Source: Evansella cellulosilytica DSM 2522
GTDB lineage: Bacteria; Bacillota; Bacilli; Bacillales; Salisediminibacteriaceae
Length of the DNA stretch: 64,000 nt
NCBI RefSeq assembly: GCF_000177235.2
Contig: NC_014829.1
Coordinates: 2,790,001 to 2,854,000 of the forward strand
Reading direction: 5' to 3'
Shown here: positions 1-64,000 of the stretch, piece by piece
How positions within the stretch are numbered: the first letter of the stretch is position 1
Layout: each line of letters begins with the position of its first letter
Program-made: the position numbers and the translations under genes
The notes under the pieces: generated by a model
What the model saw: the letters and a program-made list of their open reading frames with translations, nothing else
Database searches by the model: none
Told to the model about the DNA's origin: nothing

Positions 1-228
1 TTTTCTATTTTTTAAATGGTCCGCAATTTCTTGAACCTCGTCATAGCTATGAGGTTCAATAAGCATTACTTTTGCTTGGTTTTGTATGCTCGTTAAACTC
101 ACTACATTCTTTTTTTCTTTCTCGTGCCGTTGAGGGTATGTAGGCTCAATATCTCCACTATGCTCGACGGTATCCTCATATTCATCTTCAAGCTCAAAGA
201 ACTTCTTAAAAGTCTGCTTTAAACTCAC
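1..228 (-). CDS. sepF: SepF cell division protein, N-terminal part (cut by window edge)
   Basis: The first 76 codons are present and the gene runs off the left edge. The GTG start at 228 follows an AGGTG ribosome binding site. The translation begins MSLKQTFKKFFELEDEYED, an amphipathic N-terminus typical of SepF, which in the family binds the membrane, and continues into VVSLTSIQNQAKVMLIEPHS, the start of the SepF core fold. SepF bundles and anchors FtsZ beside FtsA. It lies directly downstream of ylmE, as in B. subtilis. Confidence 0.9.
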   Translation of the reverse strand, partial: MSLKQTFKKFFELEDEYEDTVEHSGDIEPTYPQRHEKEKKNVVSLTSIQNQAKVMLIEPHSYDEVQEIADHLKNRK

Positions 229-249
229 AGTATTTCACCTCTCTATTCT

Positions 250-933
250 TTACTCTTCCTTCCCTACTAAAGCAGTTCCTATACGAATAAAGGTTGCTCC
301 CTCTTCAACTGCAATGGCAAAATCATTAGACATTCCCATCGATAACTCATGACACGGTGCATGAGATAATTTCAACTTCTCTATCTTTTCCTTCAATTCT
401 CTCAATTGTCGAAAATATGGTCGAACTTCTTCTGCATTCTCTACAATTGGGGCCATAGTCATTAAACCTACAACCTCAATTGCTTTATACTTTGATAAAT
501 CATGAATAAAAGAAATTGTTTCTTCAGGTTTAATTCCTGATTTCGTTTCCTCTCCTGATACATTTACTTGAACGAAGCACTTCATCGTTTCCCCTTCAGG
601 TGTACGCTTGTCTATTTCTTTCGCAAGAGATAAACGATCTAATGAATGGATATAATCAAATTGATGAATCATTTTCTTTACTTTTTTTGATTGTAAACTC
701 CCAATAAAATGCCATGTCCCTTTTTCTCCAAGCACTTCCCATTTCTTAAGAGCTTCTTCTACACGATTTTCACCTATATGCTGAATACCAGAAGCTAAAG
801 CATCTTTTGCTCGTTCAATAGATACGTACTTTGTAACTGCTATTATGTTAACACAGTTATAGTCTCTATTCTCCTTTTTACAAGCATCTTTCACAACTTG
901 ATGAATTCTATTTAGATTCTCTTGTACTGACAC
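250..933 (-). CDS. ylmE: YggS/YlmE-family PLP-binding homeostasis protein
   Basis: This 227-residue protein has the YggS/PROSC fold. Visible family motifs are IAVTKYVS, with the lysine that binds pyridoxal phosphate, then IGENRVEEA, WHFIGSLQSKK, VQVNVSGEETKSG and the C-terminal ELSMGMSNDF and EGATFIRIGT. Family members carry PLP without a known catalytic reaction and buffer PLP and amino-acid pools. A longer frame reaches 960, but a GGAAGGAGT site (941-949) sits seven bases before the GTG at 933, so I start there. The gene lies 21 bases upstream of sepF and probably shares its transcript. ylmD, which precedes ylmE in B. subtilis, is absent. Confidence 0.9.
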   Translation of the reverse strand: MSVQENLNRIHQVVKDACKKENRDYNCVNIIAVTKYVSIERAKDALASGIQHIGENRVEEALKKWEVLGEKGTWHFIGSLQSKKVKKMIHQFDYIHSLDRLSLAKEIDKRTPEGETMKCFVQVNVSGEETKSGIKPEETISFIHDLSKYKAIEVVGLMTMAPIVENAEEVRPYFRQLRELKEKIEKLKLSHAPCHELSMGMSNDFAIAVEEGATFIRIGTALVGKEE

Positions 934-1055
934 GAGCGAGACTCCTTCCAAACTAAACATTTATTTCATACTAATATCATAAAGAATCTTTGCTCATCAA
1001 GCAATGATTAATCAGTGAGACATTATCATTTTTTTTAGAATAACGTCGTATTTTG

Positions 1056-1093
1056 GGTAAAAAAACAAAACCTCCGCATATGAAGGAGGTTTC
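1056..1093 (-). terminator. Intrinsic terminator after ylmC
   Basis: Stem AAACCTCC (1068-1075) pairs with GGAGGTTT (1085-1092). On the minus strand it is followed by a T-rich tract. It directly abuts the ylmC stop codon and separates ylmC from ylmE. Confidence 0.75.
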
Positions 1094-1356
1094 TAATCAT
1101 CATCTGAATCGCTCGCGCCACCAGGATGATGCCGTACAAGAACAACATCAGAACCTATTTTAACGACATTTTTCCAAGGAACAATGATCTCTTGATCTCC
1201 ACGATTAAATAACCCCATCATCTTACCTCCACCAATAATTAAAGCATCTACTTTCCCAGATTCTAAATTAATATCCAAGTCAGTAATATGTCCTAGTAAA
1301 CGGCCATCTGCGAGATTGACAATATCCTTCGCTTGAATATCAGATATTTTTAACAT
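1093..1356 (-). CDS. ylmC: YlmC/YmxH-family sporulation-associated PRC-barrel protein
   Basis: This 87-residue protein matches the YlmC/YmxH family: a single PRC-barrel domain opening with MLKISDIQAKDIVNLADGR and carrying the LGHITDLDI and IIVPWKNVVKIG strands. The tail GGASDSDDD is acidic. The family is annotated as sporulation-associated because of its genomic context, and its biochemical role is unknown. It lies between sigG and ylmE as in B. subtilis, with hairpins on both sides that suggest a separate transcript. A purine-rich GGGGAGGG site precedes the ATG. Confidence 0.85.
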   Translation of the reverse strand: MLKISDIQAKDIVNLADGRLLGHITDLDINLESGKVDALIIGGGKMMGLFNRGDQEIIVPWKNVVKIGSDVVLVRHHPGGASDSDDD

Positions 1357-1474
1357 ACTAGACCCCTCCCCTTTATTCGATACATTGTATGCATAACTTG
1401 TTCAACTTATATCACTAATAATAAAATCTTTTAACTAGCTATCTTCGGTAGGAAAATTGTCTTTTTATACGTAA

Positions 1475-1525
1475 AAAGGAGGGGGACTCAAAAGGTTGAT
1501 TATACCTTTTAAGTCCCCCTCTATA
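1475..1525 (-). terminator. Terminator after sigG (member of the repeated hairpin family)
   Basis: GAGGGGGACTCAAAAGGT (1479-1496) pairs with 1504-1521 with one mismatch in 18 positions and a seven-base loop. It has the inner AAAAGGT/ACCTTTT core shared by several terminators in this window. The rest of 1357-1599 holds no gene. Confidence 0.8.
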
Positions 1526-1599
1526 CGAGTGACCTCTGCAATTCCTGGCTTATGTAGGTCATTGCCAGAACTACTTATCTTTTAGGACACCCGTGCGTT

Positions 1600-2385
1600 T
1601 TATTCTTTAGCATGTTTATTCATTTGTTGAATGGCAGCCTTTTCTAGTCTGGAAACTTGTGCTTGGGAAATACCGATTTCATCGGCAACCTCCATTTGCG
1701 TTTTCCCTTGGAAAAAGCGCATATCAAGTATCATTTTTTCCCTGTCATTTAAGCGAATCATTGCTTCTTTTAACGCAATCTCTTCAATCCATTGAATGTC
1801 CTTTTGTTTATCATCACTAATTTGATCCATCACATAAATTGGATCTCCTCCATCATTATAGATTGGCTCAAACAATGATACTGGATCTTGAATTGCGTCT
1901 AAAGCAAATACAATATCTTCTTTTGGTACATCTAATACTTTTGCAATTTCTTGAACAGTTGGCTCCCGCTCACGTTTTTTCTCATTCATCATATTGTCTC
2001 TTACTTGTAGTGCTTTGTAGGCTATGTCTCGTAAAGACCTTGAAACACGGATTGGGTTATTATCGCGCAAGTACCTTCTAATCTCCCCAATAATCATGGG
2101 AACTGCATATGTGGAAAACTTTACGTTTTGGCTTAGGTCGAAATTATCAATTGATTTCATTAAGCCTATACACCCTACTTGAAATAAGTCATCTACATAT
2201 TCACCACGATTATTGAATCGCTGAATAACACTAAGAACGAGTCGTAAATTTCCATTTACTAGTTCTTCTCTTGCAAATTCGTCCCCATTTTGCATTTTTT
2301 CAAAGAGGACTCTCATTTCTTTGTTTTTTAGCACTGGTAACTTAGATGTGTCTACACCACAAATTTCTACTTTATTGCGAGTCAA
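1600..2385 (-). CDS. sigG: RNA polymerase sigma-G factor (late forespore)
   Basis: This 261-residue sigma-70-family factor is nearly identical in pattern to B. subtilis SigG. The N-terminus is TRNKVEICGVDTSKLPVLK, region 2 has RFNNRGEYVDDLFQVG and KFSTYAVPMIIGEIRRYLRD, and region 4 has REKMILDMRFFQGKTQMEVA followed by the helix-turn-helix EIGISQAQVSRLEKAA. A frame extends to a TTG at 2400, but the family N-terminus and the GGGAGGG site fit the TTG at 2385. A weak start and a masked ribosome binding site (see leader hairpin) point to tight translational control. Sigma-G directs late forespore transcription in spore formers. Confidence 0.95.
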   Translation of the reverse strand: MTRNKVEICGVDTSKLPVLKNKEMRVLFEKMQNGDEFAREELVNGNLRLVLSVIQRFNNRGEYVDDLFQVGCIGLMKSIDNFDLSQNVKFSTYAVPMIIGEIRRYLRDNNPIRVSRSLRDIAYKALQVRDNMMNEKKREREPTVQEIAKVLDVPKEDIVFALDAIQDPVSLFEPIYNDGGDPIYVMDQISDDKQKDIQWIEEIALKEAMIRLNDREKMILDMRFFQGKTQMEVADEIGISQAQVSRLEKAAIQQMNKHAKE

Positions 2386-2389
2386 TGTC

Positions 2390-2442
2390 TTCCCTCCCAA
2401 CAGGAGCTGATGTACAAAATTCAGTATCTCCTTGAGAGGGAA
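2390..2442 (-). promoter_or_regulatory. sigG leader hairpin sequestering the ribosome binding site
   Basis: On the minus strand TTCCCTC (2436-2442) is the exact complement of GAGGGAA (2390-2396), which overlaps the sigG ribosome binding site. A second block pairs inside it, AGGAG with CTCCT, and CTGA with TCAG. The 5' arm lies upstream of the expected start of the sigma-F-type transcript, so only read-through mRNA from spoIIG would fold this way. In B. subtilis, read-through sigG message is thought to be blocked by a comparable structure. Confidence 0.7.
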
Positions 2443-2450
2443 ATTTATGC
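2422..2450 (-). promoter_or_regulatory. Putative sigma-F-type promoter of sigG
   Basis: On the minus strand GCATA (2446-2450) is followed after 14 bases by GGAGATACTG (2422-2431), which fits the sigma-F -10 pattern GGnnAnAnTR. The start point would lie about 2410-2416, inside the leader hairpin and downstream of its 5' arm. Confidence 0.6.
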
Positions 2451-2463
2451 AGAGCTTCCAAAC

Positions 2464-2493
2464 GAAAAAAGGCCTGAAACGTGTCCAAGCCTT
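2464..2493 (-). terminator. Terminator between sigE and sigG
   Basis: The minus-strand stem starts AAGGCTTGG and closes with GCCTT, with two G-T pairs, and is followed by a run of six T. It would attenuate but not necessarily abolish read-through from spoIIG into sigG. Confidence 0.65.
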
Positions 2494-2515
2494 GTCGCAT
2501 CATGCTAAAAAAAAT

Positions 2516-3235
2516 TTATAACATTTTATTAAATTCCTTTTGTAACCTTTTTATAATCCTTTTCTCTAACCGAGAAATGTATGATTGAGATATTCCTAAC
2601 ATATCAGCAACATCTTTTTGTGTTTTTTCTTCATCCCCAGCTAAACCAAATCTCAGTTCCATGATTTGTTTTTCCCTGTCATTTAGCGCTTCCAATGCTT
2701 TTACAAGGAGTTTACGGTCAACTTTATCCTCAATACCTTTAGTAATGATATCTTCTTCTGTACCTAATACATCAGATAAAAGAAGTTCATTACCATCCCA
2801 ATCAATATTTAAAGGTTCGTCAAATGAAACTTCAGATCGTATTTTATTATTTCTTCTTAAGTACATTAAGATTTCATTTTCAATACACCGTGATGCATAG
2901 GTAGCAAGCTTAATTTTCTTTTCTGGATCAAATGTACTTACTGCTTTAATTAGTCCTATTGTGCCTATACTAATAAGGTCTTCAATATTTATCCCCGTGT
3001 TTTCAAACTTTCTCGCAATATATACGACTAAGCGTAAATTTCGCTCAATTAAAACAGAACGAACAGAATCATCCCCTGATGGTAGTTTCTTTAATAAATA
3101 CGCTTCCTCTTCTTTCGAAAGGGGTGGAGGCAGTGCTTCACTACCACCTATGTAATATACCTCATCAGGCTTTAATCCCAATTTTTTAAGTATTTTATAC
3201 CACCATAGCTTCAATTTAATTCTTACCTTCATCAT
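2516..3235 (-). CDS. sigE: RNA polymerase sigma-E precursor (mother cell)
   Basis: This 239-residue pro-sigma factor equals the B. subtilis length. The first ~27 residues form the basic amphipathic pro-sequence ([20 protein letters not shown]) that SpoIIGA removes. The mature part begins near [14 protein letters not shown]. Region 2 shows [35 protein letters not shown] and [20 protein letters not shown]. Region 4 ends with the helix-turn-helix [15 protein letters not shown]. Two ATG codons overlap at 3235 and 3232 behind AAGGGGGAG. The gene is cotranscribed with spoIIGA, 30 bases upstream, forming the spoIIG operon. Confidence 0.96.
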
Positions 3236-3265
3236 GCTAGCTCCCCCTTTAGAATTTGAACAGAT

Positions 3266-4177
3266 TTACGATGTCTGCTTCTTTTGTTGCATCATTTTAG
3301 GATGTAGTAAGCAATTATAGTCATTTCGATCCGATAACGGGATATGGCTTAAACCTAGTAGTACTTGATTACATTTATACGATTGATTATCGTCTAAAAC
3401 GATGACTTCATCAGGCTTTAGAGCCCACAAAAACTGCTGTTTTTCTCCTACCGTTCGAAATGGAATTAAAGTCAACTTCCCTTCAAATCGTTCTGGAATA
3501 TTTTCATGCGAGAATGTTTGTTTTTTGGTAAATTGGACAACGGATTCTGGGAATTGATTCCCTACTTCCGTCATATCTATAATTATGACGGAACGCCTTG
3601 TAAAAGGGTCCTCTAGACGATTTCCACTATCAACAAATCCCTTTAAATGTAATTGTATTCCTGCAGCTTTAACTAGGACTTCATAAATTTGGTCATATCG
3701 AATTTTTTCCGTTTCCATATTTTCAAAACGTTGTTTAGAATACACATACATGATGGGAAAGCCTATTAATACGAACAACCAGCTAATAGGGCTTCCAAAA
3801 CCACTTGTTTGTGTTGCAAAGGTTCCGTTGATAAAGCTTGTATCTGTTTCAAGAAAATAATGTAAACCTAAAAGACCACCCCCAACGGCGAAATTAACGA
3901 AAAAGAAAGTGAGCCACGCTTGGATAAATAATCGAAATCGCCTAAATCCAAATGTAGCTAAAATTATCAAGATAGAATAAACACTTTTCACGAGTGGATT
4001 CATGGCTATGACATCGAATGGGGTAAATAAAAAAAAGATATACAAAGAGGCAATAAAACCTCCAAATATTAATCTACTTTTTTTAATATTTCTTTTTATG
4101 ACTATGGAGGTCAACAGTAAAAGTAAAGTATCAACTAAAAAGTTTAATAGCCAAACAATGTCAAGATAGATTTCCAA
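3266..4177 (-). CDS. spoIIGA: SpoIIGA, pro-sigma-E processing aspartic protease
   Basis: This 303-residue membrane protease is expressed with its substrate. The N-terminal half has about five hydrophobic segments (residues ~5-25, 35-52, 62-77, 84-108, 128-147). The C-terminal soluble half carries the DSGNRLEDP motif with D183 as the expected aspartic-protease residue. In the family it works as a dimer in the septal membrane and is activated by SpoIIR from the forespore. The start is TTG at 4177, giving MEIYLDIVWLLNF, which fits homologues, with GGTGG upstream. A promoter-like element lies about 37 bases before the start. Confidence 0.93.
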   Translation of the reverse strand: MEIYLDIVWLLNFLVDTLLLLLTSIVIKRNIKKSRLIFGGFIASLYIFFLFTPFDVIAMNPLVKSVYSILIILATFGFRRFRLFIQAWLTFFFVNFAVGGGLLGLHYFLETDTSFINGTFATQTSGFGSPISWLFVLIGFPIMYVYSKQRFENMETEKIRYDQIYEVLVKAAGIQLHLKGFVDSGNRLEDPFTRRSVIIIDMTEVGNQFPESVVQFTKKQTFSHENIPERFEGKLTLIPFRTVGEKQQFLWALKPDEVIVLDDNQSYKCNQVLLGLSHIPLSDRNDYNCLLHPKMMQQKKQTS

Positions 4178-4213
4178 GTCAATCAGCCACCATCCAAATC
4201 GTAATTTGAACTA

Positions 4214-4246
4214 AGTATAACTGATGTAGCTTTTTAAGTCTGTCAC
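4214..4246 (-). promoter_or_regulatory. Putative spoIIG promoter with long spacer
   Basis: On the minus strand GTGACA (4241-4246) and TATACT (4214-4219) are separated by 21 bases. Both are 5/6 matches to sigma-A boxes at an abnormal distance, as in the Spo0A-activated spoIIG promoter of B. subtilis, which has a 22-base spacer. No consensus Spo0A box was found nearby. The rest of 4247-4562 has no gene that I can support. Confidence 0.55.
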
Positions 4247-4562
4247 TTTTTGCTAATAGAAAGGGACTTATTTTGGCAGTTTTTCATTATTCTTGTCATT
4301 GAAATTTATATGCTAGTTTTTTAGTAATAATTCGTTATAGATTTGATATTTTCTTTTGACTGTTCGTAAAAGAGGGAAGGAAATTTCTGGGATGAATCTA
4401 GGAAGCTATCAAAGTAAAATATTCTTTTATGTCTAAAAAAAATGGTATAACGTTATTCTTTAAAGCAATGGAAGTTTGACAGCATCTCAAAAGTACTAGT
4501 GAGTGCTGCTCTCGTTAGTAAAACCCTAAGGGAAAATTGCACTGCAGAGTTTTCTTATCTAC

Positions 4563-4593
4563 AAGAAAAAAACCAAGCATTTACGCTTGGTCT
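4563..4593 (-). terminator. Terminator after ftsZ
   Basis: ACCAAGC (4572-4578) pairs with GCTTGGT (4585-4591), followed on the minus strand by a T run. Confidence 0.8.
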
Positions 4594-4606
4594 TCTTGTT
4601 ATTCAA

Positions 4607-5746
4607 CTATGATCTTTTCTTACGATTTCTTAAAAAAGTAGGAATATCTAAAGTATCTAATTCCTCTTCTTGTGCTTGTTTTTGAACTTGTACATTTGAA
4701 TTCTCTTTTTGCGGTTCTACTCTATTTGTAGATTTAGGACGTTGCTGTAATGTTGACGTTCTGTTTCCACCTGTAACAATTTTTTCATTTTGCTGCTCAT
4801 CAAATCCAGTCGCAATTACTGTTACAACAATTTCATCCTTTAAGTCCTCATTAATAACAGATCCAAAAATCATATTCACTTCACTATCAGAAGCAGAAGA
4901 AACAATCTCGGCAGCTTCATGAACTTCAAACAGACTTAAGTTAGCTCCACCTGTAATGTTCATAAGTACGCCCTGTGCACCATCAATAGATGTTTCAAGC
5001 AACGGTGAAGAGATTGCTTTTTTAGCGGCTTCTGCCGCTCTATTTTCACCTGTTGCTACACCAATTCCCATTAAAGCAGATCCTTTTTCACTCATAATTG
5101 TTTTGACATCCGCAAAATCTAAGTTAATTAGTCCTGGCACAGCTATTAAGTCTGAAATACCTTGAACACCTTGACGTAAAACATTATCAGCTTCACGGAA
5201 AGCCTCAAGCATTGGCGTATTTTTATCGACTATTTCTAATAGCCGATCGTTTGGAATCACAATTAAAGTATCAACTTTTTCTTTTAGTGAGCCTATCCCA
5301 CCACCAGCTTGATTCATTCTCTTGCGACCTTCAAAAGTAAAAGGACGAGTTACTACACCGACAGTCAATGCGCCCAATTCTTTTGCAATTTCAGCAATTA
5401 CTGGTGCTGCACCAGTACCAGTGCCTCCTCCCATTCCAGCAGTGATAAAGACCATATCTGCACCGTGTAACACTTCTTCTAATTGTTCACGACTTTCTTC
5501 AGCTGCTTTCTTTCCTACTTCAGGGTTTGCGCCTGCTCCTAGTCCTCTAGTTAGCTTACCGCCTAACTGTAATTTAGTTTCGGCTTTCGATAAATGTAAA
5601 GCTTGTGCATCTGTATTTACAGCGATAAAGTCTACACCTTGTAAACCATTTTCAATCATTCGGTTTACTGCGTTACTTCCGCCTCCACCGACACCTATTA
5701 CTTTTATCGTAGCTAACTGATCCATGTCCATTTCAAATTCTAACAT
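4607..5746 (-). CDS. ftsZ: Cell division GTPase FtsZ
   Basis: This 379-residue tubulin homologue forms the Z ring. The Rossmann-like GTPase domain starts [19 protein letters not shown]. The tubulin signature GGGTGTG is at residues 106-112, and the T7 loop [11 protein letters not shown] follows. The C-terminal linker is Q/E rich and ends in the conserved peptide [12 protein letters not shown], which binds FtsA and SepF. The gene lies last in the dcw run, 55 bases after ftsA, and a terminator follows. Length is normal (382 in B. subtilis). Confidence 0.98.
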
Positions 5747-5801
5747 TATTGATCCCCCAATCCATCATGGTTCACACACTTTCTTCTTAAATTAAATTTT
5801 A

Positions 5802-7088
5802 CTATTCGAAGAACATTTTAAAATATTTCGATACTTTGTTCTTAACACCTGTTCCCTCTTTTGTTGTTTTCTTCTTAGGTAGTTTTTCCTTACGCTCTTT
5901 CCTTTCATGTGTATCCTCAGCAAAAGCTCCTACACTTGCAGCAACTTCTTTTCCTTGGATACGCATATTTTTATGAGCGAATGTTATGAGGCCAACAGCA
6001 TTCGTATATTGAGGTTCGCGAACTCCTATATAATCTGGAATAGCAATGCGAACATTCTTCTGAAGAACATCTCTTGCCAATTCTAATACACCTGGAATTT
6101 TCACTGTACCACCAGTTAATACAAACCCTCCGGACAAGTCATGATAACCTAACCTTTGAATTTCTTTTAAAGCTAGTAATAACATTTCCTCTAAACGTGG
6201 CTCAATTATATTTGCTAATTGCCATTGGCTAAACTCTTGTTTTTGATCACTACCAATCTCCGAAACTTCGAAAGTCTCATCATCGGAGGCAAGATCTACA
6301 TAAGCATGTCCAAAGTCAATTTTCACCTTTTCTGCCTCTTCCGTGGAAGTTCTAAATCCAACGGATATATCATTTGTTATATGGTCTCCTCCAACCGGGA
6401 TTTGTTTAGTCCCTTGGAGAGTTCCATTCTCAAACACAGATACGGTTGTAGAACCACCACCCATATCAATTAAAGCCACACCTAAATTTTTCTCATCCTT
6501 TGACAAAGCTATCGTCCCAGCTGCAATTGGTTGTAAAGCAATGCCTGCTACTTGCAGCCCTGCTTTTTCAACACATCTTAAAATATTATGTAACATAGAT
6601 CTTGCTCCAGTGATAATAATCCCTTCCATTTCAAGACGCACACCAATCATACCGCGAGGATCATTGATTTCATCCAATCCATCAACAATAAATTGTTTAG
6701 GGATAACATCAATAATTTCTCTTTCAGGTGGGATTGAGACTACTTGGGCTGCATCAATAACTCGTTCAATATCTTCATCTCCAATTTCTCGATCGTCACT
6801 GGAAACCGCAACAACACCGTGACACGGCTGAAGTTGAATATGATTACCTGTTATTCCTACAATTACACCTTGTATTGATAGTCCAATCATTCTCTCAGCT
6901 TTATCAACAGCAGTACGAATTGATTGTACAGTTTCATCTATATCAACGATAGATCCCTTTTTAATACCTTCTGATTGAGTCTCCCCAACACCTATTACAT
7001 TCAACGTTCCGTTTGCCATTTCACCAATTACTACACGAACGCATGATGTGCCGATATCTAGTGTGACGTATATGTCTTGGTTGTTCAT
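5802..7088 (-). CDS. ftsA: Cell division protein FtsA
   Basis: This 428-residue actin-like ATPase tethers FtsZ to the membrane. The N-terminus NNQDIYVTLDIGTSCVRVVIGE is the phosphate 1 motif. The 1C domain includes the GITGNHIQLQPCHGVVAVS stretch, and ALIDMGGGSTTVSVFENG is phosphate 2. The C-terminal helix NKVSKYFKMFFE is the amphipathic membrane-targeting helix. The frame continues upstream to 7136, but the AGGAGGT site at 7096-7103 and family N-termini set the start at 7088. It is followed by ftsZ on the same transcript. Confidence 0.97.
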   Translation of the reverse strand: MNNQDIYVTLDIGTSCVRVVIGEMANGTLNVIGVGETQSEGIKKGSIVDIDETVQSIRTAVDKAERMIGLSIQGVIVGITGNHIQLQPCHGVVAVSSDDREIGDEDIERVIDAAQVVSIPPEREIIDVIPKQFIVDGLDEINDPRGMIGVRLEMEGIIITGARSMLHNILRCVEKAGLQVAGIALQPIAAGTIALSKDEKNLGVALIDMGGGSTTVSVFENGTLQGTKQIPVGGDHITNDISVGFRTSTEEAEKVKIDFGHAYVDLASDDETFEVSEIGSDQKQEFSQWQLANIIEPRLEEMLLLALKEIQRLGYHDLSGGFVLTGGTVKIPGVLELARDVLQKNVRIAIPDYIGVREPQYTNAVGLITFAHKNMRIQGKEVAASVGAFAEDTHERKERKEKLPKKKTTKEGTGVKNKVSKYFKMFFE

Positions 7089-7233
7089 TCGTTGGCACCT
7101 CCTTAAACCTACATTCATTTCTATTTTTATTATCATTATTGAGTTTATGAATTGTATTCAACAAAAACAGTTCATTCCCTCTTTTTTATCATGGATTTTA
7201 CTGTAAAAAGTAGAAAATCAATAAATGAAAACA

Positions 7234-7590
7234 TCAATTCTTTTCTTTTCTTTTTTTCATCCACTTTTCTAATAAAATTCGTCTTATCATGGCGATATTA
7301 TGAAATAACCTCACACCAAAAGCAAAAACTGCAGCTAAGTATAAGTCTACACCAAGATGGACGCCTAGAAAAGCTAAACCCGCTGCTAAAATGATATTGG
7401 TAAAAAATCCCGTTAAAAATACCTTTTCTTCAAAGACCCTCTCCAAATGTGCTCTTATACCACCAAATAATGTATCAAGAGCTGCTAATATAGCTATAGA
7501 GAGGTAACTTGAATATTCATCAGGGATGCGGAACTCCGTATAAAGCCCTAAAAGGATACCAATAAGAAGCCCTAAAATAGGTAACCACAT
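7234..7590 (-). CDS. sbp: Small basic protein Sbp (DUF1290)
   Basis: This 118-residue membrane protein has about four hydrophobic segments and ends in a lysine-rich tail (LEKWMKKRKEKN). It matches Sbp of the DUF1290 family in sequence (IPDEYSSYLSIAILAALDTLFGGIRA) and in position between ylxX and ftsA. No biochemical function is established. Its start is five bases after the ylxX stop, so the two are probably translated together. About 145 non-coding bases separate it from ftsA, room for an ftsA promoter that I could not identify with confidence. Confidence 0.88.
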   Translation of the reverse strand: MWLPILGLLIGILLGLYTEFRIPDEYSSYLSIAILAALDTLFGGIRAHLERVFEEKVFLTGFFTNIILAAGLAFLGVHLGVDLYLAAVFAFGVRLFHNIAMIRRILLEKWMKKRKEKN

Positions 7591-7595
7591 GCCTA

Positions 7596-8291
7596 TTAAT
7601 CCTCCTTTACAGCTTCCATATGTCTTACCCTCAGTGACCTATCATAAGCTGGGAGTTCAACGAAATTAATTGGTGTAGAAGCAATTGATAGATTTTCATA
7701 AGAGAAAAATTCTCTAGATTGCGATGACATAATTGCATGATGCAAACCTTCTGGATCATCGGTAAGAACTCGAACTTTTAAAGGGAACTCTGTTACCCTA
7801 CTACTATTTATTAGCGTTACGCCATTAGCTTCACGGATAGCGGTAGTAGAAACAATTCTTTCATTAGATATTGCAATTTCCTTCGCCCCATTTATATTTA
7901 ATTCATTGACGAGCATACGCAATAAATATGGGGGAACAGAACGTATAGGTCCACCTTCATAAAACTCATCAAAATATGGTGTTACATCTATAATAACCCC
8001 TTGCCCACTGACTTTCGTTAGGCCAGCACGTTCCCTCAGTTCTTCTATAGCTTCGACCATTACAGGTTCAACATCTTCCGTTTGCTGTAGTTGGTATAAT
8101 AATTCGAGTTGACTTTCTAATGCTTCATTTAACTCTTTTTGCCTCTCTTTTTCAACCGTTAAGGCTTGTCGAAGCTCTAGCGTACTTCTTGTATCCCTGA
8201 CTTCAGGCTCTTTCGTAGTCTGAAATTGTATAGCAACCATAAAACCAATAATGATTGTAACACATGTGAATATAATCATTTTATCTTTCAA
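7596..8291 (-). CDS. ylxX: DUF881 membrane protein YlxX
   Basis: This 231-residue protein has one N-terminal membrane segment (residues ~5-20), a coiled coil (~35-70) and a DUF881 domain (GQGVIIDVTPYFDEF, PPYLLRMLVNELNINGAKEIAISNERI). Homologues occur beside ftsA/sbp in Firmicutes and their role is unknown. It is a paralogue of the neighbouring YlxW, with which it shares layout and the NG..AIAI core, suggesting an old tandem duplication. The intergenic gap to ylxW is six bases. Confidence 0.85.
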   Translation of the reverse strand: MKDKMIIFTCVTIIIGFMVAIQFQTTKEPEVRDTRSTLELRQALTVEKERQKELNEALESQLELLYQLQQTEDVEPVMVEAIEELRERAGLTKVSGQGVIIDVTPYFDEFYEGGPIRSVPPYLLRMLVNELNINGAKEIAISNERIVSTTAIREANGVTLINSSRVTEFPLKVRVLTDDPEGLHHAIMSSQSREFFSYENLSIASTPINFVELPAYDRSLRVRHMEAVKED

Positions 8292-8297
8292 GATACA

Positions 8298-8996
8298 TCA
8301 CCCTCTTTCTGAAAAATAAGGGTCTAGTACAATGTCATTTCTTTTTTCGATACGAACCTCTATGTTATCACTTAATAATTGATCTACAACTCCACCAACC
8401 ATATTAATAGCACTATTTAATGTATTACTATTTCCAATGGCTGTAATCTCAAATGGTGCATAGGATACTTGTCCATCAATTTCAATCACAGGTCCAATAC
8501 ACTGTATATATGAACGGTGATTAATACGATGACCATTAATAGCGATAGCTTCAGCACCAGTAACTAAGAGCTCATCAATCAGCTTTTGAATATGCTGCTC
8601 ATGTACAATATAATTGTTTGGATTTTCTCCTTCAGTCACATAATCAGCATCTGTTAGCGTAACGCTTATTCCCTCGCCTTGCACTTGGACTGCACCAGTA
8701 ACTAAACGCAATTTCTCTAGGTCTTCTACTAAGTTAAAATAACGTCTTTGTTGATTGGCTATTTCCTCTTCTACTTCATTAATTTGATTTTGAACATCTC
8801 GAAGTTCTTCAGCCAAGTTTCGATTTATCGTTTGTTCCATTAATACTTCATTCCGAAGGTCGTCTTCTACTCGCCACTGTGAGTTCGTTATTTGATCAGG
8901 AGATCTGCCTTGTTCACTCGTAAACTGATAACTTATCGCCAAAATAAAACCTGTAACTAATAGGACTAGAGAAAAAATAACGTGGCTACCCTTCAC
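8298..8996 (-). CDS. ylxW: DUF881 membrane protein YlxW
   Basis: This 232-residue protein has an N-terminal membrane segment (HVIFSLVLLVTGFILAISYQF), a coiled coil (residues ~45-90) and a DUF881 domain (GEGISVTLTDADY, LIDELLVTGAEAIAINGHRI). The GTG start at 8996 overlaps the last codons of divIB by 11 bases, and the purine-rich end of divIB (GGAGGAGGAAG) serves as its ribosome binding site. This implies translational coupling. A longer frame to 9062 lies wholly within divIB and is unlikely. Function is unknown. Confidence 0.83.
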   Translation of the reverse strand: MKGSHVIFSLVLLVTGFILAISYQFTSEQGRSPDQITNSQWRVEDDLRNEVLMEQTINRNLAEELRDVQNQINEVEEEIANQQRRYFNLVEDLEKLRLVTGAVQVQGEGISVTLTDADYVTEGENPNNYIVHEQHIQKLIDELLVTGAEAIAINGHRINHRSYIQCIGPVIEIDGQVSYAPFEITAIGNSNTLNSAINMVGGVVDQLLSDNIEVRIEKRNDIVLDPYFSERG

Positions 8997-9762
8997 TCTC
9001 AACTTCTTCTTCCTCCTCCATATCAAACCGTTCAAAATACGGGTTAACTCGCATATGAACAATGCCTTCTACGTTTGGATCTAATTGCTCAACAACAGAA
9101 GGATAAGGACTAATTCTCTCTGCAAAACGCCTAATAGTTGAGTGAACTTCAAACCCATCATTCATATAAATAATTAAGCGCAATGGGTCTTGTTCTGTAG
9201 GAGAAAGTAGAATTTCAGATATTCTAAGCCTTAACGATTGAGAAATATTTACTAGCTCCTCTGCAAGTTCCATAGTATGCTCTTCACTGTTCATACCAGT
9301 TAAAATCGGTCCGTCTATTGGATTTTGTGTGCCATCATTATTTAATACTTGTCCCGTTTCAAGCAAGGGATAATACAATCCATCATACGCTACGTACCCA
9401 ACCCGATTGTATTCTTCTACTGCAATAGCAATACTGTTAGGCCACTCTCTATTTAGTTCAACTTTCGCGATTTCAGGTCTTTCAAGAATAGTTTCTTCTA
9501 CTGATTGAGCATTTATCCTCCACATACTTACTTCTTCTAATAGCCGAGATTGTTGTATGATCCATTCTTCTGAGACATTTTCATTTCCAACAACATTTAC
9601 TGATTTTACATGACTATATGATGTTTGAAAATATGCAACAATTGTCATTAGCAAAAAAAACAAAGAAATATAGAAAATAACTCTACGATTTGCTCGTTGC
9701 TTACGACGGTCCTTTAAAGTTGGAATTCTTTCTTCAATTTCAATGACATTTTTTTTACTCAT
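8986..9762 (-). CDS. divIB: Cell division protein DivIB/FtsQ
   Basis: This 258-residue bitopic protein has a basic cytoplasmic N-terminus, a membrane segment (VIFYISLFFLLMTIVAYFQT) and an extracellular POTRA domain (HVKSVNVVGNENVSEEWIIQ through NREWPNSIAIAVEEYNRVGYV), then the beta domain and an acidic tail. It joins FtsL and DivIC in the septal complex controlling PBP2B. The start at 9762 follows GGAGGAAAGG. The longer frame to 9828 has no ribosome binding site. It lies after murB, separated by a strong hairpin. Confidence 0.92.
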   Translation of the reverse strand: MSKKNVIEIEERIPTLKDRRKQRANRRVIFYISLFFLLMTIVAYFQTSYSHVKSVNVVGNENVSEEWIIQQSRLLEEVSMWRINAQSVEETILERPEIAKVELNREWPNSIAIAVEEYNRVGYVAYDGLYYPLLETGQVLNNDGTQNPIDGPILTGMNSEEHTMELAEELVNISQSLRLRISEILLSPTEQDPLRLIIYMNDGFEVHSTIRRFAERISPYPSVVEQLDPNVEGIVHMRVNPYFERFDMEEEEEVESEG

Positions 9763-9941
9763 TGTTCCTTTCCTCCATTGTATAGCAAGGATTCGACAGA
9801 TAAAATAACATTTCATAACAATCGTCAAATAGAGACAAAATGCCTGTTTATCCGTTCCGTTTTATAGTTCTAATTACCCCCTATAAAAGACTTATAAAGG
9901 TGTATCACCTTTACAAATATCGACATCGTTATGACAAAAGA

Positions 9942-9981
9942 GGATGCTTCAAAAGGTCGCTTTTTACCTTTTGAAACATCC
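9942..9981 (-). terminator. Terminator after murB (repeated hairpin family)
   Basis: GGATGCTTCAAAAGGT pairs with ACCTTTTGAAACATCC with one mismatch in 16. A smaller hairpin, TAAAGGTG/CACCTTTA (9895-9913), lies just beyond it towards divIB. Confidence 0.8.
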
Positions 9982-10049
9982 TTGAATGAGAGAAAACTTA
10001 ATATCCCCTCTTTTCATTAGGTAGAAAACAAAAACTATCGAATTTAATC

Positions 10050-10955
10050 TTAACGCTTACCAACTAACTCTACTTCCGTTTCCATTTTAACACCAAATTT
10101 ATTATAAATGGTATTTTTTGCAAACTGTATTAATTCTAACACATCATTCGCTGTAGCATCACCTTTATTTACAATAAAGTTAGCATGCATTTCTGAAATT
10201 TGTGCGCCACCTATAGAATATCCTTTTAAACCAGCTTCTTCAATAAGCTTTCCTGCATGGTGTGGTAATGGATTTCTAAAGACACTTCCGCAGCAAGGAT
10301 AATTCCAAGGCTGTGTATCTCTACGATAATCTTTATTTTTTTGCATCTCAGCCGTAATTTCTTTTTTATCTCCTTCTTTTAATTGAAATTCTGCTTCAAC
10401 ACAAATTGCTTCATCGCTTTGAAGGCGTGAGGTACGATAAGAAAAATCCATCTCTTTATTCTCTAGCCATTTAAAAGTGCCATCAGAAAATAAAACATGT
10501 GCTTTTATTAATATATTTGATATATCAGAACCATGTGCGCCAGCATTCATAAAAACTGCCCCACCTACACTACCTGGAATACCACTCGCAAACTCTAATC
10601 CCGAATAACCTTTTTTACTCATCATAGTTGATAGCTTTATTAATGAATATCCAGCTCCTACTTTAATGCGATCATCCTTTTGCTGAAACTTCGCTAAGTC
10701 TTCTCCAAGTTTAATGACGACACCAGTAATACCTTCGTCAGAAACTAACAAGTTAGACCCTCTCCCGATTACAAACCAAGGTATTTCTTGCTTCTTAATC
10801 TCTTCTATCGCGATTTGAAGAGCTTCAACTGATGAGGGCTCAATAAATATACTAGCTGGCCCACCTATTTTCCATGTTGTATGTTTTTTTAGTGGTTCAT
10901 TTATTAATATTTTCCCCACTTGAAGAGCTTCTAGTTTTTCCTTTAAAAGCTGCAT
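10050..10955 (-). CDS. murB: UDP-N-acetylenolpyruvoylglucosamine reductase MurB
   Basis: This 301-residue FAD enzyme reduces UDP-GlcNAc-enolpyruvate to UDP-MurNAc with NADPH. The FAD-binding PCMH fold shows [31 protein letters not shown] and [20 protein letters not shown]. The type IIa-like C-terminal part has [20 protein letters not shown], whose serine is the expected proton donor, and [20 protein letters not shown]. Start and length match the Bacillus enzyme. murG normally precedes it and is missing here. Confidence 0.95.
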
Positions 10956-11306
10956 GTTAAACCTCCATAGTAAAATTAAATTAGTTCATTTACATACACT
11001 ATATAAGCATTTTGAGATAATATTCACTCGAAACAGATGAAGTGTTCATCACACATTAACTATGATTGACATGAATTCACAAAGTAATAAACAGTACTAT
11101 TTATTACTTCTTCATTATAACTTAAAAAAGTTGTCTTAATCACTAGAATAGCAAGGAATAGAAAAAAAATGAAGAAAAAAATGTTGTAAAAAATACTTAA
11201 TGTCACGATGATAGTATTATATTAAAAAAATTTTAAACTGTGTTACCATTTTCAGTAGGACATAAAAATTAGTATTTCGGTTGACTGTGTTACTCTATAA
11301 TTTGCT

Positions 11307-11515
11307 AAGGGTAGTTGGGCTGGCAGCTCGCCATCTTACCTTTACTTCTTTTCTTTCCTCAAGGGCAGATCCGGACAGCCCATCTACCTTCACCACTTTA
11401 AAATGACTTAAGGGCAATAAGAACTAAACCTAATCATCTCCCACTTCAGAAACTCGACAATACCCTTCACAAAAAAGCGTTCAAAGGATCACTCTCGCCT
11501 TTGAACGCTTTTTTT
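11307..11515 (+). ncRNA. Candidate structured RNA in the murB-spoVE gap
   Basis: There is no coding frame in this gap. On the plus strand a TATAAT (11296-11301) lies six bases before AAGGGTA (11307-11313), which is the exact complement of TACCCTT (11461-11467) just ahead of a strong terminator. Inside, GGTAG-T-TGGGCTG pairs with CAGCCCA-T-CTACC, sharing bases with the closing stem, so two folds compete. No good -35 box is visible at the usual distance. I recognise no known RNA family. The opposite strand, as a murB leader, is an alternative. The rest of 10956-11295 is AT-rich with nothing recognised. Confidence 0.4.
11471..11515. terminator. Bidirectional terminator after spoVE
   Basis: AAAGCGTTCAAAGG pairs with CCTTTGAACGCTTT around a ten-base loop. 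T runs lie on both strands, so it can end spoVE (minus) and the candidate RNA (plus). Confidence 0.85.
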
Positions 11516-11520
11516 AGTTA

Positions 11521-12618
11521 TTATCGCATATGTCGACTTATATTTAATAATACCCCTATACTCGTTAGCATAAGTGTGAGGGACGACCCCCCATAACTAA
11601 GTAACGGAAGTGTTATTCCAGTAACTGGCATTAACCCAATGACTACACCAATGTTTATCATTACTTGAATCGCTATCATACCAATTATTCCAGTTGCCAG
11701 GAGACTTCCATAAAGATCGGGTGCATATAAGGCAATCCTTAAGCCTCTCCATAGTAAAACAGCAAAGCAACACAAGACGAACGCTCCACCAACAAAACCT
11801 AATTCTTCAGAAACTATAGCAAAAATAAAATCAGTTTGAGGTTCTGGTAAGTAAAAATATTTCTGTCTACTCTCTCCTAATCCTAAGCCTAAAAATCCAC
11901 CAGGTCCAATCGCATAAAGTGATTGGATAATTTGAAAACCACTTCCTAATGGGTCTTGCCACGGATCTAAAAAGGAAGTGATTCTTTGTAAGCGGTAAGG
12001 TGCGGATATAATTAGTCCAACAAAACCTACCAAACCTAGAATACCAAGAAAAGCAAAATGCTTAATTTGGGCACCAGCTACAAAGATAATAACGACACTT
12101 GTAAGCACCATAACTGCACCTGTTCCTAAATCTGGTTGAAGCATGATCAAAGCAAATGCAACCATGACTAAACCTAGAGTTGGAACTAGTCCTTGCTTAA
12201 TCGTTGTGACATACTTTTGGTTTTCCGATAAGTACTTCGCTAAAAAGAAGATCATCGCTATTTTCATAAACTCGGAAGGTTGAATGGAAAATGCACCGAC
12301 TCCTAGCCAGCTCCTCGCACCACCACGGACGAGTCCAACACCTGGTATGAGGACGACGATGAGCAAAATAAAGCAGACGATGATTATCACTTTAGTTAAG
12401 CTACGCCAAGACCAATAATCAACGTTCATCATAAAAAGCATTGCCACGACACCTAAAATCGCAAAAAATAACTGGCGTTTTAAAAAGAAAAACGAGTCGT
12501 TAAAGTTTTGCTCGGCCATCACGGCGCTAGCGCTATAAACCATAATTAATCCAATGACTAATAAGCTAAGGGTTGCAGCAATTAATAAAATATCTGGAGC
12601 TAATTTTTTTTTCGGCAA
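11521..12618 (-). CDS. spoVE: SpoVE, SEDS-family peptidoglycan polymerase (FtsW/RodA type)
   Basis: This 365-residue polytopic protein (about ten membrane segments) has family motifs MVYSASAV, VRGGARSWLGVGAFSIQPSEFMK, QPDLGTGAVMV, GGFLGLGLGESRQK, PEPQTDFIFAIVSEELGF and LPLLSYGGSS. SEDS proteins polymerise lipid II with a partner class B PBP, and for SpoVE the partner is SpoVD, encoded upstream. GAGGTG before the TTG at 12618 sets the start, and the resulting length agrees with SpoVE (366). An FtsW role cannot be excluded, but position between murD and murB favours SpoVE. Confidence 0.9.
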   Translation of the reverse strand: MPKKKLAPDILLIAATLSLLVIGLIMVYSASAVMAEQNFNDSFFFLKRQLFFAILGVVAMLFMMNVDYWSWRSLTKVIIIVCFILLIVVLIPGVGLVRGGARSWLGVGAFSIQPSEFMKIAMIFFLAKYLSENQKYVTTIKQGLVPTLGLVMVAFALIMLQPDLGTGAVMVLTSVVIIFVAGAQIKHFAFLGILGLVGFVGLIISAPYRLQRITSFLDPWQDPLGSGFQIIQSLYAIGPGGFLGLGLGESRQKYFYLPEPQTDFIFAIVSEELGFVGGAFVLCCFAVLLWRGLRIALYAPDLYGSLLATGIIGMIAIQVMINIGVVIGLMPVTGITLPLLSYGGSSLTLMLTSIGVLLNISRHMR

Positions 12619-12703
12619 TAGAGAACACCTCGGTTTCATCGTACATGACATCTTATTTCTCTATTACCTATGTTTATTAACTTTTTGGACAAACATGACT
12701 CTA

Positions 12704-14059
12704 TTAGCTAAACTTTTTTACCTCATTTACAAAATGTTCGCCTCTTTCTTCGAACGTTCGATATTGATCCCATGATGCACAAGCAGGAGAGAGTAAAATG
12801 ATATCTCCTTCTTCAGAATTTACATATGCCTTCTTTACTGCATTTTCTAACGTTTTCTCACAATGCACGAGCTCAATATTTGCCTTTTTTGCCGTTTCTA
12901 CTAGCTTCTGAGCAGTTTCTCCATATGAGACAACACACTTCACTTTTTTCTTAAAGTAGGGAATGAGATCGTCAAAGCTTAAGCCCCTATCTAAACCTCC
13001 TGCAATTAACACGATAGGCTGTTCAAAAGCTTTTAAAGCAGTAATTGTCGCTGGTACATTGGTTGCTTTTGAATTATTATAAAAAGTACGACCGTTTATT
13101 TTGTCTACATATTGAAGACGGTGAGCGACGCCTGAGAACGATTTTAATACTTGACGAATTTTTTCTTCACTAGCTCCAGCTAAATGCGCAGCTGCAGCTG
13201 CAGCGAGACCATTAGCTACATTATGTTCACCTGGTAGAGACATCTCCTCCACCGGTAACAGACGTTTACCAAATACGGTTAAATAGCCATTCTCAATACA
13301 AGCACCATGTTTCATTTCGCCCTTCGTTGAAAAAGGGATAAGTGTAGCTTGTCCTAATTCCACAAGCTTACTTACCTTTTTATCATCAGCGTTATAAATA
13401 ATATAATCATTACTCGTTTGATTCTTAAAAATATTCCCCTTTGCATGTACATATGCATCCATCGTACCGTGGTAATCTATATGTGCTTCTACTAAATTTA
13501 ACAATAATGATATCTTAGGCTTGAACTCATCGATTCCCATCAACTGAAAACTCGAGAGTTCTGTTACTAAAACATTTTTCTCCGTAGCTTTTTGAGCAAC
13601 CTCACAGGCTACTTCTCCGATATTACCTGCGAGTAAAGGATCTTTTTCGCTTCCTTTTAACATTTCATATATATAAGTTGTTGTCGTCGTTTTTCCGTTA
13701 GAACCAGTAATTCCTATAATATCAGCTTCGCAAATATGATATGCAAGTTCAACTTCCGTTAATACTGGTATTGCTTTTTCCATTGCAGCTGATACTAATG
13801 GGTTTGTATATGGAATTCCTGGGTTTTTAACTACATAATCAAGATCATCAGATATGAGCGTTAGTGGATGTGATCCACAAACAACCTCAGCTCCAAGATC
13901 CTGTAAGCTTTGTGCTGCGATATTTTCTTCCAGTGGTTTTTGGTCATTTACTATTACATTAGCCTCAAGTTCTAATAAAAGCTTTGCAGCTGCAGTTCCA
14001 CTTTTAGCCAATCCTAATACTAATACCTTTTTGTTTTTGTATTTCGCTGTCATTTTCAT
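12704..14059 (-). CDS. murD: UDP-N-acetylmuramoylalanine--D-glutamate ligase MurD
   Basis: This 451-residue Mur ligase adds D-Glu to UDP-MurNAc-L-Ala. The N-terminal Rossmann domain begins KKVLVLGLAKSGTAAAKLL. The central domain has the ATP loop ITGSNGKTTTTTYIYEML and the carbamylated-lysine region HAKGNIFKNQ. The C-terminal domain has FYNNSKATNVPATITALKAF and LLSPACASWDQYRTFEERG. Its ATG directly follows the mraY stop, so the two are translationally coupled, with AGGTG inside the mraY end as ribosome binding site. Confidence 0.96.
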   Translation of the reverse strand: MKMTAKYKNKKVLVLGLAKSGTAAAKLLLELEANVIVNDQKPLEENIAAQSLQDLGAEVVCGSHPLTLISDDLDYVVKNPGIPYTNPLVSAAMEKAIPVLTEVELAYHICEADIIGITGSNGKTTTTTYIYEMLKGSEKDPLLAGNIGEVACEVAQKATEKNVLVTELSSFQLMGIDEFKPKISLLLNLVEAHIDYHGTMDAYVHAKGNIFKNQTSNDYIIYNADDKKVSKLVELGQATLIPFSTKGEMKHGACIENGYLTVFGKRLLPVEEMSLPGEHNVANGLAAAAAAHLAGASEEKIRQVLKSFSGVAHRLQYVDKINGRTFYNNSKATNVPATITALKAFEQPIVLIAGGLDRGLSFDDLIPYFKKKVKCVVSYGETAQKLVETAKKANIELVHCEKTLENAVKKAYVNSEEGDIILLSPACASWDQYRTFEERGEHFVNEVKKFS

Positions 14060-15034
14060 TTACATCCACACCTCTAAATAAACACCTATAATTGCTAGTA
14101 ATAAGCCTACTAACCAAAACGTAACCACAACCCGCCATTCGCTCCAGCCTGAGAGTTCATAATGGTGGTGAAGTGGACTCATTTTAAAAACTCGCTTCCG
14201 AGTCACTTTGAAAACAGCAACTTGGATAATGACAGACAGTGTCTCAATAACAAAAACTCCACCAATTATAACTAATAATATTTCCATTTTAGTGAGGATA
14301 GCCACCATCGCTAAAGCGCCACCTAAAGCTAGCGAACCTGTGTCTCCCATAAATACTTTCGCTGGATGAGCGTTAAAAACTAAAAATCCTAATACTGCCC
14401 CTACGACAGCCACTGCGAATAAAGAAACGGTATACAAAGATAGTGAATAAGCGATAATGGCAAAAGCACCAAACGCTATTGCAGTAGTACCGGCTACTAA
14501 ACCATCAAGTCCATCAGTTAAGTTAACAGCATTCGATGTACCTACTAGCATCACAATAATTAATGGGAAATATAACCAACCGATATCAAATGCAACATTT
14601 GTGCCAGGTAAAACAATGTCTGTGGACAACCCCGTTTGGACTAATACAAAATAGACAATGGCCGAGATCAAAACCTGACCTAAAAACTTTTGCTTTGAAG
14701 TAAGTCCTAAGTTTCTTTTTTTAACAACCTTTATAAAATCGTCTAAAAAGCCAAGTAACCCAAATCCAAAAGTTACAAAAATTAACAACCAAATTTCTAC
14801 ATCAATGGAATGGAACTGGCCAGCCATAATGAAGGAAGAAGCAATTAGTGCTAATAAAATCATTAGCCCACCCATTGTTGGTGTACCACTTTTCTTTTGA
14901 TGTGATTGTGGTCCTTCATCACGAATACTTTGCCCAAATTTCAACCTTCTTAAAAATGGAATGAAGATTGGGGAAAGTAGTACAGTGATAAGAAACGATA
15001 AAATCAGAGTGAATAATAGGCCTTGTTCCAGCAT
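14060..15034 (-). CDS. mraY: Phospho-N-acetylmuramoyl-pentapeptide transferase MraY
   Basis: This 324-residue enzyme with ten membrane segments moves phospho-MurNAc-pentapeptide to undecaprenyl phosphate, giving lipid I. Diagnostic motifs are the Asp-rich [49 protein letters not shown] and the C-terminal [14 protein letters not shown]. The ribosome binding site AAAGGAG lies before the start. About 180 non-coding bases separate it from the murF-like gene upstream, where B. subtilis has murE adjacent. Confidence 0.96.
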
Positions 15035-15212
15035 TTTTTACGGAACTCCTTTCTATGTACGGCTCATTCTAAGGTAATGAAGATAACATTTCGAAAGTAG
15101 TCTGTTATACATTTTATCGTCCAACATATATTTTCATGCCACTTCTATAAAATTACCCTCATAAAACGATAGAAAAATTTAAAATTATATTTACTGAATG
15201 AGTGCGAATTCT

Positions 15213-16172
15213 TTATTTAAATTGAAAAGATTTTAGTGAATCATATATCTCCTCGGCTAATAAGCCTAAGTGTACAGAAATTGCTATCGCATGTATTACA
15301 CACTTTAAGTATGGTTTCCACGTGATTGGCACTTCAAAAGGCATGTACACTCCTTTTAATGAAAAATGTAGTTCCTCTCCATTTTCCTTTAATGTGTCTA
15401 TTTGAAAAAGACAGTGCTTTGTGCTGCCGCTAGTAACGACATCTACCTTCCATTCATGATGATGGACAAGGAATTCATCATCGGCATCTAACACTAAACT
15501 AGCAGTCGCTCTCATTCCACTTTCTAACGAAATATATGCTGCTCTTACTTCCTCTTCCGATAGTTTCTCTCTTTTTCCAATCTCCGTAATGATCCCATAG
15601 TTTGGTGGGAAAAGGTGACTAAGCTTAGTTATGTGATGAATACTGTTTAGATCGTATTCAGAGATAAAAACATTGGCATGGCGTTCCATCTTCAATGCAG
15701 ATAAACAAACGTGAAGATCCTCATACTTACTTAAATGATCTGATTTGTGAACGGCGTAGTTCGTTTTCAAAATATGGGCCAGAAGATCTTTAGTAAAAGA
15801 ACTGTTTTTTCCAACAATCGCGACAACCGTCGGGTCAATTTCATCTACATATTCCTTTGCAAGCTGTTCTATTGTAGATGTATAATCTTCCACTTCAAAT
15901 AGTGGAAGATTATGAGATAAGCTAGAGGTTATTAGATCTTTTTTTATAAAAGAAGCTACTGCCCCGTGTTCTTTAGCCTTCATAAGATGATCAGTAATTC
16001 CATTGTTTTCGTTTTCTAAATCTAATGGAAGGTAGATGAAACCTTCCTTCACATCATTGATATTTGTCGCAATTCCCTTTGCTACAAATGATAATGGAAT
16101 CTCCCCATGAATATGACTACTTATCGTTTTAAGTAGGTGAAAATCTAATTGTGCTGTTGTCACTTCTGACAC
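15213..16172 (-). CDS. Degenerate MurF-like protein lacking the P-loop and the third domain
   Basis: This 319-residue protein keeps the layout of the first two MurF domains. The N-terminal domain has ATNINDVKEGFIYLPLDLEN and AKEHGAVASFIKK. The central domain has GIITEIGKREKLSEEEVRAA and SLVLDADDEFL, and it ends at AIAISVHLGLLAEEIYDSLK, the usual end of domain 2. The nucleotide loop is VGKNSSFTKD (about 120-129) where MurF has GSNGKTTTKD, so the Lys and Thr that bind ATP are gone. The third domain, which binds the dipeptide, is absent. It occupies the murF slot and overlaps murE by 13 bases. It cannot be an ordinary D-Ala-D-Ala ligase. A regulatory or scaffold role is possible but unproven. 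Confidence 0.65.
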   Translation of the reverse strand: MSEVTTAQLDFHLLKTISSHIHGEIPLSFVAKGIATNINDVKEGFIYLPLDLENENNGITDHLMKAKEHGAVASFIKKDLITSSLSHNLPLFEVEDYTSTIEQLAKEYVDEIDPTVVAIVGKNSSFTKDLLAHILKTNYAVHKSDHLSKYEDLHVCLSALKMERHANVFISEYDLNSIHHITKLSHLFPPNYGIITEIGKREKLSEEEVRAAYISLESGMRATASLVLDADDEFLVHHHEWKVDVVTSGSTKHCLFQIDTLKENGEELHFSLKGVYMPFEVPITWKPYLKCVIHAIAISVHLGLLAEEIYDSLKSFQFK

Positions 16173-17635
16173 TCCTCTACAGCTTCTTTAGCAACGAGCC
16201 TGTCGTCAAAAAAATGATTTTCCTTCCCAATCGTCTGGTATGTTTCGTGTCCTTTTCCAGCAATTAAGATAACTTCATCTTTCTTCGCCTGACGAATAGC
16301 TTCATAAATTGCATCTCGTCTCTCTACAATGACTTTATAGCTAGATCCCTTCATACCAGATTCCATATCCTTTAAGATAGATACAGGATCCTCGGATCTA
16401 GGATTATCGGAAGTAAGATAAACAAAATCCGATAATTCTTCAGCAATAGCCGCCATTTTAGGACGTTTAGTTTTATCGCGGTCCCCACCACAGCCAACGA
16501 CAACACTTACTTTTCCTTTGGCAAATTCTTTTATGGTTTCTAAAACGTTTTTTAAGCTATCAGGGGTATGCGCATAATCTACAATCACGTGAAAATCTTC
16601 CTCAAGCTCTACACGTTCAAATCTTCCAGCTACACCATCCATATTTGATAAGCTTTCACCTATAGCTTGTAAAGGTATCCCACTAACATAGGCTGCTGCC
16701 GCTGCTGCAAGCGCATTATATACAGAAAAAGTGCCGGCCATTTTCATCGAAACAGAACATGATTCGTTTGAAATGGACATGTTAAAACTCGTACCTTCTT
16801 CATGTAACTGTATTTTAGATGCTTTTAAGTCTGCATTTCCTTTTATCCCATAAGATATGATCGGTGCTGCTGTCATCGTTTCAAGTAGGTCAAAAGTGTC
16901 GTCATCTCGGTTTAACACCGCAACTGGTTGTGATTTATCAGAAAATTGATTGCCGAGTTGAGCAAATAGTAATCCTTTTGCCCTCGCATAGTTTTCCATC
17001 GTCTCATGAAAATCTAGATGGTCTTGAGATAGGTTAGTAAAAACCGCAACGTTGAAATGTGTTCCATGAACACGCCCTAGTTCAAGTGCATGGGAAGAAA
17101 CCTCCATCGTTACAACATTAACACCTTCTTGAACCATAGTCGAAAAACCTTTTTGAAGCACTAAAGACTCCGGTGTCGTATTGTTTACCGCAACTTCCTT
17201 ATCCTTATATTTCATATACATTGTTCCGATAATACCAGTATTTTTTTCAGCATCACGAAGAATCTTTTCTATCAAATGTGTGGTCGTCGTTTTTCCATTT
17301 GTTCCTGTAACACCTATTAAATGTAACTTTGATGAAGGATAATCGTAAAAAGCGGAAGAGATTATTGCCATTGCTCTTTTAGAGCTAGTCACTTTTATTA
17401 CTGGAACAGCTACATTCAAATCCTTCTCAGCAACGATAGCTACGGTCCCTTTTTCTATTGCTTGCGTAGCAAAATCGTGTCCGTCCACGGTATAGCCACT
17501 AATACAAAAGAAAAGACTGCCTTGCGTTACTTCTCTTGAATCCATATGAAGATCAGTAATCGATTGATCTATATTATTATCCCCTACCATCTCGTAAGAA
17601 GGTAGCTTATTCAGTAAAGATCTTAGTTGTACCAT
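16160..17635 (-). CDS. murE: UDP-MurNAc-tripeptide synthetase MurE (meso-DAP type)
   Basis: This 491-residue Mur ligase has the N-terminal domain DLHMDSREVTQGSLFFCISG, the ATP loop GVTGTNGKTTTTHLIEKIL, NNTTPESLVLQ, MEVSSHALELGRV and the C-terminal VVDYAHTPDSLKNVLET. The DNPRSEDP motif is the signature for meso-diaminopimelate rather than lysine, consistent with Bacillus A1-gamma peptidoglycan. GHETYQ and FDDR motifs close the protein. It follows spoVD by 48 bases and runs into the murF-like gene. Confidence 0.96.
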   Translation of the reverse strand: MVQLRSLLNKLPSYEMVGDNNIDQSITDLHMDSREVTQGSLFFCISGYTVDGHDFATQAIEKGTVAIVAEKDLNVAVPVIKVTSSKRAMAIISSAFYDYPSSKLHLIGVTGTNGKTTTTHLIEKILRDAEKNTGIIGTMYMKYKDKEVAVNNTTPESLVLQKGFSTMVQEGVNVVTMEVSSHALELGRVHGTHFNVAVFTNLSQDHLDFHETMENYARAKGLLFAQLGNQFSDKSQPVAVLNRDDDTFDLLETMTAAPIISYGIKGNADLKASKIQLHEEGTSFNMSISNESCSVSMKMAGTFSVYNALAAAAAAYVSGIPLQAIGESLSNMDGVAGRFERVELEEDFHVIVDYAHTPDSLKNVLETIKEFAKGKVSVVVGCGGDRDKTKRPKMAAIAEELSDFVYLTSDNPRSEDPVSILKDMESGMKGSSYKVIVERRDAIYEAIRQAKKDEVILIAGKGHETYQTIGKENHFFDDRLVAKEAVEECQK

Positions 17636-17683
17636 TTACATCCCTCTTTCACTTCACAATTACTTTACAATACAAATTACATT

Positions 17684-19621
17684 TTACTGTTCCTCTTCCT
17701 GTTTGTCACCCATTAGTATACGAATTTTTGATCCTTCTCGTACTCTTTCTCCTGGCAGAGGAGATTGTGTTACAACTTCTTTACCTTCTCCAGAAATATC
17801 GAGTTGAAATTCATAATACGCCTCATTGATTTCCCTCATCGATAGTCCTACGAGATCTGGAACTTCTACTATTGGTTCATCGTTCCAATTTAGTTCTTTT
17901 TCGATTTGACCATCTCTCTTTTCAACACCTAATGCTCTTAAACCGTCCTCCATAATATTGCCAACAATTGGTGCAGCAACAACTCCACCAAACTGCATCA
18001 CTTCTTTAGGGTTATCAATGGCGACATATACAACGATCTGTGGATCATCCGCTGGTGCAAAGCCAATAAAGGATACAATATGATTATTCTCTAAATATCT
18101 TCCACCTTGAGCCTTTTGTGCTGTTCCAGTTTTCCCGCCGACACGATACCCATCGACATAAGCACCTCGCCCAGAACCTTTTGCAACAACGTGCTCTAGA
18201 GCACGACGAATTTCAGCAGAAGTTTCTTCAGAAATAATATTCTCCTTCACTGTTGGTGTAGTCCTAGAAATGACCTCTCCTGTCTCATGGTCTAGCCATT
18301 CTTTCGCTAAGTACGGCTGAAATAGCTTACCTCCATTTACGGCCGCCGCTACAGCAGCAACTTGTTGAATAGGTGTAACGGAGACACCTTGACCAAAAGA
18401 AGTAGTAGCTAATTCAAGCGGACCGACAGCATCTATATCAAACAATATTCCAGTACCTTCCCCTTGTAGATCTATACCAGTCTCAGATCCAAAGCCAAAG
18501 CTATGGATATATTTAAACAACGTTTCCTTCCCTAACTCTTCACCTAAAGCGACAAAACCAGGGTTACAAGAATTTTGTACTACCTCTAAATATGTTTGTG
18601 AACCATGACCACCTTTTTTCCAACAACGAATGTTTTGACCTGCCACTTCAACATAGCCCGGGTCAAAAAATTCATCCTCATCTAAATCCACTATTCCTTC
18701 TTCTAGAGCTGCAGCTAGCGTAATAATCTTAAATGTCGAACCTGGCTCATATTGACTCCATACTGGCTTATTTTGGTTATATATTTCTGGTGGTACTTCT
18801 CTAAAGCGTTCTGGGTCATAGTCAGGTCTTGATGACATGCCTAAAATCTCTCCGGTATTTGGATCCATTGCAATTGCAATGGCACCGTCTGGATTATATG
18901 TTGCTTCTGCGATATCTAACTCTCTTTCGATTATCGTTTGAATATTAGAATCTATTGTTAACTTTAAGTCTTGGCCATCTATTGGAGGTGTATACTCATC
19001 CGCTAAATTTGGCATTCTTCTCCCTTTCGCATCTGAATAAAAAGAAACATGTCCTTGTTCACCTGATAGTTGTTCATCATAATATGCTTCTAGCCCTGTT
19101 AATCCTTGGTTATCAATCCCAGCAAAACCTAATACGTGTGATAAGTATTTGCCGAAAGGATAGTGGCGTTTATTATCTTCTGCAATATATACACCATCTA
19201 GCTTCAAATCTCTAACCTCTTGCGCTAATTCGTTGCTCATTTTTCTCCCTTCAGGATTTATCCTTACAATGGATGAGTTTTGCGTTACTAACTCATATGC
19301 CTTTTGTTGATCCATAGACAACACGGTTGATAATTGTGTAGCTACATTTGCGGGATCTGATACTTGACGTGGGACAACGAGAACAGATGGTGCGCTTATA
19401 TTTGTGGCGAGCGCAATGCCGTGGCGATCTAATATTTCTCCACGATTAGCTTCAAACGGAATATTTCTGCTCCACAAATCTTCTGCACGATCAGATATTT
19501 CATTCCCCATTACTAGTTGAACATAACCTAGTCGAATAATCATTACTGTAAATACAACTAAACCGATACTTAAAGCTAAAATAAGTCTTTTTCTTACTGT
19601 AACATTAGATACTCTTTTCAT
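17684..19621 (-). CDS. spoVD: SpoVD, sporulation-specific class B penicillin-binding protein
   Basis: This 645-residue transpeptidase is needed for spore cortex in B. subtilis. It has an N-terminal membrane anchor, a dimerisation domain (FEANRGEILDRHG), the active site YEPGSTFK (Ser about 295, as in the family), SCN, KTGTAQ, and one C-terminal PASTA domain (VEVPDLVGLSMREINEAYYE). GGGAGG precedes the ATG at 19621, and the longer frame to 19726 has no support. A terminator between pbpB and spoVD suggests its own promoter, probably sigma-E dependent, though I could not place one. Length equals B. subtilis SpoVD within one residue. Confidence 0.94.
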   Translation of the reverse strand: MKRVSNVTVRKRLILALSIGLVVFTVMIIRLGYVQLVMGNEISDRAEDLWSRNIPFEANRGEILDRHGIALATNISAPSVLVVPRQVSDPANVATQLSTVLSMDQQKAYELVTQNSSIVRINPEGRKMSNELAQEVRDLKLDGVYIAEDNKRHYPFGKYLSHVLGFAGIDNQGLTGLEAYYDEQLSGEQGHVSFYSDAKGRRMPNLADEYTPPIDGQDLKLTIDSNIQTIIERELDIAEATYNPDGAIAIAMDPNTGEILGMSSRPDYDPERFREVPPEIYNQNKPVWSQYEPGSTFKIITLAAALEEGIVDLDEDEFFDPGYVEVAGQNIRCWKKGGHGSQTYLEVVQNSCNPGFVALGEELGKETLFKYIHSFGFGSETGIDLQGEGTGILFDIDAVGPLELATTSFGQGVSVTPIQQVAAVAAAVNGGKLFQPYLAKEWLDHETGEVISRTTPTVKENIISEETSAEIRRALEHVVAKGSGRGAYVDGYRVGGKTGTAQKAQGGRYLENNHIVSFIGFAPADDPQIVVYVAIDNPKEVMQFGGVVAAPIVGNIMEDGLRALGVEKRDGQIEKELNWNDEPIVEVPDLVGLSMREINEAYYEFQLDISGEGKEVVTQSPLPGERVREGSKIRILMGDKQEEEQ

Positions 19622-19666
19622 CGTGAACCTCCCATGATTAAACACTATGGCTTGGTTCAGACATAT

Positions 19667-19698
19667 GAAAAAAATGGACAGGTTAGAACCCTGTCCAT
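19667..19698 (-). terminator. Terminator between pbpB and spoVD
   Basis: ATGGACAGG (19674-19682) pairs with CCTGTCCAT (19690-19698), followed on the minus strand by a run of seven T. It separates vegetative pbpB from sporulation spoVD. Confidence 0.8.
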
Positions 19699-19729
19699 CA
19701 ATTTTTCTATGAAACTTGACCCGCATCCC

Positions 19730-21946
19730 TTAATCTGAAGAATTCTCTTCCACATCAACTGACTCTTCTAAATGTTCCTCTACCTCTTCATCATACTCTA
19801 TTTCCTCTTCTTGATATTGCCCAGGTGGATATAAGCTTAAGGTAATGCTGTTAACATCTGACAACGCCGTTCCAGGTGTCGGTGACTGAACCTCGACAAA
19901 ACCATGACCTTCAATATCTGCTTCTACCTCTGCCATTTGTAAAAACGCATAAACGTGCCTAATAGACCATCGAGACATATTTGGCATCACAATGGAGTCA
20001 CCATCTGTCAATAGTAACACTTTTTCTCCACTTAAAATTTCTTGCCCTGCCGTCGGGTATTGCTTAACGACTTCACTACCATCTCCAATGATTTGAACTT
20101 GAAATCCTTCATCCTCCAGTAACGATAGTGCCTCAGATGTAGACATACCTTCTACATCATGCAATATTACTTCATTATCGTGGTCCCCATTACCTATCGG
20201 CTCTGAAGGGGCAATGTTCATATATTGAAGACTTTGGTTCATAACAGACTTAAATATTGTTGATACAGGTAAACTACCAGATTCATATTCTTCAATCTTT
20301 GGACGTTCTACAGCTACGTAAACGATGATTTCAGGGTCTTCAGCTGGTGCCATTCCTAAAAAGGAGTAAATAAAATTTCCATGCCCGTCCATATACGCGC
20401 CATCATCCTGGAGTATTTGTGCAGTCCCTGTTTTTCCTGCAACTCTAAATCCTTCAATTGCATATGGTCTCCCAGTACCAACTTCAGAAGTAACTACTGC
20501 CTCCATATGCTTGATTACTTCCTGTGCTGTTTCACTTGAAATTGGTTGACCAATTACTTCAGGTTCAAACTCTTCGATAATGGCACCATCATCAGCAGAT
20601 ACGATTTTATCGATAATATAAGGCTGTAACATCTCTCCATGATTTGCAATTGCAGTCGCCGCTTGTACTTGCTGTATTGGCGTTACCGCACTTGCCTGTC
20701 CAAATGCTGAAGTAGCAGCATCTATCCGCTGGTTTCTTGCAATTGCACTTGAGATTTCTCCTGGTAAATCAATGCCTGTTGGCTCATAAAAACCGAAAGC
20801 ATCTAAATAATGATACACTCTTTCTGGTTGAAGCTTTTCTAACGCTAGTATAGAAAAGGCTACATTGGATGACCTTTGAAACCCTTCGTCAAATGTAATT
20901 TGTCCCCAACCACTTCGTTGATGATCATGGATTCTATCTGGTCCTATTTGATAGGAACCAGATTGGAAATACTCTTCCCCGTTATACACGCCTTCCTCGA
21001 TTGAAGCAGCTAGTGTAAAGATTTTCATCGTTGAACCTGGTTCAAACCGAGAAGCAATATTAAAGTTAGTATAATTCGTAATAGATTCATATTGGTTCGG
21101 ATTAAAGCTTGGTCGATTAGACATCCCTAATATTTCGCCCGTTTTTGCATTGGCAACGATTGCCATCATTCGTTCCGGTTTATATTCTTCATCTACTTGG
21201 TTCATCGTCTGCTCAATGGCCATTTGTATTTTTGTGTCTATTGTTAGATAAACGTTGTCTCCGTTCTTTGGAGGTTCTATCACATCATTAGTATTCACTA
21301 ATCTTCGGTTTTTACCGTCTTTTTGGTAAGTAATTCGCCCATGTTCTTCTTGTAAGTAATCTTGTAAACTACTTTCTAACCCCATCCTTGCAGTGGACAT
21401 ATCTCTTTCTGTATATCCTATTACATGTGAAGCAAATGTCTGCTTTGGATAGTAGCGCCGTGGTTCCTCCCGAAAATGAATACCAGGTAATTGTAACGCT
21501 TCAACTTCACTCATTTTTTCAAAGCTTAAAAACTTCGCTTGCGGTCCAAGCTCCACTTGTACACGATCATTTTCAATCCCTCTATTTAGTATATCCTCAA
21601 TTACTGTCGCATCAATGTCAAGTACGTTACTTAATTGTAGCGCTGTATTTTCAACATCGGTTACTCTATTTTCATAACGTTCATGAATGACAGCTTCAAT
21701 AGTATATGAAGGTATTTCCTCTGCAAGTACTTCGCCATTTCTATCAAGGATAGCTCCTCTTTTTCCCTCTATTATTCTTGATTGGCTCCACCTTTGCTCT
21801 AATAATTCTTCAATATCATATCCTTGAACTTCCTTTGCAGCTTGTATATATACAAACCTCGAAAACATCACACCTGCACCAAATAAAATGAGGAACAGGA
21901 TAAAAATTGCACGCTTAGTAACAATGTTGTTCTTTTTTTGCTCCAC
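19730..21946 (-). CDS. pbpB: Penicillin-binding protein 2B, septal transpeptidase
   Basis: This class B PBP of about 738 residues is essential for septation in Bacillus. It has a membrane anchor (AIFILFLILFGAGVMFSRFVY), IEGKRGAILDRNGEVLAEE, the active site FEPGSTMK (Ser about 305), SSN, KTGTAQ, two PASTA domains (from VILHDVEGMSTSEALSLL and from VMPNMSRWSIRHVYAFL) and a very acidic C-terminal tail. The GTG at 21946 behind GGGGG is my preferred start. A TTG at 21973 in the same frame would add nine residues. Unlike the tight ftsL-pbpB pair of B. subtilis, a 16-bp hairpin lies between them. Confidence 0.94.
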   Translation of the reverse strand: MEQKKNNIVTKRAIFILFLILFGAGVMFSRFVYIQAAKEVQGYDIEELLEQRWSQSRIIEGKRGAILDRNGEVLAEEIPSYTIEAVIHERYENRVTDVENTALQLSNVLDIDATVIEDILNRGIENDRVQVELGPQAKFLSFEKMSEVEALQLPGIHFREEPRRYYPKQTFASHVIGYTERDMSTARMGLESSLQDYLQEEHGRITYQKDGKNRRLVNTNDVIEPPKNGDNVYLTIDTKIQMAIEQTMNQVDEEYKPERMMAIVANAKTGEILGMSNRPSFNPNQYESITNYTNFNIASRFEPGSTMKIFTLAASIEEGVYNGEEYFQSGSYQIGPDRIHDHQRSGWGQITFDEGFQRSSNVAFSILALEKLQPERVYHYLDAFGFYEPTGIDLPGEISSAIARNQRIDAATSAFGQASAVTPIQQVQAATAIANHGEMLQPYIIDKIVSADDGAIIEEFEPEVIGQPISSETAQEVIKHMEAVVTSEVGTGRPYAIEGFRVAGKTGTAQILQDDGAYMDGHGNFIYSFLGMAPAEDPEIIVYVAVERPKIEEYESGSLPVSTIFKSVMNQSLQYMNIAPSEPIGNGDHDNEVILHDVEGMSTSEALSLLEDEGFQVQIIGDGSEVVKQYPTAGQEILSGEKVLLLTDGDSIVMPNMSRWSIRHVYAFLQMAEVEADIEGHGFVEVQSPTPGTALSDVNSITLSLYPPGQYQEEEIEYDEEVEEHLEESVDVEENSSD

Positions 21947-21982
21947 GCTACCAATGCCCCCTACTCCACACAAGATTTTAAA

Positions 21983-22022
21983 GGGTGACTAAAAAGGTAA
22001 AAATTGACCTTTTTAGTCACCC
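21983..22022 (-). terminator. Perfect 16-bp hairpin between ftsL and pbpB (repeated family)
   Basis: GGGTGACTAAAAAGGT and its exact complement flank an eight-base loop. On the minus strand the 3' half reads AATTTTTACCTTTTTAGTC, very close to the IS110 target near 27.87 kb. It would reduce ftsL read-through into pbpB unless pbpB has its own promoter. Confidence 0.75.
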
Positions 22023-22133
22023 AATTAGTTAATAGCTGATTTTACCCTCTCTTAAAAACCTGATGAATAGAGGTAACATCAGTATTTAAGAAGAACATAA
22101 TTGTAGTATCTGCTATTCTATATCAATCATTTT

Positions 22134-22499
22134 TTAGTGATTATTTGAATGCGTGTACCTAACATTATTTGGATCTAAAACCATCCCCATCTCTTTCGCT
22201 TCGGATAAGATACGTTCTGGATCAGACAATTCCATCACTTGCAAATTTAGCGCTTCATTTGCATTCACCTGCTGTTGAATCCCTCGTTCTGTTTGCTGTA
22301 TTTGATGGTTTGTTATGTAAATAGAAGCATAATTTGATATTACCATAAAAAGCACCATTACGACTGCAATAATTGCAGCGGAAAATATTACCTTTTCCCC
22401 TTTTGTAATACCGCCTTTAAAAACTTTTTGTTTACTTGGTTGTTGTTTTATTGATGGGTGTGTTAATGGCTCTGTTTGTCTCTGAACGAGTGGACTCAT
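22134..22499 (-). CDS. ftsL: Cell division protein FtsL
   Basis: This 121-residue bitopic protein has a cytoplasmic basic N-terminus, a membrane segment (VIFSAAIIAVVMVLFMVISNYASIY is within it, residues ~37-62) and an extracellular leucine-zipper-like coiled coil ending ELSDPERILSEAKEMGMVLD, which is the conserved Septum_form motif. It partners DivIC and DivIB and recruits PBP2B. Size and position after rsmH match B. subtilis (117 residues). Confidence 0.9.
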   Translation of the reverse strand: MSPLVQRQTEPLTHPSIKQQPSKQKVFKGGITKGEKVIFSAAIIAVVMVLFMVISNYASIYITNHQIQQTERGIQQQVNANEALNLQVMELSDPERILSEAKEMGMVLDPNNVRYTHSNNH

Positions 22500-22513
22500 T
22501 TTTTCTCCTCCTT

Positions 22514-23446
22514 TTACTGTTTTTCTGCAATTCTTAGCTTTGCAGATTGCGCTCTCGAATTGTTTTCTAACTCTTCTTCACTAGCAAGTATTGGTTTTTT
22601 ATTGACGAGCATTAATTCTGGTTTGTGAGATTCGGGTATTACCGGTAAACCTCTCGGTAAATCTTTAGGTGTACTTTTATTTTTAAATACATGTTTACAA
22701 ATTCGATCTTCGAGGGAATGAAATGTAATAACTGCAATTCTCCCCTTTTCAGTAGTCATATCTATCGCATCGTATAAAGCTTGCTCAAACACATTTAATT
22801 CATCATTAACTGCTATTCTAATTGCCTGAAAAGTTCTTTTAGCAGGATGTCCACCTTTTCTTCTTGCTGGAGCAGGTATGGCATCTTTTATAATGTCAAC
22901 TAATTCGAATGTTGTTTTAATAGGGCTAACTTCCCTTGCCTTTTCAATTTTCCTAGCAATATGCTTAGCAAACCTTTCCTCCCCATACCTTGATATCACT
23001 TTCATAATGTCTTCAAATGGCCAATTATTAACTACTTCATAAGCAGTTAATGACTGTCCTCGGTCCATTCTCATATCAAGTGGGGCATCAAAACGATAAC
23101 TAAAGCCACGCTCGGGTTCATCAAATTGTGGTGAGGAAACACCTAAATCAAAAACGAACCCATCTACAGAGCTATATCCTAAATGAGTAAGCTCTTGCTT
23201 TAAGTATTGAAAGTTACTATGTACAAAGATAATTTTATCCCGAAAAGGGGCTAATCTTTCTTTTGCATGAGACAAGGCTACTTCATCTTGGTCAAAAGAA
23301 ATAAGCTTTCCATTAGCGCCAAGCATAGAAGCGATTCTCTCACTATGCCCTCCCCCTCCTAAAGTACAATCGACATATACACCATCTTCATGGATATTTA
23401 ATCCTTTTACTGTTTCTTCTTTCAAAACGGTCTCATGCTCAAACAT
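22514..23446 (-). CDS. rsmH: 16S rRNA C1402 N4-methyltransferase RsmH
   Basis: This 310-residue SAM-dependent methyltransferase modifies the ribosomal P-site cytosine 1402. Motifs include [13 protein letters not shown], the SAM loop [44 protein letters not shown] and [24 protein letters not shown] before the ATG at 23446 sets the start, and the longer frame to 23512 would run into the mraZ side without a site. The gene was formerly called mraW. Confidence 0.95.
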
Positions 23447-23492
23447 CGATGTTATCCTCCTTTTTTCCGAAGAAACGAAAGCGGTATTACTT

Positions 23493-23924
23493 TTATAAAT
23501 CAAAATCAACAATTCCTTCTGCTATTTCAGCAAAAGATTCTTCGGACTCTGCAAAATATTCTTCCCAAATTGCTTTACTCCAAATCTCCACACGATTGGA
23601 TACACCAATCACTACACACTCTTTTGTTAATTGAGCATAATTTCTCAGTGTGGAAGCTATATTCACCCGTCCCTGCTTGTCCAATTCACATTCAGTTGCA
23701 CCAGAAAAGAAAAAACGTGTAAATGCACGTGCATCTTTTTTAGTAAAGGGGAGTGTTTTTAATTTCTGTTCTAATTGTTTCCATTCATCCTCTGGATAAA
23801 CAAATAAACATTTATCCATTCCTCTGGTGACGACGAAGGAGGATCCTAATGATTCACGAAATTTAGCTGGAACAATCATTCTACCCTTTTCATCTATAGA
23901 ATGATGAAACTCACCCATGAACAT
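23493..23924 (-). CDS. mraZ: MraZ, transcriptional regulator of the dcw cluster
   Basis: This 143-residue protein holds two SpoVT/AbrB-like MraZ repeats, each with a DxxGR core: [18 protein letters not shown] and [19 protein letters not shown]. It forms ring-like oligomers that bind repeats upstream of its own gene and repress the dcw operon. The start [14 protein letters not shown] matches homologues exactly, behind GGGGAGGGGG. The upstream DNA carries three GTGG repeats at 10-base intervals. Confidence 0.95.
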
Positions 23925-23960
23925 TAAAATCCACCCCCTCCCCACTTTCTAACACTAATT

Positions 23961-23986
23961 TACCACACTCCCCCACTTTACACCAC
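23961..23986 (-). promoter_or_regulatory. Putative MraZ operator: three GTGG boxes, 10-base period
   Basis: On the minus strand GTGGTG (23981-23986), GTGGGG (23971-23976) and GTGGTA (23961-23966) are spaced four bases apart, 37-62 bases before the mraZ start. MraZ proteins bind arrays of TGGG/GTGG repeats of this spacing. No clear -10/-35 pair was found around them, and the rest of 23987-24160 is AT-rich without a gene. Confidence 0.65.
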
Positions 23987-24160
23987 TCTATATTTAAATT
24001 TTTATGAAAAAGAACTATCGAGTTAAATTGGCTTATTTAGTTGTTATTCGATTTTTAAAGGGGATTAATGCTGATTATCATCAATAATGACCTATTTTCA
24101 CGTTATAATACGTTATTTTTTGTCTATCTATTGTTTTTATTGCTTTCGTGATTAATTAAC

Positions 24161-24191
24161 AAAAAACGCTCCGACAAAAAATGTCGGAGCG
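24161..24191 (-). terminator. Terminator after bshC
   Basis: GCTCCGACA (24168-24176) pairs with TGTCGGAGC (24182-24190), with a T run on the minus strand. Confidence 0.85.
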
Positions 24192-24199
24192 CAATACAT

Positions 24200-25825
24200 T
24201 TATAAATATACGTATAGAAATTTTCCTACTAAAGTTTTTTCCTTATGTAAATCTTTAAGTAACCCCAGTATAGCATCTGGGCCGTATTGATTTAAAAAAG
24301 GGAGAATATTCAAATATCGCTCTTGTAAATTCCCTTCGGGTTTTATTTCTACCGCCACTTCATCAAACTTCTTTAAAGCAAACATCTGATGATTTTCAAC
24401 ATACTTATTTATTCTTTTTTCATAAAGTATAAGGTCATTTGCAATGATCTCTCTTTGACGTTCATGAATAAACTGTAGATCACCAAGTGGTTGTAGTTCT
24501 GTAGCTAAATTGTCTAAGCTTTTTTCCATTTCTTTTTTTAGTTTATCAAAAGGATCCGATATTTCAATTGGGGTATTCTCTTTTCTCCAAGCGATCTTCT
24601 CGCTCTCAACACCATTCATCGTCACATCATGAGGAGACTTATTCATCCATGCTAAATTTTTCTCTGTTCTCCTTGATAGAAAGGCGATTTGTACTCGTGG
24701 ATAAACGAGAGGCATTGTGATTCCACTTGAATGAAACACTTTTTTTAATGTCGCCCAATATTTTAGTTCTCCAGGTCCTGCAACAAACGAGATTACTGGT
24801 AATAATTTGTCTTGCATGACAGGCCGTGTAACAACATTATTACTAAAGTGGTCCGGATTTCCCTCTAATTTTTCGAGCAATTCCGATATTATCCACTTTC
24901 TCCCACTGTTTTTTTCCCGAAAATGTGCGCCGTCTTTTTCCAACAAGAAACGCTGACCTTGATCGTGAACGAATAAATGGGCATTGCTTTTATCAATTTC
25001 AATCGGTTCTCCGAATCCACTATCTTTAAACTTTTTAGCGACTTCATAAAAGGATGAACGAATCTCATCGTTATTTTCTAACATTTCCTTAAAATACGGC
25101 TTCTCTAATTTTCTAATATTAATATCAGCTGCATCCATTAATACTAGCCCTGTACCTTTAAAGATACGGTGTATAATTTTAGCAAACCAATCAACGTAAG
25201 TGACATCTTCTTTAAGGTCATTCATTAATGATTCGTATAATTTCTTAATATAGGGAGTTTCTTTTAAGAATTTTAACCCTTCGTTTATTAATTGCTTTCC
25301 TTCTTCCATTCGAATTTGTCTATTAGATACTGGTATTTTCAAATCATTACGTTCTTTTAGTACTAGCTTCCTCGTTGTTGACCTTTGATGGAAATATGTA
25401 TGGTTGACTTCGTCAATGTCATGATCTTCTCCAGCAATCCAAAAGATTGGCACAACAGGGACATTTAATTCCCTCTCGATCACGGAAGCTTCATGTATGA
25501 TTGATATAATTTTATTGATTGTATATATAGGTCCAGTAAGCAATCCAGCTTGTTGACCACCGACAACAACGACAGAATTGTCCATTTTGATCCGGTCAAT
25601 TTGTGAAAAAGTGTCTTTATCATCCGTAAATTGAGCGTTAAAATTTTTAAGTGCTTCTATTAATCCACTGCGGTCATATGATCTTTTATTAACATCTTCG
25701 TATCTTTCGATTAGTCCATCTGTGTTCAAAGGATACTCAAAGTACTCCATAATAGTCGCATCTTCATTCATGTATTTTTGTAAAAAGGTTTTAGGCTCTA
25801 CATGCTCTTCACAAACCACTTTCAT
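24200..25825 (-). CDS. bshC: Bacillithiol biosynthesis cysteine-adding enzyme BshC
   Basis: This 541-residue member of the BshC family (formerly YllA) carries out the last step of bacillithiol synthesis, adding cysteine to glucosaminyl malate. Family landmarks are VVVVGGQQAGLLTGPIYTINK, VPIFWIAGEDHDIDEVNH, SFVAGPGELKYWATLKKVF and a C-terminal coiled coil. The position, just upstream of mraZ in transcription order, matches B. subtilis. Length is normal (539). The ATG at 25825 follows an AAAGG-type site. Confidence 0.94.
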   Translation of the reverse strand: MKVVCEEHVEPKTFLQKYMNEDATIMEYFEYPLNTDGLIERYEDVNKRSYDRSGLIEALKNFNAQFTDDKDTFSQIDRIKMDNSVVVVGGQQAGLLTGPIYTINKIISIIHEASVIERELNVPVVPIFWIAGEDHDIDEVNHTYFHQRSTTRKLVLKERNDLKIPVSNRQIRMEEGKQLINEGLKFLKETPYIKKLYESLMNDLKEDVTYVDWFAKIIHRIFKGTGLVLMDAADINIRKLEKPYFKEMLENNDEIRSSFYEVAKKFKDSGFGEPIEIDKSNAHLFVHDQGQRFLLEKDGAHFREKNSGRKWIISELLEKLEGNPDHFSNNVVTRPVMQDKLLPVISFVAGPGELKYWATLKKVFHSSGITMPLVYPRVQIAFLSRRTEKNLAWMNKSPHDVTMNGVESEKIAWRKENTPIEISDPFDKLKKEMEKSLDNLATELQPLGDLQFIHERQREIIANDLILYEKRINKYVENHQMFALKKFDEVAVEIKPEGNLQERYLNILPFLNQYGPDAILGLLKDLHKEKTLVGKFLYVYL

Positions 25826-25926
25826 TTTTTATACAACCTTTCACATCTGCTTGGTGAGTTCAATGTTCAAATAATTTCCGTTTCATTATAACAGATATAT
25901 ATACCCTCACCAATAAACTTGCTCCA

Positions 25927-26337
25927 TCAATTTCCTTGTACAATAATTTTCGTGACTATTTCAGATATGAGCCCATATATCATCAATATAAAATATAAAA
26001 AGAAAAACACAAAAAATTGAAAACGCCACACACCTTTAATAATTTTTCCAATATGAATATCCTCGTACATCTTCCAATGTAAATATGTAAAAAATGTTGC
26101 TGTTAATAACACAAATAAAATGAATAACCAAATAAGTTCAAAACCCCATATTTGTAATATGATAAAGTATACAGCTATCATAAATAACAGTGCTGTACAA
26201 TCTACTGCTAGCTTTATTGCAAAAAGTTTATTATGTGTCGACTTTACGGCTACAATGTATACAAGATATAAACCTATTAACGGTACAGTCACAAGCGTTG
26301 CGATAACATATATTAGTGTATCACTAAAAACCCCCAC
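25927..26337 (-). CDS. DUF3397-type four-helix membrane protein
   Basis: This 136-residue protein is almost entirely hydrophobic, with four predicted membrane segments (residues ~5-28, 38-58, 64-84, 106-130). It resembles the DUF3397 family found between panE and bshC in Bacillus. No function is known. The GTG at 26337 directly follows the panE stop with AGGAGG seven bases upstream, so it is coupled to panE. A longer frame to 26403 lies inside panE and is unlikely. Confidence 0.7.
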   Translation of the reverse strand: MGVFSDTLIYVIATLVTVPLIGLYLVYIVAVKSTHNKLFAIKLAVDCTALLFMIAVYFIILQIWGFELIWLFILFVLLTATFFTYLHWKMYEDIHIGKIIKGVWRFQFFVFFFLYFILMIYGLISEIVTKIIVQGN

Positions 26338-26338
26338 C

Positions 26339-27217
26339 TTACCTCCTCCTCTCAAGACCGAGTATTGAATGATGAACAAATGATATGATTGGTACTTGTA
26401 CACCTGACTTTTCTGCCTCTTTTAATAAGTAACCTGTAATCGACTCAATTTCTGTTTTAGTATTATTTCTTATGTCACGATACATCGACGATTCATTTTT
26501 TGCAGTATTTTTAATAACCTCTAAAACCGTTTCCCACTCATTTTCACATAATTGAAGAATTGTTCTTCCTTCGTCAAACAACTTTTTTACATTATGAGAG
26601 AAATTGTCTTGTAATAACTCCCCATTTTTCACACTATACATAGCAGTAAGGGGGTTAATGACTAGGTTGATTAAAAGCTTTTGTTTTATTAAGTACATTA
26701 TATTATCTACATAGATGATTGGAAATTGTTTTTCACTTTTTAGAACACAAAAAGGAGATGAACCTCCAGTAATACTTCCTATCGATATTTTACCTACTCC
26801 AGTATGAGATACAGTATATGAATTTATCTTCATTGCACCATGAGTTACTACACCAGCATAGATGTCTGTTGACAAATTCTCTTTTGCCATGTCGAGGTGA
26901 CCCATCCCGTTTTGCAGAAATATAATAGGAGGTAACCTTTTAACACCTTGCCATTTCTTCAGAAAAATAGGAATACCACTTTGTTTCGTCGCAACAATCC
27001 ACAAGTCGTTAGGATCTACATTTGTGTATTCTTCGAAACATTCAACATTGACTCGCACTTTATAAGAAGGTGGTTCATTTAAAGTGATACCATTTTCCAT
27101 TATTATCTTTCTCTGTTTTTCTGATCTAGTAACTAATGTGACATCATATCCACTTTTAGAAAAGTAGACAGCACATAATAGTCCAATTGCACCACCACCA
27201 AACACAACCACTTTCAT
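26339..27217 (-). CDS. panE: 2-dehydropantoate 2-reductase
   Basis: This 292-residue NADPH enzyme of pantothenate synthesis has the N-terminal Rossmann motif VVVFGGGAIGLLCAVYFSKSG. ATKQSG and LQNGMGHLDMAKENL are active-site-region motifs. The C-terminal helical domain has KQKLLINLVINPLTAMYSVKNG, whose lysine is the expected catalytic residue, and a late NTKTEIESITGYLL motif. By position it corresponds to ylbQ of B. subtilis. It is divergent from ylbP. Confidence 0.88.
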   Translation of the reverse strand: MKVVVFGGGAIGLLCAVYFSKSGYDVTLVTRSEKQRKIIMENGITLNEPPSYKVRVNVECFEEYTNVDPNDLWIVATKQSGIPIFLKKWQGVKRLPPIIFLQNGMGHLDMAKENLSTDIYAGVVTHGAMKINSYTVSHTGVGKISIGSITGGSSPFCVLKSEKQFPIIYVDNIMYLIKQKLLINLVINPLTAMYSVKNGELLQDNFSHNVKKLFDEGRTILQLCENEWETVLEVIKNTAKNESSMYRDIRNNTKTEIESITGYLLKEAEKSGVQVPIISFVHHSILGLERRR

Positions 27218-27374
27218 GTTATTGCCTCCATTCAGGACTATAGTCTTCTTTATTTTAGCATATAGTGGAAGATTTGCTTTATTTTGAATAAAAATCTTTT
27301 ATTTTCAATAACTTATAAATTATAATTGAGTATGAGTTATTGAAAACGCTTATAACTTCAAGGGGGAATCTATA

Positions 27375-27848
27375 ATGGATACACACGAAGTAGTAAGGTT
27401 GCACATAAACTTTAAAACACTAGAAGAATTTGAGAATTTTCGAGAATACGGACTACAAGAGTTATCGATGAAGGAAGATTTAGAAGCAAACATTATTGAA
27501 AATGATAGCGAGTCTCCGTTTTATGGTGTTTACTTCGGAAAAAAACTCGTTGGCAGAATGAGCTTATATAAAATAGACAAAAAGTTTGACAGATATTTTG
27601 AACCTCCACAAGATTACTATGAATTATGGAAATTAGAAGTGTTACCTGGCTATCAAGGAAAGGGTATTGGAAGAAGCTTAGTAGATTACGCAAAAAATTT
27701 TGGTTTACCGATAAAAACAAATGCTCGACAACGATCTGACGATTATTGGAAAAAACTCGGCTTTGAGGCGCTTACTTATCAATCTGATCGTGATCGTGGT
27801 GAAAACCCATACGTTTGGTTTCCTAAAGGCGTTTCTGAACAAAAATGA
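27375..27848 (+). CDS. ylbP: GNAT-family N-acetyltransferase YlbP
   Basis: This 157-residue acetyltransferase has the GNAT beta strand LWKLEVLPGYQGKGIGRSLVDYA, the acetyl-CoA loop being GYQGKGIGRSL. It matches YlbP closely (HINFKTLEEFENFREYGLQE, ENDSESPFYGVYFGKKL, FEPPQDYYELWKLEV). Its substrate is unknown. AAGGGGGA precedes the ATG. The gene's downstream terminator hairpin has been split by the IS110-family element. Confidence 0.85.
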   Translation: MDTHEVVRLHINFKTLEEFENFREYGLQELSMKEDLEANIIENDSESPFYGVYFGKKLVGRMSLYKIDKKFDRYFEPPQDYYELWKLEVLPGYQGKGIGRSLVDYAKNFGLPIKTNARQRSDDYWKKLGFEALTYQSDRDRGENPYVWFPKGVSEQK

Positions 27849-27851
27849 AGA

Positions 27852-27883
27852 TGGTGACTCAAAGGTCGAATTTTTACCTTTTT
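27852..27883 (+). terminator. Left part of a terminator split by the IS110-family element
   Basis: ATGGTGACTCAAA-GGT-loop-ACCTTTT is intact here, while its closing arm TTTGAGTCACCAT lies at 29448-29460 beyond the element. Rejoined, the two flanks rebuild a member of the repeated hairpin family that would have ended ylbP. Confidence 0.75.
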
Positions 27884-27968
27884 ATACGAAAATGAATACC
27901 TTGTAGGTCAAAAAAACAAAAAAAGGGGGAGGGTATCCTTACGGGTACTCTTTTCCATTTTTTTACTT

Positions 27969-29201
27969 TTAGGCTGTAGGTTGTTCTACCGTCACTTTAA
28001 AGCCTTTTGACTCAATATTCTTAATCCAGTAGTTGATCTTCCTTTCCGTATCTTTTTCTGCATAATCCCACCCTAATTCTTCATAGGGGATCTTGTCTTT
28101 AATAATATGATATATTATCCTTAAAATAAGATGTGCTGTAGCCATCGATGCTTTATATTGACCTCTTCTCTTCTGCACACGATGGAAGAATGAGGAGAGG
28201 CGGGTTCCTTTGGATTTGGATGCGGACCATGCTGCTTGACAAAGGACACCCTTTAAACTCCTGTTCCCTTTTTGGGTCCGGGAGTTTTTTTTCTTTCCAG
28301 CACTCTCATTATTACCAGGACATAATCCACCCCATGAAGCTAAGTGCTTATCAGATGGGAAACAAGACATATCTACGCCAATCTCTGCAATAATCACCGC
28401 TATAGCATTAAAACTTACACCAGGGATTGTATCGAGTAATTCAACATATTCGTCATAGGGGGTTATTAGACGGTCGATTTCGCCCTCCAATTCTGAAATT
28501 TGTTTCTCAAGATAAATTAAATGATCATAATGCATGCGAATAATTTTTCGATGATGCTGGCGTACTCGTCCATTTAAAGCATCAACTAATTGAGGTACTT
28601 TTCTCTTTAAAGAAGTTTTCACCAAGCTTCTTACCTGCTCCTCCGTTAACACCTCACCATTAATGATTGACTCTAAAAGAGCTCGTCCAGATACACCAAA
28701 TAAATCACTAACAAAAGTGGTTAACTTGACGTTTGCATCTTGTAAGATCTTATGGATACGATTTTTTTCTGAAGATGCATTGCCAACAAGCTTTCTACGG
28801 TAACGAGTATAATCCCGTAGATCTCGGAAGTTTTCAGGTGGAACAAAACTTGGTGTGATCAACCCACATCTCAATAACTGGGTAATCCAGGCTGCATCAC
28901 TGACATCGGTCTTACGACCAGGAACATTCTTAATGCGCTTTGCATTGGCAAGAATTAATTCGAAGCTCCCCTCTAGAATATTCCACACTGGTTTCCAATA
29001 AACACCAGTACTTTCCATTGCGACATGGGTACATTTAAAGCTTTCTAGCCAATCATGAAGTGCAAGTAAGCCTTTCGTCGTTGTAAGAAAAGTTTGTGTC
29101 TCTTTTTTTGGTCGTTTTTCCAATGGACCATACATAACACAAGCTACAATCTCTTCCTGATGAACATCTAGTCCAGCACATCTTTCCAATACTGCATCCA
29201 T
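27969..29201 (-). CDS. IS110-family DEDD transposase
   Basis: This 410-residue RuvC-like recombinase has an N-terminal DEDD domain with D12 (AGLDVH), E63 (AMESTGVYW), D99 and D102 (GRKTDVSDAAW). A coiled-coil linker spans about 222-250. The C-terminal Tnp20 domain has LLDTIPGVSF, FPSDKHLASWGGLCPG and S300 in NNESAGKKK, the expected nucleophile. AAGGAG before the ATG supports the start. IS110 enzymes use a bridge RNA to choose target and donor DNA. Confidence 0.93.
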   Translation of the reverse strand: MDAVLERCAGLDVHQEEIVACVMYGPLEKRPKKETQTFLTTTKGLLALHDWLESFKCTHVAMESTGVYWKPVWNILEGSFELILANAKRIKNVPGRKTDVSDAAWITQLLRCGLITPSFVPPENFRDLRDYTRYRRKLVGNASSEKNRIHKILQDANVKLTTFVSDLFGVSGRALLESIINGEVLTEEQVRSLVKTSLKRKVPQLVDALNGRVRQHHRKIIRMHYDHLIYLEKQISELEGEIDRLITPYDEYVELLDTIPGVSFNAIAVIIAEIGVDMSCFPSDKHLASWGGLCPGNNESAGKKKNSRTQKGNRSLKGVLCQAAWSASKSKGTRLSSFFHRVQKRRGQYKASMATAHLILRIIYHIIKDKIPYEELGWDYAEKDTERKINYWIKNIESKGFKVTVEQPTA

Positions 29202-29209
29202 AACTCATC

Positions 29210-29430
29210 ACTCCTTAATAAAAATAGAAATGATGCAGGTCATACACCTGTAAGCATGGTATTTTTATACACGTGTTCTTAACGACAATTAGCGGTGCTC
29301 GTAGGTGTATTCGGTCGGTTTGAGTCGCGGGGTAAAAATTCCACCAATAAAGGGACGACCTGTGACCTGCTAATCTTATTATAAAAATTAGCAAGCACAG
29401 GTCGCAAGTCATTTTCATTCATAGTGGTGG
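29210..29430 (-). ncRNA. Candidate bridge RNA of the IS110-family element
   Basis: Limits are approximate. Read on the minus strand it opens with a long hairpin: CGACCTGTG (29396-29404) pairs with CACAGGTCG (29356-29364), and inside GCTAAT pairs with ATTAGC. It then carries GAATTTTTACC (29331-29341), identical to the left flank at 27868-27878, and eight bases on GACTCAAA (29319-29326), the complement of the right flank TTTGAGTC at 29448-29455. Further on GTATAAAAA (29262-29270) equals the element's own end at 27879-27887 on the same strand. These fit a target-binding loop followed by a donor-binding loop. Confidence 0.7.
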
Positions 29431-29553
29431 CTATTAAGCCATGAAAGTTTGAGTCACCATCTTCTTTAAAGAAGTGGAAAGATTCACCGTATCTTTTATA
29501 GTACTTGTGAGCACTACTACGTATCGGTAAATTTCCACAGTCTAAGTAAATCT

Positions 29554-30102
29554 TTAAATTTGACTTTGTGTTCTTTTCGTTGCTCTTTCCATTACATTTA
29601 TCATGAGTTGATAATCGTTCTTTATAATTTCATACTCATGCTTTAACTTCGTTAATTCTTTTTCCAAAGCTTGATTCTCTTCTAATAAAACTTTTAACCT
29701 AGTCGACGATTTTTCTTCAAGAGTAATACTTTTTTCTTTTTCTAATAGCTCTCCCTTTTTCTCTAAAAGGAATTGCACCATCTCTTCAATCGTTTGCAAA
29801 ACAGTTTTGTCTTCTTTTTTCTCTTGGGAAACTAATTGAGAAACAACACTATCCTCAACTTGTTTAGTTTCATTCCCTTTTTTCAGTTGCTTTCTTTGTT
29901 TTTTTGCAAGTTGTATTGCTGATTCATATTTCTTTCTTATTGAAGAGTTCCAGCGAAAACCGCAAGCAGCAGGTGTTCGTGATAATTTTTCTCCCACTTC
30001 CTCAAATGCGGATAATTGTGTACCACCTTCTCTAATATGTCGCAGTACAACTTCCGCTAATAATAGATCTTCATCTTGATTCCAAGCATCCTGTCTAACC
30101 AA
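29554..30102 (-). CDS. gerR: RsfA/GerR-family sporulation transcription factor (YlbO)
   Basis: This 182-residue protein has an N-terminal Myb/SANT-like DNA-binding domain typical of RsfA and GerR ([57 protein letters not shown]) and a long coiled coil (residues ~95-170). In B. subtilis GerR is made in the mother cell under sigma-E and tunes late coat genes. Position between yceD/rpmF and ylbP identifies it as ylbO. GGGAGGG nine bases before the TTG at 30102 sets the start. The frame extends to a GTG at 30132. Confidence 0.85.
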
Positions 30103-30339
30103 GGAATTTATCCCTCCCTCTTCATTATTCACACATTATATGTATGCAATTAGTAGAAAAGATAGACTAAAGTTCTAGAAATAGTATGAACCTTTCTTAA
30201 TGTGATCATTCTTATTATTGCATTTCTGTGTTTTCAGAGGGGAATATAATAACGTGTATTAAAATTTCTGTTATATCAATCGCTATAAAATAAAAGACTA
30301 GCACAAGCTCTACTAAAACATATAAAACGAAAATGAGAA

Positions 30340-30495
30340 GGGCACTGAAAAAGTGGCGTTCTTCTAGGGTACTGAAAAAGTACTTAAATTCAAAGGGTAG
30401 ACTAATAAGTATAAGGTTGTTTGAATATAGGAGTTGATGAGGTATATTGAATATTAATGCAACGAAACAGCAAGTTTTTCACTTTTTCAGTTGCC
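30340..30495. repeat. Long inverted repeat, GGGCACTGAAAAAGTG family, copy 1
   Basis: GGGCACTGAAAAAGTG (30340-30355) faces CACTTTTTCAGTTGCC (30480-30495), with an internal GGTACTGAAAAAGTAC. A related copy lies at 45713-45804. The surrounding gap 30103-30644 has no supportable gene. Confidence 0.65.
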
Positions 30496-30644
30496 TCAAA
30501 ATGAGTTCTTTGTTAGAAAAGCTATAGATGAATTTTCTCCTAATTTTATACTTTATCTTATATGAATAACATTACCATACATTTCAATATTACTTATCGG
30601 GGAAGAATGGAGGAAAGTTTAACGTAGACGGCTTTAAAATAAAA

Positions 30645-30675
30645 AGAAAAAACAGAAGGGGAGCACCCCTTCTGC
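30645..30675 (-). terminator. Terminator after rpmF
   Basis: CAGAAGGGG (30653-30661) pairs with CCCCTTCTG (30666-30674), followed on the minus strand by a T-rich run. Confidence 0.85.
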
Positions 30676-30683
30676 TAACGTCA

Positions 30684-30857
30684 TTATTTGTTTACAACAT
30701 CTTGCCCTTTGTATGTTCCACATTCTTTACAAACGCGGTGTGAAAGTTTCATTTCACCACATTCAGGACATTTCACCATACCAGGTACGCGAAGTTTAAT
30801 GTGTGTACGACGCATTCTCTTCTTTGTTTTACTAGTTCTTCTAAAAGGTACTGCCAT
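30684..30857 (-). CDS. rpmF: 50S ribosomal protein L32
   Basis: This 57-residue ribosomal protein begins [18 protein letters not shown] and carries four cysteines in [18 protein letters not shown], forming a zinc ribbon. This is a C+ type L32. AAGGAGGTGGG precedes the ATG at 30857. It is cotranscribed with the upstream yceD-like gene, an arrangement found widely in bacteria. Confidence 0.96.
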
Positions 30858-30909
30858 GAGTCCCACCTCCTTGGAGATATTCAATCAACATGCTGTAAGT
30901 AAACAGATG

Positions 30910-31422
30910 CTATTTTTGGTTATCAAAAAATTTTTCAAGCTCTTTTAGTCGAGGATCAATCTTTTTTTCTTGCTCCTCTTCCTTTGTTTGAAGCTCCCAT
31001 CCTTTTCCGGAGGCTGGAGCATCTCCCTCCTCCTCATCACTAATGACTCGGAGCGGTTTTTCTAATAAAATTTGTTCTTTTACATAAGGCAGTAAATCAA
31101 CCGTGTTAGCTTCTACTTCGTGAACATCATCTTCCTCATCAAAGGTTGCCCATTGATCTAACTGAAAAATTTCAGTAGCTCGTATCTTAAAAGGATACTT
31201 CACATCGTTCAAAGTCCGAGCACATGGTAATGTCATCGTACCTGATAGCTGCAATTCAAAGGTAGCAGCCCGATTAGTTATATGAGCATCCCCTAAAATT
31301 CGTACTGGTGTTATATCACGAATTTCACGGTCTAATTCTTTTAATTCATTTACATTAACCGACTCATCGATATGCAAGCCTTTTTCTTTTAAGGCCAACA
31401 ATTGTGGAACCGACCATTTCAT
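30910..31422 (-). CDS. ylbN: YceD/DUF177 family protein (YlbN)
   Basis: This 170-residue member of the YceD family is always linked to rpmF. The conserved part is ATFELQLSGTMTLPCARTLNDVKYPF, then an acidic stretch (FDEEDDVHEVEANTVDLLPYVKEQILLEKP) and a charged C-terminus ending DPRLKELEKFFDNQK, the usual family end. In other bacteria YceD proteins are linked to 23S rRNA accumulation. It is transcribed from a full-consensus promoter just upstream. Confidence 0.9.
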   Translation of the reverse strand: MKWSVPQLLALKEKGLHIDESVNVNELKELDREIRDITPVRILGDAHITNRAATFELQLSGTMTLPCARTLNDVKYPFKIRATEIFQLDQWATFDEEDDVHEVEANTVDLLPYVKEQILLEKPLRVISDEEEGDAPASGKGWELQTKEEEQEKKIDPRLKELEKFFDNQK

Positions 31423-31450
31423 AGGTTTTCACCTCAAGACAACAAATGTA

Positions 31451-31479
31451 ATTATATCTTTCCAAAAATCTTTTGTCAA
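31451..31479 (-). promoter_or_regulatory. Consensus sigma-A promoter of ylbN-rpmF
   Basis: On the minus strand TTGACA (31474-31479) and TATAAT (31451-31456) are both perfect, with a 17-base spacer, 29 bases before the ylbN start. This is the strongest vegetative promoter seen in the window. The remaining bases up to 31727 show no gene or other element that I can name. Confidence 0.9.
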
Positions 31480-31727
31480 GATAAATTCTTTACAATTAGA
31501 AAAGCGAAGGACGCTTGCGTATCAGCGAATAAAAATGTTCTGATATATGAAAAGTGCCCGCTTACTTGAAATCGTAAAGATGTAGACGAAAAATTTATTC
31601 TAGGAAATAGAATAACATTTTTAGTATTCCCATTTCAATTCTTTTGTGTAATAAAGAGTTTAAAAAAACACTACTTCTGTTTAGAATATACATATCATGA
31701 AAAATTTATACGGAAGGTGGCACATTT

Positions 31728-32945
31728 ATGAACGTGCTTGGTGTGATAGTAGAATATAACCCATTTCACTATGGCCATTTATATCATTTAGATGCAGCAA
31801 AGAAGAAGACAAATGCAGATGTTACTGTTGCTGTAATGAGCGGTTCTTTCCTTCAACGTGGTGAGCCAGCTATAACAAGCAAGTGGACGCGGACGAAGAT
31901 GGCTTTAAAAGGTGGTGTTGATCTTGTAATAGAACTTCCTTATATTTATTCAACACAAAAAGCAGAAATTTTTTCTGATGCTGCAGTAAGCTTATTAGAC
32001 GAATTAAAAGTTAACCAGTTATGTTTTGGTAGTGAATCAGGGAATATTGATCATTTTATACATACAGTAGATGTTGTATCCTCTAGAAATAACGAGATAG
32101 ATGAGCGAGTGAGGGATGTAGTGAAAACAGGTGTTAGTTATCCAAGAGCATTTTCAATAGCCTATAGAGAAGTCTTTGACAATACTAATGAATCTATTCT
32201 TGATTTAGGAAAACCTAATAACATTCTTGGGTACCACTATGTAAAATCAATTAAAAAAAGGGGTAGCAAAATGACTCCTTGTACGATAACGAGAGAGCAA
32301 GCAAATTATCACGATACGGAAGTAACTAAACATCAAAAAATTGCAAGTGCTACTGCCATCAGAAAACTTTTAATAGAAAACAATTTTTCCATTGAAGCAG
32401 TGGAGCAATATGTTCCACCGAGTACACTGACTTTATTACGAGATGAAATACATACTGGAACCCACTTTTTGCACTGGGAGCATTATTTTCCTTTTATTCG
32501 TTATAAGCTATTAACTACACCAACTTCAGAACTTCGTGCGATGTATGAATGCGAAGAAGGAATTGAACATCGTCTAATAAAAATGATGAAAGATGTAAAT
32601 TCCTTTCAATCTTTTATGGAAGCAGTCAAGACGAAAAGGTATACATGGACAAGAATTCAGCGACTTATACTACATATTTTAACTAACACTAGCAAGGGAT
32701 TTATGGAGCAGCATTGTCACCCACTTTCACCACAATATATTAGGTTACTTGGAATGACAAATAAAGGAAGAAATTACTTATCATCTATTAAAAAAGACTT
32801 GAGAGTTCCATTAGTTTCCCGAGCTAGTGAATTTCAACATGAAGTTTTGCAAAAAGATATACAAGTTAGTCAATTACACACCCTTCCTTATGAGGATGAA
32901 ACTTTACAGCAAGAATTTAAATCCGTACCCATTCAATATGATTAA
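31728..32945 (+). CDS. tmcAL: tRNA(Met) cytidine acetate ligase TmcAL (YlbM)
   Basis: This 405-residue enzyme makes N4-acetylcytidine at the elongator tRNA-Met wobble position from acetate and ATP. The nucleotidyltransferase-like N-terminus is VLGVIVEYNPFHYGHLYHL, with an HIGH-like HYGH, MSGSFLQRGEPAITSKWTRT and the LDLGKPNNILGYHYV segment. The C-terminal part binds tRNA. The plus-strand gene stands alone between ylbN and ylbL, with GGAAGGTGG before the ATG. Confidence 0.93.
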   Translation: MNVLGVIVEYNPFHYGHLYHLDAAKKKTNADVTVAVMSGSFLQRGEPAITSKWTRTKMALKGGVDLVIELPYIYSTQKAEIFSDAAVSLLDELKVNQLCFGSESGNIDHFIHTVDVVSSRNNEIDERVRDVVKTGVSYPRAFSIAYREVFDNTNESILDLGKPNNILGYHYVKSIKKRGSKMTPCTITREQANYHDTEVTKHQKIASATAIRKLLIENNFSIEAVEQYVPPSTLTLLRDEIHTGTHFLHWEHYFPFIRYKLLTTPTSELRAMYECEEGIEHRLIKMMKDVNSFQSFMEAVKTKRYTWTRIQRLILHILTNTSKGFMEQHCHPLSPQYIRLLGMTNKGRNYLSSIKKDLRVPLVSRASEFQHEVLQKDIQVSQLHTLPYEDETLQQEFKSVPIQYD

Positions 32946-33052
32946 ATAGCACGACTTAATAAGGGTGATTTTGTCTTGATGTAATTTAGCTGAAAACGAG
33001 GAGAAGTGTTTTACTTTGAAGACTCAGAGTAGTTTATAAATCGTTTAGTAAG

Positions 33053-33098
33053 AAAAAAACTTAAAACTAGCTTCACTTCGCTAGTTTTAAGTTTTTTT
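33053..33098. terminator. Bidirectional terminator between tmcAL and ylbL
   Basis: AAACTTAAAACTAGC pairs with GCTAGTTTTAAGTTT around an eight-base loop. It has A and T runs on both sides and serves two convergent genes. Confidence 0.88.
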
Positions 33099-33102
33099 AT
33101 AG

Positions 33103-34146
33103 CTACTTTAAATTGTTTAGAAATTCTAAGGCTTCTTCGAATGAATCAATTGGAACAATTTCCATATCTGTATTAATTGATTCAGCTGTTTCAAGTGCGA
33201 CAGCATAATTTGAAATGTCACTACCTCTTTCATTCGGAGCAAAAAAGAAGTCTGCGCCAGCATGATGTGATGCAATGACCTTTTGTTTTACTCCGCCTAT
33301 CCTTCCGACTATCCCATCTTCATCAATCGTTCCTGTACCTGCAATATGGTATCCTTCAGTAATATCTTCCTCAGTTAGTTGATTGTATATTTCCAGTGTA
33401 AACATCAATCCTGCTGAAGGACCACCAATTTGATTTGTATCAATGCTTATATGTGGTTCATGAATAAGCGTCCTGTCTGTAACTGGTTGTGCTATGCCGA
33501 TACCGCCACGTTCCCCACTCGGGTCTAAATCAGACGGGAAATACATCAGTTCTATTGAAACATCAGAAATTTCCTCTTCTCTCTCGATCGTTAAAGTAAC
33601 GTTCTCCCCAACTGAATAATCTGCTAATAAATCTAATAATTTACTAGCTTCAAATACCTCTTCCCCATCTACTGCTACGATCCGATCACCCATCTCTAGT
33701 TTTCCTTCAGCATCCATATCAGGAACAACAGCTGTAACGTAAACTCCTTTATTTTCGAAATACGCTGTTTCCCCTGCATGATTATAGGCTACAAAAACAG
33801 CTAAATCTTGCGAGCTTGTCATCATCATCAACTGCCGATGCTGATATTCTTCATCTGTTTCTCCTTCTCTTCTAATTTGATCTTCTGGCACTAATTCGCG
33901 CTCATCACTAAAAAGGGCCCACACATAATTGACAACATTGGCTCTCCCAATTCTCACTGTCGTTAGCATAAAGGTTCCTTCATGTTTATTTCCATCTTCA
34001 ACCTCTATAAATTCAGTTAATATTTTCGCATCACCTGGAATAGTAAAATAGTACGGTAATTGATAAAAATTAATAAATAATAATAGAACTATTATTATAA
34101 TCCACTTTATTAACCCGCGATTATTAGGATGCATTTCTTTAGTCAT
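33103..34146 (-). CDS. ylbL: PDZ-containing Lon-like serine protease YlbL
   Basis: This 347-residue protein has an N-terminal membrane anchor (WIIIIVLLLFINFYQLPYYF), a PDZ domain (residues ~125-190, GDRIVAVDGEEV) and a C-terminal Lon-type catalytic domain. The likely catalytic serine lies in NQIGGPSAGLMFTLEI and the lysine in GGVKQKVIAS. B. subtilis YlbL degrades the cell division inhibitor YneA after DNA damage. The start overlaps the end of ylbK by eight bases, so they form one unit. Confidence 0.92.
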   Translation of the reverse strand: MTKEMHPNNRGLIKWIIIIVLLLFINFYQLPYYFTIPGDAKILTEFIEVEDGNKHEGTFMLTTVRIGRANVVNYVWALFSDERELVPEDQIRREGETDEEYQHRQLMMMTSSQDLAVFVAYNHAGETAYFENKGVYVTAVVPDMDAEGKLEMGDRIVAVDGEEVFEASKLLDLLADYSVGENVTLTIEREEEISDVSIELMYFPSDLDPSGERGGIGIAQPVTDRTLIHEPHISIDTNQIGGPSAGLMFTLEIYNQLTEEDITEGYHIAGTGTIDEDGIVGRIGGVKQKVIASHHAGADFFFAPNERGSDISNYAVALETAESINTDMEIVPIDSFEEALEFLNNLK

Positions 34147-34927
34147 GCTGTTTCTCCTTCCACCTTTGTATCTTTTCCTTTAGCTGCGTGATTAACTTTT
34201 TAGTCTCTTCTTCTCCATTTTGAATGATTTCCTGTACATTTGTAAACTGAGTTGACCTAATATGCGATAAAATTGGCTTAATCATAATATCTGATTCAAT
34301 TTCTCGATATCTTACCATTTCTCTTTCCATAATGTCCATACTTTGCATAATGACATCATATACTGAAGCAATTTCCGGCTCTCTATCAAGAAAAGAAACA
34401 TCTACTGCAATAATGATATCAGCTCCCATTTCCTTGACTACTGAAACAGGGACACGATCAATCACACCACCATCGACATACATTCTACCATCAATTGTTT
34501 CGGGTACTACAATCCCAGGGATGGCAATGCTAGCCCGAACTGCTGATGCTATATCGCCTTCTTTAAAAATAATCCTTTCCCCTTTTTTTAAATCTGTTGC
34601 AACTACATGCACCTTTGGATCTAGCTGCTCGAGTTTTTTATTATGTACTAACATTTGAACGATTTGTTTCGCTTTTTCCCCTTTAATAAACCCCATTTTC
34701 GGAACTGTAAAATCAAGTAAATATTTCCTGCGAAATTGTAAAGCCATTTTTTCCATCATTCCTGCATCATAACCAGATCCAAATAAAACACCAACTAATG
34801 CCCCCATGCTACTACCTGCAATATAATCAACATGAATACCTTCTTCTTTTAAAACTTTAAGCACGCCAATATGAGCAAATCCTCTTACACCACCAGAACC
34901 TAATGCTAAACCAATTTTAGGTTTCAT
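34139..34927 (-). CDS. ylbK: Patatin-like phospholipase-family protein YlbK
   Basis: This 262-residue patatin-like hydrolase has the oxyanion loop GSGGVRGFAHIGVL, the nucleophile elbow GSSMG (G-x-S-x-G) and the DGG motif (MYVDGGVIDRVPV), which form a Ser-Asp dyad. It is a RssA/YchK-type protein with unknown natural substrate. AAGGAG before the ATG at 34927 sets the start. It forms an operon with ylbL and is divergent from ylbJ. Confidence 0.9.
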   Translation of the reverse strand: MKPKIGLALGSGGVRGFAHIGVLKVLKEEGIHVDYIAGSSMGALVGVLFGSGYDAGMMEKMALQFRRKYLLDFTVPKMGFIKGEKAKQIVQMLVHNKKLEQLDPKVHVVATDLKKGERIIFKEGDIASAVRASIAIPGIVVPETIDGRMYVDGGVIDRVPVSVVKEMGADIIIAVDVSFLDREPEIASVYDVIMQSMDIMEREMVRYREIESDIMIKPILSHIRSTQFTNVQEIIQNGEEETKKLITQLKEKIQRWKEKQHD

Positions 34928-35040
34928 TTCCACACACTCCTTCATTCTCATTATCATGAAAATGGTCTAATCTCTCTTTCCTAACGTATATTTGAAAGAG
35001 GACAAGTTTATGAATTACGTTTTGAAAAGGAGCTCTTTGC

Positions 35041-36288
35041 ATGCATATGAACGCCTCATTATTGAAAACCATTTTATATGGCAGCACAACAAGTTTTCTA
35101 GCTATTTCTTTTATGATCTTTCCAAAAGAAGCTTACGATGCATCCATTAGAGGGCTCACGATGTGGTGGGATGTTGTATTTCCATCATTACTTCCCTTTT
35201 TTATTATGTCAGAATTCCTTATTCGATTTGGGGTAGTATCTTTTATCGGTGCACTCTTTGAGCCGATCATGAGACCGTTATTTAGAGTGCCAGGATCAGG
35301 TGGCTTCGTTTGGGCAATGGGGTTAGCTTCCGGGTTTCCAGCTGGCGCTAAATTGACAGCGAGATTACGCCAAAAAGGAGAAATTACAGCCATTGAAGGA
35401 GAACGATTAGTCTCCTTTTCCAATGCATCAAACCCATTATTTATATTTGGTGCAATAGCTGTAGGATTTTTCCATAACCCTGCTCTCGGTGTTGTACTTG
35501 CAGCCGCTCACTATGGAGGTAATTTAATCGTAGGATTAACCATGCGCTATTATGGAAACGATATTGAGCGTGAAAATTTAAATAGAAGTCGAGCAAAAAA
35601 GAATTTTTCTTTAAGCTATGCCATCAAATCGATGCATCAAGAACGTTTAAAGGATAACCGCCCTTTCGGAAAAATGATGGGTGATGCAGTACAATCTGCT
35701 ATTCAAACATTATTAATGATAGGCGGATTTATTATTCTATTTTCCGTGTTAACTCGTATTTTAGAGATCATTAATATTTCACTAATTTTAAGCTTAATAA
35801 TTACAATCGTGCTTGGCATTTTACAAATGCCGGGTGAATTAAGCCCAGGAATCATTCAAGGTATTTTTGAGATCACGTTAGGTAGTCAGCTTGTAAGTGA
35901 GACAGTACAAACTACACTACTTCAACAAGCTGTCGTTGTTAGTTTTATACTTGCTTTTAATGGATTAAGTGTGCAGGCACAAGTGGCAAGTATATTAGCT
36001 GATACGGATATTCGCTTTAAACCGTTTTTCTTAGCTAGATGTCTTCATGGATTTATTTCTGCACTGCTTGCTTATTTGATATTTGATTGGCTTTACGTTG
36101 AAACTTCATCAGAATATAAAGGTGATGCATTACCAGTTTTTCAGCAATCTGAGAATGTTTCTAACATATTTTATACCCATTATACTTGGTTACTTCAATG
36201 GGGAAGCCTCATAACAATGACGACACTCATAGTTTGGCTTACCATTTTATTATTTAGGAATAGAGAGAGCAAGTTTGACTACTATTGA
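35041..36288 (+). CDS. ylbJ: Sporulation integral membrane protein YlbJ
   Basis: This 415-residue polytopic protein of the nucleoside-recognition (Gate) superfamily matches YlbJ (LRQKGEITAIEGERLVSFSN, NPLFIFGAIAVGFF, RAKKNFSLSYAIKSM). It has about eight membrane segments and duplicated Gate-like halves. YlbJ is sigma-E dependent and needed for spore cortex formation in B. subtilis. AAAAGGAG eight bases before the first ATG supports the start. Confidence 0.92.
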   Translation: MHMNASLLKTILYGSTTSFLAISFMIFPKEAYDASIRGLTMWWDVVFPSLLPFFIMSEFLIRFGVVSFIGALFEPIMRPLFRVPGSGGFVWAMGLASGFPAGAKLTARLRQKGEITAIEGERLVSFSNASNPLFIFGAIAVGFFHNPALGVVLAAAHYGGNLIVGLTMRYYGNDIERENLNRSRAKKNFSLSYAIKSMHQERLKDNRPFGKMMGDAVQSAIQTLLMIGGFIILFSVLTRILEIINISLILSLIITIVLGILQMPGELSPGIIQGIFEITLGSQLVSETVQTTLLQQAVVVSFILAFNGLSVQAQVASILADTDIRFKPFFLARCLHGFISALLAYLIFDWLYVETSSEYKGDALPVFQQSENVSNIFYTHYTWLLQWGSLITMTTLIVWLTILLFRNRESKFDYY

Positions 36289-36335
36289 AATGTATAGTTT
36301 GCTACGCAGGTCCAGCAGCTGCGCAAGAATGAAAG

Positions 36336-36377
36336 AGGCTGGCTCTTAAGGTGCATCTTTATCCTTTTAGCCAGCCT
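36336..36377. terminator. Terminator between ylbJ and coaD (repeated family, divergent)
   Basis: AGGCTGGCT (36336-36344) pairs with AGCCAGCCT (36369-36377) around a core with AAGGT and ATCCTTTT. It sits between convergent ylbJ and coaD. Confidence 0.7.
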
Positions 36378-36430
36378 TATGTATTGGAGTATACTTATGT
36401 GGCTCTTTTCCTATAACAATAATCCATTAT

Positions 36431-37481
<1,051 letters not shown>

Positions 37482-37509
37482 TTTCCTCACCTATCAATTT
37501 TTTTATATT

Positions 37510-37670
37510 AGGCTATGTTAAACTTTGTTGTTGATTTTCGCTTCAGGACGCTCGCTTGCCTAGGGCATTGCTTCAGCTTCCTCGGGCAACCCACCCTGCA
37601 GGATCTTCAGCTAATGCTTTTCCCACAGGCGTCTCGGTCCTTTCGTGAAAATCAACATTAGCCTTTAACA
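37510..37670. repeat. Dispersed MITE-like repeat, copy A
   Basis: A non-coding element of about 160 bp whose ends form an imperfect inverted repeat: left GTTGATTTTCGCTTCAGGAC, right complement GTTGATTTTCACGAAAGGAC. A diverged copy lies at 50347-50545. Similar elements are common in Bacillaceae intergenic DNA. No frame or transposase is present. Confidence 0.7.
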
Positions 37671-37775
37671 GATCCTTATAATAAAATCATCGTACCATAT
37701 GAAGAGAAAAAGAGAAAATAACGCTACGTAATAAAGCTTTGCAAATGTCAAAAAAATCTTTCTCTTTCTTTATAC

Positions 37776-37804
37776 GTATATTCTCTGTCTCATCGTCCAT
37801 ACTA
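37776..37804 (+). promoter_or_regulatory. Sigma-F/sigma-G-type promoter of the csfG-like RNA
   Basis: GTATA (37776-37780), a 17-base spacer and CATACTA (37798-37804) match the forespore promoter pattern; CATACTA is the sigma-G -10 consensus. Confidence 0.75.
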
Positions 37805-37810
37805 AGAATA

Positions 37811-37972
37811 GCAACAGTGATGTTGCTGACAACCGCGGAGAAGGCTTACGTTTCCCCATAAGTTCTTCCTCCGGTTTCTCCTCTCCCATAGCCTTAACTT
37901 CATACTAGGTGATATACTCACTTTTTATTGAAGTTATGAGGCAGCCCGCAGAGTAATCTGCGGGTTTTTTTT
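37811..37972 (+). ncRNA. csfG: CsfG-like forespore small RNA
   Basis: This non-coding plus-strand transcript of about 160 nt has a forespore promoter at one end and a strong terminator at the other. It starts with the hairpin GCAACA-GTGA-TGTTGC (37811-37826), followed by two pyrimidine-rich loop regions (CGTTTCCCC and TTTCTCCTCTCCC) flanked by complementary arms. In B. subtilis csfG lies between ylbG and ylbH, is transcribed by sigma-F and sigma-G, and has exposed pyrimidine-rich loops. The location here is the same, apart from an inserted MFS gene. Assignment rests on synteny, promoter and structure. Confidence 0.75.
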
Positions 37973-37973
37973 T
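37945..37973 (+). terminator. Terminator of the csfG-like RNA
   Basis: CCCGCAGA (37945-37952) pairs with TCTGCGGG (37957-37964), followed by nine T on the plus strand. Confidence 0.9.
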
Positions 37974-37979
37974 ACTTCG

Positions 37980-39197
37980 TTAACTATTAACATTTTCGCT
38001 CATCTTCCTCTTCATTACTGGTACTACTTTTATTTTTACTATCATAACGTTCAATAATAATAATATAGCAGATGCTATAAATAAGCTCCTAATTCCTGCA
38101 AAGGAAGCTAACCAGCCTCCTAATATAGGACCAAGCATCGTTCCTAAATACATAAAAGAATTAGAGAAGCCAAAAGTTCTACTTTCCATACCTTCAGGGG
38201 CTAAATGTCGAATAAGCGAATTAATGGACGGAAGTAAACCTCCTAAACAAAGCCCTAATAAAAAACGAAATGCAATCAATTGCCAATAGCTTTGAACAAA
38301 AGCTTGAGGAAGTGTAATAACAGCTGCAAAAATGAGGGCACCTAATAAAACATAATGTGCACCTTTTTTGTCACTTACCCTCCCAAGTAATGGACTTGCC
38401 GACATATTAGCTAACCCCATTACCGACATTGCCAACCCAGCATAAAAGGCTAAATTTTGTGCTTGTGTGAGCTCCTGAACATAAAGAGAAAGTAATGGAT
38501 TTATACCGATTAGGGCACATTGAACGACAAAGAATACAAGAAATAATGCCATTAAAGGCGAAGTTGATGCGATTTTTTTAAAATCTTGCATCGTGTTCGT
38601 TTTTACACGTGTTTCTTTTTTCTCAAAATTCTCTTTAACAAAAAATAGCACAACAAATGCTGCTACCAGTATTGTGATACCAGTTATATAAAAGATCATT
38701 CTAAAGCCCATAAAATCGGCCATTACACCGCCAAATAACGGACCACAAATCCCTCCAGCTACAGCACCAGCTTGTAATAACCCTAATGCATAACCGACCT
38801 GTCTTTTAGGTGTGCTCATAGAGATCAAAGCAACAGCTGCAGGAATAAATCCTGAGATCATACCATTTAATAGCCTTAGTAGTAATAATGACCACGGCCC
38901 TGTTGCAAAACCAGTTAAGGTAATAACAATTGCCATTCCAAATCCTGATCTTAAAAGCATCATTTTTCTTCCATGCTTATCCGCTAACTTTCCCCATAAA
39001 GGTGAAAAAAGAAAAGCGGTTAAGAAATTAGCTCCAAATATAATGCCGGACCATCTACTAACAGATTGCGAATCTGTCACGCCAAGTTCTTGTAAATAGA
39101 GGGGTAAAAAGGGGATAATCATTGTCATTGCCGCCATAACAAAAAATTGACATACCATTAATATATATAAATTTCGTTTCCAACTTGTTTTTTCCAT
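37980..39197 (-). CDS. MdtG-like MFS multidrug efflux transporter
   Basis: This 405-residue protein has twelve membrane segments and belongs to the major facilitator superfamily, DHA1 group. It resembles E. coli MdtG along its length (WKRNLYILMVCQFFVMAAM, RWSGIIFGANFLTAFLFSPL, GKLADKHGRKMMLLRS as the A-like loop motif). The substrate is not predictable. AAAGGATG before the ATG at 39197 sets the start. It is inserted between ylbG and csfG, is not part of the B. subtilis ylb set, and has its own promoter-like region, so it is probably an accessory gain. Confidence 0.85.
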   Translation of the reverse strand: MEKTSWKRNLYILMVCQFFVMAAMTMIIPFLPLYLQELGVTDSQSVSRWSGIIFGANFLTAFLFSPLWGKLADKHGRKMMLLRSGFGMAIVITLTGFATGPWSLLLLRLLNGMISGFIPAAVALISMSTPKRQVGYALGLLQAGAVAGGICGPLFGGVMADFMGFRMIFYITGITILVAAFVVLFFVKENFEKKETRVKTNTMQDFKKIASTSPLMALFLVFFVVQCALIGINPLLSLYVQELTQAQNLAFYAGLAMSVMGLANMSASPLLGRVSDKKGAHYVLLGALIFAAVITLPQAFVQSYWQLIAFRFLLGLCLGGLLPSINSLIRHLAPEGMESRTFGFSNSFMYLGTMLGPILGGWLASFAGIRSLFIASAILLLLNVMIVKIKVVPVMKRKMSENVNS

Positions 39198-39225
39198 ACG
39201 TTCACATCCTTTAGAGTCACCATCC

Positions 39226-39248
39226 ATTATATATTTCGTAAACCGAAA
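39226..39248 (-). promoter_or_regulatory. -10 box and inverted repeat upstream of the MFS gene
   Basis: On the minus strand a TATAAT (39226-39231) is preceded by TTTCG-N5-CGAAA (39234-39248), a palindrome located where a repressor would block RNA polymerase. No adjacent regulator gene exists. No good -35 box is visible. Confidence 0.4.
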
Positions 39249-39303
39249 TTTCCAGTGTTTCATTGGATATTATTAGAAGGATTGGGAGTCACTCTATTGC
39301 AAT

Positions 39304-39332
39304 AAAAAAGCTTCCAACTTTAGTTGGAAGCT
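39304..39332 (-). terminator. Terminator after ylbG
   Basis: AGCTTCCAACT (39309-39319) pairs with AGTTGGAAGCT (39322-39332), with a T run on the minus strand. Confidence 0.88.
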
Positions 39333-39368
39333 GAGGTTACAAGTGAAGTAGAAAACGCAAAAATGACA

Positions 39369-39644
39369 TTATATTCCCATTTTATAATCAAATTCTTTTT
39401 CTTTTTCAGGAACTGCACTTTGATATTCTGTCTTAATCCACGGTCTCATAGACATGGAAACATCTTTAACGAAAGAAAACGAACGAAGTCTTTCCATTGT
39501 TGCTTGCACGTCAGCTTCGTCACAGTACATAACTACATACTTCATTTTCCTAGATACATAATGAATATTACCAAATCTCCGGAGTTGCTTCACTTGCTTA
39601 AGAGATTGGATCCAGACAGCTAGTCCAACTCGATTTCCTACCAT
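39369..39644 (-). CDS. ylbG: YlbG family protein (UPF0298)
   Basis: This 91-residue protein matches YlbG (GLAVWIQSLKQVKQLRRFGN, IHYVSRKMKYVVMYCDEADV, RPWIKTEYQ). The family is small, cytoplasmic and of unknown function. AAGGAG seven bases before the ATG at 39644 sets the start. It lies between ylbF and the csfG region as in B. subtilis. Confidence 0.87.
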   Translation of the reverse strand: MVGNRVGLAVWIQSLKQVKQLRRFGNIHYVSRKMKYVVMYCDEADVQATMERLRSFSFVKDVSMSMRPWIKTEYQSAVPEKEKEFDYKMGI

Positions 39645-39712
39645 ATTGTTACTCCTTTTTTCCGCCAATTTTCCATTAGTCTAGCATGATGCATGTATTT
39701 TTGCAAGATTCA

Positions 39713-40168
39713 CTACTTCTTTTTTGTACTACAACCGCATCCGCCACCACTTCCGCATCCACCAGTACCACATCCACCTTGATCAAAGAAAGGATTTCCG
39801 GTTGGTACTTTTATATGCGTTGAAACAGCATTAGCAACTATTTGGCTTATTTCGACGAGAAGTTGATTTAGTTCTTCCTCTGCTTTTTTAAATTCTGAAA
39901 CGAAAAGGTTTGTATCTACTTTCCTTTTCCACTCACGTACCTCTTTCGTTACTTTATCAAAATCAGGATGATATTTCCCAAAGCGTTGCACTTCCTCATA
40001 CTTTTCTTTCAGTGCTTGGAAATGTGTTATCATTCTTTGAGCATCTCGGTTTTTCTCAAGTGCCCTTTTTGTTTCTATATAATGAAGAAATACTTCAGAT
40101 GATGTAATAAAATCACTAAAATCGTAAACTTCTTGGAGTATGTCAACATTAGTCATCGTTGAATACAT
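39713..40168 (-). CDS. ylbF: RicF (YlbF), subunit of the Ric (Y-) complex
   Basis: This 151-residue helical protein of the YlbF/YmcA family has YSTMTNVDILQEVYDFSDFI, MITHFQALKEKYEEVQRFGK and a cysteine- and glycine-rich tail (GGCGTGGCGSGGGCGC) that can hold Fe-S clusters. With RicA (YmcA) and RicT (YaaT) it supports RNase Y-dependent mRNA maturation, sporulation, competence and biofilm formation in B. subtilis. GGAGGTG precedes the ATG. Confidence 0.92.
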   Translation of the reverse strand: MYSTMTNVDILQEVYDFSDFITSSEVFLHYIETKRALEKNRDAQRMITHFQALKEKYEEVQRFGKYHPDFDKVTKEVREWKRKVDTNLFVSEFKKAEEELNQLLVEISQIVANAVSTHIKVPTGNPFFDQGGCGTGGCGSGGGCGCSTKKK

Positions 40169-40203
40169 ACTTTCACCTCCGTTTCCCCATTATAACAGTG
40201 TTT

Positions 40204-41730
40204 TTATTTTTTTACTATATTTGTAGTACTATCTTGATTATGTGGGTGAACGATAGCTAATCGGTGAATTTGCTGTATTGACATTTCATACCCTTTATAC
40301 GTTAAAATATTAGCATTATTCGCCTGGAAATTTAACGTCTTCACCTCCACGATAAACTTCTCTTTATTTGATGTTTCAATAAGTATTGGCAATTTTAACG
40401 CTTGGCTTTGTCTTATAAGTCTAGCCATCATATTCTCCTTATAAGACATTAACTGAAAAGAAACAGCTGAAAGTCGATCAACTTCCTGCCATTCATCTGG
40501 CTCAATGTCTACTTTCCTGAAGACCTTATTGTCAGAATTATCTTTTTCTTCTGTTAGCCTTTCTTTAAACGTTAAGGAAGATTTTTTTAAAAGTCTTTCC
40601 CATTTTTCACTTATACTTTCTAAAATAAACAATCCTTCCTCATGCTCAACCACACAGTGAGCACCAAACTCATTAACAACTTCCTTTTTTAACTGATGTA
40701 ATAATGCTTTTGTGCTTATTTCATAAAAGATGTACACATCTCTTTTTACTATTGGATGCGCCATCTCCCAGTATTGCTTCATTGATTGTTTTTCACTAGT
40801 TGACTCCAACTTTAAGCTATCTAGACAATCATCCCATAAGGAATAAGGTACTCTATGCTTTTTCGCTTGTTGAACAGAATCATTTGAAAAAGATACATGC
40901 AGCATTTGCCCAATGGACTTTATTTGGGCAAATAATGTAATACTCCACAATAAGCTAATCGGGGCATCACTAGGAATTAAAAACTCACTTTCATTAAGTC
41001 TCACAATACCATCGTAGTCTTTACGTTTTTCCATTAAACTATCAATACAACTACTGGGTTTTCCATTAATAAAGAAAGGATATTCGACAATGTCGTTTTG
41101 ATCATCCATTGTATTGATAGCATCATAGAAAGAAAAGGAATGACCATATAACATCTCTTTAAAAAGCAAAATTGCATCTTTATCGTCACGATTAAATAAG
41201 TGTGACAAATAGTGTATTGTTATCGATTCAAAAAAGTCATCTGGATTTAAACGTACCCACTCGGATAGCACCGCTAAGTCATGTTTTTTCAGAAAATGAA
41301 CTACAGTATGGAGATGATACGGATCGTTCCCTTCTCGATTGTCTCCGTTTTGGTGAATGACTTCATTAAAATGTTTCAATAAATGTACTAAGAACACACG
41401 CATATCGAAGCTGTAAGTATTACCAGTAATTTTTTTATATCGTTTTGTCGTGAAGTATTCATCCATTTCTCTAGGGATCGTATAAAATAATTCATTTCCA
41501 ATTTCTATTTGAAATAGCAGTTTTTTTTCATAAAGCTTATTCATATAAAAGTAATAATAAAATGGGCCGAAACTCTCTGTTCCATGTTTATCTATCACAT
41601 TTTTTCTTTTATCCATTTCTAGCATGAACCAAGATAACAATTCCCCCTCTTCTTTTGTTAGATTATTCCAAGTATCCGGATTTTTCTCTTCATTAAATGC
41701 TACCCTATCTTCTATATACTTTCCGAACAT
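40204..41730 (-). CDS. Helicase-associated protein, partner of the XPB-type helicase
   Basis: This 508-residue protein overlaps the helicase gene by 19 bases. I do not recognise it by name. It resembles the helicase-associated proteins encoded beside bacterial XPB helicases (for example in mycobacteria): a mostly helical N-terminal region and a region near 340-400 (DVYIFYEISTKALLHQLKKE, HCVVEHEEGLFILES). It ends in a compact beta-rich module (MARLIRQSQALKLPILIETS, then FIVEVKTLNF and YKGYEMSIQQIHRLAIVHP) that recalls a WYL-type fold. No nuclease motif is evident. Confidence 0.6.
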   Translation of the reverse strand: MFGKYIEDRVAFNEEKNPDTWNNLTKEEGELLSWFMLEMDKRKNVIDKHGTESFGPFYYYFYMNKLYEKKLLFQIEIGNELFYTIPREMDEYFTTKRYKKITGNTYSFDMRVFLVHLLKHFNEVIHQNGDNREGNDPYHLHTVVHFLKKHDLAVLSEWVRLNPDDFFESITIHYLSHLFNRDDKDAILLFKEMLYGHSFSFYDAINTMDDQNDIVEYPFFINGKPSSCIDSLMEKRKDYDGIVRLNESEFLIPSDAPISLLWSITLFAQIKSIGQMLHVSFSNDSVQQAKKHRVPYSLWDDCLDSLKLESTSEKQSMKQYWEMAHPIVKRDVYIFYEISTKALLHQLKKEVVNEFGAHCVVEHEEGLFILESISEKWERLLKKSSLTFKERLTEEKDNSDNKVFRKVDIEPDEWQEVDRLSAVSFQLMSYKENMMARLIRQSQALKLPILIETSNKEKFIVEVKTLNFQANNANILTYKGYEMSIQQIHRLAIVHPHNQDSTTNIVKK

Positions 41731-43373
41731 ATTGACCACTCTTCCCATTTGTATGAATATCCTTGCTCGTGCATGAATAACTGCCGGTTGCTTGCTACTT
41801 CTTCTTCCTGAGTCATCGGAGTAATGAGTGTATAAAAATAGACAGGTTCCCCACTCTTTTTAGGACGTAATAGCCTTCCTATGCGCTGTGCTTCCTCTTG
41901 ACGTGACCCATAAGTACCTGAAATTTGGATAGCTACTTGTGCATCTGGTAAATCAACAGCCATATTGGCTACTCGACTTAAAACGAGTGTCTGTATGTTT
42001 CCTTTTTTAAAATCATCATATATCTTTTGTCTTTCCGATTTTTTCGTTTCACCTGTAATAAGCGGTAGCTGTAGCTCTCGAGCAATACGATGCAGCTGAT
42101 CTAAATATTGTCCAATAATAATTATTGGCACATCATGGTGCTTTTCCACTATACGCTTTAACAATGATAGCTTTTGTTCATTTTCACTAGCAAAACGATA
42201 CCTTTCCCTCTTCGATAATGTGAAATATTTTTCCCATTGCTTCTCAGTAAATGGAATTTTATATTCCATACAAATAGGTTTGGCAATCCATCCATTTTCT
42301 TCTAAGGCCTTAATCCCTACCTCATATCTTTTTGGACCTATTAAGCTATATATATCACTTTCTTTCTTATCTTCACGAACAAAGGTAGCAGTAAGTCCTA
42401 ACCTTCTTTTCCCCTGCAGATTTGATGTAATTCTAAATAATGGTGCGGGTAATAAATGTACCTCATCATAAATAACTAATCCCCAAGATCGTTGATGAAA
42501 TAAAGAGAAATGAGGAAAATCACCTTTGCTTTTATTGTTAGAGTGATGATACGTTAACATTTGATATGTTGTTATAGTTACTTCCTTCACTTCTTTCTTC
42601 TCACTCGTATAAAGTCCTATTTGTGATTTCTGTAATGAAGTTTTATCTAATAGTTCGTTATACCACTGTTGTAAGGAAGTATCGTTTGGAACTAATATTA
42701 ATGTATCTTCTTTAATTTTATCCATGACCCCAAGTCCAACGATTGTTTTCCCTGATCCACATGGCAAAATAATAAAACCATTACCTTCTACTCCACCATT
42801 TGCATTAATAAAGGAATCGACTGCCTCTTTTTGGTAAGGTCTTAGCTTTACATGTGATTCAATTGAGAAAGCTAATGATCTTCCGCTTTCTACACCAAGT
42901 TTATCTGTCACAGGGTATCCTTTATCGATCATTTCCTGTTTAATCAAACCACGGTCTTTCATCGAAATAGGTAATGCTTCTTTTCCTTGCAAATGAATGA
43001 CGTTATGTACTTTATTTCTATTTAAAATTTTCTTTAATAAGTTTTTTTCCTCACTAACGAGACAAGGTCCATCAGACTCTGTTGGCAGCAAATAAAGCTT
43101 ACCATTTCGCTTTTCCCACTCAAGTAATTGCTCCTCTACTTCCTTCGGTAATTCTTTCCCTGAAAAACTAACTAAAAAATGTAATATTTCCTTTAAAGTT
43201 ATACCTTCCTCTAACGCATACCATATAGAAAAAGCGTTTAATTTGTATATATGAATAGTAGCCGGCGTTTGTATCAGTTGTGCAAACTTACTTAAAAAAG
43301 GTTGAACGATTTTTGCTTCTGGATGATCCGTTTGAAAAAAAATAGTGCCATCATTTTGGATCGTCAACGGCAT
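41712..43373 (-). CDS. XPB/Rad25-type DNA repair helicase (SF2)
   Basis: This 553-residue superfamily 2 helicase has an N-terminal domain of about 170 residues, then LRPYQKEAVDSF (Q-like motif), Walker A LPCGSGKT (203-210), motif II DEVH (303-306), motif III GLTATFVRED (with the RED triplet diagnostic of XPB at about 333-335) and motif VI QRIGRLLRPK. XPB helicases open DNA in eukaryotic TFIIH, and archaeal and bacterial forms act in repair with a partner. B. subtilis lacks it at this locus, so it is an accessory insertion between ylbF and ylbE. GGGAGG precedes the ATG. Confidence 0.88.
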   Translation of the reverse strand: MPLTIQNDGTIFFQTDHPEAKIVQPFLSKFAQLIQTPATIHIYKLNAFSIWYALEEGITLKEILHFLVSFSGKELPKEVEEQLLEWEKRNGKLYLLPTESDGPCLVSEEKNLLKKILNRNKVHNVIHLQGKEALPISMKDRGLIKQEMIDKGYPVTDKLGVESGRSLAFSIESHVKLRPYQKEAVDSFINANGGVEGNGFIILPCGSGKTIVGLGVMDKIKEDTLILVPNDTSLQQWYNELLDKTSLQKSQIGLYTSEKKEVKEVTITTYQMLTYHHSNNKSKGDFPHFSLFHQRSWGLVIYDEVHLLPAPLFRITSNLQGKRRLGLTATFVREDKKESDIYSLIGPKRYEVGIKALEENGWIAKPICMEYKIPFTEKQWEKYFTLSKRERYRFASENEQKLSLLKRIVEKHHDVPIIIIGQYLDQLHRIARELQLPLITGETKKSERQKIYDDFKKGNIQTLVLSRVANMAVDLPDAQVAIQISGTYGSRQEEAQRIGRLLRPKKSGEPVYFYTLITPMTQEEEVASNRQLFMHEQGYSYKWEEWSICSESI

Positions 43374-43443
43374 GTTAGTTCCTCCCTTCCTCTTTTATCC
43401 ATTAATGTCTACTTTTACTCCAATAGATATACATCCAACTATA

Positions 43444-43482
43444 ATAGAAAAAAGTGTTTCAATAACCACTCATTGAAACACC
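43444..43482 (-). terminator. Terminator after ylbE
   Basis: GTGTTTCAAT (43454-43463) pairs with ATTGAAACAC (43472-43481), with a T run on the minus strand. Confidence 0.85.
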
Positions 43483-43483
43483 T

Positions 43484-43723
43484 TTAGCTTTTTGTATTAA
43501 AATTTTTCATCATTTCAAGCATCATCATTGCCATATTCATGTTACTTTGTAATTTATCCATCCGTTGTGGGAATGTTTTTCCATAGAATACTTTTGCATC
43601 CTTCTCCATTTCATAAATTGCTCCAGGTTCTCGAGACAACTTTCGATACCAAGCTGGGTGATAACGTAAAAATTGATGAAGTTCTGGTTGCTGAAGAATG
43701 TATTCGTAAACTTCTGTTCGCAT
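43484..43723 (-). CDS. ylbE: YlbE-like family protein
   Basis: This 79-residue protein matches YlbE (LRYHPAWYRKLSREPGAI, QRMDKLQSNMNMAMMMLEMM). It is small, probably helical, methionine-rich at the C-terminus, and of unknown function. GGGAGGG six bases before the ATG supports the start. It directly follows ylbD. Confidence 0.85.
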   Translation of the reverse strand: MRTEVYEYILQQPELHQFLRYHPAWYRKLSREPGAIYEMEKDAKVFYGKTFPQRMDKLQSNMNMAMMMLEMMKNFNTKS

Positions 43724-43738
43724 TATTGACCCTCCCTT

Positions 43739-44215
43739 TTAGTCATCACGGAATGAAAAAGGAGCGTTTTGCTGTTGCCGATCTGTATTTGTTGATTCAC
43801 CAGAAGATTGCTGTTGAGTTGGCTTAAACTGTCCTAACAACTCCTGTACGGAAGCTAATACACCACTAAACTGCGTCAAATGATTTTGCAAGTCATTAAA
43901 GTTCATTTTTTTAAGCATTGCCAGTAAATCTTGCGTATTTATTGAATTTTTCTCCGACTTTTTCTTTTTATCACTCTTTGAATCTTCCTCATCTTCATTA
44001 TCTTCTTCTCCGTCTTCTTCCTCTTCTAATTCTTCTTCCTCTTCACCCACATCCTCCTTATATGTTTCCCATATATCATCGTCTTCTCCAAATAAAAGCC
44101 ATTCTTCAAACAAATCCTGAAGCGTCTTTTCTCCTTTTTTTACTTCTTTTAATACATATGGATTTTTTTTAACAAACACCTTAAATTTTTTCACATCTGG
44201 ATGTAGTTTTCCCAC
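43739..44215 (-). CDS. ylbD: YlbD-family spore coat-like protein with expanded acidic region
   Basis: This 158-residue protein has the YlbD N-terminus (GKLHPDVKKFKVFVKKNP, GEKTLQDLFEEWLLFGEDDD). A run of about 30 residues that is nearly all Glu and Asp follows (residues ~55-80), then a lysine-rich patch and a coiled-coil region (INTQDLLAMLKKMNFNDLQN). YlbD is annotated as a putative coat protein. The GTG start at 44215 has AGGAGGTG upstream. The gene is followed by ylbE. Confidence 0.83.
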   Translation of the reverse strand: MGKLHPDVKKFKVFVKKNPYVLKEVKKGEKTLQDLFEEWLLFGEDDDIWETYKEDVGEEEEELEEEEDGEEDNEDEEDSKSDKKKKSEKNSINTQDLLAMLKKMNFNDLQNHLTQFSGVLASVQELLGQFKPTQQQSSGESTNTDRQQQNAPFSFRDD

Positions 44216-44296
44216 GACTAAAACACCTCCTAGTCAGAAGACTAGATTATTCGTTACTACATCATACCGAAAATAGTTGTCAAAAGTTCGCCCATT

Positions 44297-45370
44297 TTAT
44301 CTTGGAGTCAAAAAATTTTGTGTATAGTAATCTCGGTATACTCCTACCCCTAAGTGAGTAAAATCTTCATGTAATAAATTGATACGATGTCCTTCGCTAT
44401 TTAACCACCCTTCTACTGCGCCTATTGCATCTACATAGTATGCAGCAATGTTTTCAGCAGCTAACTGGAAAAGCACATCTTCTCCTTCTAAACGATCCTT
44501 TAATTCTCCATAATTCGGGGAGGTATGTGAAAAATACCCTTCTTGATACATATCATAGCTATGTAAGTACGCTACATATGCAGTTGAATCATCCCATTCT
44601 AATGGTTGAAGTCCATGTCTTTCCCTTATTTTATTAGTCAGAGCTAAGACTTGTTTCGCTTGCCCTTCCTCAACCTTTTTCCATTCATCATCAGTTAGTT
44701 CTTTACTTTCTGGCATGTCACCTCGGAAAACAATATCATATGGTTGTTGTAGCAATAGAGTTTCCTGATCAACATACCTTATAGATGATAACTCGTTATG
44801 ATAAACATCAAAATAAAACTGGGCCCACACCTCATTATTTATAGCTGCCATTGGGCGCGATAGTAACTCTTCTTCATTTAATTCAAATTGAAATGATCGA
44901 TATTGCCCATGGAGAGATACTTTTTCATTAAAATCATAGTATTCTTGAACATATTCATATGATTCACCTAATTGAATAGGACCAATGTTAGCTGCTTCAT
45001 GATTTGTAAAGACAGTTACAATCGCATCCTCTCGCACACCAAATTGTATATATATTTCTTCCATGTCATACACCCACCATTCATAGTTATATGGCGTTAT
45101 ATCAACTCTATTCGGTTCTCCAAACTCACCTTTAAGCTTTAAAGCATTCTCACCAATCCAACTGTATATTTCATTAGCCTTTAGTTGATGTTGACCTTCA
45201 TTTAATTCTTCTTCAGCCGATGATGAATCCTCTTCCTTCACTTGTTCCTTAACCTCTGAAGATGTTTCGCTATTGTTCCCTTCTTCCATTGTTACTTCAC
45301 CATTTTCAACATATACAATCACACCGACGAGTATGATACACCCAATAAAAATTGTTATGATATATTTCAT
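44297..45370 (-). CDS. ylbC: CAP-domain (SCP-like) extracellular protein YlbC
   Basis: This 357-residue protein has an N-terminal membrane anchor or uncleaved signal (YIITIFIGCIILVGVIVYVE), a Ser/Glu-rich linker, a CAP-associated domain (about 75-205: YEWWVYDMEEIYIQFGV) and a C-terminal CAP domain (LTNKIRERHGLQPLEWDDST, MYQEGYFSHTSPN, AENIAAYYVDAIGAVEGWLN, SEGHRINLLHEDFTHLGVGV). The histidines and glutamates of the CAP cavity are kept. Function is unknown. It stands next to ylbD as in B. subtilis. Confidence 0.88.
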   Translation of the reverse strand: MKYIITIFIGCIILVGVIVYVENGEVTMEEGNNSETSSEVKEQVKEEDSSSAEEELNEGQHQLKANEIYSWIGENALKLKGEFGEPNRVDITPYNYEWWVYDMEEIYIQFGVREDAIVTVFTNHEAANIGPIQLGESYEYVQEYYDFNEKVSLHGQYRSFQFELNEEELLSRPMAAINNEVWAQFYFDVYHNELSSIRYVDQETLLLQQPYDIVFRGDMPESKELTDDEWKKVEEGQAKQVLALTNKIRERHGLQPLEWDDSTAYVAYLHSYDMYQEGYFSHTSPNYGELKDRLEGEDVLFQLAAENIAAYYVDAIGAVEGWLNSEGHRINLLHEDFTHLGVGVYRDYYTQNFLTPR

Positions 45371-45712
45371 TATGTTCTCCTCTCATCATAGGTTGCCTTA
45401 CTTATTTTCTATATGTGTTAAAGGCGTTCCTTCTTTCCTACAATCAATCTAAAAAATCGAAGAAATAAGCAATTTTTCAACATTTATTTAAAGTGTGTCG
45501 TGTGAAAAGCTAACTATCTGACCTTGATAATATAAAAATTGTCGTAAAGGTTATTTAGCTGCTTCCCTTCTGACATTTACCCATTTGAATTGCTGCTCAT
45601 GGTCAGATGGCGTCGTCCCCACCTGACTTAAAGCAATTGAAAATAGTAGTTAAAGTCTAATACCATTCCAAAACTACCTAAGCTAAATAACGAGCCTACA
45701 TCTCTTTAAACA

Positions 45713-45804
45713 GAGGGCACTGAAAAAGTGGGGTCTTTCAGGGCACTGAAAAAGTTGTTTTGTACTTTTTCAGTGCCCTCGTGTCTTTCACTTTTTCAGT
45801 GCTC
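45713..45804. repeat. Nested palindrome, GGGCACTGAAAAAGT family, copy 2
   Basis: Outer arms GGGCACTGAAAAAGTG and CACTTTTTCAGTGCTC enclose an inner perfect 15-bp pair GGGCACTGAAAAAGT (45741-45755) and its complement (45764-45778) around an eight-base loop. The first 40 bases match copy 1 at 30340. No gene is seen in 45371-45712. Confidence 0.8.
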
Positions 45805-45827
45805 TTCTTTAAACACTAAAAGAAATT

Positions 45828-46230
45828 GAGCAGATGAAGGGCAGCATACGAAGCATATGCTGCCCGAAAAAACGAAGTTGAGCAGATCATGGTCATCATA
45901 CGAAGCATATGCCACCCGAAAAAACGAAAGCGAGCAGATAAAGGTCACCATACGAAGCCTATGCCACCCGAAAATATGAAAGCGAGCAGATGAAGGGCAG
46001 CATACGAAGCCTATGCCACCCGAAAAAACGAAATCGAGCAGATGAAGGGCAGCATACGAAGCATATGCTTCCCGAAAATATGAAATCGAGCAGATGAAGG
46101 GCAGCATACGATGCCTATGCCTCCCGAAAAAATCAAATCGAGCAGATGAAGGGCAGCATACGATGCCTATGCTTCCCGAAAATATGAAATCGAGCAGATA
46201 AGGGCAGCATACGAAGCATATGCTTCCAGG
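45828..46230. repeat. 52-bp tandem repeat array, eight units
   Basis: GAGCAGAT recurs at 45828, 45880, 45932, 45984, 46036, 46088, 46140 and 46192, exactly 52 bases apart; the last unit is cut short. Each unit holds a near-palindrome such as GGCAGCATA-N7-TATGCTGCC or GAAGCATATGCTTC. Unit length is not a multiple of three and no gene is supported, so this is a non-coding minisatellite between ylbC and the CBS-domain gene. Confidence 0.93.
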
Positions 46231-46295
46231 GTCAACACTGTTTGTTTTACTTTATTCTTGTAAAAATAAAAAAGCTTGTGCCCATAACGAAAGAA

Positions 46296-46337
46296 AGGGA
46301 GACTCAAAAGATAAAAATTAACCTTTTGAGTCTCCCT
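46296..46337. terminator. Terminator after the CBS-domain gene (repeated family)
   Basis: AGGGAGACTCAAAAG (46296-46310) pairs perfectly with CTTTTGAGTCTCCCT (46323-46337) around a 12-base loop. Confidence 0.82.
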
Positions 46338-46349
46338 ACAAATAACATC

Positions 46350-46778
46350 TTAATGATGATAATGTTCTGATTCAGATATTTCAGAAAGAGCATATCCAGC
46401 TTCATCTGCTGTCGTTGTATGAATTGCTAAATCACCTAATGCGACAATACCGACTAATTGACTATTTTCTACAATTGGTAAACGGCGTATTTGTTTCTCT
46501 GCCATCATTTTCGCTGCATCGTCAACAGTCATATCAGGCTCTGCAGTTAATAACTGCTCTGTCATCACATCCGTTACTTGAGTGGAGTTAGGGCGTTTCT
46601 CTGCAACTCCTCTAACTACAATATCTCTATCAGTGATCATACCTAGTAATTGGCGTCCTTCACATATTGGAATAGCACCAACGTCAAACTGCTTCATTTT
46701 TAAAGCAGCTTCGTACACGTTATCGTCAGGGTTACAAATCTCTACATCACCTGTCATTATATCACGTAGTTTTTTCAT
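46350..46778 (-). CDS. CBS-domain pair protein (YlbB/YhcV type)
   Basis: This 142-residue protein consists of two CBS domains (MTGDVEICNPDDNVYEAALK, then MTDRDIVVRGVAEKR-like MITDRDIVV; and VTDVMTEQLLTAEPDMTVDD, KQIRRLPIVENSQLVGIVAL) and a histidine-ended tail. CBS pairs bind adenosine nucleotides as sensors. By position it corresponds to ylbB, though sequence also resembles YhcV. AGGAGG precedes the ATG. Confidence 0.85.
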   Translation of the reverse strand: MKKLRDIMTGDVEICNPDDNVYEAALKMKQFDVGAIPICEGRQLLGMITDRDIVVRGVAEKRPNSTQVTDVMTEQLLTAEPDMTVDDAAKMMAEKQIRRLPIVENSQLVGIVALGDLAIHTTTADEAGYALSEISESEHYHH

Positions 46779-46963
46779 GATAATCCTCCTAATTATTAAC
46801 GATTTTACATTTATACTGTACCCATTCCTCTTTCATCCATACTTTAAAACGTATTATAATAGTTAATAAATACAAAATATTATTTTATTCCATACTTTCC
46901 TTTGCATCTATTGCAAATTCATAATATTATTAGTAGTAGATTGATCGATTGGAGGTAAATGAA

Positions 46964-47311
46964 ATGAAAATTGAGAACACAGGACTTGAAGGTGTAGAGA
47001 TAGAATTTCAAGCTATAGAGGATATTATGGAGGGTGCAGGTTTTCATTATGTATACGATTATGAAAGAGTAACCTTCGACTATAAAATAGTAATTCAAGG
47101 TGATATTTATTACTTACGTGTTCAAGCTCATGCAGTTGAAGGCGAAGTCCCATCACCCCATGGCATCGTAAAAATTACTAATGTATTGCTAGGAAAGCAT
47201 TATTATCCTCACGGTGTGGAATATGATGAGGAATTCTCTAAACAGATTACGGATAAATGTAATAAAAAGTTAGAATCAGTTAAAGATTCGATACTAAGTG
47301 AAGCGAAATAA
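46964..47311 (+). CDS. YugN-like family protein (position of ylbA)
   Basis: This 115-residue protein of the YugN-like family has DIMEGAGFHYVYDYERVTFD, YYLRVQAHAVEGE and the hallmark LLGKHYYPHGVEYDEEF. Function is unknown. GGAGG eight bases before the ATG at 46964 sets the start, although the frame opens with a TTG at 46949. The location at the end of the ylb block suggests ylbA, but I am not certain of the orthology. Confidence 0.75.
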   Translation: MKIENTGLEGVEIEFQAIEDIMEGAGFHYVYDYERVTFDYKIVIQGDIYYLRVQAHAVEGEVPSPHGIVKITNVLLGKHYYPHGVEYDEEFSKQITDKCNKKLESVKDSILSEAK

Positions 47312-47556
47312 TTACATAAATTTACCATTTCAGTGCTTTCGAATAGGATATGAATCGAGCATTCAATCCTAGCGAAAGCATTTCTTTTTGATTTTTTTTA
47401 TAAAAAAAAACTGTTATACTTGTTATTACGTGTAAGCAATACGTAATTTAGGAAAATGAATGAAAGGTAAAGTTAACCCTGTTCTTCGTTTCATTTTCAT
47501 ACTATAATTATGAAGTGTATTTCTATCACTTATAAAATAAGGAAGGGGCATTACAA

Positions 47557-48618
47557 TTGGCAACATCAGCATCTATTAAAAAGTATATTTATATTGTACT
47601 AGGGATTATTGTAGCTGCCCTGTTATTATATTTTGTTCTTCCAGTATCAGTTCCCATAATTGTTGCTTTAATTACAGCGCTCTTCCTGGCTCCTATAGTA
47701 AATGTCTTAATTAGACGTGCAAAGCTATCAAGAAGCCTTGCAGTATTTATCGTGTTTATTTCTTTTGTGTTAGTTATTTCACTTATCGTCTACTTTTTAC
47801 TAACTAGAGCGATAACGCAATTAAACTCTTTTATCGAAAATTTACCTTATACCATTAATGAGATCGCCTACGCATGGACAACTTTTCTTAACAATATAGA
47901 AAGTCAATTCGGACAATATTCACCTGATTTAAGACAAGAAATTGACGATGTTGTTATGGGCTTTTTAATAGAAACAAGAATGAACCTGCAAGAAATTGAC
48001 CTTGTTGGTCATGTAACTAGTATTTTAATTAAAATTCCTTCATATATTGTTTCGTTGTTAGTATATTTAATTGCTCTTTACCTATTCTTAATGGACCTTC
48101 CTAGGTTAAAAGAGAAGGCAATGAGCTATATGACAGATAAAACTGCAGAAAAAGTAACCTTTATGGCATCGAGACTTTCATATGTTGTATTTGGATTTTT
48201 TAAAGCACAGTTTTTAGTCAGTATAATTATTTTTGTTGTTACTCTTATAGGGTTATGGATTATTGCTCCTGAAGTTGCCATCATTATGTCCATAGTCATT
48301 TGGGTAATCGACTTTATACCAATTATTGGATCGATTGCAGTACTAGCACCTTGGGCCCTATACCACATCATTGCTGGTAACACCGCATTAGCTGTTCAAT
48401 TACTTGTTCTAGCAGCTATCTTATTAACAATAAGACGTACAGTTGAGCCTAAGGTAATGGGACATCATATAGGTTTATCACCATTAGCTACACTTATCTC
48501 TTTGTTCATCGGTCTTCAGTTATTAGGGGTGCTAGGATTTATTTTAGGTCCACTTGTTGTCATTCTATTTACTAGTGCAAAGGAAGCTGGAATTATAAAG
48601 TTTAACTTTAAAATATAA
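47557..48618 (+). CDS. AI-2E/YtvI-type membrane protein
   Basis: This 353-residue member of the AI-2E transporter family has two N-terminal membrane segments, a short extracytoplasmic region, and five to six C-terminal segments. Landmarks include IALYLFLMDLPRLKEKAMSY, VVFGFFKAQFLVSIIIFVVT, IIAPEVAIIMSIVIWVIDFI and PIIGSIAVLAPWALYH. It resembles the sporulation protein YtvI more than efflux members. TTG start at 47557 behind AAGGAAGGGG. Monocistronic, with a terminator downstream. Confidence 0.78.
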   Translation: MATSASIKKYIYIVLGIIVAALLLYFVLPVSVPIIVALITALFLAPIVNVLIRRAKLSRSLAVFIVFISFVLVISLIVYFLLTRAITQLNSFIENLPYTINEIAYAWTTFLNNIESQFGQYSPDLRQEIDDVVMGFLIETRMNLQEIDLVGHVTSILIKIPSYIVSLLVYLIALYLFLMDLPRLKEKAMSYMTDKTAEKVTFMASRLSYVVFGFFKAQFLVSIIIFVVTLIGLWIIAPEVAIIMSIVIWVIDFIPIIGSIAVLAPWALYHIIAGNTALAVQLLVLAAILLTIRRTVEPKVMGHHIGLSPLATLISLFIGLQLLGVLGFILGPLVVILFTSAKEAGIIKFNFKI

Positions 48619-48648
48619 TTTAAAAATTTGTTTCTCAAAAATAATTAA

Positions 48649-48693
48649 AAATGGCTGTGTCAAAGGGACTTCTCCCTATTGGCACAGCCATTT
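48649..48693. terminator. Bidirectional terminator
   Basis: AAATGGCTGTG pairs with CACAGCCATTT, extended inwards by CAA/TTG and GGG/CCC. It lies between two convergent genes. Confidence 0.82.
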
Positions 48694-48740
48694 AGCTCAT
48701 TAAGTACATTAGACTTCCATTAACAAGATGATAATTAAAA

Positions 48741-49265
48741 CTATCCATCATACAATATTGTCTTTCTTGCTAATTTTAGCATCTGTTCTTCCGTTAATAC
48801 AGCACTAGTCATTTGTATTTTCGTATTATCTTCTACCCATGTTAACTTCCTGGTGGATGTATCTCCCCCATCTCTCATCTTCTCTTTTGTCGTTTGAAAA
48901 AATCCTATATTTCCATTAATAGATACTCGCTTATAAGCAAATACTTCTGAAACATCAATTCCTACATATGGCTTCTGATCAATGGCAACAATTAAACCAC
49001 CACTTCTTTCATCATGATACAGTAGCTTTAATTCATCAACTCTACTTTGATCATAAAATGGTAATGTGTTTACTTCTAAACCCCAATGTTCGGGCAAATC
49101 CACAGGTATAGCAATCGGAAAGTGCACTTTCGTTGCAACTTCTAATATATTGGATTCTTCCTGGCTTTGTACCGCATAGGTACTGTTACTAAGTAAAATA
49201 AAAGATAGTAATATACATAAAGCATAAATACACGAGTGAGATACTTGTGGCAGTCTTACTTTCAT
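48741..49265 (-). CDS. Secreted protein with DUF4367-like domain
   Basis: This 174-residue protein has a signal peptide (IYALCILLSFILLSNSTYA, cleavage about residue 31) and one domain resembling DUF4367 (VAIDQKPYVGIDVSEVFAYK, GNIGFFQTTKEKM, RKLTWVEDNTKIQMTSAVLT, EEQMLKLARKTIL). Such domains occur in anti-sigma or sporulation-linked envelope proteins. I cannot name it. It is convergent with the YtvI-type gene and divergent from yunB. Confidence 0.6.
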   Translation of the reverse strand: MKVRLPQVSHSCIYALCILLSFILLSNSTYAVQSQEESNILEVATKVHFPIAIPVDLPEHWGLEVNTLPFYDQSRVDELKLLYHDERSGGLIVAIDQKPYVGIDVSEVFAYKRVSINGNIGFFQTTKEKMRDGGDTSTRKLTWVEDNTKIQMTSAVLTEEQMLKLARKTILYDG

Positions 49266-49419
49266 AAAACAACACTCCTAAAAAGTAGTAGTACTAGCTT
49301 TTACGTATAATCAAGAAAATATAATGATTGAATTAAAATGGTCTTGACTTGCAACAATCATATTTACAAGTTAACTTTGTCCTCTTTCACGCATATCTTT
49401 AAATAGGAGGGGAAGTTAA

Positions 49420-50184
49420 ATGAGAGTGATACGAAAAAAGAAAAAACATACTATTAAGAAATTCTTAAATAGTATGTCTAAAAAGAGAAGACGTTCTCCA
49501 CTACCATTTAAATACGTCATTTTATTCTCCTTTTTAATCTTTATAATATTAATAATACAAGGACTCATTATTATAGAAAAAGGAATACGTCCCACCTTGA
49601 TTGAAATAGCGAATACTGAAACACAAAGAATTGGGACATTAGCTATTAATCAAGCGATAACGAATGAGCTTCACGATGATATTAATCTAGAAGAAATGGT
49701 CACATACATTCAAGATGATAACGGAAAAATTGTCGCAATTGAATTAGATACAGCCATTCAAAACAAATTTTTATACGAAGTTACAAATAGTGTACAGTCA
49801 TACTTATTAGATATAGAGCAAGGACGAATCACTGATTTATCTTTACCGAGAGATATAGAAATAGAATACGATGACTTAACATTTTCTGATAATGGCATTG
49901 TCCACACAATACCATTAGGCCAAGCTACCGGGAATGCATTACTTGCACATATTGGGCCAAACATCCCTGTTCGTTTTTCTACAATCGGAGAAGTGCAATC
50001 AAACATTAATCAAGACTATCAAAGCTTAGGTATAAATAACACGAAAATAACACTCACAGTAGATGTAGAAGTTGATGTTAAAGTCGTTATCCCATTTGCT
50101 ACAGACACCAATCCTGTAAAAACATCACTTCCTATAGCCAATATTTTTATCGTAGGAGATGTTCCATACTTTTATAGCGAGTAA
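49420..50184 (+). CDS. yunB: Sporulation protein YunB
   Basis: This 254-residue protein has a basic N-terminus, one membrane segment (YVILFSFLIFIILIIQGLIII) and an extracytoplasmic domain matching YunB (IEKGIRPTLIEIANTETQRI, AINQAITNEL, LGQATGNALLAHIGPNIPVR, TLTVDVEVDVKVVIPFATDT). YunB is made under sigma-E and is needed for proper spore germination in B. subtilis. AGGAGGGG precedes the ATG. Confidence 0.9.
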   Translation: MRVIRKKKKHTIKKFLNSMSKKRRRSPLPFKYVILFSFLIFIILIIQGLIIIEKGIRPTLIEIANTETQRIGTLAINQAITNELHDDINLEEMVTYIQDDNGKIVAIELDTAIQNKFLYEVTNSVQSYLLDIEQGRITDLSLPRDIEIEYDDLTFSDNGIVHTIPLGQATGNALLAHIGPNIPVRFSTIGEVQSNINQDYQSLGINNTKITLTVDVEVDVKVVIPFATDTNPVKTSLPIANIFIVGDVPYFYSE

Positions 50185-50346
50185 TGAATCCCTTCTATCC
50201 GTTACACACTTCGCTCAATAAGCAATTACACTACCTACGAATCACAATAGTATAATGACAAAATAATCTTTATAGTAGTGAATGCTCTATTCGCTAGTAG
50301 GTTGAATGAAATTTTCAACGCTTAATTTTATCATTTCTTTTATCAT

Positions 50347-50545
50347 AGGCTTTGTTAAACTTTATTGTTGATTATCGCTTCAGGACACTCGCTTGTTTCT
50401 TCCTATTCCAGTTTCGTTCTGAAGTTGCAGTCGAGGCATCTCGGAGCGTAGTCGTTGCAATCCCACTCTGTCGGATCTTTAACTAATGCTATTCCCTCAG
50501 GCGTCACCCACCTTTCGTGAAAATAAACATTAGCCTTTAACAAAG
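50347..50545. repeat. Dispersed MITE-like repeat, copy B
   Basis: About 200 bp with the same ends as copy A at 37510 (AGGCTTTGTTAAACTTT on the left, ACATTAGCCTTTAACA on the right) and a longer, diverged middle. No coding frame. The rest of the yunB-to-50.6 kb gap shows nothing else. Confidence 0.7.
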
Positions 50546-50584
50546 CTCAAATAAGTGAGTATGGTAGTTTTGAGCAATAATTAA

Positions 50585-50625
50585 AGGTTGACGCAAAAGA
50601 ATTAATCAACCTTTTGTGCCAACCT
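50585..50625 (-). terminator. Terminator overlapping the end of the downstream gene (repeated family)
   Basis: AGGTTGACGCAAAAG pairs with CTTTTGTGCCAACCT with two mismatches. Its right arm lies inside the last codons of the 193-residue gene that ends at 50606. Confidence 0.7.
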
Positions 50626-51187
50626 CTGCTTCTTTTCTAACATCTTTCGTTTTAAAATGTAAATAAGTACTATTTATTTTTTTTCTTAGAATATAATGGT
50701 TGTTAACGGCATATTTATACACTTGATTTGCTTTACAATTATCTAACCCTTCCGTGATACGAATAAGTTCAACTAATTGAGTTTTACTTATCCCTCCATG
50801 CTCTTCTAATATAAATTGGACTTTTAAAGCATACTTTCGCAATGCTTTTTTAAAGTCGATGTCTATTACAAGTTGTGCAAATAAATGTTTCATTTTACTA
50901 TTTGATAAGACTTGTTCTTCAAGAAACTTTTGTAATTTTGTCATTCCCTCCCCATTTTCTTCGTCTTCATAAATTTCTAGAAGTAACTCGTAATGTTCGA
51001 TACAATCACTTTTTAAATTAAAAACGTAATCCTCCAATAAAAACTTCGCTTCTTCTATCCTACCATTCTCATATTCCGACTTTGGGTCAACGGATACAAA
51101 CTCAAGCTTAGTAACTGGATTATTAGAAAAATCTGTAATGTTTTCGGTTCTTTTCGATCTTTTATAAAATAAATTTAAAAATCCCAT
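50606..51187 (-). CDS. Hypothetical 193-residue cytoplasmic protein
   Basis: I do not recognise this protein. It is hydrophilic, predicted largely helical (GRIEEAKFLLEDYVFNLKSD, YELLLEIYEDEENGEGMTKL could form a TPR-like pair), and the C-terminal part (GGISKTQLVELIRITEG, NQVYKYAVNNHYILRKK) resembles a winged-helix fold. GGGAGG before the ATG at 51187 sets the start. It stands alone between the MITE-like repeat and the ankyrin gene. Confidence 0.6.
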   Translation of the reverse strand: MGFLNLFYKRSKRTENITDFSNNPVTKLEFVSVDPKSEYENGRIEEAKFLLEDYVFNLKSDCIEHYELLLEIYEDEENGEGMTKLQKFLEEQVLSNSKMKHLFAQLVIDIDFKKALRKYALKVQFILEEHGGISKTQLVELIRITEGLDNCKANQVYKYAVNNHYILRKKINSTYLHFKTKDVRKEAEVGTKG

Positions 51188-51492
51188 TTGAAAGCCTCCC
51201 ATTACATATAAAAATGTATACGCTTCCTACTGTTCTTAAAATTATCAAACAATTCATTATATTAGACGTTTTTAATGAAATATAGTTTCAGCTTTCGGTA
51301 ATTAATTTTATAATCCTAATCCTATTTATTCATCATGAAAAAGAAATTCTCGCATAACTTAATAAGTAAAACCGCTTAAAAATTTGTAAATAATAAATTA
51401 ATTGGTCGTAATACATGAACTTTTTTATGAAGAACGTTATAATAGTAAAGAGTAAAAAATCCAAAATAAAAATTATGGAGGATACGTTTATT

Positions 51493-52014
51493 ATGAATAA
51501 TACTCAAACGGTTAGCGATCTATTTTTAGCTGCCGAATCTGGTGATAGTAAAAAGTTGAAAAGAATATTAGATGAAAACCCCTCATTAGTTAATTGTGAA
51601 AATCAAGACGGATATACACCTTTAGGCATTGCAGCACATGTCGAGAATACAGAAGCAGTAAAATTATTACTCGAATATGGTGCTAACATAAACGCTGTAT
51701 CTAACTCAAAATTAGACGCCATACCTTCTGATACAGAACTCCATGCAGTGTTAATGGGAGAAAGAAATAAACAAAATATTGAACTTCATATTCACCACAA
51801 CGGTCGTGAAAATATATTCGACCACACAGGTGATACATCGCTACATAGTGGTGCCAGAAATGATAAGCTTTCAGAAATGTCGGACACCCTTTCCAAGCAC
51901 GGTGCATTCGTTAAGCCTAAAGTGGAGCAAGGACGGTTCGCACTTGATCTTGTATCAGAAAAGGGTCAAGAAAATGTCACAGATCAATTAAAGAAGAAAG
52001 GTGCCACATCATAA
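51493..52014 (+). CDS. Ankyrin-repeat protein
   Basis: This 173-residue protein has ankyrin-type repeats: LFLAAESGDSKKLKRILDEN, then DGYTPLGIAAHVENTEAVKL with LLEYGANINAVSN, then a divergent third (DTSLHSGARNDKLSEMSDTL, SKHGAFVKPK) and a fourth partial repeat (RFALDLVSEKGQENVTDQLK). GGAGG lies 11 bases before the ATG at 51493. An upstream ATG at 51475 overlaps that site. Bacterial ankyrin proteins are binding modules and no partner can be inferred here. Confidence 0.75.
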   Translation: MNNTQTVSDLFLAAESGDSKKLKRILDENPSLVNCENQDGYTPLGIAAHVENTEAVKLLLEYGANINAVSNSKLDAIPSDTELHAVLMGERNKQNIELHIHHNGRENIFDHTGDTSLHSGARNDKLSEMSDTLSKHGAFVKPKVEQGRFALDLVSEKGQENVTDQLKKKGATS

Positions 52015-52095
52015 TGTCCGTCAGTAGTAAAAAATAGAATTGGCCTCTTTATGTATATAACATCATCTAAAAATAGAAAATACTGCATTAAACAA

Positions 52096-52140
52096 GGATG
52101 TTTCAATGTCTAATACTAGACATTTGAAGCATCTTTTTTT
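52096..52140 (+). terminator. Terminator after the ankyrin gene
   Basis: GATGTTTCAATGTCTA pairs with TAGACATTTGAAGCATC (one bulge), followed by seven T. The remainder up to 52325 is AT-rich apart from a GC-richer patch near 52270-52320 that I cannot assign. Confidence 0.85.
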
Positions 52141-52325
52141 ACACATAAATGATTGTATAAGAATAGACATGTAATAAGTAGCGTAATAATATTATAAAAG
52201 TTTCGTATTTTAAAACATTAATTGTAAATAATTATAATACAACAATTGTATAAAAATACTATTCTTACTAGCCGTCGTGACTTGGTGACGAGTGAGCACC
52301 TAACGAAGAGGAGCGAGTTAAAAAG

Positions 52326-52865
52326 ATGACGAGCAAATTAAGAGCTTTGAATTATTCATTTAACAATTTACAAGAAAAAAATATGACATTTGAACAAGTA
52401 TTCGAACGCATTGTTCAATTTATGAAAAAAGATAGAAATGGCAATTACCGACTAATGTTTGGTACAGATTCACAAGTCCATGCTAATGATACAAAATTTG
52501 TAACAGGAATAGTGATACAACGTGAGGGAAAAGGTGCATGGGCATGTATTAGAAAGGTTGTTATTCCAAGACAAATTAATAGCCTACAAGAGAAAATTTC
52601 TTTAGAAACCTCGTTAACTGAAGAAGTTGTCTCCATGTTTACTGATGAACGAAAAGAAAAATTAATTAACATCGTACTTCCTCACGTTTATAAAGGTGCA
52701 ACTTTTACAATAGAAGGTCATATCGATATTGGCTCGAGAAGGCAAAATAAAACGAGATTTTTAGTCAGAGAAATGGTTTCTCGAATCGAATCAATGGGTA
52801 TAGAGCCAAAAATAAAACCTGAATCTTTTGTAGCAAGTGCTTATGCGAATCGATATACAAAATAA
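52326..52865 (+). CDS. YkuK-family RNase H-like protein (DUF458)
   Basis: This 179-residue protein matches the YkuK family: EKNMTFEQVFERIVQFMKKD, LMFGTDSQVHANDTKFVTGI, GKGAWACIRKVVIPRQI and VLPHVYKGATFTIEGHIDIG. The fold is RNase H-like, with the Asp of GTDSQVH and later acidic residues as candidate metal ligands. Activity is unproven. The ribosome binding site GAGGAG lies about 12 bases from the ATG. Confidence 0.82.
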   Translation: MTSKLRALNYSFNNLQEKNMTFEQVFERIVQFMKKDRNGNYRLMFGTDSQVHANDTKFVTGIVIQREGKGAWACIRKVVIPRQINSLQEKISLETSLTEEVVSMFTDERKEKLINIVLPHVYKGATFTIEGHIDIGSRRQNKTRFLVREMVSRIESMGIEPKIKPESFVASAYANRYTK

Positions 52866-52930
52866 AGATGTAAGTAAGCGTCAAATGTTATTTCTCACTA
52901 GATAATATCATCATTTGGTGCCCCGTAATA

Positions 52931-52963
52931 GGTGACTCAAGGAGAACGATATTTGAGTCACCT
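52931..52963. terminator. Terminator after the YkuK-family gene (repeated family, short form)
   Basis: GGTGACTCAA pairs with TTGAGTCACC around a 13-base loop and is followed by TTTT. It has the GACTCAA arm of the family but lacks the inner AAAGGT core. Confidence 0.75.
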
Positions 52964-52977
52964 TTTATTCATGTTCT

Positions 52978-53706
52978 TTATTCCCCAACATACCATAAAT
53001 CGTAGAAGTTATGGTTGATTATCTCTATATTCATTGGGACTCGCAACATGATTACTGTATCAACTAACCCAGTTGAGTATGGAAAGTAGTTATCATGGTT
53101 ATAAACGTTTCTATTCTCTGAAAATTGATTAATTGTAAACCCTTTATCAAATATTGCAATATTTATTTCATAAAAGTTGGGTGGTGTAAATTGTAGCATG
53201 TCACCATCCATCTTTAATTCAGGTAATTCTAACTTTTTAGCGGAAACTTCTATCCCATTTAAATATAGATTTTTACTATACATTTCTACCTCTATTTCAT
53301 TTCCGAGCGTTTCACTTTGATCAATGACTATCGTATAATAATAATCATCAATTGCACCTACTTCAAGAACTTCATCTGAAAGCTCAAATCTCCATTCTCC
53401 AAGCTTTTCAACACCATCCATTTCCTCGCTTAAAGTCCCATCATAAACAGCATCATAATACCTTTGGACGAGAACATCTTCATTTTCCCAGTTTGTATAT
53501 TTAAGGTCATATTCTACTATTTTCCCCTGCACTTGAAGACCAAAATAAAGTGCACCACCTATTGTTAATATTAAGCAGTAAAAGGCTAGAAACTTTTTTA
53601 GATTAGAATTGATCAATTTTTCAATTGTAGTATTTTGTTTTCGCAAGTGAGAAATACTCAGTGTGACGATAAGAAACAGGATAATTATACTCATAATAAT
53701 ACCCAT
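52978..53706 (-). CDS. Membrane-anchored protein of unknown function in the ABC transporter operon
   Basis: This 242-residue protein has two N-terminal membrane segments (IIMSIIILFLIVTLSIS and FLAFYCLILTIGGALYFGLQ) and an extracytoplasmic beta-rich domain of about 180 residues. I do not recognise it. Its ATG overlaps the permease stop (TAATG at 53706), so it is translationally coupled and probably works with the transporter. Confidence 0.65.
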   Translation of the reverse strand: MGIIMSIIILFLIVTLSISHLRKQNTTIEKLINSNLKKFLAFYCLILTIGGALYFGLQVQGKIVEYDLKYTNWENEDVLVQRYYDAVYDGTLSEEMDGVEKLGEWRFELSDEVLEVGAIDDYYYTIVIDQSETLGNEIEVEMYSKNLYLNGIEVSAKKLELPELKMDGDMLQFTPPNFYEINIAIFDKGFTINQFSENRNVYNHDNYFPYSTGLVDTVIMLRVPMNIEIINHNFYDLWYVGE

Positions 53707-54443
53707 TAACCTCTTACCTCCAATCTTTTTAAAGCTTGAAATGATAAAAGAAATAGTAGCGTGATTGTAACTAATACTTTAATAAAAAAAACTGATAGTG
53801 ATGTTTCACCAATGAAAAACTTAAGGATGTTTGTTATAATCCCATTTTCACCAGAATCAAATAGTAATGACGCAATAAAAAGCGAAGGAATGAGGAATAT
53901 AAATATTTTATTCATCTGCGCTACCAATCCGATTGCGTAACCTAAAGCTGCGAATAAAATTAAATAAAAAGCAGCCACAGCCATACCAACTAATAATTCA
54001 GGAAAACTCGTTAATGCGCCATAAACCGGGTCAGAATAAGTCAACATAATAATGACTTTCATAAGTAAACCGACTAACTTTGCTGAAATTGCGCCTATTA
54101 CACTCATGATAATTAAAAAAACAATGTTTGATATATGACTCGTCAATCGATTGGAAACAAAAGTATAATCATAACTTCTCATTTGCTTCGTCGTTAACAA
54201 TATGGATGTAATAAATGCCCAGAAAACCGAAAACCCGACAATCAATGAATCTGTATAAGTAGTTGCACCTAAAGCGACTGCCTGGTTACTACTCATAAAC
54301 GAACTTCCACCTAAAAAAGATAATGCAAGTGCAAATATTTGTACACCAATTAATGTGCCATACACATTTATATATGAACTTACCTTATACTTAAACTGTG
54401 TTTTCACTATTTCTACCGTATTAACTTCGCTGAAAGACATCAT
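53706..54443 (-). CDS. ABC transporter permease (ABC-2 like)
   Basis: This 245-residue protein has six hydrophobic segments, a layout typical of ABC-2-type permeases in GntR-linked operons such as yhc and ytr of B. subtilis. Conserved motifs are few. The ATG-ATG start behind GGGAGGG overlaps the ATPase gene by 23 bases, indicating coupling and stoichiometric synthesis. Confidence 0.7.
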   Translation of the reverse strand: MMSFSEVNTVEIVKTQFKYKVSSYINVYGTLIGVQIFALALSFLGGSSFMSSNQAVALGATTYTDSLIVGFSVFWAFITSILLTTKQMRSYDYTFVSNRLTSHISNIVFLIIMSVIGAISAKLVGLLMKVIIMLTYSDPVYGALTSFPELLVGMAVAAFYLILFAALGYAIGLVAQMNKIFIFLIPSLFIASLLFDSGENGIITNILKFFIGETSLSVFFIKVLVTITLLFLLSFQALKRLEVRG

Positions 54444-55323
54444 CTATCCCTCCCTTTGTTTTACTCGTTAAGAACACACATAAGTCATCTGTTGGTACAC
54501 GGTTAACCTCAATATTTGCCTCTTTTATTTTTTGTAGTTCTGTCTTATTGAAGCGGTTTTCTACTACGATATAAGTAAAATCTTCGGATATACGATGCTC
54601 ATGATACACATCCAGACTAGGTATAAATTGTTTAATTGTATTTTTATTTCCTCTCAAAGCTATTGCTAATTCCTTCATGTCATCAATAGATTGATGTAAA
54701 ACAACCTCTCCTTCTTTTAAAAGCAAAATATTCTCCAACAACTCTTCTATCTCTCCAAGAAGATGGCTAGATAAAATAATCGTTCTAGGATGGGCAATAT
54801 AATCTTTCAACAGAGCACGATAAAAGTCTTTTCTTACAGATGAATCCATCCCCGTTGTTGGCTCATCAAATATCGTTAATGGACACCTTGAGGCAATTCC
54901 TATGATCGAATGAAAGGTGCTTTTCATTCCTTTTGAAAGTTCACTATGATATTGCTTCTTATGAAATGAAAAATACTCAAATAACCGGAGAGCTAATTCG
55001 TTATCCCAATTTTTATAAAAGCTTTCAGCTTTTTCTAATATTTCATACAAAGTAAGTGATTCAGGAAAACTCATTTGGTCATCAACAAAAATTGAATTTG
55101 CTGAAATTGTTAACTGATCAAAAGGCTGCTTTCCGAAGACTTTCGCTTCACCAGATGTCGCTTTAATATGACCAGTTATTATTTTTAACAATGTTGTTTT
55201 ACCCGCGCCATTTCGTCCAATTAATCCAGTTATCGTATTTTCTTCTATATCAAAAGAGATACCACGTAATGCGTTTTTACTACGGTACTGTTTTGTAACC
55301 TCTTTTAACTGAATGATAGCCAT
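54421..55323 (-). CDS. ABC transporter ATP-binding protein (YhcG/YtrB type)
   Basis: This 300-residue ATPase has Walker A GLIGRNGAGKTTLLK (residues ~34-48), a signature LSKGMKS, Walker B LTIFDEPTTGMD and the switch histidine in IILSSHLLGEIEELL. The C-terminal 90 residues form an extra regulatory domain, as in drug or envelope-stress exporters. The start follows the GntR regulator by two bases. Confidence 0.88.
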   Translation of the reverse strand: MAIIQLKEVTKQYRSKNALRGISFDIEENTITGLIGRNGAGKTTLLKIITGHIKATSGEAKVFGKQPFDQLTISANSIFVDDQMSFPESLTLYEILEKAESFYKNWDNELALRLFEYFSFHKKQYHSELSKGMKSTFHSIIGIASRCPLTIFDEPTTGMDSSVRKDFYRALLKDYIAHPRTIILSSHLLGEIEELLENILLLKEGEVVLHQSIDDMKELAIALRGNKNTIKQFIPSLDVYHEHRISEDFTYIVVENRFNKTELQKIKEANIEVNRVPTDDLCVFLTSKTKGGIDDVFQRS

Positions 55324-55325
55324 TT

Positions 55326-55694
55326 TTACTCCTCCTTCTCCCTTTTAATCATAAGTATTAACTCCTCTTCCTTCACATCAAGACGATTTGCCTCCTGGAC
55401 AAGATCTTTCACTAATTTTACTAAAGTGTTACTTTTGCGTTTATTTAAAATCATTTCTTTTGCTTCAGAAGAAACAAACATTCCTAATCCCCGCCTCTTG
55501 TATAAAATACGTTCATCAACTAGCATAGTTAACCCCTTTGCTGCAGTTGCTGGATTAATAGTGAACATCTCTGCAAGTTGATATTGTGAATAAACTTTAT
55601 CATCCACTTTAAAGCTCCCTGCCAATATTTCCGCCTCTAGCCATTCAGCAATTTGAATATAAATTGGCTTATTACTATCGTTTTGGATCTTCAT
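55326..55694 (-). CDS. GntR-family regulator (YtrA/YhcF subgroup)
   Basis: This 122-residue repressor has an N-terminal winged helix (NKPIYIQIAEWLEAEILAGS, YSQYQLAEMFTINPATAAKG, LYKRRGLGMFVSSEAKEMIL) and a short C-terminal helical dimerisation tail, which defines the YtrA subgroup. It heads the transporter operon and probably represses it. GGAGGTGAAGGG before the ATG at 55694 sets the start. An inverted repeat overlaps the likely promoter. Confidence 0.87.
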   Translation of the reverse strand: MKIQNDSNKPIYIQIAEWLEAEILAGSFKVDDKVYSQYQLAEMFTINPATAAKGLTMLVDERILYKRRGLGMFVSSEAKEMILNKRKSNTLVKLVKDLVQEANRLDVKEEELILMIKREKEE

Positions 55695-55722
55695 CCCTTC
55701 ACCTCCACCGAGCAACACTTAA

Positions 55723-55774
55723 ATAGTGCATTACTGTTGTAATGTAGTATATAATAAATCAATAACATTGGCAA
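55723..55774 (-). promoter_or_regulatory. Promoter and putative GntR operator of the ABC operon
   Basis: On the minus strand TTGCCA (55769-55774), 17 bases and TATACT (55746-55751). Overlapping the -10 and start point is the inverted repeat ATAGTGCATTAC-N4-GTAATGTAGTAT (55723-55750, 9 of 12 pairs), a plausible binding site for the adjacent regulator. Confidence 0.65.
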
Positions 55775-55889
55775 TGCAGTTAGTATATTTTTCTTAAACT
55801 TTTTTCCTCTCAACATATTTGTCAGTAATTTTCATACGCCATGGCTCAAAAAAAAGAGTGAACCATGATTTTGTAATTGCATAAAAAAA

Positions 55890-55925
55890 GAGACTCAATA
55901 GGTAAAATCAACCTTTTGAGTCTCC
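55890..55925 (-). terminator. Terminator after the cta operon (repeated family)
   Basis: GAGACTCAATAGG pairs with CCTTTTGAGTCTC with one mismatch. Confidence 0.8.
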
Positions 55926-55933
55926 TTCATTTG

Positions 55934-56392
55934 TTACCCACCAATGATTGCCCGAAATAAATTAGTCGTTTCACCTGATGGATAAATAATATATAGCATA
56001 AAATATACTGCGATACCAGTTCCGGCGGAAATAAACCAAATAACTGATGTCAATGGGCCTAACTTTCGGTGTCGTTTCAAATTATTTTTATACCCTGTTA
56101 TTAATGTTACAATTCCTAGAACTGCTGCAAGTGTCGCTAGGATGATATGAATAATAAGAAAAATAGTATAAAATAGTGCGACATTTTCCGGTCCGCCAAA
56201 TGATGTACTACCAATAAAAAACGTTTTACTTAAATAAGTAATAAAAAACACTGTTGCTAAAACCGCAGCCCAAAACATTGCTTTTTTATGAGCATCCACT
56301 TTGCGCTTTGCGATAAGATACCAGCCAATGGCTACTGCAATGGCGCTTAAAGCAATGAATACAGTACTAATAAATGGTAAGAAAGTTGCCAA
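55934..56392 (-). CDS. ctaM: DUF420 membrane protein, CtaM/YozB type
   Basis: This 152-residue protein with four to five membrane segments matches DUF420 (CtaM/YozB): GWYLIAKRKVDAHKKAMFWA, YLSKTFFIG, VLGIVTLITGYKNNLKRHRK and GPLTSVIWFISAGTGIAVYF, with conserved histidines. CtaM is needed for assembly of heme-copper oxidases in Staphylococcus and Bacillus. It takes the place that ctaG has in B. subtilis, downstream of ctaF but behind a terminator. Confidence 0.78.
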   Translation of the reverse strand: MATFLPFISTVFIALSAIAVAIGWYLIAKRKVDAHKKAMFWAAVLATVFFITYLSKTFFIGSTSFGGPENVALFYTIFLIIHIILATLAAVLGIVTLITGYKNNLKRHRKLGPLTSVIWFISAGTGIAVYFMLYIIYPSGETTNLFRAIIGG

Positions 56393-56510
56393 GTCAATCT
56401 ATCCTTTCCTTTAGGTCTTATCCAATTATATATGGAATAAGAAGAAGAAATCAAAAATTTACTGTCTACAAATGAATATTTTCATGTATTAGTGATAAAA
56501 GATTTAACCA

Positions 56511-56546
56511 AAAAATACCCTCGTGGCATTTCGCCAGACGAGGGTA
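56511..56546 (-). terminator. Terminator after ctaF
   Basis: ACCCTCGT (from 56517) pairs with ACGAGGGT (to 56545), extended by GC/GC around the loop, followed on the minus strand by six T. Confidence 0.85.
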
Positions 56547-56570
56547 TCTTTCGATAAAGCCTACATTATA

Positions 56571-56921
56571 CTACCATTTTCTTACTCCTATTAGAAGCAT
56601 TAACGTAGCTACAGTTAATATAGCAATTAATACTCCAGTCCATATCATAATATTTGTCCAGCCGTTCCCGCGTTCATTTAAGTGCATAAAAACATATAAC
56701 TGAAGAACGACTTGGATTACTGCTAGCAATAATATGAATGGTATTGCAAACGTAGCGGGAATTGCATCACTTGCAATAGATATAAACGCCATTGACGTTA
56801 AAAAGATCATAAATACGAAAGATATTAGTTGCTTTCTCATTTCATATTTTAGTTTACGCTTCGTTTTTTTCGAAGGAGTACCTGTTAACGGTGCGCTTGG
56901 GTCCATACCATGTTGTCCCAT
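56571..56921 (-). CDS. ctaF: Cytochrome caa3 oxidase subunit IV
   Basis: This 116-residue protein has a charged N-terminus and three membrane segments typical of the bacterial COX4 family (LISFVFMIFLTSMAFISIAS, FILLLAVIQVVLQLYVFMHL, MIWTGVLIAILTVATLMLLI). It stabilises the oxidase core. The start is four bases after the ctaE stop. Confidence 0.92.
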   Translation of the reverse strand: MGQHGMDPSAPLTGTPSKKTKRKLKYEMRKQLISFVFMIFLTSMAFISIASDAIPATFAIPFILLLAVIQVVLQLYVFMHLNERGNGWTNIMIWTGVLIAILTVATLMLLIGVRKW

Positions 56922-56925
56922 ACGA

Positions 56926-57543
56926 TCAACCTCCTATTCCCATAAGATATACTACGGAGAAGATAAACACCCAAACAACATCAATAAAGTGCCAATATAA
57001 AACCGCAGTATAAAACTTAGGAGCATTTGTTAACGTTAAGCCTGACTTACGGTAGCGAATAATGAGCGTTGTAATCCAACCAATACCAAAGGCAACGTGC
57101 GCACCATGTGTTCCAACTAAAGTATAGAACGAAGATGCAAAGGCACTAGTTGAATATCCTAAGCCTTTGTGATAGTAATCATAAAACTCATAGATCTCCA
57201 TACCTAAGAATGCAAGACCTAATAAAACTGTCACTGACATCCAAGCAAGTAGTCCTTTGAAATTTCCTTTTTTCATCGAGATAACAGCAAATACACTAGT
57301 CAAACTACTTGTTAAAAGGATCATTGTCATAATAAATACAAGATCTAAATGGAACAAGTCACTAGGTCCTGGTCCATTCATTGTTCCTCCACGTAACCCT
57401 AAATAAGTTCCGAAGAGACTAGCAAATAAGACGGTTTCGCCTCCAAGGAAGAACCAGAAACCCATAAATTTATTACGACCTTCTAGTGTTGCTTTTTCAG
57501 GATTTGGAGGTAAGGTGTGTTGATCAACAGTTTTTTCTGCCAT
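56926..57543 (-). CDS. ctaE: Cytochrome caa3 oxidase subunit III
   Basis: This 205-residue protein has five membrane segments and the subunit III pattern: KFMGFWFFLGGETVLFASLF, TLVGTHGAHVAFGIGWITTL and LYWHFIDVVWVFIFSVVYL. It is part of the proton-pumping caa3 oxidase. Its start is a single base after ctaD, a tight operon junction. Confidence 0.95.
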   Translation of the reverse strand: MAEKTVDQHTLPPNPEKATLEGRNKFMGFWFFLGGETVLFASLFGTYLGLRGGTMNGPGPSDLFHLDLVFIMTMILLTSSLTSVFAVISMKKGNFKGLLAWMSVTVLLGLAFLGMEIYEFYDYYHKGLGYSTSAFASSFYTLVGTHGAHVAFGIGWITTLIIRYRKSGLTLTNAPKFYTAVLYWHFIDVVWVFIFSVVYLMGIGG

Positions 57544-57544
57544 T

Positions 57545-59386
57545 TTACCTATCCTCCTTATTGTGGTTTAACACTTCATCTTTTGGAATATGATAGCCAT
57601 GATCTTCCTTAATGGAACGAACAAACATCGCACCAAATGTAACACCAAGACCGACTACAATGAGCCACCAAACAGAATCAAGATAAATAACACCAAAGCT
57701 AGCTATTGTCAATCCTAATGATATAAAAATAGGTAAGATTGAACCGTTTGGCATATGGATATCTCCTAATGGTTCAGCAGCTTTCATCTTCCCATCACCT
57801 TCATACTTTTCATACCACAATGCATCTACATCACGAACAAGTGGTGTTTGTGCAAAATTGTATTCTGGTGTAGGGGTTGGCATTGTCCACTCAAGGGTAC
57901 GACCGTCCCATGGGTCAGCAACAGTAACTTTATTTTTTCTAGAAGTAAAGATACTTATTACGAAAATAATGAAAGCAATTCCCATTAAAAATGCACCAAT
58001 AGTACTAATGAAATTCATCTGATCAAACCCTTGACCAGGTAGGTATGATGCTACACGTCTTTGCATTCCAATTAATCCCAGGAAATGCTGCACAAAGAAC
58101 GTTAAGTGGAAGCCTATTAAGAACATCCAGAAAAATATTTTCCCCATTTTTTCATCAAGCTTGTATCCAAACATTCTTGGCCACCAGTAATAAGCACCCG
58201 CAAATAGCCCTAATACTACACCACCAATAATAACGTAATGGAAGTGGGCTACAACAAAGTAAGTATCATGGAATTGATAGTTTGCTGCACTCGTCGCTAG
58301 CATAACACCCGTTACCCCACCCATTACGAAGGAAGGAATGAATGCTAAAGCGAAAAGATTAGCGGTTGTAAACTGTATACGGCCACCCCATAGAGTTAAT
58401 AGCCAGTTGAATATTTTAATACCCGTTGGTACGGCAATTGCCATAGTCGCTACTGCGAAGATCGAGTTAGCTACTGGCCCCATTCCCACTGTAAACATAT
58501 GGTGAGCCCATACCATAAAACCTAAAAACCCTATAATTAATGTTGCAAATACCATTGCTGAATAACCAAACAATCTTTTTTTCGAGAAGGTTGCGATAAC
58601 CTCCGAGAAAATACCAAATGCTGGTAAGATTAAAATATATACTTCTGGATGCCCAAATATCCAGAATAAATGTTGCCAAATAACAACGTTTCCACCGAAA
58701 TCAACGGAGAAAAATTGTCCCCCAAAAACTCTTTCAAGCATCAATAGGAGTAAACCTACAGTTAATGCAGGGAATGCGAAAAGAATGAGCATGGAAGCTA
58801 CAAATGAGCTCCAAGTAAATAGTGGCATTCTCATCATACTCATACCAGGTGCACGCATGTTTATAATCGTAACTAGGAAATTTATCCCCCCGATTAAAGT
58901 ACCTGCACCACTCACTTGAAGTCCTAACACGTAATAGTCTAATCCAGTTCCTGGTGATTCACTTGATAATGGCACATATGCTGTCCATCCAGCATCAGGT
59001 GCTCCACCTACAAACCAACTTACATTTAATATAATACCCCCAAATAGAAACAACCAAAACCCTAATGAGTTTAGGAATGGAAATGCGACATCACGAGCTC
59101 CTATTTGTAGTGGAATGATATAATTCATAAAACCAAATAATAGCGGCATCGCTGCCAAGAATATCATCGTTGTACCGTGCATCGTTAACAATTCGTTAAA
59201 TGTTTGTGCCGGTAGAAAGGTAAACTCTGGAAACATCAACTGAATACGCATTAATATCGCCTCTAAACCACCGAGAGCGAAGAAAAATGCACCTGCGACC
59301 AAATACATAATACCGATCTTTTTATGGTCAACAGTTGTCAGCCAATCCCAAAGTACACTTTTAGATTGAGCCTGAGCATTTGACAC
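57545..59386 (-). CDS. ctaD: Cytochrome caa3 oxidase subunit I
   Basis: This 613-residue heme-copper oxidase core has the low-spin heme ligand in TMHGTTMIFLA, the Cu-B and Tyr motif WIFGHPEVYILILPAFGIFS, WAHHMFTVGM and the double histidine in HFHYVIIGG. Thirteen to fourteen membrane segments are expected. It catalyses O2 reduction coupled to proton pumping. AGGAGG-type site before the ATG; ctaC lies 26 bases upstream. Confidence 0.97.
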   Translation of the reverse strand: MSNAQAQSKSVLWDWLTTVDHKKIGIMYLVAGAFFFALGGLEAILMRIQLMFPEFTFLPAQTFNELLTMHGTTMIFLAAMPLLFGFMNYIIPLQIGARDVAFPFLNSLGFWLFLFGGIILNVSWFVGGAPDAGWTAYVPLSSESPGTGLDYYVLGLQVSGAGTLIGGINFLVTIINMRAPGMSMMRMPLFTWSSFVASMLILFAFPALTVGLLLLMLERVFGGQFFSVDFGGNVVIWQHLFWIFGHPEVYILILPAFGIFSEVIATFSKKRLFGYSAMVFATLIIGFLGFMVWAHHMFTVGMGPVANSIFAVATMAIAVPTGIKIFNWLLTLWGGRIQFTTANLFALAFIPSFVMGGVTGVMLATSAANYQFHDTYFVVAHFHYVIIGGVVLGLFAGAYYWWPRMFGYKLDEKMGKIFFWMFLIGFHLTFFVQHFLGLIGMQRRVASYLPGQGFDQMNFISTIGAFLMGIAFIIFVISIFTSRKNKVTVADPWDGRTLEWTMPTPTPEYNFAQTPLVRDVDALWYEKYEGDGKMKAAEPLGDIHMPNGSILPIFISLGLTIASFGVIYLDSVWWLIVVGLGVTFGAMFVRSIKEDHGYHIPKDEVLNHNKEDR

Positions 59387-59411
59387 GTTGCTTTACCTCC
59401 TTAACCTACTT

Positions 59412-60440
59412 TTAGTCTAGTACTTTTAATGTGTTTAAGTATTCAATAAGTGCATCCATTTCTTCGTCTGAAATGATATCTTCAGAAAACCCAGGCATTG
59501 CATTACCAGGTTTTAAAGGACCAGGATCTCTAATCCAATCGTATAAATTTTGATGACCATCTACATCATCATAAGCTAAGTATCCAGCGATATTAGAGCG
59601 TTCACCAAAGTTTGTTAATACTGGCCCACCAGCAGGGTTACCGCCTTCTCCAGCTACAGCGTGACAGCTAATACAGCTTTGTTCGAAAACTTCACGACCA
59701 TTTGCAGCTACTTCAGTTAGTTCTTCCTCTACATATGGTGGCTCTGCCATGTTATTAGCCCATTCTTCAAATGTATCCGGATCAACCGCAATTACTTTGA
59801 ATTCCATTAACCAATGGGCAGGACCACATAGCTCAGTACATTTCCCGGCATAAACGCCTTCTTTGTCAGCTTGTATCCACATATCATTCGTAATACCCGG
59901 TACATTATCCTGCTTACCAGCAAGCGCAGGCACCCAGAATGAGTGGATAACATCGCTAGCTTCTAATTCAATGATTATTTTTGTATCAGTAGGAATGTAC
60001 ATGTCTTGACCAGCAACGATGTCATAGTCAGGATATTCAAACTCCCACCAAAATTGATGAGCGTGTACCCGAATCATCATTGATTCTTCCGTCTCTTCTG
60101 TATCAGCTAACGTAAAGGTTTCCATTACGTTTGGAATAGCTAAAATAAGTAATAAAATAATCGGAATCGTAGTCCAAATCACTTCTAGCGTTTTGTTACC
60201 GTGAACTTGCTTCGGAATATGTGTATCACCTGGTCGTTCTCGGAAACGAATCAGAACAAACACATAGATAGCAAAGACAACTACGATAACAAAAATCATA
60301 ATATACAAGCTGAGACTAATTAATGAAAATTGTGCTTCTGCAACAGGTCCTTGTGGATCTAAAGCAGAAAGATTTTGTTTACCACAACCAGCCATCAGCA
60401 AGATGAAAGTGAATGGAAGTAGTCGCCATAAAAATTTCAT
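59412..60440 (-). CDS. ctaC: Cytochrome caa3 oxidase subunit II with fused cytochrome c
   Basis: This 342-residue lipoprotein has the lipobox LLMAGC near residue 19, two membrane segments, a cupredoxin domain with the Cu-A motif CTELCGPAHWLMEF, and a C-terminal cytochrome c domain with the heme motif CISCH and methionine ligand in GNAMPGF. The fusion defines caa3-type oxidases. The ATG at 60440 gives a correct signal peptide; an upstream ATG at 60467 adds nine non-signal residues. Confidence 0.95.
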   Translation of the reverse strand: MKFLWRLLPFTFILLMAGCGKQNLSALDPQGPVAEAQFSLISLSLYIMIFVIVVVFAIYVFVLIRFRERPGDTHIPKQVHGNKTLEVIWTTIPIILLLILAIPNVMETFTLADTEETEESMMIRVHAHQFWWEFEYPDYDIVAGQDMYIPTDTKIIIELEASDVIHSFWVPALAGKQDNVPGITNDMWIQADKEGVYAGKCTELCGPAHWLMEFKVIAVDPDTFEEWANNMAEPPYVEEELTEVAANGREVFEQSCISCHAVAGEGGNPAGGPVLTNFGERSNIAGYLAYDDVDGHQNLYDWIRDPGPLKPGNAMPGFSEDIISDEEMDALIEYLNTLKVLD

Positions 60441-60473
60441 CTCGTTACAAACCCCTCTTTCTATCATTTTAAG

Positions 60474-61415
60474 TTAAAACAAATGGACGATGACCATAAG
60501 CACAAAAAGCACAGTTAAATAATATAAAGAGTAAATAAACATATGCTTTGCCCATTTCAAGTCATCTTTGTACTTATAGCTAGCTAAGCCTAAAGCTAAC
60601 CAGCCACCCCCTAGTATTACAGCTATAATTGTATATACAGTGCCAAAGTGTGCAACTGTGAGGGAGACAGGAATTAAAGCCGCAACATACCAATTGATTT
60701 GCCTTTTTGTTACTTTAAATCCAGCAACAACTGGTAGCATTGGTATACCTGCCCTTTTATACTCATCCACTCTTTTCATTGCTAGCGCAAGAAAATGTGG
60801 CGGCTGCCAAATAAACATGATTAAGAATAAAGACCATGCAACTGGACTTAATTCTGGTTGAATAGCTGCCCAACCTATTAAAGGTGGTACGGCACCTGGT
60901 ATACTTCCAACAATTGTGTTTAATGTAGTCGTGCGTTTCGTCCACATACTATATAACACAACATAGGTTACAAGACCTATTAAACCGATAACCGCCGCTT
61001 CAAGCGTGGTCATTAGTAGCATTAGCATCCCTAAAGCTGAAACAACAAGTCCATAAGTCAAGGTTTGCTTCCCTGATAACTCCCCATTTACTGAAGGTCG
61101 ATCTTTTGTGCGTTCCATTAAATGGTCAATATCTCTATCAATATAATTATTTAATGCACACGCTCCAGCCATCACAAAGGCTGATCCAGCCAATACGAGT
61201 AGCGTTGTTAACGGCTGATGAAAAATAGTTGTTCCTGTATAAGACGCTGCTAAAAATAAACCAGTAAATGTCGTGATTAAATTTGATTTTACAATCCCCG
61301 TTTTAGAAACTCCCAAATAAGTTCTCCACGTTACTTTATTCTCTTTTTTCTCAACATTAGAATTAGCTTCTCGCTCCATCATTTCTGTTGACGCCAGTGT
61401 ACTTGACTTGTTCAC
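60474..61415 (-). CDS. ctaB: Protoheme IX farnesyltransferase (heme O synthase)
   Basis: This 313-residue UbiA-family prenyltransferase converts heme B to heme O. It has nine membrane segments, the first Asp-rich motif [19 protein letters not shown] and the second region with [20 protein letters not shown], followed by [23 protein letters not shown] start at 61415 with AGGGGGG seven bases upstream. It heads the cta operon and is divergent from ctaA, which completes heme A synthesis. Confidence 0.95.
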
Positions 61416-61924
61416 TTGTTCACCCCCCTATTACCTTACTCATATCAAATCATGAATCGATGTATAAGTCTAACAATCTGCATAAGAAAAACGAGCATAT
61501 CTTTCTATAAAATATGTACTAATTAATTTTTAATTAATATAATCACTTTATAGAGCATGCTTTATACAAAATTATCAACTTATATAAAAGAAATTACTAT
61601 TGTGTTTTACATTACAATAATAATCATGATAAATAGTAAAATACTATTCACAAATTCATTTTACCATAATCACTATACCAATATTAATAATCTTTTCAAG
61701 AAAAATATACAAACATACACAATTTTTATATTTACAATTTTTTCTTATCTATCCTAGAAGTAAATAAGAACAGATAAATTGACGGGTTTGGCAAGTTCAA
61801 TTACAATGATATCTGAGCATTTTAATATATTTATTTTTGCTCATTTATGTTTACGTGTTCACAAAATCAATTATTATCTCGATAAAACATTATATATTTT
61901 TTATTTTAGAAAGTCGGTGAAGTA
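61416..61924. other. AT-rich divergent region between ctaB and ctaA
   Basis: About 510 very AT-rich bases with no supportable gene. It must hold the promoters for both divergent genes. In B. subtilis the equivalent region is controlled by ResD and CcpA, but I could not place a confident site. A palindromic ATTAATTTTTAATTAAT lies near 61530. Confidence 0.5.
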
Positions 61925-62833
61925 GTGAAAAATATCGGTTTGAAAATATTTGGAATTATTACTACCCTTGGAATGATTATTGTACTCATTCAAGGTGTTT
62001 TAGTAACGCAAACAGGTTCTGGGGACGCCTGTGGCGCTGAGTGGCCATTGTGCCTCGGACAAGTTTTTCCCGAGTCACCCACAGTGCAAACGTTAATTGA
62101 ATATACTCATCGCGTAGTTTCTGGTTTACTCGGAATCATGGTTATCATTTTATCTATTTGGAGTTGGAAAAAGTTACATCATTTAAGAGAGACGAAGTTT
62201 TTTGCGATTATGGCAGTAACATTTATCGTTTTTCAAGGGCTACTAGGGGCTGCAGCGGTTGTATGGGGACAATCAAATGCGGTGATGGCATTACACTTTG
62301 GTTTCTCGTTAATTTCATTCGCAAGTGTGCTTCTATTAACTGTTTTAGCATTTGAAAATAATTACCCTAAATCATATACACAACCAGTAATCACAGCTGG
62401 TGTTAGAAATTATATATATTTCGTTTTAACTTACCTTTATATCGTTGTATACACTGGAGCTTTCGTAAAACATACTGGATCAAGCGCTGCTTGTGATGGG
62501 TGGCCATTATGTAACGGTCAAGTAATTCCAGACTTAGGGAATGATTTAGTAGCTATTCAGTTCTTTCACCGATTATTTGCCGGTCTGTTATTTTTTGTTA
62601 TTTTAATTATGGCTTACAAGCTTCATCGTGATTATCGTAACGAAAAAACATTGTATTTAAGTGGAATCGTAAGTCTCCTCTTTGTTTTAGTACAAGTAAT
62701 AAGTGGCGCCATTGTCGTTTTTACAGGGTTTACTTTAGGATCTACTATTTTCCACGCATTTTTTATTAGTTTACTTTTTGCAGTAGTGAGCTACACTGCC
62801 TTGCTAGCAAATAGAGCCAAAATAAAAGATTAA
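61925..62833 (+). CDS. ctaA: Heme A synthase
   Basis: This 302-residue protein with eight membrane segments oxidises heme O to heme A. Two similar four-helix halves each have the family motifs: GSGDACGAEWPLCLGQ with a cysteine pair and EYTHRVVSG in the first, GSSAACDGWPLCNGQ and QFFHRLFAG in the second; the histidines bind heme. GTG start at 61925 behind GGTGA. It functions with divergent ctaB. Confidence 0.95.
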   Translation: MKNIGLKIFGIITTLGMIIVLIQGVLVTQTGSGDACGAEWPLCLGQVFPESPTVQTLIEYTHRVVSGLLGIMVIILSIWSWKKLHHLRETKFFAIMAVTFIVFQGLLGAAAVVWGQSNAVMALHFGFSLISFASVLLLTVLAFENNYPKSYTQPVITAGVRNYIYFVLTYLYIVVYTGAFVKHTGSSAACDGWPLCNGQVIPDLGNDLVAIQFFHRLFAGLLFFVILIMAYKLHRDYRNEKTLYLSGIVSLLFVLVQVISGAIVVFTGFTLGSTIFHAFFISLLFAVVSYTALLANRAKIKD

Positions 62834-62858
62834 AGTATAATCAATGAAAAAGGATAAA

Positions 62859-62903
62859 GGATGATGCAGAAGGTAAAATATATACCTTTGCATCATCCTT
62901 TTT
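62859..62903 (+). terminator. Terminator after ctaA (repeated family)
   Basis: GGATGATGCAGAAGGT pairs with ACCTTTGCATCATCC (one bulge), followed by five T. Confidence 0.85.
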
Positions 62904-62932
62904 GTGTAAAATCAATATTTCTGGATTCTATT

Positions 62933-63379
62933 TTACTCTCCTAAGAAAGAGCGGAGCATCCATAAATGTTTTTCAACTGATTGTCTAATTCCAATTAACA
63001 TGTCTGCTGTACCTTCATCTTCTAATTCACCATCTAAAACTTCAATATCTGAAGAAAGCTCCTTTGCAAGTGCTTCAAAATCATTTGCTAAAGTCTTCAC
63101 CATGTCCTCTGAAGCTCTTTCCCCTTGAGCTTCATTAACAGTTGCTACTTCTAAATATTCTTTCATCGTTGCAACTGGTTCCCCATTTAGTGTTAATAAG
63201 CGCTCAGCTAACTCATCAATGTGCTCAGCTGCTTCATTATATAGTTCCTCGAATTTTTCATGGAGTTTAAAGAAGTTAACGCCTTTTACATACCAGTGAT
63301 AATTGTGTAGCTTTACAAATAAAACGTTCCAGTTTGCTACTTGTCGATTTAGAATTTCTGCTGTTTTTTCGTGTGCCAT
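62933..63379 (-). CDS. dps: Dps-family ferritin-like DNA/iron protein
   Basis: This 148-residue four-helix protein has the Dps ferroxidase pattern: [50 protein letters not shown], and ends [16 protein letters not shown]. Dps dodecamers oxidise and store iron and protect DNA. GGGAG before the ATG at 63379 sets the start. A longer frame to 63445 lacks a site. In B. subtilis this place holds ftsW and pycA. Confidence 0.88.
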
Positions 63380-63613
63380 GTAGATCAACTCCCAAGATAA
63401 TTTTTGTATAGTCTTATATCCCCTAAAAAGCTGTTTAATAAACAAACTTTCTTCTGCCTATTATAAGTTAAGCAAAAAAATAAACAACATTAAACCTTAT
63501 TTAGACACAAAACTGTTACAAACTAAAAAGAGATATTACCCGATTATGTTCTCCATTTTCAATAATTTTATTTTAACTTTGTCTCTTGTTAACATATTGG
63601 TTTTTTGGTATAC

Positions 63614-63642
63614 AAAAAACCAAACCGTTTGACGTTTGGTTT
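63614..63642 (-). terminator. Terminator after ylaN
   Basis: AAACCAAAC (63617-63625) pairs with GTTTGGTTT (63634-63642), with a T run on the minus strand. Confidence 0.87.
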
Positions 63643-63656
63643 CCGTAAAAGATATT

Positions 63657-63938
63657 TTATTTTTTAGTAGAAGCATCGTGGAGGGCTGTTAATTGTCTCT
63701 CTAATTGATCTAACAGCTCTTTCCCTTCTTCCTCTTGTACTAAGTTTAGCCGAATAGCAAAATCAATCTCGCGTGATAAACCGAACATTTGTGTATCTAA
63801 AACTTCCTCATATAGAGGACATTGCGGCATCGTTAAATTAGCCATCTGCACTTCAATAAGTTTTAGTATTTTTTGAGCATCTTCCTTAAGAAGGGCATAT
63901 GCTTTTTCGCTCTGTCCGGATAGGGTTTCAACTGACAA
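63657..63938 (-). CDS. ylaN: YlaN family protein (UPF0358)
   Basis: This 93-residue protein matches YlaN almost throughout ([35 protein letters not shown]). The length is the same as in B. subtilis. YlaN has been linked to iron homeostasis through Fur and is essential under low-iron conditions. The TTG start at 63938 has GGAGGAGGG upstream. Only about 60 bases follow to the window edge. Confidence 0.93.
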
Positions 63939-64000
63939 CGGAATCCCTCCTCCTGTTTTGTAAAGACTCTTACTTCTTATCTTATCTTTTCCCCTCCAAA

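Follow-up and report, generated by a model that had tools for sequence, protein, structure and literature searches.

The insertion sequence at positions 27882..29447 (minus strand) of the window, the whole stretch of 64,000 nucleotides of the Evansella cellulosilytica DSM 2522 genome that was analysed, raises the question of which bases of its non-coding end read the DNA on either side of it, and in which order. The original prediction was of an IS110-family element with an upstream bridge-type RNA that reads both flanks, and this is upheld by the Pfam and NCBIfam matches of the transposase, a covarying RNA fold and the covariation of guides with flanks. Judging from sequence, we put at about 0.9 the probability that the element belongs to the IS110 family and encodes an upstream bridge RNA in which CCCUUU is the right target guide on the 5' side, GACUCAAA the left target guide on the 3' side, and GUAUAAAAA a donor guide on the 3' side of its own loop.

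An intact insertion sequence and its sites

Without its core the element is 1,566 bp long, as defined by alignment of the five own copies and by the end positions, and an AA core adjoins each end. Its transposase (recombinase; 27969..29201, minus strand, 410 aa) has the DEDD RuvC-like and Transposase_20 domains (PF01548, PF02371) and scores 269.6 bits against NCBIfam NF033542, where the cut-off is 140. The only solved relatives by sequence, up to an E-value of 1, are IS621 (E 5.6e-13) and ISCro4 (E 5.6e-8), and NNESAG of the transposase aligns with the YESG region of IS621, so that the conserved serine of the C-terminal domain is present (S241 by the literature numbering). The non-coding regions measure 246 nt upstream of the transposase (29202..29447, minus strand, encoding the predicted bridge RNA) and less than 90 nt downstream. 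Five copies are present in the genome; they share one identical upstream end, differ at 25 positions elsewhere, and each has an open 410-aa transposase with no stop. The element is an intact IS110-family insertion sequence, whose occurrence as five near-identical copies at different sites is suggestive of recent mobility. A plasmid search gave no near-identity match to the element. MicX, the sole Rfam match, had an E-value of 0.18, far under the gathering score, and was rejected. By eye, the right end (27882-27915) shows an outward-facing TATAAA, and TTGACC stands 19 bases upstream of it; on a circle the pair would point into the RNA.

In the sense of the element, the left target flank is TGACTCAAA (29448..29456, plus strand; AA core at 29448-29449) and the right target flank is AAAGGTAAAAATTC (27868..27881, plus strand; AA core at 27880-27881). 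The same TGACTCAAA adjoins the upstream end in 5/5 own copies, so that one condition named as refuting the original prediction, this non-coding end at unrelated sites, was not observed; the right-side flanks are GGTAAAAATTC (twice), GGTATAAATTC, AGGTGAAAATC and AGGTTGAACTG. TGACTCAAA belongs to a palindrome interspersed abundantly in the host, of which it forms one arm; the layout is TGACTCAAAAGGT, an A-rich loop and ACCTTTTGAGTCA. The pattern TGACTCAAAN{0,2}GGT matches 152 arms in the genome against 0 for the reversed control (own-genome examples are L036-L064), and most, not all, of 30 inspected arms had a second arm. Own guides and flanks included, GACTCAAA has 399 sites in the genome (reversed control 106) and GACTCAAAN{0,2}AGG has 196 (control 2). 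With a palindrome arm of this interspersed kind as target, insertion would mostly avoid genes.

When the two flanks are joined with one core, they reproduce uninterrupted repeats of the same locus in 8/37 elements (L070, L080, L085, L093, L094, L095, L100, L124), which means that no target duplication occurs, and the joined flanks of L001 and L002 are present at other palindromes of the genome. With TGACTCAAA common to the five own sites and the flanks joining with one core, insertion is sequence-specific and without target duplication. Across relatives the core is AA or AT; L073 and L097 combine a left AT with a right AA. A bias of the own insertions to the A-rich side of the palindrome is clear in four cases and unclear in the fifth, numbers too small to claim. 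Elements L080, L085, L093-L095 and L100 lie within tandem or clustered palindromic repeats, with uninterrupted units alongside. L084, from Aneurinibacillus danicus, has the same left guide and the same palindrome type as here, and element and target type thus co-occur in another genus.

The predicted bridge RNA and its guides

A transposase scan kept 80 of 110 relatives, of which 46 joined the five own copies in a first analysis of 51 rows; loci that were distant or incomplete were excluded, as were L065, whose upstream end is incomplete, and L096, which has no clear start. In L065, GCTGTCCCAAA runs straight into the sequence after the left guide, as though recombination at the guide had removed the RNA's first half. 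Upstream starts were hand-picked from C-NNN-CATG candidates, three by typed string, and the motif TTT[TA]C[GA]TA..., which overlaps the donor guide, served to locate right ends. For a held-out set, a covariance model built from the aligned RNAs was searched in genomes of the order (matches in 41/397) and of the class (49/398), samples that share the own genome and a few others. These genome searches gave 57 loci, of which nine (own, already used or partial) were omitted; the other 48 and the window were searched, yielding 49 usable matches, two identical to training RNAs. A distant set held 23 loci with 43-54% transposase identity, from Romboutsia, Clostridia, Acidobacteria, Planctomycetes, Proteobacteria and Nannocystis; L125 had no anchor and L127 ran off its contig, leaving 21, among them near-identical sets of three Sphingobium copies and of four acidobacterial loci.

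Four helices, all on the minus strand, find support in a plain MAFFT alignment of 26 RNAs. These are an outer helix of GCAGGTCA (29363..29370) with TGACCTGC (29235..29242), in which 8/8 pairs have changes on both sides; a target-loop stem of GGTCG (29356..29360) with CGACC (29313..29317); an apical hairpin between the guides (29328..29346); and a donor-loop stem (29303..29309 with 29243..29249), in which 7/7 pairs have changes on both sides. In this fold 92.6% of 597 cells pair, 17/23 pairs have changes on both sides, and none of five measures was reached in shuffles (0 of 500); sliding by 1-3 columns brings pairing to 31-40%. A single-sequence fold prefers a long 5' hairpin (29355..29405, minus strand) over the consensus fold; it is a strong hairpin, at the place where the original prediction had noted one. 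Its 3' arm holds strands of the outer helix and of the target-loop stem, so only one of the two folds can form at a time. The hairpin reaches -29 to -46 kcal/mol in 7/26 RNAs (this element, L066, L067, L081, L084, L113, L144), and the same stretch has -7 to -16 kcal/mol in the other 19/26. From these folding models it is possible that the hairpin serves as an on/off switch.

The left target guide is GACTCAAA (29319..29326, minus strand), on the 3' side of the target loop. Eight flank bases at the upstream end equal this 8-base stretch of RNA, and the C that follows (29318) is likewise common to the RNA and the start of the element. Enough flank was available for 45 of the 51 rows (6 lacked it); 35 match at 8/8, seven at 7/8, and three (L077, L082, L092) only after a one-base shift. 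Among 33 distinct elements, the guide agrees with 187/198 flank bases (positions -8 to -3); shuffles give 81.3, with a maximum of 115 in 10,000, and, like all shuffles and permutations here, ignore the relatedness of the elements. The held-out set repeats this: at least 7 nt are common with the flank in 42/49 rows, the 7/49 below being L149, L184, one copy in L188, L189, L193, L194 and L198, and the mean over 38 distinct loops (two duplicates included) is 7.37 against 3.53 (0 of 2,000 shuffles). In the 21 distant loci a looser test over 110 flank bases gave 7.8 against 4.96 (0 of 3,000), with 4/21 at 6 or less (L130, L133, which is misanchored, L137 and L138). The match reaches Acidobacteria, Planctomycetes, Proteobacteria and a myxobacterium, the left guide alone having been tested there. 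The original prediction had named this string as a guide, and by sequence comparison that is what it is.

A column scan of RNA against flank found a short complement right after the conserved AGGTCG. This is CCCTTT (29349..29354, minus strand), on the 5' side of the target loop, which would pair with AAAGG (the core AA plus AGG) and covaries with the right flank. It could be anchored in 27 of 32 distinct elements (L068, L084, L106, L107 and L111 had no anchor), where the longest match averages 4.56, as compared with 2.19 in shuffles (0 of 5,000); the anchored segment is too long in L095 and L108, in the shuffles likewise, and L069, L097 and L100 have no match of at least 3 from the flank start. 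In the held-out set right ends were usable for 29/49 (20 were skipped, two as duplicates), and the 25 distinct elements gave 5.0 against 3.77 (0 of 3,000). The covariation identifies CCCTTT as the right target guide.

The left donor guide GTATAAAAA (29262..29270, minus strand) lies on the 3' side of the donor loop and equals the right end of the element, as had been foreseen. The RNA positions of this guide agree with the right end in 28/28 elements, a count that is partly built in by the overlap with the end-finding motif, and the variants GTATTA, GTACAA, GTAAGA and ATACAA track the right ends. A scan for a right donor guide found none: besides weak signals, it picked up only the terminal hairpin of the end itself.

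The sequence thus points to a target loop in which CCCUUU and GACUCAAA, 5' and 3' of the apical hairpin, would each read one flank, and to a donor loop whose 3' side carries the left donor guide GUAUAAAAA. Transcription of the RNA, binding by the recombinase and catalysis would be further steps, which we infer, and the host target would be one palindrome arm.

The strings of the original prediction all lie where it had placed them: GAATTTTTACC at 29331-29341 (minus strand) and 27868-27878 (plus strand), GACTCAAA at 29319-29326 (minus strand), TTTGAGTC at 29448-29455 and GTATAAAAA at 29262-29270 (minus strand). The gap between its two guide strings, given as 8 bases, is 4. It had taken GAATTTTTACC for the right guide, an 11-nt pairing with GGTAAAAATTC, which might act alone or extend CCCTTT to choose the A-rich side. 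GAATTTTTACC belongs to the apical hairpin, whose loop here is AATTTTTA, and by hand count it matches the own right flanks at 11/11 at two sites and 10/11 at a third; among the other 26 elements compared, no apical loop exceeds 5. The last two own sites, however, match poorly in register (6/11 and 4/11; 8/10 and 6/10 after a shift of one base); GACTCAAA matches in 5/5 own copies. In relatives the apical loop matches the right flank no better than shuffles do, both in the 27 distinct elements (2,180 of 5,000 as high) and in the 25 held-out ones (3.32 against 3.26; 1,175 of 3,000 as high), and L113 has nearly the same apical loop at an unrelated right flank. The palindrome loops are rich in A, and the genome contains GGTAAAAATTC 29 times. 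We reject GAATTTTTACC as a general right guide, as covariation places that guide at CCCTTT, and consider a role for it in this element improbable.

It could also be supposed that the protein or the shape of the palindrome picks the site and that what matches in the RNA is flank sequence, inherited or captured; several targets are indeed palindromes. But where very similar RNAs differ in their left guides, the flanks differ accordingly; the match is confined to exactly 8 bases, whose place within a covarying structure is fixed; and held-out elements repeat it. All this makes the account very hard to sustain. The side of transcription is read from the sequence, and the functional RNA could in principle be the opposite strand. 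Many G-U pairs on the sense strand (GU:7, GU:7, GU:5 and UG:5, for example) would then become C-A mismatches, which favours the sense strand, and by reasoning an antisense RNA would not restore the pairing scheme of IS621; we regard this, too, as a very slight chance.

Guide order among known systems

In the sense of the element, the predicted bridge RNA runs from the right guide through the apical hairpin to the left guide; the donor loop follows, and its 3' side carries the left donor guide. IS621 has its left guides 5' and its right guides 3', with the left one first in both loops (PMC11208160, PMC11208158). In our IS621 control of four loci, two at the same site (L222, L225), where the left guide alone was checked, flank ATCAGGCCT corresponds to ATCGGGCCT, before the apical hairpin. 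By sequence comparison the target guides and the left donor guide of the Evansella element are in mirror-image order to those of IS621, which the original prediction missed. Its description of a new bridge-RNA recombinase holds for a variant with reversed guide order; the kind itself was already known. In other respects the likeness to IS621 is close: a DEDD recombinase with PF01548 and PF02371, an RNA in the upstream end, a target loop followed by a donor loop, two guides per target loop, and insertion at extragenic palindromes (PMC11208160, PMC11208158). The core is CT in IS621 (PMC11208160, PMC11208158) and AA here, and the transposase has 328 aa in the solved chain of IS621 but 410 aa in this element.

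Guide order has been described as a family difference, the complement of the top strand coming first in IS1111 elements and second in the one IS110 member tested (PMC11187229). Like IS1111-type seekRNA elements such as ISEc11, the element has the top-strand complement first, in its right guide, and the bottom-strand match second (PMC11187229). In the IS1111 type, however, the RNA is usually downstream and the transposase has 330-350 aa, whereas here the longer non-coding region is upstream, as in the IS110 type, and the transposase has 410 aa (PMC11187229). Subterminal inverted repeats of 7-17 bp are a further IS1111 trait (PMC11187229); here the 7-bp pair GAAAATG (29410..29416, minus strand) and CATTTTC (27888..27894, minus strand, near the right end) stands at unequal distances from the ends, and the right-end copy is demanded by the end-finding motif, so its conservation there cannot be counted. 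The IS110-type ISEc21 resembles the element in its RNA upstream of the transposase and in its natural cases of redirection, but has the bottom-strand match first, as IS621 does, and not the top-strand match (PMC11187229). Abundant extragenic palindromes also serve as sites for other insertion sequences, e.g. ISPpu9 (PMC8450116) and those in a survey (PMC1525189), in hosts and at palindromes that differ from those of this element.

From sequence, the branch to which the element belongs, defined by transposase identity and RNA-model matches, not by phylogeny, joins the IS110-type layout (RNA upstream) to the IS1111-type guide order, and the guide-order description of PMC11187229 therefore does not extend to it. 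A search of mostly open-access papers, covered as text, found no statement of a right-before-left order for upstream-RNA elements; one of the six further bridge RNAs drawn in Extended Data Fig. 10 of PMC11208160 might show it. We propose tentatively, and at somewhat less than even odds, that a large, multi-phylum IS110-type branch, whose RNA lies upstream and whose recombinase has ~400-420 aa, works with a mirror-image bridge RNA, with right-before-left target guides and the left donor guide 3', and that in a sub-branch including this element a 5' hairpin switch hides the guide loops.

If such a branch exists, RNA position and guide order would be independent traits, and the way its recombinase holds target and donor would be one that no solved structure yet shows. 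The mirrored order poses a concrete structural question. As material for design rules there are dozens of guide-target pairs that nature has reprogrammed, in which the left guide is sharply bounded at 8 nt and the right guide is separate, and guide order bears on how programmable DNA-insertion systems work.
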